Positions 1-22,662 of a stretch of DNA of 22,662 nt are shown one piece after another. The stretch lies in the IMG/VR virus record IMGVR_UViG_3300005527_000320, positions 1-22,662 of that record. The stretch is one strand, 5' to 3'. The stretch is from a virus. The notes under the pieces were generated by a model. The model saw only the letters and a list, made by a program, of their open reading frames with translations. It did not search any database and was not told the DNA's origin. A program made the position numbers and the translations under genes. Each line of letters opens with the position of its first letter. Within the stretch, counting starts at the first letter, position 1.

Positions 1-101
1 AATTCAGTAAAGTTGCTGTTGATCTTAGTAAAGGCTGTACGTAGCGGATCGCCATCGCCTTTGTTTGCACTCGACCCTATGTTAATGTTCTGCTTTGCCA
101 T
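1..101 (-). CDS. Tail-fibre-like structural protein, N-terminus only (partial)
   Basis: The minus-strand frame starts with ATG at 101 and runs off the left edge of the window. The first residues read MAKQNINIGSSANKGDGD, and then a segment ending in KINSNF. This matches the N-terminus of the large upstream tail gene (MAKQEVNIG..., then KVNENF), so the two neighbours share an N-terminal module, probably an attachment or assembly domain. The start overlaps the upstream stop as TAATG, so translation is probably coupled. Only 33 residues are visible; beyond 'tail protein paralogue' no function can be given. Confidence 0.75.
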   Translation of the reverse strand, partial: MAKQNINIGSSANKGDGDPLRTAFTKINSNFTE

Positions 102-3100
102 TATACTCTTCCTACTACTACTTCAACAACGCCTCTAACATCGTCTAACTTGTTAGAAACTGCTTTACCTATTACAGTACCAACACGAGGATCATTGTCA
201 ACTATGCCGTATCCTGGTATTGCACTTGTAACAATCAAGTCACCTTTTTGTACCTTGCCAAGAACCTTAACTGGTACACGCCCTTGCAGTGCAACCCCAG
301 TTACAAAATCGCCTTCTAATGCACTGTTCATCAAGTGCGCTGGATTGGTTGTAACAACACCTGCTACACGTCGATCGCCCTTAACATTGGTTACAGTAAC
401 TTCTTGTTCGCCACCAAACACCAGTACAGTACCGGGTTCGTATGCTACGTCAGAAAGATAGTTTTCTGCCAAGTCAGCATACAATGCTTCTGTAGCAGTA
501 CCGTTGAATGTTGTAGCATAAACAGTATTCCAACGTCTTGTACTTAGACCCAGCATCTGTCCGCTGTCTGTTGGACTGTTTAACCCAGGTATAATATTAC
601 CACCCATAGTAAGTATACCAGCAACAGTAACGTTATTAGGAAGACCTATAGTAACTGTTCCACCTGCTTGTGCTACTGTGGTTTCGTTTGCAGTTGCAGC
701 AAATGTCAGTGTTCCTCCTAGAGCGATACTACTTGCTGTAGTGCCATCTGTTACAGAAATGCTGCTGTTTGCAAGTTTGCTATTTGCAATTCCGCTTGTT
801 AGTATTGATATCCATCCACTGCTAGCAGTAAATTCTGCACTGTTAAAACTAGCAAGACCTCTATCGCCTTGTGTGATTCCAGTTGCGTTTGCTCTAGTTG
901 TGGCAGCGTTCATACTCAATTTACTTTGAGCAATTGCTGCTGATGCACTTACATCAGCATTAACAATAGATCCTGAGTTGTATTGTGCGCTTAATACACC
1001 TGCAGAATAAGTAAATGTAACGTCGCTAACCAACGGATCTGAAGAAAATGCTTCGTTGGTCCACTTGCTAGTAGATCCGTTATAAACTAAAATCTCAGCA
1101 TTTGCAGGAGTTACAATTGCAACATCGTCTAGTTCTGACAATTCATCTTGTGCTGCTAGTAATCCATCAACATAATTTTTATTAACAGCATCTGTTCCAG
1201 CAGTCGGGGATCCTAGGTTAGTAATTTGATTACCACCCATACTTAGATTGCCAGTCATAGTATCGCCGGCTTTTCTAATAGCGCCGCCGCCGATGATGTC
1301 TCCTAATAGTAGTGCATCACCGTCTCTGTCCCATCCTAAACGTTTGTTAATGTAACCTTCGACTGCGGTTTCAGTAGGTACACTATCGCCAGTTGCGTTA
1401 GTAAATGTAGTATCTGGTGAAAACTCGTTAACTCTAACACCACGTTTGAAACCAATACCGTCGATGTTTGTTAGAACAAGTGCAGCGTTAAATGTAACAC
1501 GACCGGTGCCTTGGTCAACTGTAAAGAATCTACCTACACGGAAGAAACCGTCTTGGTCAGTACTTGCAAAGAACACACGTCCTCTTACACGTTCTTGTAC
1601 CTGTGCTTTGGTATTGAATCCGTTGCTATCCACTGCTTGTTCGTCAGTTACTGCGGCTTCAATTGGTGCACCGTAAATTCTATCAGGATAGTTAGAAGTG
1701 TTGTATCCACCAGTACCGATATCCAGGAAGTCATGACTTGTTGCACGAGTAGTACTGATATTAACAGTGATATTGGCAGTTGCCCCAGTATCTAAACCTG
1801 CTTTGAGTGTGATATTGTCACCTATTGAACTGTCTGCTCTTACAGCAATACCTGTTCCAACATACGTAGGGTGAATACTGTACACATCAGTAAATGTAAT
1901 AATACCTAGAGTATCACCGTTTAATCCAGATGTTCCGCTGGTATCAACAATTTCAGAATAACCTGTAATTTCAAACTGTTTGCCGCCCCAAGTAAATACC
2001 ATTCCTAGTATTCTTGTTTTATCAACAGTATCGAGTCTTGCAATTACAATATTAAGATCTCCTACTGTTCTTCCAAGTGTAGTTCCACCTGTAGGAGCAG
2101 TTCCTATAGTGCTGCTAACTGTGTAGTTTACACCTAAGTTGTAACTGGCTCTATCATTGTCCACATTCAAGTCAATGTAAGAAAAGTTATCATCAACACC
2201 AACAACTGCCTGTGTACCAACAACCGGAATACCACTAACAATTGTATTTTCAAATGCAATTGTTCTGTATGTATAAACTGGATACTCGTTAAATATAAAA
2301 GCAGTACTAGGTCTTGTTAGAACGTCTGAAGTGATTCCGTTTACATAGAAGTTTTGTTTTGCACGATAAACTGCCAACGTGCCAAACCCAGTAAGTTCTT
2401 GGATACCAGTGTCTGCGGTTGCAACACCACTGGTTAGATCAAGTCTCCATATTTTTGCACGAATAGTACTTGTACTGTCGCACAATGAACTTACAAGGTT
2501 TGATGGAATTTCTAATCCTGTATCGGTAACGCTTACAACTTCGTAAGGTTGATACAATCCAGTGGTATGAAGAATTTCAATTTCGCTGGCATTTAGCGGA
2601 TAGTCGGTTAAGTCGTAAACATAAACAGCAACATCGTTTTCATTTGCAGTAAAGTTTCTATTTACAACTGTATATGGTGCAGTTCCTAGAGCAGTGCTGC
2701 CGCCTTCAACTATTTGATCACTAGCATTAAAACTACCACCGGTTATGTTTTCAATATACAGTATGGTATTGCCGCCCACTACATCAAAAAATGCCAATTG
2801 ACCTGTAACTGTTCCAGTTACTTGATCTTGCTTGATATTTTCGCCAGCAGTGAGCAATGCACTTACATCGCCTGTTACTGTTACTTCTTGTTCAACTACA
2901 TATATTTTTGCAGGCTGTACAAGAGGCTGTACAAGACTTGCTACTCTTGAAACTTCGTCAGGATCGCTGCCTTCTGCAACCATACCAAACGTACCGTAAC
3001 TGTTGTTACCAGTTAGTGATCGTATCTGCGAACCGTTGCGTGAATAATAACCTGTGTGACAATAATAAGTAAACACACTTACAAGTTCTGATAATGCGTT

Positions 3101-5689
3101 GTTTGTTGCAATTACACCATAACCTAAATCATTGATTTGTGTGTAGTCGTTTGCAAGCATACTCTTGTTACCAGAACCCTGGAGAACAGTATCTATTTCC
3201 CCAAGAGCACTATCAACCATGTTGTCTAAACCAATGCCGTTGTTGCTGGTTTCATCAAGGATAAGTGTCGCTGTAGCAAGACCAGCACCGTCGTTGGGCA
3301 CATAATTGGCAATTGCATTAACTTGATATCTTGCACCATTAATAAAGAACGAACACGGAGTTCTAGGTTTTCTAATACCAAGTCCACTTGTTGCAGGTGC
3401 TTCGATTTGTAGTGTAAAGTTGTCGTCTTTGTCTACAATAGTAATTGGCATGTTGTAAACATAACCGTCAATAAACATACCACCGCGGAATGCCTTGCGA
3501 TTCAAACTTCCGCTAAAACTAGTACAAGTTTGTGCATATGGTGATCTAGTTAAAATACTACCAGTTGGATCCAACGCCATCATAAATCCACCATGACGTT
3601 GACCAGTAATATTACGTAACAGTGTGGCGTCGTTCATTAAGAAGACATCCATTTCGTTGTTGTTCTTTGGCGTACTATTTGGGTTACTTGGATCTGTTAG
3701 ATAGTGATAACCATAATAACCAATTGTTGAACTGTCACTAGGATCAACATGCATATCGCCGCCTGTTGCAGTAGTTAACCCGTCGATTGTAGCATCTCTA
3801 TAGAAATAAGTTCTAGCATGTATCGAAGTCGACACACCTGCTGCTGGACGAATAATCACACGACGGAATTCATCACCCTTGATAGATACGTTTTCAGGAA
3901 CACGTATTGGTAGTTGTTCATCGTAAATTCCAGATTCGACTCTGATTGCAATTTGATCTCTTTTTACAAAGTTTGCATATTCAAGTTCTTCATTGGCAAC
4001 AAATTCTTTGGTGTCAACTAATTGAAGTTGCACAGTATCATATGTTGGTGCACCAACAGTATCGGCACCTCTTTGATAAGTTACAACCTGTCCAACTGCA
4101 CCAGATGTTTTACCTCTAATTAACTTTCCTGGAATAATGTCGACATTTGGGTTAGCAATACTTGGATTTCCTGACTGTGTGGTGTACTTGTCAGGACCAC
4201 TGAATACAAAGATAGTATAATAGTTTGATGATTCAACTAAACTTGGGTCAGCAACTGCTGGGTTAATCATTGCAAGAACATCATCAAATCTGTTTGATGC
4301 TGCTGTATACCAAGGATTTGATATAGTTCCTAGTGCAGTTGCAATTTCAGCAAGCATTCTTGTTTTCGCTCTTTGTATTGCATATGCAGTTTCAGTATAT
4401 TGACCTTGACTGCTAATTGCAAATTCAGCACTTGGATTCGAAAAGTATCTTAAACCTGCGTAGCGTGATAGATAATTATGTTTTATCAATCCTGTGCTTG
4501 CACCAATATCGAGTTTGATAGAATCTAAAATTAAACCTAGATCTCTGCGGCAAATAGACTCTGTATAGATAAATGTAGGATATTCATCGGCAATATCAGC
4601 AATTACATCATCAATAATACCAGACTTTTCCAGTGCAATAGTATCGTAAACTGTTTCCTGATCGCCACTGATTGAATATCCAAACGGATTACCAGATGTG
4701 TCTGTAGCAACAATATACGAAGTTGGTTCATCTAAACCATCTGTGTATGTAATATCCATAACATATGGTCCAAGGTCGACTGGCGATGCTTCTTGAATTC
4801 TTTCTGCTTTAGCACAAGCCGCAGCAATACTTGCAAATGAGTATGCTTCACTTCTGCCTTGTTTTCCGGGCGGGGTAGTTAATTGGTCATCACTGCCATT
4901 TTTAGTAACAAACAAATTAACAGTTGACGAATACGATGTACTGTCTACATAAAACTTTGTTGCTGCTTGGAGATCTGCGGTACTGTTTGGAGTACCAAAA
5001 CCCTGGAATGGAAATGGATGGTCCGAAAGTGTTAGAGCACCGGTCATAGTGTCCCCAGACTTCTTTACCACTTCTTGTACACGAGGTACTTGTGTACCAC
5101 TTGCGCCTGCAGGAACATTTAATGCTCCGGTCATAGTATCGCCGGTAACATTTATATATTTGTTATCTGCATATCCTTTGGTTATTACTAGATTTGCGGT
5201 AGTAATAGGATCTCCAGGATGTGCAGCGTTCCAGTCTGTTACAAGAGTGCCAATTGTGGCATCGTTTGTTAACAAGTTTTGTGTTGTATTATTATATGCT
5301 GCTACAGAACCTAATTGTAATGGATTGGTAGTTTCTGGTGACGGATCGTCTGCAAGTTTGGTATTAACTGCACGGACAACAAGTTTATTGTCAACAACGT
5401 TAAATGCTATGGTGTTGGCGGTATCCAACGGATTGTTTGTTCCTGCATCAGAAACTAAATCATAAAAGTCAACTCCTGTGCCATCTTGTTTAACTAAAAC
5501 AACTTTGCCTTCGTTACCCAAGTAGGTATCTGGTGTATCGTTTAGTGTTGTAAATCCAATTTGACCACCTAGACCAAAAACTGCATAAAGTTCGCCGAAG
5601 TTTTCATTTACTTTGCGAAACGACTCACGAATACTGTCGCCTGTGCCGTCATTGCCCTCTACGCCGATATTGACTTCTTGTTTTGCCAT
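101..5689 (-). CDS. Large tail-fibre-like structural protein (1862 aa)
   Basis: A virion tail or host-recognition protein. The N-terminus (MAKQEVNIGVEGNDGTGDS, then KVNENFGELY) is shared with the next gene. GDTMTG repeats typical of phage tail fibres occur near residues 183, 213 and 1476; the last is followed by a short segment ending VNKNYVDG, also typical. From about residue 260 (FVTKNGSDD) to past 600 (ESGIYDEQLPIRVPENVSIKG) the sequence resembles beta-helix/pectin-lyase-like regions of marine myovirus structural proteins. The last ~125 residues (from YADLAENYLSD) resemble the C-terminal domain of many marine phage fibres, possibly a Peptidase_G2-type self-cleaving or trimerising domain; that assignment is from memory. 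The start follows GGAGTAG and lies 12 nt after the Fe-S carrier stop, so the two are probably cotranscribed from the late promoter at 6084. Tail-protein identity is firm; exact position in the virion is unknown. Confidence 0.85.
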   Translation of the reverse strand: MAKQEVNIGVEGNDGTGDSIRESFRKVNENFGELYAVFGLGGQIGFTTLNDTPDTYLGNEGKVVLVKQDGTGVDFYDLVSDAGTNNPLDTANTIAFNVVDNKLVVRAVNTKLADDPSPETTNPLQLGSVAAYNNTTQNLLTNDATIGTLVTDWNAAHPGDPITTANLVITKGYADNKYINVTGDTMTGALNVPAGASGTQVPRVQEVVKKSGDTMTGALTLSDHPFPFQGFGTPNSTADLQAATKFYVDSTSYSSTVNLFVTKNGSDDQLTTPPGKQGRSEAYSFASIAAACAKAERIQEASPVDLGPYVMDITYTDGLDEPTSYIVATDTSGNPFGYSISGDQETVYDTIALEKSGIIDDVIADIADEYPTFIYTESICRRDLGLILDSIKLDIGASTGLIKHNYLSRYAGLRYFSNPSAEFAISSQGQYTETAYAIQRAKTRMLAEIATALGTISNPWYTAASNRFDDVLAMINPAVADPSLVESSNYYTIFVFSGPDKYTTQSGNPSIANPNVDIIPGKLIRGKTSGAVGQVVTYQRGADTVGAPTYDTVQLQLVDTKEFVANEELEYANFVKRDQIAIRVESGIYDEQLPIRVPENVSIKGDEFRRVIIRPAAGVSTSIHARTYFYRDATIDGLTTATGGDMHVDPSDSSTIGYYGYHYLTDPSNPNSTPKNNNEMDVFLMNDATLLRNITGQRHGGFMMALDPTGSILTRSPYAQTCTSFSGSLNRKAFRGGMFIDGYVYNMPITIVDKDDNFTLQIEAPATSGLGIRKPRTPCSFFINGARYQVNAIANYVPNDGAGLATATLILDETSNNGIGLDNMVDSALGEIDTVLQGSGNKSMLANDYTQINDLGYGVIATNNALSELVSVFTYYCHTGYYSRNGSQIRSLTGNNSYGTFGMVAEGSDPDEVSRVASLVQPLVQPAKIYVVEQEVTVTGDVSALLTAGENIKQDQVTGTVTGQLAFFDVVGGNTILYIENITGGSFNASDQIVEGGSTALGTAPYTVVNRNFTANENDVAVYVYDLTDYPLNASEIEILHTTGLYQPYEVVSVTDTGLEIPSNLVSSLCDSTSTIRAKIWRLDLTSGVATADTGIQELTGFGTLAVYRAKQNFYVNGITSDVLTRPSTAFIFNEYPVYTYRTIAFENTIVSGIPVVGTQAVVGVDDNFSYIDLNVDNDRASYNLGVNYTVSSTIGTAPTGGTTLGRTVGDLNIVIARLDTVDKTRILGMVFTWGGKQFEITGYSEIVDTSGTSGLNGDTLGIITFTDVYSIHPTYVGTGIAVRADSSIGDNITLKAGLDTGATANITVNISTTRATSHDFLDIGTGGYNTSNYPDRIYGAPIEAAVTDEQAVDSNGFNTKAQVQERVRGRVFFASTDQDGFFRVGRFFTVDQGTGRVTFNAALVLTNIDGIGFKRGVRVNEFSPDTTFTNATGDSVPTETAVEGYINKRLGWDRDGDALLLGDIIGGGAIRKAGDTMTGNLSMGGNQITNLGSPTAGTDAVNKNYVDGLLAAQDELSELDDVAIVTPANAEILVYNGSTSKWTNEAFSSDPLVSDVTFTYSAGVLSAQYNSGSIVNADVSASAAIAQSKLSMNAATTRANATGITQGDRGLASFNSAEFTASSGWISILTSGIANSKLANSSISVTDGTTASSIALGGTLTFAATANETTVAQAGGTVTIGLPNNVTVAGILTMGGNIIPGLNSPTDSGQMLGLSTRRWNTVYATTFNGTATEALYADLAENYLSDVAYEPGTVLVFGGEQEVTVTNVKGDRRVAGVVTTNPAHLMNSALEGDFVTGVALQGRVPVKVLGKVQKGDLIVTSAIPGYGIVDNDPRVGTVIGKAVSNKLDDVRGVVEVVVGRV

Positions 5690-5701
5690 ATTTCTACTCC
5701 A

Positions 5702-6067
5702 TTAAATAGCAGGTACTGCTAATTTATCCATATCAAAATTTACACTCACACCACAACCACAACTGCTCTTGGCATTTGGATTGCGAATTTCAAAATTGCT
5801 GCCTACTAGACTGCGAATGTAATCTACTTCAGTTCCTATTAAAAACATAAGGCTGTGTGAGCCTACTACAAATCTACCAGCGTTATCTGTGTGTATAACA
5901 ACGTCGTTGGGTTCTAGATCTGACGGATGTGCTACAGTTCCCCAATCATATTCAAACCCTGCACAGCCACCACCACGTAGATTCAAACTAATTGCATAGC
6001 AATTGTTTTCCTTGCATAGCATATCGATTTGTTTTTTAGCAGATTCTGTAAGAGTGCAAACTTCCAT
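5702..6067 (-). CDS. A-type iron-sulfur cluster carrier (IscA/ErpA/HesB family)
   Basis: 121 residues, the usual size for A-type carriers, which receive Fe-S clusters from a scaffold and pass them to apoproteins in the cytoplasm. The three conserved cysteines are present: C35 in RGGGCAGFEY and the pair C103/C105 in SSCGCGVSVNF near the C-terminus. Start ATG at 6067 is preceded by AAAGGG at good spacing and, 16 nt upstream, by a perfect TATAAATA late-promoter octamer. It is the first gene of a late unit that continues into the tail genes 12 nt downstream. That placement suggests it acts during virion production, perhaps to sustain host Fe-S enzymes or to help a virion protein; this is inference. 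Family assignment is strong. Confidence 0.9.
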   Translation of the reverse strand: MEVCTLTESAKKQIDMLCKENNCYAISLNLRGGGCAGFEYDWGTVAHPSDLEPNDVVIHTDNAGRFVVGSHSLMFLIGTEVDYIRSLVGSNFEIRNPNAKSSCGCGVSVNFDMDKLAVPAI

Positions 6068-6083
6068 AACATTCCCTTTCTAA

Positions 6084-6091
6084 TATTTATA
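6084..6091 (-). promoter_or_regulatory. T4-type late promoter octamer TATAAATA
   Basis: Perfect minus-strand TATAAATA, the T4 gp55-dependent late consensus, 16 nt upstream of the Fe-S carrier start, leaving room for a leader and a Shine-Dalgarno. It should drive the Fe-S carrier and tail genes. Confidence 0.8.
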
Positions 6092-6116
6092 GGTATTTTT
6101 TATAATCTTAATGTAA

Positions 6117-6124
6117 CTAAATAC
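6117..6124 (+). promoter_or_regulatory. Late-like promoter motif CTAAATAC
   Basis: Plus-strand CTAAATAC sits 4 nt upstream of the ATG at 6129, with no Shine-Dalgarno between. It resembles the NATAAATA late octamers found before minus-strand genes here and has the same close placement to the start codon, though the second base differs. Confidence 0.45.
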
Positions 6125-6128
6125 ATAT

Positions 6129-6416
6129 ATGTTTATCAAACAAAGCATAGTCGAAACCTCACACGTGAGAAAAAGCAAGTCCGGTGTTGAACATACCTAC
6201 ACACGCAAGAAAACTGTTGTTCACTTTAGATGTGATAACTGCGGTGAAGAATTCACACGTGAAAGAGGATCTATGGATCCCAAGCGATTAAGCAATAATT
6301 ATTTTCACGTATGTTCTGAGTGCGATATAAAAAAATTCGCCCAACGCAAGGGCGTTGAGCGTAAACGTGTATGGACATTAAATGCCAGTTCAGATTTGCC
6401 TATTAGCAAACTTTAA
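6129..6416 (+). CDS. Small zinc-ribbon-like protein, only plus-strand gene
   Basis: 95-residue basic protein. Two CxxC pairs, CDNC (about residues 35-38) and CSEC (about residues 62-65), form a four-cysteine zinc-ribbon-like knuckle; the linker contains GEEFTRERGS. N- and C-terminal parts are rich in Lys and Arg, which would fit nucleic-acid binding, but no specific family is recognised. It lies divergent from the Fe-S carrier and convergent with the coiled-coil gene at 6413-6694; the two stop codons overlap by 4 bp. There is no Shine-Dalgarno; a CTAAATAC late-like motif is 4 nt before ATG. The opposite orientation, the paired cysteines and the promoter-like motif support a real gene rather than a shadow. 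Confidence 0.75.
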   Translation: MFIKQSIVETSHVRKSKSGVEHTYTRKKTVVHFRCDNCGEEFTRERGSMDPKRLSNNYFHVCSECDIKKFAQRKGVERKRVWTLNASSDLPISKL

Positions 6417-6694
6417 TCAGAACGTCTATTAAATGCTTGTATTGCTGTTTTGCGTTCGTTGCTTTCAATTCGTAGTTTACGTTCTAATGTGGCTAGTCTA
6501 GCATCTTGCTCTCTAACCTTCTGTTCAAGACTTTGAACATACTTTTGTGTAGGCACACTACGTTCGACACCATCTTCGCCGAGTATAGAATAGTGGTCAG
6601 CGCCTTGTCCGCGCAAACCACCTAGTACACGATTGGTGTTTTTTGTTTCCTGTGACGGTCTGTTGCCGCCATACATGCGATTTAAATAACTCAT
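6413..6694 (-). CDS. Small coiled-coil protein, unknown function
   Basis: 93 residues if begun at MSYLNRMYGG (ATG 6694). I prefer this over an upstream extension because an AATAAATA late motif lies 4 nt upstream of this ATG and the extended frame overlaps the upstream UvdE gene. The N-terminal half is polar and Gly-rich; from about residue 45 the sequence (KYVQSLEQKVREQDARLATL) has clear heptad spacing and is predicted to form a coiled coil. No family recognised; a structural or assembly role would fit late expression but is inference. It ends convergently into the plus-strand gene at 6416. Confidence 0.7.
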   Translation of the reverse strand: MSYLNRMYGGNRPSQETKNTNRVLGGLRGQGADHYSILGEDGVERSVPTQKYVQSLEQKVREQDARLATLERKLRIESNERKTAIQAFNRRSD

Positions 6695-6698
6695 ACAG

Positions 6699-6706
6699 TA
6701 TTTATT
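6699..6706 (-). promoter_or_regulatory. Late promoter octamer AATAAATA at start codon
   Basis: Minus-strand AATAAATA, 4 nt from the ATG at 6694 and overlapping the UvdE stop codon. No Shine-Dalgarno is visible, so the transcript would be leaderless or nearly so. Confidence 0.55.
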
Positions 6707-7718
6707 TTTTAGACTGTTCAAACAACTCAATAGAGGCAAGATTTTTGCACTTTGCCTCTACCATAATGTCTGCCCACGTCCAATGACTCAATGCCCAATC
6801 ATTACATGCTGTATTCCAACAATAATCACTGTGTGCTCTTAGTTTGGCTTTTTTGTATCCACTTTCGAGCAGTGTTGCCATGTCTGGTCGTACACTTGTA
6901 TCAAAATTCTGTAATACATCTTCACGGCTAATGCTATAATGCATAGCAGGACGTACACCGCGCCAACTATCAACAATGCGTTCAATACGACTGTCATCGG
7001 GCTCGATGTATTCACCTGTCTTGACCCAATGGTGATGAATGTCCAGCACCAATGCTACATGATCAGCAAGTTCTAGGCTTGCGTCGAGTCCCCAGGAGTT
7101 TTCGTCGTTTTCGATAGTAATACAGTTTCTTGCCTCTGGAGACAGTCTTGGAAGTACGTCGATGATACCGGCTGGACCTTTTCTACCGGAGATGTGGACG
7201 TTACACTTGAAGTCTTGCCAACTCTTACCGTAGCCCATCCACCTGATGAGATTCGCATGATATTCAAACTCCTCAATACTACGTTCTACAATTTCCGGAT
7301 TCTCACTGGCCAACACAGTAAACTGACCAGGATGCATACTGACTCTTACATCCAATGCTCTAGCAGTTTCGCCAACCATTCCGTAGTGTTTTTCGCAGTA
7401 TGCAACTACGTCTGGCTTGCCCCAAAAATAACTCCAACTGGCCTCAGTAGCACAAGGAAGTTGATTACTACCCAGTCGCACCATTCTAAGTTCAGGAGCC
7501 AAACTGCCTACATATTCCACTAGCCGTTTTGCTGCGTCAGCGTTATGTTCCATGATGTCCCAAAGACGTTGTTCAGCAACATCACGAGTTTGTCTGTTGA
7601 GCCATGCAACAGTTGTGCATTTTTCTGTTAAAGGACGTTGTAATTCTTCAAGCAATTTAGGCTTGAGTGTTTGATCCTCATGAAGATATTTACAAGCAAA
7701 TCCTATACGTTTGTGCAT
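6702..7718 (-). CDS. uvsE: UV damage endonuclease (UvdE/UvsE family)
   Basis: 338-residue TIM-barrel endonuclease that nicks DNA 5' of UV photoproducts, starting alternative excision repair. Family motifs are all visible: MHKRIGFACKYL at the N-terminus, SMHPGQFTVL (H129), KCNVHISGRKG (H175), TIENDE (E203), LVLDIHHHW (D226, H228-H230) and RAHSDY (H296). These His, Glu and Asp residues correspond to the metal-binding core. The start ATG at 7718 follows AGAGGAAC and overlaps the end of the preceding small gene by 16 bp; a longer frame upstream begins with a non-ATG codon and overlaps more. T4 itself uses DenV for pyrimidine dimers; UvsE is a plausible replacement in a sunlit marine phage. Length and motifs show no sign of damage. 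Confidence 0.92.
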   Translation of the reverse strand: MHKRIGFACKYLHEDQTLKPKLLEELQRPLTEKCTTVAWLNRQTRDVAEQRLWDIMEHNADAAKRLVEYVGSLAPELRMVRLGSNQLPCATEASWSYFWGKPDVVAYCEKHYGMVGETARALDVRVSMHPGQFTVLASENPEIVERSIEEFEYHANLIRWMGYGKSWQDFKCNVHISGRKGPAGIIDVLPRLSPEARNCITIENDENSWGLDASLELADHVALVLDIHHHWVKTGEYIEPDDSRIERIVDSWRGVRPAMHYSISREDVLQNFDTSVRPDMATLLESGYKKAKLRAHSDYCWNTACNDWALSHWTWADIMVEAKCKNLASIELFEQSKK

Positions 7719-7885
7719 TCTAGTTCCTCTCGCCAAACAATAATGTTGGCAGTATACTCTGTTACATTCCAATTGTTAGGATCGCCAAATTTTGAACGAG
7801 TTCTAATCAATACTTCATCTTTGGTCTCGCCGTACTCGTAGCCGAGGAACGTAAGACCTGCATATATCATGTATGTTCTTATCAT
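7703..7885 (-). CDS. Small protein between glycosyltransferase and UvdE, unknown
   Basis: 60 residues if started at MIRTYMIYAG (ATG 7885). A longer frame begins at TTG 7987 but would lie over the conserved end of the glycosyltransferase, so I prefer the ATG; spacing from the glycosyltransferase stop is then 31 nt. The protein contains LTFLGYEYGETKDEVLIRTR and FGDPNNWNVTEY, a mixed composition with no membrane segment. Its stop overlaps the UvdE start by 16 bp, which supports coupled translation and a real gene. No family recognised. Confidence 0.6.
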   Translation of the reverse strand: MIRTYMIYAGLTFLGYEYGETKDEVLIRTRSKFGDPNNWNVTEYTANIIVWREELECTNV

Positions 7886-7916
7886 GCTTTCACTATATGC
7901 GACTTCTCTAGTTTTG

Positions 7917-8741
7917 TCAATACCAATTTGATCTAGGCCAGTTATCAACGCAATCAGGTATGTTTGGTTCTCCGTGAAATACTGCAATATTTGTATTTTG
8001 TGAAATATTAGGAGTTCCGGATTTTGTAAAATTACGTTTACCGTTTACAAACCCTAATTCTTTACGACCGCGCATTTCCCATTTATAACTTTGTATCCAA
8101 TCGTCCGGCCAAAACACATGGTCTGTAATAGATTTAAACATCCAGTCTTGATCACCTTGATATCTTGCAACATTTCTTTGTGTATTTTGTTTGAATTCTT
8201 GATAAGCCGCGTTGTAATGTCCTATTTTAAATCTAAAAACACTACTGTTCATTCTGTCCCAGTTAGGACGTATTTGTCTATTAAAGTCTCTTATAATTAC
8301 AAATGACTTTTCTGAACGATAAGCAAACAAATTATCAATGTTTCTAAAAACAATCAAGTCTAAATCTAAAAACAATGCTGTACCGTGTATGCCCAATTCA
8401 TTGCTCAAAAACCAAGGCTTATACCACCAGCCACTAACTGGCAACACGGGCAACGGCATTGTTTTAATATGACTATCTATACCTTTGGAATTTTCAGTAT
8501 AACATACAAATTCGTAGTCTATTGTAAGATTACGTTTAACCATGTTGTAAAGTTTGTTTACGTATTCAGGTCCGTATTTGTTACCCCATTTTAAACAAAC
8601 CACATAGTTCTTGTTTGTAGATTGTTTGTATGCTTCGAGATAGCCTCTTACATAATCGGTTCGCTCAACAGTAGAAAGGCCCTGTTTTTCTAGGGCCTTT
8701 CTTGCTTTTCTTTCACTTTTGGATTCAGTCCACTGTTTCAT
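7917..8741 (-). CDS. Glycosyltransferase-like protein with DxD motif
   Basis: 274 residues with start at MKQWTESKSE (ATG 8741), overlapping the QueD-like stop by 17 bp. The core resembles nucleotide-sugar-dependent (GT-A, GT8-like) glycosyltransferases: NYVVCLKWGNKYG opens the Rossmann-like half, FLDLDLIVFRN carries the metal-binding DxD (D126, D128), and VFHGEPNIPD near the C-terminus resembles the HGxP motif of the family. About 45 charged residues (SKSERKARKALEK) precede the core. A perfect 10-bp inverted repeat lies in the codons for residues ~14-23. Role is probably sugar transfer to DNA, virion or host surface glycan; the substrate cannot be read from sequence. Confidence 0.75.
   Translation of the reverse strand: MKQWTESKSERKARKALEKQGLSTVERTDYVRGYLEAYKQSTNKNYVVCLKWGNKYGPEYVNKLYNMVKRNLTIDYEFVCYTENSKGIDSHIKTMPLPVLPVSGWWYKPWFLSNELGIHGTALFLDLDLIVFRNIDNLFAYRSEKSFVIIRDFNRQIRPNWDRMNSSVFRFKIGHYNAAYQEFKQNTQRNVARYQGDQDWMFKSITDHVFWPDDWIQSYKWEMRGRKELGFVNGKRNFTKSGTPNISQNTNIAVFHGEPNIPDCVDNWPRSNWY
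8674..8701. repeat. Perfect 10-bp inverted repeat inside glycosyltransferase N-terminus
   Basis: GAAAGGCCCT (8674-8683) and AGGGCCTTTC (8692-8701) pair perfectly around an 8-nt loop. The stem looks like an intrinsic terminator stem but lies inside the reading frame, 40-67 nt after the start codon, and has no long U-run on the minus strand. Confidence 0.7.
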
Positions 8742-9213
8742 CAAACGACATCTTCTGTGTTGTGTAGGGTGTATAGATTGCACTGTTAGCACCGTGCTCT
8801 GCACATTCTACACTTTCACACCAGCAGCGTCCGTTGGTTTTTGCACGAACTAGTTCGTCAGCAAACTTCCACGCATGATATGCAAAACGTTCTGCACCTA
8901 CACCGTCAAACACACGGATCTCTGCTAGATCCAATGCTTCAAGTTCACGGAACTTCTCAATATGAGGATCGTCGACATCCAGTGCTACTTTATGATCAAA
9001 GTTGTCTTCAAGCCATGCTTTAAGCGGTTTAAGTCCACCAAAGTCTACTGCCCAGTTTTTGTTGTCTAGTTCACTGCATCCAAATGTAAATTTAAACTGT
9101 AAACTATAACCATGCAGCAAATGGCAATGTGAATGATCTGCGTTAGGTTGACGGAACACTGCACTCAAACCAATGTTGTGTCCGTATGTTTTTGTACTAT
9201 AATATTTTCCCAT
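8725..9213 (-). CDS. queD: QueD/PTPS-like 6-carboxytetrahydropterin synthase homologue
   Basis: 162-residue T-fold protein of the PTPS/QueD family, which converts dihydroneopterin triphosphate toward 6-carboxytetrahydropterin (queuosine/7-deazaguanine route). Visible motifs: C30 in HCHLLHGYSL (catalytic Cys position), VDFGGLKPLKAWLEDNFDH with D73-H74 (catalytic Asp/His), GAERFA with E108, and EHGANSAIY near the C-terminus. Odd points: the first zinc-binding His of the usual SAAH motif is Phe here (SAVFRQ, F20) and the usual HGH is HGY (Y36), so two of three classical zinc ligands are missing; nearby extra His (HSHCH) and a Cys-rich tail (CWCESVEC) are present. This may be a divergent subfamily. 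Start ATG 9213 follows GAGGAAA. No other queuosine or 7-deazaguanine genes are in the window. Confidence 0.82.
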   Translation of the reverse strand: MGKYYSTKTYGHNIGLSAVFRQPNADHSHCHLLHGYSLQFKFTFGCSELDNKNWAVDFGGLKPLKAWLEDNFDHKVALDVDDPHIEKFRELEALDLAEIRVFDGVGAERFAYHAWKFADELVRAKTNGRCWCESVECAEHGANSAIYTPYTTQKMSFDETVD

Positions 9214-9220
9214 AATTTTT

Positions 9221-9235
9221 CCTCGTTGGGTGAGG
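9221..9235 (-). promoter_or_regulatory. Leader hairpin that covers the queD-like Shine-Dalgarno
   Basis: On the minus strand CCTC and GAGG pair around a 7-nt loop; GAGG is the ribosome-binding site 8-10 nt before the ATG at 9213. Just upstream is a second small hairpin (9254-9264, GGG/CCC stem). Possible translational control; no known preQ1 riboswitch consensus recognised. Confidence 0.35.
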
Positions 9236-9280
9236 GGGCGGAATGTTTTAAGTGGGTCGATCCCTATATAGTCCACTGTA

Positions 9281-9598
9281 TTACTTATCATCGACTGATG
9301 TTAGTTGTTGAGAATCTAAAATAGCTCTACGCATGTCTTTGACTTCTTGAATAACTATTTCGATTTCATTAGTTGACTTGGTTAACACTTTTGCAAGATA
9401 TATGATGTTTTTCATTGTCCACCACCACCAAGTAATTGCAGTTACAATGTATAAACTCAATGCAATATAAAATAGAATCTGAAGTTCAACAACATCTAAT
9501 CTATAAAATAATAGCAAAATTGCAGTCGAAACTATAGGAAGCATTACGGCTGCACGATTCCACCAAATAATTTCTTTTTCAATTTTTTCTAAATCCAT
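9281..9598 (-). CDS. Small two-helix membrane protein
   Basis: 105 residues beginning MDLEKIEKEIIWWNRAAVML. Two hydrophobic segments, about residues 15-33 (AAVMLPIVSTAILLLF) and 40-62 (LQILFYIALSLYIVTAITW), are separated by a short charged turn, giving a helical hairpin. The C-terminal 40 residues are charged (STNEIEIVIQEVKDMRRAI) and probably helical or coiled-coil, likely cytoplasmic. There is no Shine-Dalgarno; an AATAAATA late motif is 7 nt before ATG. No family recognised. A role at the host membrane (for example superinfection or lysis timing) is possible but unsupported. Confidence 0.75.
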   Translation of the reverse strand: MDLEKIEKEIIWWNRAAVMLPIVSTAILLLFYRLDVVELQILFYIALSLYIVTAITWWWWTMKNIIYLAKVLTKSTNEIEIVIQEVKDMRRAILDSQQLTSVDDK

Positions 9599-9605
9599 TG
9601 TACAA

Positions 9606-9613
9606 TATTTATT
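9606..9613 (-). promoter_or_regulatory. Late promoter octamer AATAAATA close to start codon
   Basis: Minus-strand AATAAATA, 7 nt upstream of the ATG at 9598 of the membrane protein and just before the stop codon of the upstream gene. No Shine-Dalgarno lies between. Confidence 0.55.
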
Positions 9614-9616
9614 TTA

Positions 9617-9910
9617 CTACTGTTTCTCTAAATAGTCTACGTTTATTACACGTTCATATACAAACGATCTCCAGCCGTTGGCATTAACGTCCCACACTGT
9701 AATAGTGCCAGGTTTGCCATCTTTTACACCCTTAGGATGATTTACTTCAGGAATGTGCAATAGATTTTTTGTACAGGTCATTACACGTTCGTCACCATCT
9801 AATTTTTTGAAGGTGACTACAACTGTGTTTTCTTGTAAAACTTCAACCAACTTTTCCTCTGTTGGAATATTTTTAATTTTTGCTATTGTATCTTTTACTA
9901 TATTCGTCAT
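9617..9910 (-). CDS. WYL_2/SH3-like small phage protein (DUF2693 type)
   Basis: 97 residues from MTNIVKDTIAKI (ATG 9910). The central and C-terminal pattern (VVVTFKKLDGDERVMTCTK, then ITVWDVNANGWRSFVYERV) matches the small beta-barrel family first called DUF2693 and now WYL_2, common in T4-like cyanophages and other marine myoviruses. The beta strands and the late W-D-x-x-x-x-GWR-F motif are characteristic. The function is not known; SH3/Sm-like folds often bind nucleic acid or ligands. It overlaps the end of the SGNH-like gene by 38 bp; an upstream TTG extension would overlap more and is not favoured. Family call from memory, fairly confident. Confidence 0.75.
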   Translation of the reverse strand: MTNIVKDTIAKIKNIPTEEKLVEVLQENTVVVTFKKLDGDERVMTCTKNLLHIPEVNHPKGVKDGKPGTITVWDVNANGWRSFVYERVINVDYLEKQ

Positions 9911-10598
9911 AGAACATTTTTCCAATTAACTTGTGTGTTTCGATTCCTGGGTGGCTTAGATCTCTAGCACTTTTGCAGTTACAAACTTCATAGTTATCTT
10001 CAAAATCAAGGTCAACAATTTCTATATTGTTTTCATAACAGATATGTTTTATTGCTAACATATGCACTTGACGAAATTTATCAAGAGATTCATCGTTTAA
10101 CAGATATTTTTTAATATTGTTAGAGTGGTCTGTCCACCATGCTACCGGTGTCCATATAGACTCAACAGTATTGTAAACTTCGTATCTTTCTTTTGAAGGT
10201 ATAAACATAAAAATTCTTTTTACTTTCATACCTTCGTTTAAAAGTCCAGTTAAAGATCTATAGCACCCTCCTAAACTGCCACCAGGTATACCTGCATTAT
10301 AAAATGGTTCAGAGAAGTGCTTTTTTAAATGATTGTACCAAACATCTTGTTCGTTAACTCCAATTCCAAACGTATTACTACAACCTAACGCCAAATTGTA
10401 GTAATCATCGGAGAAGTCTGCGTCATTTCTAAAACCATACTTGTCAGTTTTATACATTATATTCTTACCAGTCCATCCCAACTTTTTTAAAAGTTCAGGG
10501 TTTAATTTTAAGTTTTTTTTAAAATTTTCTCGTGAGTCGGACGGCAGCCAATCCGACTCGAAATTTGTAGGTAATTTATTGTTAAAATTTGTATTCAT
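9873..10598 (-). CDS. SGNH/GDSL hydrolase-like protein
   Basis: 241 residues. The pattern fits the SGNH fold: block I LALGCSNTFGIGV with candidate nucleophile S74, a Gly-rich block NAGIPGGSLGG (about 101-111) as the second oxyanion element, and a C-terminal DLSHPG with D213 and H216 as the remaining catalytic pair. These enzymes cleave esters of lipids, sugars or acylated glycans. The first ~60 residues (DKYGFRND) resemble the N-terminal extension seen in similar marine phage proteins. The start overlaps the ClpP stop as TAATG, so it is probably translated by coupling. A second SGNH-like gene lies at 17224-17937. Catalytic activity is inferred from motifs only. Confidence 0.68.
   Translation of the reverse strand: MNTNFNNKLPTNFESDWLPSDSRENFKKNLKLNPELLKKLGWTGKNIMYKTDKYGFRNDADFSDDYYNLALGCSNTFGIGVNEQDVWYNHLKKHFSEPFYNAGIPGGSLGGCYRSLTGLLNEGMKVKRIFMFIPSKERYEVYNTVESIWTPVAWWTDHSNNIKKYLLNDESLDKFRQVHMLAIKHICYENNIEIVDLDFEDNYEVCNCKSARDLSHPGIETHKLIGKMFYDEYSKRYNSKN
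10534..10559. repeat. Perfect 8-bp inverted repeat in SGNH-like N-terminus
   Basis: GAGTCGGA (10534-10541) and TCCGACTC (10552-10559) can form a stable hairpin 40-65 nt after the start codon of the SGNH-like gene, close behind the ClpP end. No U-run follows. Confidence 0.6.
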
Positions 10599-11215
10599 TA
10601 TCTTTTTTCAACAACCTTATCGGCCAACCCATATTCTACTGCTTCTTCTGCTGATAGGAATGTGTCAAACTTCATGGTGTCGAACATGTCTCCGTAGGTC
10701 TTGCCTTTTGCATTGTGTTTTACATACAGTTCTGTAAGACGCTGGTTAATGCGTTGGCTCTCTTCAAAACTACGACGAGCATCTTCAAACTGTAGTTCTT
10801 GCACGTGAACACTACCGCGTGTTCCTGGTGTACCCGAACTTACACGGTGAATCATTGTACGTGATTGAGGCAATACATAACGCTTGCCTGCTGCACCTGC
10901 TTGTGCAAGAAAACTGCCCATGCTAGCGGCTTGACCCATAACAATAGTGCTAACGTCTGGTTTGATAAACTGCATGGTATCGTAGATAGCAAGACCAGCA
11001 GTAACCAGTCCGCCTGGGCTATTGATGTAAAGATTGATGTCTTTTTCAGCATCTACACTTTCAAGAAACAGCATTTGTGCTACAACAAGATTGGCCATGT
11101 TGTCTTCAACTGGTCCGTTGAGCATGATAATGCGATCTTTAAGCAAACGGCTATAGATGTCGTAAGAACGTTCGCCGCGTGATTCTTGTTCGATTACGAT
11201 AGGTACTAGTGGCAT
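10598..11215 (-). CDS. clpP: ClpP-like serine protease subunit
   Basis: 205-residue ClpP peptidase, the barrel that degrades proteins fed by ClpX/ClpA-type unfoldases. The triad is complete: S98 in [13 protein letters not shown]123 in MIHRVSSG, D179 in [29 protein letters not shown] and the C-terminal [12 protein letters not shown] are also diagnostic. The protein begins [20 protein letters not shown], which corresponds to the mature N-terminus of bacterial ClpP (ALVPMVIEQ...), so the usual propeptide is absent and no self-processing is needed. Start is preceded by AAAGGAAA; it follows the 395-residue gene by 14 nt. No unfoldase is encoded here, so it would work with host ClpX/ClpA or mix with host ClpP; T4 phages have a separate prohead protease, so a head-maturation role is only one option. 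Confidence 0.95.
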
Positions 11216-11229
11216 TGTATTTCCTTTTA

Positions 11230-12417
11230 TTATAGTGCTTTTAGTAGAATAGTGTCTTCGTTGATACGTCCGCTGAGTTTAGTGTCAGTGGTTTTAATTT
11301 CGTCTAAGAAACGACGCAACTTGATCTTGCCTGCTGCCTTAAATTCTTTCAGTGTTTCTTCGGGCTTGCGAAGTGTCTTTTGCACACTTTTTTCTTCGTC
11401 GTAACCAATAAGAGCACTGCCCTTAACAGTCATTACGCTAGCATCTTCAGCAGCAACATACTTGCCAAGTTTGCGTGTCTTGATGTTGAATACCCAGATT
11501 TCTGCGGCTCCAATCAAGTCCAGCGGGTTAACACTTGCAAGTTGATACTTTTCGTCCATTGCTTTGAATTTCAACTTAGCAACGATCTTGTCCTTGCTAG
11601 GTGCTTTCTTCACACGCGGCTTACGAGTTGCTTTACTGGTGTCAATAACCAGCATACAAGCGCCTACAAGCGTCTCTAGTGCAGTTAGGTATGCTTGTGC
11701 ATCTTTTTTACTAAGGTGGCTGTAGCCTTCGCGCAATTGCTGTGCCATATCCTTTTCACGCTCGTCTTTGATCTTGGCAATGGTTTGCGGAGTAGGCAAG
11801 TTCTGAATCAAACGTACTTCTTCAAGTTCGCTTTGATAGTTAGACATGATCTTACGTGCATGAGCCTGCGTCACTTTATACTTTGCAAAGTGAGCAGTAA
11901 AGTCAAATCCTTTAGGATCAAAGGTTGTCTTATCCGTAACAAAACCTTCCAGCCACGCTTCGATGTCTTCCATTGCTTCTGCGGCTTGATCAGCAATACG
12001 TTCTTGAATTGTAGGCACAGGTGCAGAGGATTTAGCCGTCTTTTCTGCTGCACGATCCTTTTTAGCAACCTCTTTGCCTTCTTCGATAAGACCGTCAAGA
12101 TAACGTTTAAAACCGTTAACATAATCTGTAGGAGGAGCAAGATTATTCAGCAGCCAGTGTGCAGTGATTGCCCAATGACTGTAATTAGCCGTCTTCCATT
12201 CTGGCAAACGGTTAATGTGTGCAGCATCAGTCTTAGGAAGAAATCTCTTCACGTATTCTTTGATCTTATTGCTCCATTCGCGGCTTTCAATTTCGTAATG
12301 AACGAAATGCTTTGCCTTCCAGAATGTGTCAGTTGGAGCAAGTGCAAAGCCACTAAGACGACGAGTTGCACGAACAGTTGCTTTTTTCTTGGGTTTAAGA
12401 GCGGTAGTACGAGCCAT
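11230..12417 (-). CDS. 395-residue conserved-looking phage protein, unknown function
   Basis: Begins [20 protein letters not shown], a very basic N-terminus, and is Lys-rich throughout. The middle (about residues 110-290) is charged and helical, with Ala-rich amphipathic stretches ([20 protein letters not shown]). A second basic patch ([19 protein letters not shown]) precedes a C-terminal part with beta character ([20 protein letters not shown], then [20 protein letters not shown]). No signal peptide or membrane segment. Basic patches would suit DNA or RNA binding. It has its own near-consensus promoter (TTGACA, 17 bp, TATATT) and a GAGGAGAT ribosome site, so it is probably an early gene and may also transcribe clpP, 14 nt downstream. 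I do not recognise the family. Confidence 0.85.
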
Positions 12418-12440
12418 GTAGATCTCCTCTGTGTTTATAA

Positions 12441-12469
12441 AATATACGACACTATACAGTAAATGTCAA
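12441..12469 (-). promoter_or_regulatory. Sigma-70 early promoter before 395-aa gene
   Basis: Minus strand: TTGACA at 12464-12469, 17-bp spacer, TATATT at 12441-12446. The -35 box overlaps the stop codon of the gene at 12466-12726. A leader of about 20 nt with GAGGAGAT leads to ATG 12417. Confidence 0.8.
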
Positions 12470-12726
12470 CCGCCGTATTTAATCCTATAGAAGGTTTCAT
12501 ACTTGCCATCAAGTTCAAATCCTACTACATATGTAGTCATGAATGTTGCAGCATTGGCATAATTTTCTAACACTTTTACTTCCGTTGCGTGATCTGCTAG
12601 ATACTTGAACCATTCCATGGTTCTGTATGCGTTGTCTAGTGTTTTGTCAAGTTCGACACTGTTTAATATTTGTCCACGCATACTCGAGCCGTGATAGCCT
12701 TCTACATCAAACGGCACTTTAATCAT
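12466..12726 (-). CDS. Small protein, unknown (86 aa)
   Basis: 86 residues beginning MIKVPFDVEGYHGSS and ending TFYRIKYGG. Contains a helical middle (LDNAYRTMEWFKYLADHATE) and a beta-rich end (TTYVVGFELDGKYETFYRIK). The start overlaps the upstream stop by 8 bp (ATGATTAA), which supports coupled translation in the ligase gene cluster. Its stop is embedded in the -35 box of the next promoter. No family recognised. Confidence 0.75.
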   Translation of the reverse strand: MIKVPFDVEGYHGSSMRGQILNSVELDKTLDNAYRTMEWFKYLADHATEVKVLENYANAATFMTTYVVGFELDGKYETFYRIKYGG

Positions 12727-13096
12727 ACTGACTATCTACTAATTTTAATAGCATTTGATACCTTTCGTAAGCAATTTTTGCTGCGGGATTGTTGTTACGA
12801 ATACGTAATTCTTTTTCGTGACCGTCAACAATCGATTTAGCATAACCAGAATAATGATGAGTATCTCTCCAGTTTAGTTGTTCCTCCCAGTATTTTTCCA
12901 TGCCAATCAGTGTTTCGAAGTCACGCTTGGGCATGTCAATTTGAACACTGGGTTCGTATTCGAAGTCGAGATCAAACGGTTCGTAATTAGGGGTTAGAGA
13001 GTCCATGCTCATACGCTTGGGCACAGCATAGCGTCTATGCCCAGGTTGTACGTGAGCACGGTACTTTTTCTTAAAATGTTCTACTTCATCTGTCAT
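12719..13096 (-). CDS. Protein of unknown function (125 aa)
   Basis: 125 hydrophilic residues starting MTDEVEHFKKKYRAHVQPGH. Tyr- and acidic-rich middle (NYEPFDLDFEYEPSVQIDMP) followed by a likely helical C-terminal half (RDFETLIGMEKYWEEQLNW, then NNNPAAKIAYERYQMLLKLV). The NPAAKxAYExYQMLLKL ending resembles a short tail motif seen in small phage proteins, but no family can be named. It overlaps its upstream neighbour by 11 bp and its downstream neighbour by 8 bp, as expected for a compact phage operon led by DNA ligase. Confidence 0.75.
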   Translation of the reverse strand: MTDEVEHFKKKYRAHVQPGHRRYAVPKRMSMDSLTPNYEPFDLDFEYEPSVQIDMPKRDFETLIGMEKYWEEQLNWRDTHHYSGYAKSIVDGHEKELRIRNNNPAAKIAYERYQMLLKLVDSQYD

Positions 13097-13358
13097 TAAC
13101 TAATGTTCCGTATTTCATAGCAAATATGCTGCCGTATTTGGTGTTGTTAGGCACAAAGAAAACATTGTGGTAAGTTTCGTAAGAATCAACTGCACGGCCA
13201 AATTTATCCACTACTGGTACTTCTTCAAAGTAGAGTTTTTGTACTGCTTTACGAGCAAGTGCAGTGTCAATACCCAATACTGCGACGGCAGCAAATGGAC
13301 TAGACTCCGGCGGAGGATGCCCAATATGTCCCATAATTCTACCAAGTTTGTAGATCAC
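13086..13358 (-). CDS. Protein of unknown function with GTG start (90 aa)
   Basis: 90 residues read from GTG at 13358 (MIYKLGRIMGHIGHPPPES). The GTG overlaps the ligase stop as GTGA, and GGAG stands 7 nt upstream within the ligase end, so this start is better supported than the internal ATG (MGHIGHPPPE). The C-terminal part (YETYHNVFFVPNNTKYGSIF) is beta-rich; the middle (GIDTALARKAVQKLYFEEVP) is helical. No family recognised. Confidence 0.7.
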   Translation of the reverse strand: MIYKLGRIMGHIGHPPPESSPFAAVAVLGIDTALARKAVQKLYFEEVPVVDKFGRAVDSYETYHNVFFVPNNTKYGSIFAMKYGTLVNDR

Positions 13359-14680
13359 AGTTTTTCTCCAGGTGCAAATCCACGGAATGTTTTGAAACGT
13401 GGAAAACGTAGGCTGTAGGTGCCATCTTGATTCTGTGTTACTGCATCAGCCCTAACTTCCACAAGAGATCCAGCAAGACTATCACGGTCAGCCCAAAAAG
13501 CAATACGCTGCTCGTCTGTGAGACCGCTACCAACATTGACCCTAATATCTTTCCCGTCATCCTGCCCAGCGCATACCAAAGCCCCGAGTCTTCCTGTGTT
13601 TTTTCCTGTGCCTTCTTCATAGCCAACAATCTCCAGTGTTACTTCGATAAACGGTTTTGCTTTAAGCCAACTTGCACTGCGCTTGCACTCGTAAGGTGCA
13701 TCAACGTCTTTGATCATCACACCTTCATACCCACCGTCTACAGCCGCCTTATTAAGTGCTACAAAGCGTAGGTAGCCTTCTGCGGTATCCAGGTCTACAG
13801 TTTCCCAACCCAGTGCTGTAACGTGCTGTAGCGTGTTTGCGTGGTCTTCAACCCAATGACTGACCATTTCACTGCGAACACTTTGGTTAAAACTATAAAC
13901 TTTGTTCTTAAAATTACCCAGCGGAATAATGTCAAACAAGTTCAACACTGCATCCTTTGCATCGACATCTTTCTTACGCTGCACTTGACGCATAAGATCT
14001 TGAAAACTAGCACTCATAATTTCGCCATCAAGTACCAACGGATACGGTGCAGGATGATCTTTCAACACAGCACGAATTTCTTCAATGATGTGATCAAAGT
14101 TATGAAACTGTTTGCCATTACGACTAAACATTTCAATGCTTTTACCGTGTACATCATTGATAACAACGAGCACACGAACGCCGTCTAGTTTAACTTCAAT
14201 CTGTTTCTTGCCACGCATTTTATCTTCGTGGTTAGCACTGTCGTGAGCAAGTTGGCATTCAAATACCGGCACTTGATACTCAGGGTGTTTTTTACACACT
14301 TTGTTAACAGTTTTTTCGCTCATGCCACAACGCAGGTCTTTGATAAGAATACGACGATACCAATCATTCCACTGTCGCTGTGTAGCAACGTTCATTGCTA
14401 GTTCGATAGCATCACGTGCAGCATGACCTGTTAAGTTTCGATACTGCAAATCTTGGGCAAGTTTCAGGAAAACAGTCCACGGTAGCCCTTGGCCTGCATC
14501 CGCGTTTTTAAATGGCACCTGCTTGACACCGTATGTGATCAATGGGTCCAGTGCCATTCTAACACCTTCAAAAAACTCGTCAAGACCTTCTGCAACTGCT
14601 GCCGCTAGAATTGCTTCTTTGTCCAGTCGGCTGTTGTGATTTTCAAGGTTGCGAATAATCACGTCTGGTTGTGTACGCAT
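13355..14680 (-). CDS. ATP-dependent DNA ligase
   Basis: 441 residues, close to T4 gp30 in size and domain order. N-terminal helical domain (about 1-150) precedes the nucleotidyltransferase core: motif I EVKLDGVRV with adenylated K164, motif III SRNGK (186-190), DGE (218-220) in VLDGEI, NLFDIIPL (about 247-254), motif IV YEGVMIKD (318-325), motif V SWLKAKPF (337-344). The OB-fold domain follows (VTLEIVGYEEGTGKNTGR, about 348-365). It seals nicks in replication and repair. Start ATG 14680 follows AAAGGAG; a near-consensus sigma-70 promoter lies just upstream, so it is early. It leads an overlapping run of four genes. Appears complete. Confidence 0.95.
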   Translation of the reverse strand: MRTQPDVIIRNLENHNSRLDKEAILAAAVAEGLDEFFEGVRMALDPLITYGVKQVPFKNADAGQGLPWTVFLKLAQDLQYRNLTGHAARDAIELAMNVATQRQWNDWYRRILIKDLRCGMSEKTVNKVCKKHPEYQVPVFECQLAHDSANHEDKMRGKKQIEVKLDGVRVLVVINDVHGKSIEMFSRNGKQFHNFDHIIEEIRAVLKDHPAPYPLVLDGEIMSASFQDLMRQVQRKKDVDAKDAVLNLFDIIPLGNFKNKVYSFNQSVRSEMVSHWVEDHANTLQHVTALGWETVDLDTAEGYLRFVALNKAAVDGGYEGVMIKDVDAPYECKRSASWLKAKPFIEVTLEIVGYEEGTGKNTGRLGALVCAGQDDGKDIRVNVGSGLTDEQRIAFWADRDSLAGSLVEVRADAVTQNQDGTYSLRFPRFKTFRGFAPGEKL

Positions 14681-14702
14681 GGAAACTCCTTTGGTTAGTT
14701 TG

Positions 14703-14730
14703 ATTATAACTTAAACGATATTTTAGTCAA
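14703..14730 (-). promoter_or_regulatory. Sigma-70 early promoter before DNA ligase
   Basis: Minus strand: TTGACT at 14725-14730, 16-bp spacer, perfect TATAAT at 14703-14708, about 23 nt before ligase ATG. It begins immediately after the terminator stem at 14734-14757, giving a clean unit boundary. Confidence 0.82.
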
Positions 14731-14733
14731 GAG

Positions 14734-14757
14734 AAAAGGCACCCTAGGGTGCCTTTT
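14734..14757 (-). terminator. Intrinsic terminator after tRNA-Leu(UAA)
   Basis: A perfect 24-bp palindrome, AAAAGGCACCCT/AGGGTGCCTTTT, with TTTT on either strand, so it can act both ways. It closes the tRNA/ncRNA unit 14 nt after the CCA end of tRNA-Leu(UAA) and separates it from the ligase promoter. Confidence 0.85.
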
Positions 14758-14770
14758 GTATCTGTTGCGT

Positions 14771-14854
14771 TGGTGCCCACTGCCGGACTCGAACCGGCAC
14801 TCCAGAGGAAGCAAATTTTAAGTCTGCCGCGGCTACCAATTTCACCAAGCGGGC
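14771..14854 (-). tRNA. tRNA-Leu (UAA), CCA encoded
   Basis: Class II tRNA: acceptor GCCCGCT/AGTGGGC, discriminator A and encoded CCA; anticodon loop CTTAAAA gives UAA; long variable arm (CCTCTGGAGT region); T-loop TTCGAGT within GCCGG/CCGGC. Confidence 0.95.
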
Positions 14855-14857
14855 ATT

Positions 14858-15253
14858 TTATTTTTTATACTTATCACCGGTAACTTGACCGGCACTCATT
14901 ATAATAACTGGAATACGTTTAATATTCATTTCACGAAATGCAAAGTAACGATGATGTCCATCAATTACTTGATAAGTGTTTTCTCGTGGAATTCTTCTTA
15001 CTAGTATTGGAGGTATCTTGCTGATATCTCGTTTTATCTGTTTTTTAATACTGTTTATATTTGCTCTAGCATCAACATCTTTAGTATCACCTTTACCGTC
15101 TCCTTCGAATCTAGATCGGATCTGATTCATAGGCATTACAACAACTCGGTTGTATTCGTTTTTAAAATCAGTTACATTGGCACCGACAGTACTGTCACCA
15201 GTTTCAGGATCAACGTCTTTGGTTATTTTTGCTACTACTTCAAATATTTTCAT
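14858..15253 (-). CDS. ParB/Srx-like nuclease-fold protein between two tRNAs
   Basis: 131 residues from MKIFEVVAKITKDV (ATG 15253). C-terminal half has the ParB/sulfiredoxin-like core: PPILVRRI, then YQVIDGHHRYFAFREM (GHHR at 99-102) and RIPVIIM. This motif binds and cleaves nucleotides in ParB-type CTPases and related phage nucleases or kinases; here it lacks a recognisable DNA-binding HTH, so chromosome partitioning is unlikely. The N-terminal part is charged (DFKNEYNRVVVMPMNQIRS). No Shine-Dalgarno; an AATAAATA late motif is 4 nt before ATG, and that motif starts 3 nt past the CCA end of tRNA-Leu(CAA). The gene sits between two tRNA-Leu genes and may be read both from the upstream tRNA unit and from the late motif. 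An in-frame extension upstream lies inside the tRNA and is rejected. Confidence 0.75.
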   Translation of the reverse strand: MKIFEVVAKITKDVDPETGDSTVGANVTDFKNEYNRVVVMPMNQIRSRFEGDGKGDTKDVDARANINSIKKQIKRDISKIPPILVRRIPRENTYQVIDGHHRYFAFREMNIKRIPVIIMSAGQVTGDKYKK

Positions 15254-15257
15254 ATAG

Positions 15258-15265
15258 TATTTATT
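15258..15265 (-). promoter_or_regulatory. Late promoter octamer AATAAATA at start codon
   Basis: Minus-strand AATAAATA, 4 nt upstream of ATG 15253 of the ParB-like gene and directly behind tRNA-Leu(CAA). No Shine-Dalgarno. Confidence 0.55.
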
Positions 15266-15268
15266 ATT

Positions 15269-15352
15269 TGGTGCCCCAGGAGGGACTTGAACCCCCACGC
15301 CTTGCGGCAAAAGATTTTGAATCTTCCGTGGCTACCATTACACCACTAGGGC
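15269..15352 (-). tRNA. tRNA-Leu (CAA), CCA encoded
   Basis: Class II tRNA: acceptor GCCCTAG/CTGGGGC, discriminator A and CCA; anticodon loop TTCAAAA gives CAA; long variable arm TTGCCGCAAGGCG; T-loop TTCAAGT. Confidence 0.94.
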
Positions 15353-15577
15353 AAAGTGTTGTTTAAAGGTGGCATCAGCACTTGTCTAGTACAAATTTAT
15401 CGGGCCCAGCTGCGTTCAAACAACTATGTGTCTGTTTTTACACCTACGTAAGGACTAGAATGTTTTTTATCCTTACTCCTTTAAACAATATAGTAATTAG
15501 CCTAGCAATAACCTATAGCATATCGCCGGGTCGCGGTCGACTCACTTCCCTTACACCCCCAAGGTGCAGGCTAAAAT
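15353..15577 (-). ncRNA. Structured spacer between tRNA-Leu(CAA) and tRNA-Met
   Basis: No credible gene. A perfect 11-bp inverted repeat (15359-15369 with 15478-15488) closes a ~110-nt domain, and a perfect 7-bp repeat (15497-15503 with 15568-15574) closes a second domain whose end lies 3 nt from the CCA end of tRNA-Met. A small AAGGA/TCCTT stem sits inside the first. As it lies between two tRNAs, tRNA processing would release it as a discrete RNA of about 220 nt. No known family recognised. Confidence 0.55.
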
Positions 15578-15653
15578 TGGTTGCGGTGGGCAGGACTCGA
15601 ACCTGCGATTTACTGGTTATGAGCCAGTCGAGATGCCGCTTCTCTACCCCGCA
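15578..15653 (-). tRNA. tRNA-Met (CAU), CCA encoded
   Basis: Anticodon stem ACTGG/CCAGT with loop CTCATAA gives CAU; D-arm GAGA/TCTC; T-arm GCAGG-TTCGAGT-CCTGC; A73 and CCA encoded. The acceptor TGCGGGG pairs with CCACCGCA only if one A bulges. Body resembles initiator tRNA but the anticodon stem lacks the three G-C pairs of initiators, so elongator Met or a lysidine-modified Ile(CAU) are possible. Confidence 0.88.
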
Positions 15654-16220
15654 ATATTCTGTTTACACATACACCCCAGCGCATTGCGTGTTTCAGTAAA
15701 GTTTGGGTGGCCGACCCTCATCTACGGGATGTATGTGTAAACAGACTTAACTAGTTGAACAGTCTCGGAAATGGAGTAGTCGCCTACAGCCAAGTGGGTC
15801 GGAACTCGAAAACTGTTCAACAAGTTAAGTTAAAAGATATGCCAATCCTCTTATCACTTTCCACAAACGGTACCGGTTTTTGAACTAACATATCGTTAAA
15901 CTTAATTTTTGCATAGGCTGAGATTATGCCTTGCTGTAGGAGCCTTTGACCATTACCGTTAGCCTTGCGAGCCACGTTCTGTCGTTATCCACAAGAGCCT
16001 TTTACGGTCATCTTGTATCTCCCAGTGGTGCCTTTTTTGGAGAGTGGCGTTTCTCTCGTCGCACGTTGCTACTCGTCCTTCTATCCTTCGTCTGCCTTGC
16101 GAGCAGTTCACAGTCGCTAAACCGTTACGCTATCTTTCCGAACAACTACATCAGCCTTGCGAGCATCCGTAGACCACATTCTCTTGCGAGTGTGGCATTA
16201 ACCACCTTTCACAACGTACC

Positions 16221-16334
16221 GGGACAGTCTTTCGCTTTTGTTTATCAAAGAAGGGATTGAACCTTCGCCGATTCCGTTCAATGGAATTGCTCTACCGCTG
16301 AGCTATTTGCGAACCTACTTCGATGTGCTGTCCC
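16221..16334 (-). ncRNA. tRNA-like domain embedded in nested helices of the large RNA
   Basis: Core 16246-16309: D-arm GCTC-AGCGGTA-GAGC, anticodon-like arm ATTCC-ATTGAAC-GGAAT (UGA if read normally), short variable loop, T-arm GAAGG-TTCAATC-CCTTC. The acceptor keeps only CAAA/TTTG and there is no CCA. Instead the ends continue into TTCGC/GCGAA (16309-16313 with 16231-16235) and a perfect 7-bp GGGACAG/CTGTCCC (16328-16334 with 16221-16227). So it is a helix-anchored tRNA-like module and cannot be a normal tRNA-Ser, which also would need a long variable arm. Confidence 0.65.
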
Positions 16335-16916
16335 AGTTGCTTCACGCCTTGTTAGACGCAAAATACAACACACCGACTGTCTTTTGCCTTGCGGGCTACT
16401 CAACGTCTTTTCAAGTATCCGGGGCCTAACCCTTCCACTCTCAAGATGCTACCATGCCTTTGCTTGCGGGCTCAGACTCTGTAGCTACCTGTTAACTTTC
16501 GGCATTCGTTAGTTTGGCTGAACAGTGTTTGGGCGCCAACCCTCTTATCGCTCACCGACTGGCTCTGCGACTATCCTTTCGGACACTATTCCTAACTTAC
16601 TGCCTACCGCCTTTCTACGGACGGGAGTTGCTTTCGGTACCCGAGTCAACTCTAGTTCAGGCTTGCTTAGATGGACCATTGCTGGCGCAAGTTTATAGGA
16701 AACCTTGCTTTGGGTGCATTACTGCACTTACCCTTACGTGGACGCTAAGCCGCCCATCTTACTGTGTTTACAACGATATATTGTTTATCTTATCGTCAGT
16801 CGATAGACATAGTGGTTAGCATTGCCATTTCAACTTATTGTCAGTAGCGTGTGGCCCTGTTGTTTCGCTAGGAACCACCCTAGTTACTTGACAGTGCTAC
16901 TACCCAATATACCTGT

Positions 16917-16971
16917 GTAAACACAGTGTTTACCAAATTATCAAAGAGCGTGTAAACAACTTCTTGCTTAC
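16917..16971 (-). promoter_or_regulatory. rRNA-type antitermination leader A (hairpin + boxA)
   Basis: At the predicted transcript start, an 8-bp hairpin (16952-16971; GTAAGCAA/TTGTTTAC with one G-U, loop GAAG) is followed by GCTCTTTGATAATTTGG (16933-16949). This closely matches bacterial rRNA boxA (E. coli TGCTCTTTAACAATTT). A third hairpin GTAAAC/GTTTAC (16917-16933) follows. Order hairpin-boxA is that of rrn leaders, where NusB/NusE bind boxA and protect untranslated RNA from Rho. Confidence 0.75.
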
Positions 16972-16977
16972 TTGTTT

Positions 16978-17006
16978 AATATAGTGCATGTTGCACCAAA
17001 GGTCAA
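16978..17006 (-). promoter_or_regulatory. rRNA-type sigma-70 promoter A with A-tract upstream element
   Basis: Minus strand: TTGACC 17001-17006, 17-bp spacer, TATATT 16978-16983. Upstream of the -35 (about 17011-17036) is a nearly pure A tract on the transcribed strand, as in UP elements. It should start transcription at the boxA leader and large RNA. Confidence 0.8.
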
Positions 17007-17035
17007 CCACTTTTTTATCTTTTTTTATTTTTTTT

Positions 17036-17110
17036 TGGAGCGGGTAACGGGATTCGAACCCGTGACCTGGTGCTTGGCAAGCAGCCGCTCTACCCCTGAG
17101 CTACACCCGC
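17036..17110 (-). tRNA. tRNA-Gly (GCC), CCA encoded
   Basis: Acceptor GCGGGTG paired with the 3' strand, discriminator T and CCA; D-arm GCTC/GAGC; anticodon loop TTGCCAA gives GCC; T-arm ACGGG-TTCGAAT-CCCGT. Last tRNA before promoter A, whose A-tract directly follows its 3' end. Confidence 0.93.
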
Positions 17111-17157
17111 ATTTTAAGTTTGTAGTGATTATTAAATTCACTATGTAGACAATTTAA

Positions 17158-17233
17158 TGGTGCCGGTAGAGAGATTCGAACTCCCCACCTGATGATTACT
17201 AATCAACTGCTCTACCAAATGAGCTATACCGGC
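17158..17233 (-). tRNA. tRNA-Thr (AGU), CCA encoded
   Basis: Acceptor GCCGGTA/TACCGGC, A73, CCA; D-arm GCTC/GAGC; loop TTAGTAA gives AGU with one T-T mismatch in the anticodon stem; T-arm GGGAG-TTCGAAT-CTCTC (one wobble). Its 5' end overlaps the last 10 nt of the SGNH-like gene. A34 is unusual for bacterial tRNA-Thr. Confidence 0.85.
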
Positions 17234-17937
17234 AAATTATTATAAAATGGAATAACCACATTTTCAGCAAATGCTTCGTGTTGTTTTCCTGAAGGATGAT
17301 CATCTCCCGGTGTAGGAAAGTCGTTGGGCATGTTATCTCTAGACCATTCGTAGCAACCCTTAACTGGTACAAATCTTGTCCAGTCTACCATTTCTTTTAA
17401 ATATTCTGTTTGCATAGTATTGACATTACTCTCATCAAATGTGCTTTGATTCATATTACTAAAAAAGTATTTTATATTATTTACTTTCAAGTAATTTTGC
17501 AATCTTAGAATATTTTCATAGGTTCTGATTAAATCAAATGTGTTGTTTGTATAAATCTTATAATGATTCGTTGAAAATCGACTAGGAAAACTTGCATTAA
17601 TCAATACCCATTTGCCTGCAGGATCATTTTTTGGCCACGCTAGGTGACTGGCTTCGGATATGTTTGGCTTTGATAATTGATTTAATACAAATGAGTTTTC
17701 TACATAAAATGATGCTCTGTTGGCAGCACTCCACATAACCCCAACTACTATATCTTTCGATTCTACATTGTTTTTGAATAAATCATTAACTTGATAAATT
17801 GCACGTCTAGCGATATGCTCATTTCCATTACTGCCCAATCCCATTGGGTAATGGGCATATTTCATTTTTTTTGCAAAATGAAAGGGCCAAGTATGATTGT
17901 CGTATGTAAATGAGCATCCGCTTGATACAAAGTGCAT
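17224..17937 (-). CDS. Second SGNH-like protein, running into tRNA-Thr
   Basis: 237 residues from MHFVSSGCSFTYDNHTWPFH. Block I GCSFT with candidate nucleophile S9 lies almost at the N-terminus; GLGSNGNEHIARR (about 33-45) may supply the Gly/Asn oxyanion residues; GDDHPSGKQHEAF near the C-terminus carries the Asp-x-His type block V. This resembles the SGNH-like protein at 9873-10598 but lacks its 60-residue N-terminal extension. The stop codon lies inside tRNA-Thr (10-bp overlap), so tRNA processing would cut the mRNA end. No Shine-Dalgarno; a GATAAATA late motif is 4 nt before the ATG at 17937. Flanked on both sides by tRNA genes. Motif-based call; hydrolase activity unproven. Confidence 0.62.
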   Translation of the reverse strand: MHFVSSGCSFTYDNHTWPFHFAKKMKYAHYPMGLGSNGNEHIARRAIYQVNDLFKNNVESKDIVVGVMWSAANRASFYVENSFVLNQLSKPNISEASHLAWPKNDPAGKWVLINASFPSRFSTNHYKIYTNNTFDLIRTYENILRLQNYLKVNNIKYFFSNMNQSTFDESNVNTMQTEYLKEMVDWTRFVPVKGCYEWSRDNMPNDFPTPGDDHPSGKQHEAFAENVVIPFYNNLPV

Positions 17938-17941
17938 ATTT

Positions 17942-17949
17942 TATTTATC
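17942..17949 (-). promoter_or_regulatory. Late promoter octamer GATAAATA at start codon
   Basis: Minus-strand GATAAATA 4 nt upstream of ATG 17937. It also contains the stop codon of a short acidic open frame (17945-18025). Confidence 0.5.
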
Positions 17950-18025
17950 CCTCATATAGATCTTCGTAATCAATATCGTCATCGTCTTCTAACCAATCGG
18001 TATCGGACGAAGTTTGATCAACAGT
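17945..18025 (-). pseudogene. Acidic 26-codon open frame without start codon
   Basis: Minus strand reads about 26 sense codons ending WLEDDDDIDYEDLYEG then TAA, with a stop in frame at 18026-18028 and no ATG, GTG or TTG. The acidic ending looks like the C-terminus of a protein whose body is gone, perhaps replaced by the tRNA array beginning at 18030. Chance is possible at this length. Confidence 0.3.
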
Positions 18026-18029
18026 TTAA

Positions 18030-18106
18030 TGGTCGGAGTGACAGGATTTGAACCCACGACATCTTGGTCCCAAACCAAGCGCTCTACCAAACTGAGCTAC
18101 ACTCCG
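18030..18106 (-). tRNA. tRNA-Pro (UGG), CCA encoded
   Basis: Acceptor CGGAGTG/CACTCCG, A73, CCA; D-arm GCTC/GAGC; anticodon stem CTTGG/CCAAG with loop TTTGGGA gives UGG; T-loop TTCAAAT. Confidence 0.95.
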
Positions 18107-18112
18107 ATATAC

Positions 18113-18188
18113 TGGCTGGGAAGGGTGGATTCGAACCACCAACCAACGGATTCAAAGTCCGGTACTCTACCAATTGAGCTACTTCCCA
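18113..18188 (-). tRNA. tRNA-Gln (UUG), CCA encoded
   Basis: Acceptor TGGGAAG/CTTCCCA with U1-A72 and G73, both typical of tRNA-Gln; CCA encoded; loop CTTTGAA gives UUG; T-arm GGTGG-TTCGAAT-CCACC. Confidence 0.95.
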
Positions 18189-18194
18189 ACATTT

Positions 18195-18276
18195 TGGTGC
18201 GGATAGAGGGACTCGAACCCCCACGCTTACGCACTAGTTCCTAAGACTAGCGTGGCTACCATTACACCATATCCGC
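18195..18276 (-). tRNA. tRNA-Leu (UAG), CCA encoded
   Basis: Class II tRNA: acceptor GCGGATA/TATCCGC, A73, CCA; anticodon stem CTAGT/ACTAG with loop CTTAGGA gives UAG; long variable arm TGCGTAAGCG; T-loop TTCGAGT. Confidence 0.95.
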
Positions 18277-18281
18277 ATTAA

Positions 18282-18357
18282 TGGTGCCCCCAGCAGGACT
18301 TGAACCCGCGACCCCCTGATTACAAATCAGGTGCTCTACCAGCTGAGCTATAAGGGC
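18282..18357 (-). tRNA. tRNA-Thr (UGU), CCA encoded
   Basis: Acceptor GCCCTTA/TGGGGGC (two wobbles), A73, CCA; anticodon stem CCTGA/TCAGG with loop TTTGTAA gives UGU; T-loop TTCAAGT. Confidence 0.94.
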
Positions 18358-18367
18358 AAAAACTTTT

Positions 18368-18441
18368 TGGAGCGGGTAACGAGATTCGAACTCGTGACAA
18401 GAGCTTGGAAGGCTCGCATGTTACCGCTACACCATACCCGC
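18368..18441 (-). tRNA. tRNA-Gly (UCC), CCA encoded
   Basis: Acceptor GCGGGTA/TACCCGC, discriminator T, CCA; stem GAGC/GCTC with loop CTTCCAA gives UCC; T-arm ACGAG-TTCGAAT-CTCGT. Confidence 0.95.
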
Positions 18442-18448
18442 ATTATAT

Positions 18449-18524
18449 TGGCGACCTGTACCGGGATCGAACCGGTGTTCTTCTGCGTGACAGGCAGACG
18501 TATTAACCACTTTACCAACAGGCC
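18449..18524 (-). tRNA. tRNA-Asp (GUC), CCA encoded
   Basis: Acceptor GGCCTGT/ACAGGTC (one G-U), G73 typical of Asp, CCA; anticodon stem TCTGC/GCAGA with loop CTGTCAC gives GUC; T-arm ACCGG-TTCGATC-CCGGT. Confidence 0.94.
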
Positions 18525-18714
18525 AAAAGCATCACACACGGCTTACAAGTTCCGTCCCACCACTATGTGAAAGGTGTGATGCAACACTGTATACTACGCC
18601 GTTCCAAACCAACATCTAGTGTTGATATGCTATTTAAAGCCACGCACTGCTATTTCAAACAGTTACTCACGTTGCTATGCTTACGCTACTAGGAGGTTCA
18701 CAGTGTGTTTATTA
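18525..18714 (-). ncRNA. Structured spacer between tRNA-Asp and tRNA-Ser
   Basis: 190 nt without a gene. Perfect 9-bp inverted repeat GCATCACAC/GTGTGATGC (18529-18537 with 18574-18582) encloses a small ACGG/CCGT hairpin; a second perfect repeat CAACACT/AGTGTTG (18582-18588 with 18618-18624) abuts it. Flanking tRNA processing would release it as a separate RNA. Confidence 0.45.
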
Positions 18715-18802
18715 TGGCGGAAGCGGTGAGATTCGAACTCACGGTACCTTGCGGTACGCTGGTTTTCAAGACCAGAGCCATCAACCACTCGGCCACACTT
18801 CC
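18715..18802 (-). tRNA. tRNA-Ser (UGA), CCA encoded
   Basis: Class II tRNA: acceptor GGAAGTG/CGCTTCC (one mismatch or wobble), G73, CCA; anticodon stem CTGGT/ACCAG with loop CTTGAAA gives UGA; long variable arm GTACCGCAAGGTAC; T-loop TTCGAAT. Confidence 0.95.
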
Positions 18803-18809
18803 GTATATT

Positions 18810-18885
18810 TGGCACAGGAGCAAGGACTTGAACCCTGGACATTCGGTTTTGGAGACCGACGCTCTACCAACTGAGCTACACCTGC
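18810..18885 (-). tRNA. tRNA-Trp (CCA), CCA end encoded
   Basis: Acceptor GCAGGTG with CTCCTGT (one mismatch), G73, CCA; anticodon stem TCGGT/ACCGA with loop CTCCAAA gives CCA; T-loop TTCAAGT. Confidence 0.92.
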
Positions 18886-18891
18886 ATATAT

Positions 18892-18966
18892 TGGTGCGGA
18901 ATGAGAGGGTCGAACTCCCGACAACCTCGGTGTAAACGAGGGGCTCTACCACTGAGCTAATTCCGC
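18892..18966 (-). tRNA. tRNA-Val (UAC), CCA encoded
   Basis: Acceptor GCGGAAT/ATTCCGC, A73, CCA; anticodon stem CCTCG/CGAGG with loop TTTACAC gives UAC; T-loop TTCGACC. Confidence 0.94.
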
Positions 18967-19189
18967 ATATCACTGTTTACCGCGTGACTAGAAAACTTGC
19001 CATCAAAGCGGGATTTGTTAATTGCTTGTTAATCTCTGGGCTTCCCCGTTAATCTTCAAGTTCTTAACTGGTCTCGGACTGCAACTTTGATACCGTGTTT
19101 ACTGATTGTGCAGTACTGTTCAAGTTAAACAACTTACACAATGTTCAACGCGGCTTTTCTAGCCCCTCGGAAAACAGTGACTATATTAA
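18967..19189 (-). ncRNA. Structured ~220-nt spacer RNA with candidate pseudoknot
   Basis: Between tRNA-Val and tRNA-Ala, no gene. A perfect 9-bp repeat TCACTGTTT/AAACAGTGA (18970-18978 with 19172-19180) closes the whole region. Inside, CCGCGT (18980-18985) pairs with ACGCGG (19148-19153) and CTAGAAAA (18988-18995) with TTTTCTAG (19155-19162) in crossing order, a pseudoknot or a switch. ATCAAAG/CTTTGAT (19002-19008 with 19085-19091) nests within. No known family recognised. Confidence 0.55.
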
Positions 19190-19265
19190 TGGTGGACCCT
19201 AGCGGGATCGAACCGCTGACCTCCTGAATGCAAATCAGGCGCTCTCCCAGCTGAGCTAAGAGCCC
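19190..19265 (-). tRNA. tRNA-Ala (UGC), CCA encoded
   Basis: Acceptor GGGCTCT/AGGGTCC (two wobbles), A73, CCA; anticodon stem CCTGA/TCAGG with loop TTTGCAT gives UGC; T-loop TTCGATC. The usual Ala G3-U70 position carries a G-T pair, consistent with Ala identity. Confidence 0.95.
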
Positions 19266-19271
19266 GTATAT

Positions 19272-19359
19272 TGGCGGAGCGTCTGGGAGTCGAACCCAGT
19301 CTACCCTTGCGGGTAGTGCAGATTAGCAATCTGTTGCCTTACCGTCCGGCCCACGCTCC
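19272..19359 (-). tRNA. tRNA-Ser (GCU), CCA encoded
   Basis: Class II tRNA: acceptor GGAGCGT/ACGCTCC, G73, CCA; loop TTGCTAA gives GCU; long variable arm CTACCCGCAAGGGTAG; T-loop TTCGACT. Confidence 0.95.
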
Positions 19360-19366
19360 GTATATT

Positions 19367-19442
19367 TGGCTCCTCGTGCTGGGCTCGAACCAGCGACACT
19401 TTGATTAACAGTCAAATACTCTACCAACTGAGCTAACGAGGA
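19367..19442 (-). tRNA. tRNA-Asn (GUU), CCA encoded
   Basis: Acceptor TCCTCGT/ACGAGGA, G73, CCA; anticodon stem TTTGA/TCAAA with loop CTGTTAA gives GUU; T-arm GCTGG-TTCGAGC-CCAGC. First complete tRNA of transcription unit B. Confidence 0.95.
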
Positions 19443-19776
19443 ACACTAACTCTACTTACAGCTACACAGAAACTTAGCATAACGACCTCCGGACGGCCCT
19501 CTGCGAGTATATCTGTGTATGTGTAAATAAACTCTACTTACAACTGCTAACGTGTAGGATTTGCACCTACAAGCGGACCGCCGTCCTATTTGCTACACCG
19601 CGTAGTTAAGCTGACTCGAACAGCACACCGCAACCCAACGGACCACGGACTCGAACCGTGTTTACTTCTATTCATTAGCATGTGTAAGTAGAGTCATTCT
19701 CTACTTACCCCACAATTATCGACTTTCGTCTATGTAGGTGTTGTTTGAAGTTTCTAAACGAAACAAAACAACTGAT
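19443..19776 (-). ncRNA. Structured leader RNA with three T-arm-like modules and decamer repeats
   Basis: 334 nt without a gene, between boxA leader B and tRNA-Asn. Three 7-nt T-loop-like hairpins: 19644-19660 (CACGG-TTCGAGT-CCGTG), 19610-19624 (GCTG-TTCGAGT-CAGC), 19554-19570 (GTAGG-TGCAAAT-CCTAC). None belongs to a complete tRNA: D and anticodon arms and CCA are missing. GTAAGTAGAG occurs at 19450-19459, 19532-19541 and 19699-19708, plus once inverted at 19684-19693, where it forms a perfect 10-bp hairpin. An 8-bp repeat TACACAGA/TCTGTGTA (19463-19470 with 19512-19519) also pairs. Either decayed tRNAs or a structured RNA using T-loops as tertiary contacts. Confidence 0.55.
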
Positions 19777-19809
19777 CTAAATTTTCAAAGAGCGTGTAAC
19801 TTGCGTTAC
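19777..19809 (-). promoter_or_regulatory. rRNA-type antitermination leader B (GNRA hairpin + boxA)
   Basis: Perfect 5-bp hairpin GTAAC-GCAA-GTTAC (19796-19809), a GNRA tetraloop, immediately followed by boxA-like GCTCTTTGAAAATTTAG (19777-19793). Nearly identical in layout and boxA sequence to leader A at 16933-16971. Confidence 0.75.
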
Positions 19810-19822
19810 TGTTTGTTTAGTT

Positions 19823-19851
19823 AACATAGCGTATATTTTTTACTGTGTCAA
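19823..19851 (-). promoter_or_regulatory. rRNA-type sigma-70 promoter B with A-tract
   Basis: Minus strand: TTGACA 19846-19851, 17-bp spacer, TATGTT 19823-19828; A-rich tract upstream (about 19855-19875). Proximal of two tandem promoters for the main tRNA array. Confidence 0.8.
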
Positions 19852-19913
19852 CTGTTTTTTTCTTTTTTATTTTCGGAGCATCTAAACTGTTGTTCTTTGC
19901 GTCCTATGTATGT

Positions 19914-19942
19914 GTTATATAGTGTGTGCCTGTACTTGTCAA
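19914..19942 (-). promoter_or_regulatory. Upstream tandem sigma-70 promoter of the tRNA array
   Basis: Minus strand: TTGACA 19937-19942, 17-bp spacer, TATAAC 19914-19919 (TATATA is an alternative with shorter spacing). About 90 bp upstream of promoter B, like P1/P2 of rRNA operons. It starts right after the terminator at 19965. Confidence 0.7.
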
Positions 19943-19964
19943 CCGTCTTTTTGAACTACTAATG

Positions 19965-19997
19965 AAAAAACCCTCCCAGTTTTGCTAGGAGGGTTTT
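19965..19997 (-). terminator. Intrinsic terminator of the short RNA unit
   Basis: Perfect 10-bp stem AAAACCCTCC/GGAGGGTTTT (19967-19976 with 19988-19997), 11-nt loop, followed on the minus strand by TTTTTT. Separates the short RNA/small-frame unit from the tRNA promoters. Confidence 0.92.
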
Positions 19998-20135
19998 GAA
20001 ACTTTGCGAACTCGGTTTGTTCTTAGTCTCGTACCCCTCCAGAGCATAGGTCAACGCCTGGATTACTTGATCCGGCTGTCCATAACTGCACTGTTGTGGT
20101 CGAGAGTTTCATTGAACTTCTTTGTCCTTTGTTGT
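19998..20135 (-). ncRNA. Candidate small structured RNA with multi-helix fold
   Basis: Bounded upstream by GATAAATA (20140-20147) and downstream by a strong terminator. Minus-strand pairings: GUUC/GAAC (20114-20117 with 20019-20022); UCUCG/CGAGA (20101-20105 with 20027-20031); a hairpin CCACAAC-AGUGCA-GUUAUGG with one mismatch; a hairpin GCC-GGAU-CAAGUA-AUCC-A-GGC; and a weak ACCU/AGGGGU stem. Together these make a closed multi-branch, cloverleaf-like shape, but with no T-loop or CCA, so not a tRNA. The same stretch holds a 29-codon frame (see next entry). RNA and peptide readings are alternatives or may coexist. Confidence 0.5.
20023..20112 (-). CDS. Possible 29-aa small protein inside the structured RNA unit
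   Basis: ATG 20112 to TAA 20023 encodes MKLSTTTVQLWTAGSSNPGV and then a short Cys/Gly-containing end, DLCSGGVRD. An AAAGGA lies about 13 nt upstream, a little far. It has its own late-type motif and terminator. The peptide has no membrane segment or known motif. The stretch is also strongly structured as RNA, which makes the coding call uncertain. Confidence 0.35.
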   Translation of the reverse strand: MKLSTTTVQLWTAGSSNPGVDLCSGGVRD

Positions 20136-20139
20136 ATTA

Positions 20140-20147
20140 TATTTATC
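20140..20147 (-). promoter_or_regulatory. Late promoter octamer GATAAATA for the short RNA unit
   Basis: Minus-strand GATAAATA followed by TAATAC; predicted start near 20133, just before the structured segment. Confidence 0.5.
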
Positions 20148-20173
20148 TCTTTGAGACAAAAACTCAAATTTGG

Positions 20174-20557
20174 TTAACGCTTGTCTAGAGACTTTTGTAC
20201 CAGTTGTTGATAGATAGCATGTAACACATCACTGTTGTCTTTGATTTCATCTTTGTTTTGATAATCAACTAATTGGCGTTCTGCTAAGATATGTGTTGTA
20301 TATTGGTACGGAAAACTTTTATCAGAATCTTCGCCCCAGTAACTGTGTTTATCTGCTTCGTTCAACAGGACATGTGCAGAAGCATAAATGCCGTCTTTAC
20401 TGATGTCATATGCTATAGCAATATCACCAGTTGCTGATCCTGTTATTTTTTTCTTTCTTCCTAAGACACCAATTGCAACACTTACGTTGTGCAGATTTTC
20501 TGACTCAACTGTGTTGTGGTCGTATGTAAAAGCGTAAAGTTTAATATTTGCAGGCAT
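20174..20557 (-). CDS. Protein of unknown function (127 aa)
   Basis: 127 residues beginning MPANIKLYAFTYDHNTVESE; ATG 20557 follows AAAGGGGAA, the best ribosome site in this cluster. N-terminal half is beta-like (NVSVAIGVLGRKKKITGSAT, then GDIAIAYDISKDGIYASAHV); the C-terminal half is charged with a terminal helix (DVLHAIYQQLVQKSLDKR). No signal peptide or membrane segment, no family recognised. Last gene of the early cluster started by the promoter at 22019. Confidence 0.8.
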   Translation of the reverse strand: MPANIKLYAFTYDHNTVESENLHNVSVAIGVLGRKKKITGSATGDIAIAYDISKDGIYASAHVLLNEADKHSYWGEDSDKSFPYQYTTHILAERQLVDYQNKDEIKDNSDVLHAIYQQLVQKSLDKR

Positions 20558-20612
20558 AGTGTTCCCCTTTAAACTACTTATCCAAGTAAGTCAACAATAT
20601 TAATAAATTTGA

Positions 20613-20993
20613 TCAACTATAGTTGTAGTGGAAAGAACCAGTCCAATGAAATCCTGGAGGATTATCATTGCCTTCTGGATCAGTGAGTTTGTAAAGTACT
20701 TCTGGTACAAATTTTCCAGCACGGTCAAAAAACTCTACACGATCTAGTACCTCTGCGCCCATAGCATAATAGTCTCCAAAGTGTTCTTTGAACTCGTTAA
20801 GGGCACGTTCCTCCGGTGTGTTTTTAGTAGTTTTGTCAAATTGCCAACGCCCGTTTTCGTCAATATAACTCTTGTTTACATAGTCGTCCTGACGCGGGCT
20901 AGCACGAGTCACCATTGTCATTACAGTGCGACCTTCACCAGTAGCACCATAATCACAGAGTACGTATACGTTTGGATCTGTTTTTTCTTGCAT
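20613..20993 (-). CDS. Protein of unknown function (126 aa)
   Basis: 126 residues from MQEKTDPNVYVLCDYGATGE. Mixed alpha/beta composition with a charged centre (KTTKNTPEERALNEFKEHFG) and an aromatic ending (GFHWTGSFHYNYS). The ATG at 20993 is 1 nt past the stop of the upstream gene and preceded by GGAGGATAAC, a strong ribosome site. No family recognised. Confidence 0.8.
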   Translation of the reverse strand: MQEKTDPNVYVLCDYGATGEGRTVMTMVTRASPRQDDYVNKSYIDENGRWQFDKTTKNTPEERALNEFKEHFGDYYAMGAEVLDRVEFFDRAGKFVPEVLYKLTDPEGNDNPPGFHWTGSFHYNYS

Positions 20994-20994
20994 G

Positions 20995-21228
20995 TTATCC
21001 TCCAGTAGATGATCCTGTGCTTGGATTGTCGAAGTGTTGTACGCTGGTTAGTTTGGTTTTCCAATAGCCAAAGCCTGTGCCGGTTGTGCCATCGTCCCAG
21101 GTTTCTAGGGCATAGTAGTGTTCTAGCCAAACAGTGTGTCCGTCGTTTAGTTCAGTAGGACAAAATGCAAAGTACTTTACTACACGTCTGTCGCCTGTTT
21201 TTTGTTTGTCAGTTTTCCAACGCATCAT
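20995..21228 (-). CDS. Small protein of unknown function (77 aa)
   Basis: About 77 residues starting MMRWKTDKQKTGDRRVVKYF; three clustered ATGs (21225, 21228, 21234) leave the exact start open. I chose 21228, which follows GGATGAAG and overlaps the upstream gene by 20 bp; longer versions would lie over the upstream gene. Middle part (WLEHYYALETWDDGTTGTGF) is aromatic, ending in a Ser/Thr/Gly tail. No family recognised. Confidence 0.65.
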   Translation of the reverse strand: MMRWKTDKQKTGDRRVVKYFAFCPTELNDGHTVWLEHYYALETWDDGTTGTGFGYWKTKLTSVQHFDNPSTGSSTGG

Positions 21229-21475
21229 CTTCATCCAATGTAACCCATTTGGTTTCTTCATAGTAAGACATAAAGAAAGTATCGTTGTGATCAGGTTTTC
21301 CGTAAACCATAATCGCAGGGCCATCTGTATCTTCAGTAAGCCAGATGTGATGGAAGATTAGGTCACTGGGCTGATCCAATTCTTCTGTTAGATGAGCAAG
21401 TTCTTGAGCGATCTTTTTACGCTGATTTTCTGTGAACTCAGGGTGTTCACTTTCCCATTCAATGTTGTGTGTCAT
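21209..21475 (-). CDS. Small acidic protein of unknown function (88 aa)
   Basis: 88 residues, strongly acidic, starting MTHNIEWESEHPEFTENQRK and ending with EDDALEN. A helical N-terminal half (KKIAQELAHLTEELDQ) precedes a beta-like second half (AIMVYGKPDHNDTFFMSYYE). Its ATG overlaps the upstream stop as ATGA. No family recognised. Small acidic early phage proteins often bind host factors, but nothing here proves it. Confidence 0.75.
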   Translation of the reverse strand: MTHNIEWESEHPEFTENQRKKIAQELAHLTEELDQPSDLIFHHIWLTEDTDGPAIMVYGKPDHNDTFFMSYYEETKWVTLDEDDALEN

Positions 21476-21678
21476 TGTGAATTCTCTGCGGCTTCCATAA
21501 TAAAGTCAATTGCATCGTTGATTACAAACTCGTTAAAGATGCCGTGATAGTTGTTCCAAATCTCAGCAGCAACCCAGTCCCATACTACAGCACCATCTTT
21601 CATGTAATGTGCTTGATTTTTACCAATAGTGCTGATAATCCAAACTGCAAGACGGTGTACGTTTTCAAAATCACTCAT
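21472..21678 (-). CDS. Small protein of unknown function (68 aa)
   Basis: 68 residues from MSDFENVHRLAVWIISTIGK. Start ATG 21678 follows GGAGAAT and overlaps the upstream stop by 8 bp; a longer frame upstream lies inside that gene in another phase and is rejected. Trp-rich (VVWDWVAAEIWNNYHGIF) and probably helical. No family recognised. Confidence 0.75.
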   Translation of the reverse strand: MSDFENVHRLAVWIISTIGKNQAHYMKDGAVVWDWVAAEIWNNYHGIFNEFVINDAIDFIMEAAENSQ

Positions 21679-21994
21679 TGATATTCTCCACAGTGTGTTC
21701 TCCAATTTCAATACGCACAATCTGATCAGGTGCATACCAAGTTTTATCAATTGTAATGCCTTTAGTAGCACGTTTGTCAAGCCACTCTCGAACGTCATCT
21801 TCGAGATGAACTCGCATCATAAAATTGCCAAAACTCGCATCATCAAATTCGATAACGCGATTAAACGGCGTGTCCACGCCTTTGATGTAAATACGGAAGT
21901 TTTGTGTATAACGACGCAGTGGATCAGTTTCGTAACGTTTCTGATCCTCAGTACGAGGATCCCACATCCATTTCAAAGTATCAAGCAGTTTCAT
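21671..21994 (-). CDS. Protein of unknown function (107 aa)
   Basis: 107 residues from MKLLDTLKWMWDPRTEDQKR. Of two nearby ATGs (21994 and 22000) the first is chosen because AAGGAG is 8 nt upstream, versus 2 nt for the other. Contains RYTQNFRIYIKGVDTPFNRV and VHLEDDVREWLDKRATKG; mixed fold, no membrane segment. First gene after a near-consensus sigma-70 promoter, so probably early. No family recognised. Confidence 0.8.
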   Translation of the reverse strand: MKLLDTLKWMWDPRTEDQKRYETDPLRRYTQNFRIYIKGVDTPFNRVIEFDDASFGNFMMRVHLEDDVREWLDKRATKGITIDKTWYAPDQIVRIEIGEHTVENINE

Positions 21995-22018
21995 CAGCAT
22001 TGCTCCTTGTATGTGTTT

Positions 22019-22046
22019 AATATACAGTATTTGTGTTAGTTGTCAA
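22019..22046 (-). promoter_or_regulatory. Sigma-70 early promoter of the six-gene cluster
   Basis: Minus strand: TTGACA 22041-22046, 16-bp spacer, TATATT 22019-22024, about 25 nt before the first start codon and just after the terminator at 22104. Confidence 0.82.
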
Positions 22047-22103
22047 TTAGATTAAAACGTGTAAGAACAAACATTTGCAATTTTGTTCTACAACCGGTCA
22101 AGA

Positions 22104-22123
22104 GAAAAGGGCCCTAAGGCCCT
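22104..22123 (-). terminator. Intrinsic terminator after SPFH-like gene
   Basis: Stem AGGGCC/GGCCCT (22108-22113 with 22118-22123), 4-nt loop, followed on the minus strand by TTTTCTCTT. It lies 8 nt past the SPFH-like stop and resembles the inverted repeat at 8674-8701 in core sequence. Confidence 0.8.
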
Positions 22124-22130
22124 GATCTTT

Positions 22131-22662
22131 TTATTGCTTTACAGGAGTAGCAGCAACAGTTGGATCCACTTGCAGATCTTTGGCAGTCTTGATCATCAAC
22201 ATCTGCATAAAAGTATCTACAGTGCCCAGTGCATTACCTGCCGTTCCACCTTCGCCGCCAATCACAGTGGCAGGAACATTGATCTTGCTGGCAGCGTCTG
22301 CCCAAACTTTTTGTGCTTCTGTCCATGCAGCCAGTTTTTGTGCAAGAGCACCGTCAGCAAGTAGAATTGCTTCTTTGGCGTAGGCTTCAGCATCGGCAGC
22401 AACAGTTACGGCTTCGGCATCGATTCGCGCTCGGTCTAGATTGATTGCAGCCGTTTGCTTGGCAATTTCTGCTTCTTCACGAACACGTTCTGCTTCAATC
22501 AGTGCCAATTTCTTGGTAGTTTCGGCATTAGTGGTCTTTTCAATTTGCTCAACTTTTGCTTCTGCTTGACGCTTGGCAATATCAGTTTCACCTTGTTGGA
22601 TAGCAAGCAAACGCTGTTCTTCCTGTTCAAGACGCTGTTCACGTGCTACAACTCGACGACTT
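22131..22662 (-). CDS. SPFH/band-7-like (flotillin/prohibitin) protein, C-terminal part (partial)
   Basis: 177 codons are visible; the frame is open to the right edge, so the N-terminus with the membrane anchor and SPFH domain is outside the window. The seen part is a long Ala/Glu/Arg-rich coiled coil (REQRLEQEEQRLLAIQQGET, then EAERVREEAEIAKQTAAI and ARIDAEAVTVAADAEAYAKE), followed by a Gly-rich linker (VIGGEGGTAGNALG) and a C-terminal helix. This matches the coiled coil and tail of flotillin/prohibitin-like SPFH proteins, which build membrane-bound rings. Phage copies exist in marine myoviruses, with unknown role. Family call rests on the coiled-coil half alone. Confidence 0.7.
   Translation of the reverse strand, partial: SRRVVAREQRLEQEEQRLLAIQQGETDIAKRQAEAKVEQIEKTTNAETTKKLALIEAERVREEAEIAKQTAAINLDRARIDAEAVTVAADAEAYAKEAILLADGALAQKLAAWTEAQKVWADAASKINVPATVIGGEGGTAGNALGTVDTFMQMLMIKTAKDLQVDPTVAATPVKQ

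Follow-up and report, generated by a model that had tools for sequence, protein, structure and literature searches.

The principal tRNA array of this 22,662-base IMG/VR virus record is headed by a leader, unit B, that we read as an rrn-type Nus-factor antitermination or folding leader placed on a phage stable-RNA operon, and we put the probability of this reading at roughly three in four. Computation shows which elements the leader has, in what order they stand, how widely they occur and how specifically they are placed; Nus binding and its effect are what we infer. The record was analysed over its whole length, which we call the window. Its right half holds 18 minus-strand tRNA genes (ARAGORN, Rfam), and a second leader of the same kind, unit A, precedes a GOLLD RNA. 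Rfam finds no rRNA in the window, the cargo of the two leaders being tRNAs and GOLLD; because these, and not rRNA, lie downstream, the leader would work like an rrn leader but is none by cargo.

Two leaders in one window

The leader of unit B runs along the minus strand from 19942 to 19785, 5' of the main tRNA array, and the order of elements is terminator-like hairpin, P1, A-tract, P2, hairpin, boxA, a leader of about 340 nt, tRNA-Asn and the rest of the array. The terminator-like hairpin with its T-run (19962-19997, minus strand) is an inverted repeat with 13-nt arms (19967-19979 and 19985-19997, 92% complementary) and a loop of 5; lying just upstream of P1, it would set unit B apart from the genes upstream. 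Promoter P1 (19914-19942, minus strand) reads TTGACA - 17 nt - TATAAC, with its -35 at 19942-19937 and its -10 at 19919-19914, and promoter P2 (19823-19851, minus strand; 10/12 matches in a promoter scan) reads TTGACA - 17 nt - TATGTT, with its -35 at 19851-19846 and its -10 at 19828-19823. The two are 91 bp apart, and P1 is retained at -87 to -93 from P2 in four relatives (L002, L010, L047 and L265). An UP-element-like A-tract (about 19852-19873, minus strand), 83% identical to the tract of unit A, abuts the -35 of P2. The hairpin GTAAC-GCAA-GTTAC (19796-19809, minus strand), which folds alone, occupies the position of rrn boxB, and boxA, CGCTCTTTGA followed by AAATTTAGA (19785-19794, minus strand), starts 1 nt after it. 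All the elements that the preliminary description had listed for this unit (two tandem sigma-70 promoters, A-tract, GNRA hairpin and boxA) are therefore present, on the minus strand.

Between boxA and the array lies a structured leader RNA (19443-19784, minus strand; fold and nine-leader alignment) comprising a CTTAG-AC-GNAA-GTC-GATRAT hairpin, a GTAAGTAGAG/CTCTACTTAC stem and T-arm-like hairpins. The RNA of 19440-19815 folds with a z-score of -6.4, that is, 6.4 standard deviations better than its shuffles. Across nine aligned related leaders, boxA and the TTTAGA after it are invariant, and they are followed by the same conserved hairpin and then by a stem, GTAAGTAGA/TCTACTTACA. In these leaders GTAAGTAGAG recurs once or twice further downstream, and there are therefore alternative partners for TCTACTTACA. 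Three T-arm-like hairpins, for example CACGGTTCGAGTCCGTG, stand before tRNA-Asn in this stretch. We considered a known Rfam family as the identity of this RNA and rejected it, as none matches.

The array of unit B (18030-19442, minus strand; ARAGORN, Rfam) encodes tRNAs for Asn, Ser, Ala, Val, Trp, Ser, Asp, Gly, Thr, Leu, Gln and Pro, and tRNA-Thr(agt) and tRNA-Gly(gcc) (17036-17233, minus strand; ARAGORN) lie between units B and A. Within the array, about 220 nt between tRNA-Val and tRNA-Ala (18967-19189, minus strand) are closed by 26-nt arms of 85% complementarity (TCACTGTTT../..AAACAGTGA) and probably form a further structured RNA. A gene for a DUF6071 protein (17224-17937, minus strand) is also found within the array, its end overlapping tRNA-Thr by about 10 nt.

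Unit A has a single promoter, TTGACC - 17 nt - TATATT (16978-17006, minus strand; promoter scan, 10/12), followed by a hairpin, GTAAGCAA-GAAG-TTGTTTAC (16952-16971, minus strand; shuffle p = 0.005 for the fold), and by boxA, CGCTCTTTGA and then TAATTT (16941-16950, minus strand; motif search). Its GOLLD RNA (15915-16376, minus strand) contains tRNA-Ser(tga) and matches RF02032 at 190.5 bits against a gathering threshold of 150, covering the whole Rfam model (positions 1-416 of 416); the variable 5' part probably starts near 16930. The unit ends with tRNA-Met, tRNA-Leu(caa) and tRNA-Leu(taa) (14771-15653, minus strand; ARAGORN), and the perfect 12-bp palindrome AAAAGGCACCCT/AGGGTGCCTTTT that follows the last tRNA (14734-14757, minus strand; inverted repeat) is probably the operon terminator. 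A gene for a small ParB_N-domain protein (14858-15250, minus strand) is situated between tRNA-Leu(caa) and tRNA-Leu(taa).

The boxA stretch common to the two units proved longer than first described, extending over 21 nt at 95% identity (19779-19799 and 16935-16955) in addition to the A-tract. With up to 3 mismatches allowed, the shared 18-mer CACGCTCTTTGATAATTT matches only at units A and B, where shuffles lead us to expect 0.02 matches and none of 100 shuffles of the window holds two; the earlier argument that two copies speak against chance is upheld by this comparison. The shorter pattern YGCTCTTTRA is likewise confined to units A and B, and at least two matches to it occur in 5 of 100 shuffles. 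The same description had offered duplication or shared regulation as explanations. Shared regulation by an rRNA-like leader is supported by the enrichment, the placement, the hairpins and the rrn boxA, but 'duplication' is a poor term, because the leaders precede different RNAs and because the two-leader arrangement recurs in diverged phage records (G002, G003 and G010). A recent duplication of one leader from the other we rejected, since only about 21 nt and the A-tract are common to them and the arrangement is found in other phages.

Occurrence in other phages

The exact 21-mer of the boxA region occurs in 10 stretches of IMG/VR contigs, and tRNAs or GOLLD lie downstream in eight of these; the remaining two end before any downstream tRNA, one (L005) being the same sequence as unit B and the other (L009) closely like unit A. 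We then searched IMG/VR with a broad frame, a promoter with a 17-nt spacer followed after 12-42 nt by the boxA YGCTCTTTRANAATT. More than 119 stretches matched, and more than 119 also matched the same frame with the boxA variant GTTCTTT, against two for a permuted boxA. Among the matches listed, a tRNA lies on the same strand within 1.5 kb downstream in 144 of 250 promoter-boxA units (68/128 in the YGCTCTTTRANAATT set and 76/122 in the GTTCTTT set), and the median distance from unit to tRNA over the 122 listed units of the latter is 51 nt. Outside the promoter context, none of about 100 matches to the 15-mer TTACACGCTCTTTGA lies within 1.5 kb upstream of a same-strand tRNA. In ten phage records totalling 2.28 Mb there are 14 exact boxA sites, of which 13 are followed by tRNAs or GOLLD and the remaining one lies at the end of a contig; the reversed pattern is absent from these records; boxA is often present as a single copy in each of these whole records. 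The boxA upstream of tRNA arrays that was to be sought in other phage genomes is thus to be found there, and the rRNA-like character first proposed for the leader appears well founded by sequences from far beyond the window. We judge the leader, from its sequence, to be real and conserved.

The hairpin recurs with it. Counting distinct spacers (clusters) between the -10 and boxA, and requiring a stem score of at least 5 and an end no more than 3 nt from boxA, we found that 26 of 47 have a hairpin immediately 5' of boxA, against 1.55 (sd 1.24) in shuffles. These hairpins have 25 different stems and 13 GNRA loops, such that the sequence varies and the pairing is kept. Units that do not precede tRNAs have it much less often (5/39 against 1.41 shuffled) in this set; in the GTTCTTT set the counts are 23/59 against 2.75 for tRNA units and 13/36 against 2.13 for the others. 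Of 48 leaders, 13 have a second promoter upstream, where shuffles give 4.3 (sd 2.1), and tandem promoters are therefore real in the window and its relatives, yet not general. Directly upstream of the -35 the fraction of A is 0.43 in 48 units before tRNAs, compared with 0.31 at positions further upstream, and the units that do not precede tRNAs hardly differ (0.40 and 0.29); we accordingly rejected a special tie between A-tract and tRNA units, other promoter-boxA units being equally A-rich.

Relatives of the window were fetched through the neighbouring DNA ligase and not through boxA, and among them we looked for close relatives that keep the tRNAs and have lost boxA. The four closest with the region in view (L490, L492, L493 and L564) all keep it, before GOLLD and, where visible, before the array. 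At about 76% ligase identity or less, most tRNA arrays are without boxA, and some distant relatives place a bare promoter directly at the first tRNA. Across the ligase relatives, an exact boxA lies within 900 nt of 7 of 33 tRNA arrays (reversed pattern, 0/33), from which it follows that phages can make tRNA arrays without it.

Seventeen GOLLD loci were also fetched without use of boxA, and the comparison was limited to those with enough upstream sequence. In L003, L007, L008 and L328, boxA lies 680-727 nt before the conserved GOLLD motif; L118 and L329 have GTTCTTT variants of boxA in the same promoter-hairpin frame, and the group of L327, L336 and L337 has a promoter without boxA. The GOLLD of phage Phosso (186.6 bits) likewise has no boxA. 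The isolate Xanthomonas phage XacN1 has boxA sites of a single kind, present twice owing to the terminal repeats. This boxA stands at the start of 2.4 kb of non-coding sequence with a permuted tmRNA (RF04321, 123 bits) and GOLLD (227 bits), after which comes tRNA-Gly; the unannotated region (AP018399 36560-39053; L366:1061-3554) contains two further promoter-like sites besides the boxA leader, tmRNA and GOLLD. The paper on XacN1 names no promoter, boxA, tmRNA or GOLLD (PMC5852040).

A blastn search of isolate phages with the leader returned only AT-rich noise, or T5-like and astrithr-like phages in which hairpin and boxA are not at tRNAs. In PA5oct, Atu_ph07, Phosso, CcrColossus, RaK2, KVP40 and GAP32, YGCTCTTTRANAAT is absent at the tRNAs and none of the GYTCTTTRANAA matches is a promoter-linked leader before tRNAs. 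The T5-like and small phages, Klebsiella phage pzk-kv23 (L339), Proteus phage PM135 (L341) and Salmonella phage astrithr (L342), have hairpin and boxA before small ORFs or where nothing is annotated. There is also a recurrent leader, TTGACA..TTTGTAAAAC..GGAAANGTCC..GTTCTTTGAAAATT, with another, TAnCTTTG-like type of -10 (L377, L380, L389, L396, L407, L419, L426, L448 and L462), which is mostly not before tRNAs and may come from Bacteroidetes phages. A group I intron match, at threshold, was seen within a phage tRNA array at L185:983-1186 (minus strand).

Host factors, mechanism and alternatives

The boxA of units A and B, CGCTCTTTGAAAA, differs from the gammaproteobacterial consensus solely at position 8, with G for A. 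Among 63 bacterial-genome matches to the 18-mer CACGCTCTTTGAWAATTT are two rrn leaders, each from Rhodobacteraceae: in L183 the 16S gene follows after 192 nt, and in L170, which breaks off soon after the match, the leader sequence is the same. The others have no 16S start downstream and look like chance matches in coding sequence. The type of boxA points to Alphaproteobacteria as the host group; at odds with this, the closest match to the head protease comes from Pseudomonas phage PA5oct, at 62%. Neither a NusB nor a NusG gene is present in five large relatives (G002-G006) or in XacN1; the simplest reading is therefore that the phage leader recruits Nus factors from its host, which it presumably does.

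Under the mechanism that we propose, the two sigma-70 promoters, the second with its A-tract, would start transcription of unit B, and the first RNA to emerge from the polymerase would be the short hairpin at the boxB position, followed by boxA. Going by known boxA biology, host NusB and S10 (NusE) would bind the boxA RNA and, together with NusA, NusG and SuhB, modify the polymerase, which could then transcribe highly structured, untranslated RNA over several kilobases without being stopped by Rho and would also assist the folding and processing of the tRNAs and non-coding RNA. Unit A would play the same role for GOLLD. In rrn leaders boxB, boxA and boxC follow P2 in this order, and boxA is necessary and sufficient for factor recruitment (PMC10250234); its consensus is GYTCTTTAANA (PMC5725501). 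Several observations weigh against an rrn-type leader: among the matches listed, nearly half of the promoter-boxA units are not before tRNAs, most tRNA arrays of the ligase relatives are without an exact boxA, and GOLLD occurs without boxA in Phosso and in L327, L336 and L337. At suhB, moreover, a boxA acts in repression (PMC5725501), and one study found that rRNA resists Rho even without Nus factors (PMC4807359), so that the consequence may be folding rather than antitermination.

In lambda nut sites boxA comes before boxB, and lambda boxB has a GNRA-like fold. A nut-like site, at which a phage N-like protein binds the hairpin and builds a phage-specific antitermination complex with Nus factors, would suit a hairpin that is conserved here and often has GNRA-type tetraloops, as well as the lack of a known ligand for the rrn boxB of E. 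coli (PMC10250234). Yet both units have the rrn order of hairpin and then boxA, and loops and stems differ even within one phage, between units A and B, and therefore fit one sequence-specific protein poorly; we consider such a site decidedly unlikely. Less probable still is a decoy, in which strong boxA transcripts would, beside or instead of any cis role, titrate host Nus factors from rRNA operons and lower ribosome synthesis. High expression of NutL RNA does titrate Nus factors and lower rRNA (PMC4807359), and the boxA matches alphaproteobacterial rrn exactly, but in every whole-record case checked it heads a tRNA or GOLLD operon, often in one copy, which a cis role fits better. As for chance, the motif is short enough for YGCTCTTTRA to appear twice in 5 of 100 window shuffles; a chance resemblance to boxA in an AT-rich promoter region is nonetheless scarcely credible given 0.02 expected occurrences of the longer shared block, two matches for the scrambled boxA against more than 119, and the retention of boxA and TTTAGA in nine of nine aligned leaders.

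The alternative that we take most seriously, though it too is unlikely, is that the leader serves mainly Nus/SuhB-assisted folding, processing or maturation control of the precursor and not Rho resistance. The RNA downstream is strongly structured (z = -6.4), its repeated complementary segments permit alternative pairing, and Nus factors have been proposed to act in rRNA folding (PMC4807359). On the other side, boxA also stands immediately ahead of simple arrays whose first tRNA follows after about 27-30 nt, and such transcripts should need little special folding. Extending the rrn-type reading to a widespread class of operons for phage stable RNAs, as yet undescribed, in which the host Nus/SuhB complex is redirected to tRNA arrays and giant ncRNAs by a boxA fitted to the host rrn and the draw on this limited machinery lowers host rRNA synthesis, would be speculative, and we regard it as doubtful.

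Relation to known systems

The transcripts of phage tRNA arrays and of GOLLD are long, are not translated and should be liable to Rho termination, and their expression is unexplained in the literature that we found. A recurring rrn-type leader offers a concrete and testable answer to how phages express such RNAs, would add phage stable RNAs to the rRNA and few mRNAs known to be under boxA control, and provides a sequence tag for locating such operons; since the cultured phage XacN1 carries a boxA leader, the question can be tested now. We found no paper linking boxA with phage tRNA arrays, subscription literature lying outside the search. The parts are known; what seems to be undescribed is their use at the head of phage tRNA arrays and GOLLD, and this use suggests that phages borrow the host machinery of rRNA transcription for their own stable RNAs.

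Cellular boxA elements outside rrn, at suhB and other genes, provide one precedent, but they were sought within 50 nt of mRNA start codons and non-coding RNAs were not considered (PMC5725501). Lambda nut (boxA-boxB, with the N protein) is likewise a phage RNA that uses boxA and, as probably here, Nus factors, whereas the phage leader has its hairpin before boxA and untranslated RNA downstream. The GOLLD of unit A is typical: in line with the published description (PMC12286853), it matches the full model (RF02032), has a tRNA inside and lies close to a tRNA island. The literature found does not report a boxA leader whose distance from GOLLD is almost constant. Jumbo phages such as XacN1 (PMC5852040) similarly gather many tRNAs in one block, and in XacN1 boxA heads the stretch of tmRNA, GOLLD and tRNA, in contrast to PA5oct, Atu_ph07, CcrColossus, RaK2, KVP40 and GAP32, which have no boxA leader at their tRNAs. 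The closest analogue is the bacterial rrn leader with its complex of NusA, NusB, NusE, NusG, SuhB and S4. The phage leader departs from it in preceding tRNA arrays and GOLLD, in often having a single promoter and in having no clear boxC: read by eye, unit B shows no consensus boxC (UGUGUGGG-like) downstream of boxA but has GATAATTGTGGGG, and the rrn leader of L170 has GATATGTGGGCGG. It resembles the rrn leader in its tandem promoters, in the hairpin followed by boxA, in the consensus and in the structured untranslated RNA with tRNAs downstream, and its 18-mer is identical in two Rhodobacteraceae rrn leaders.
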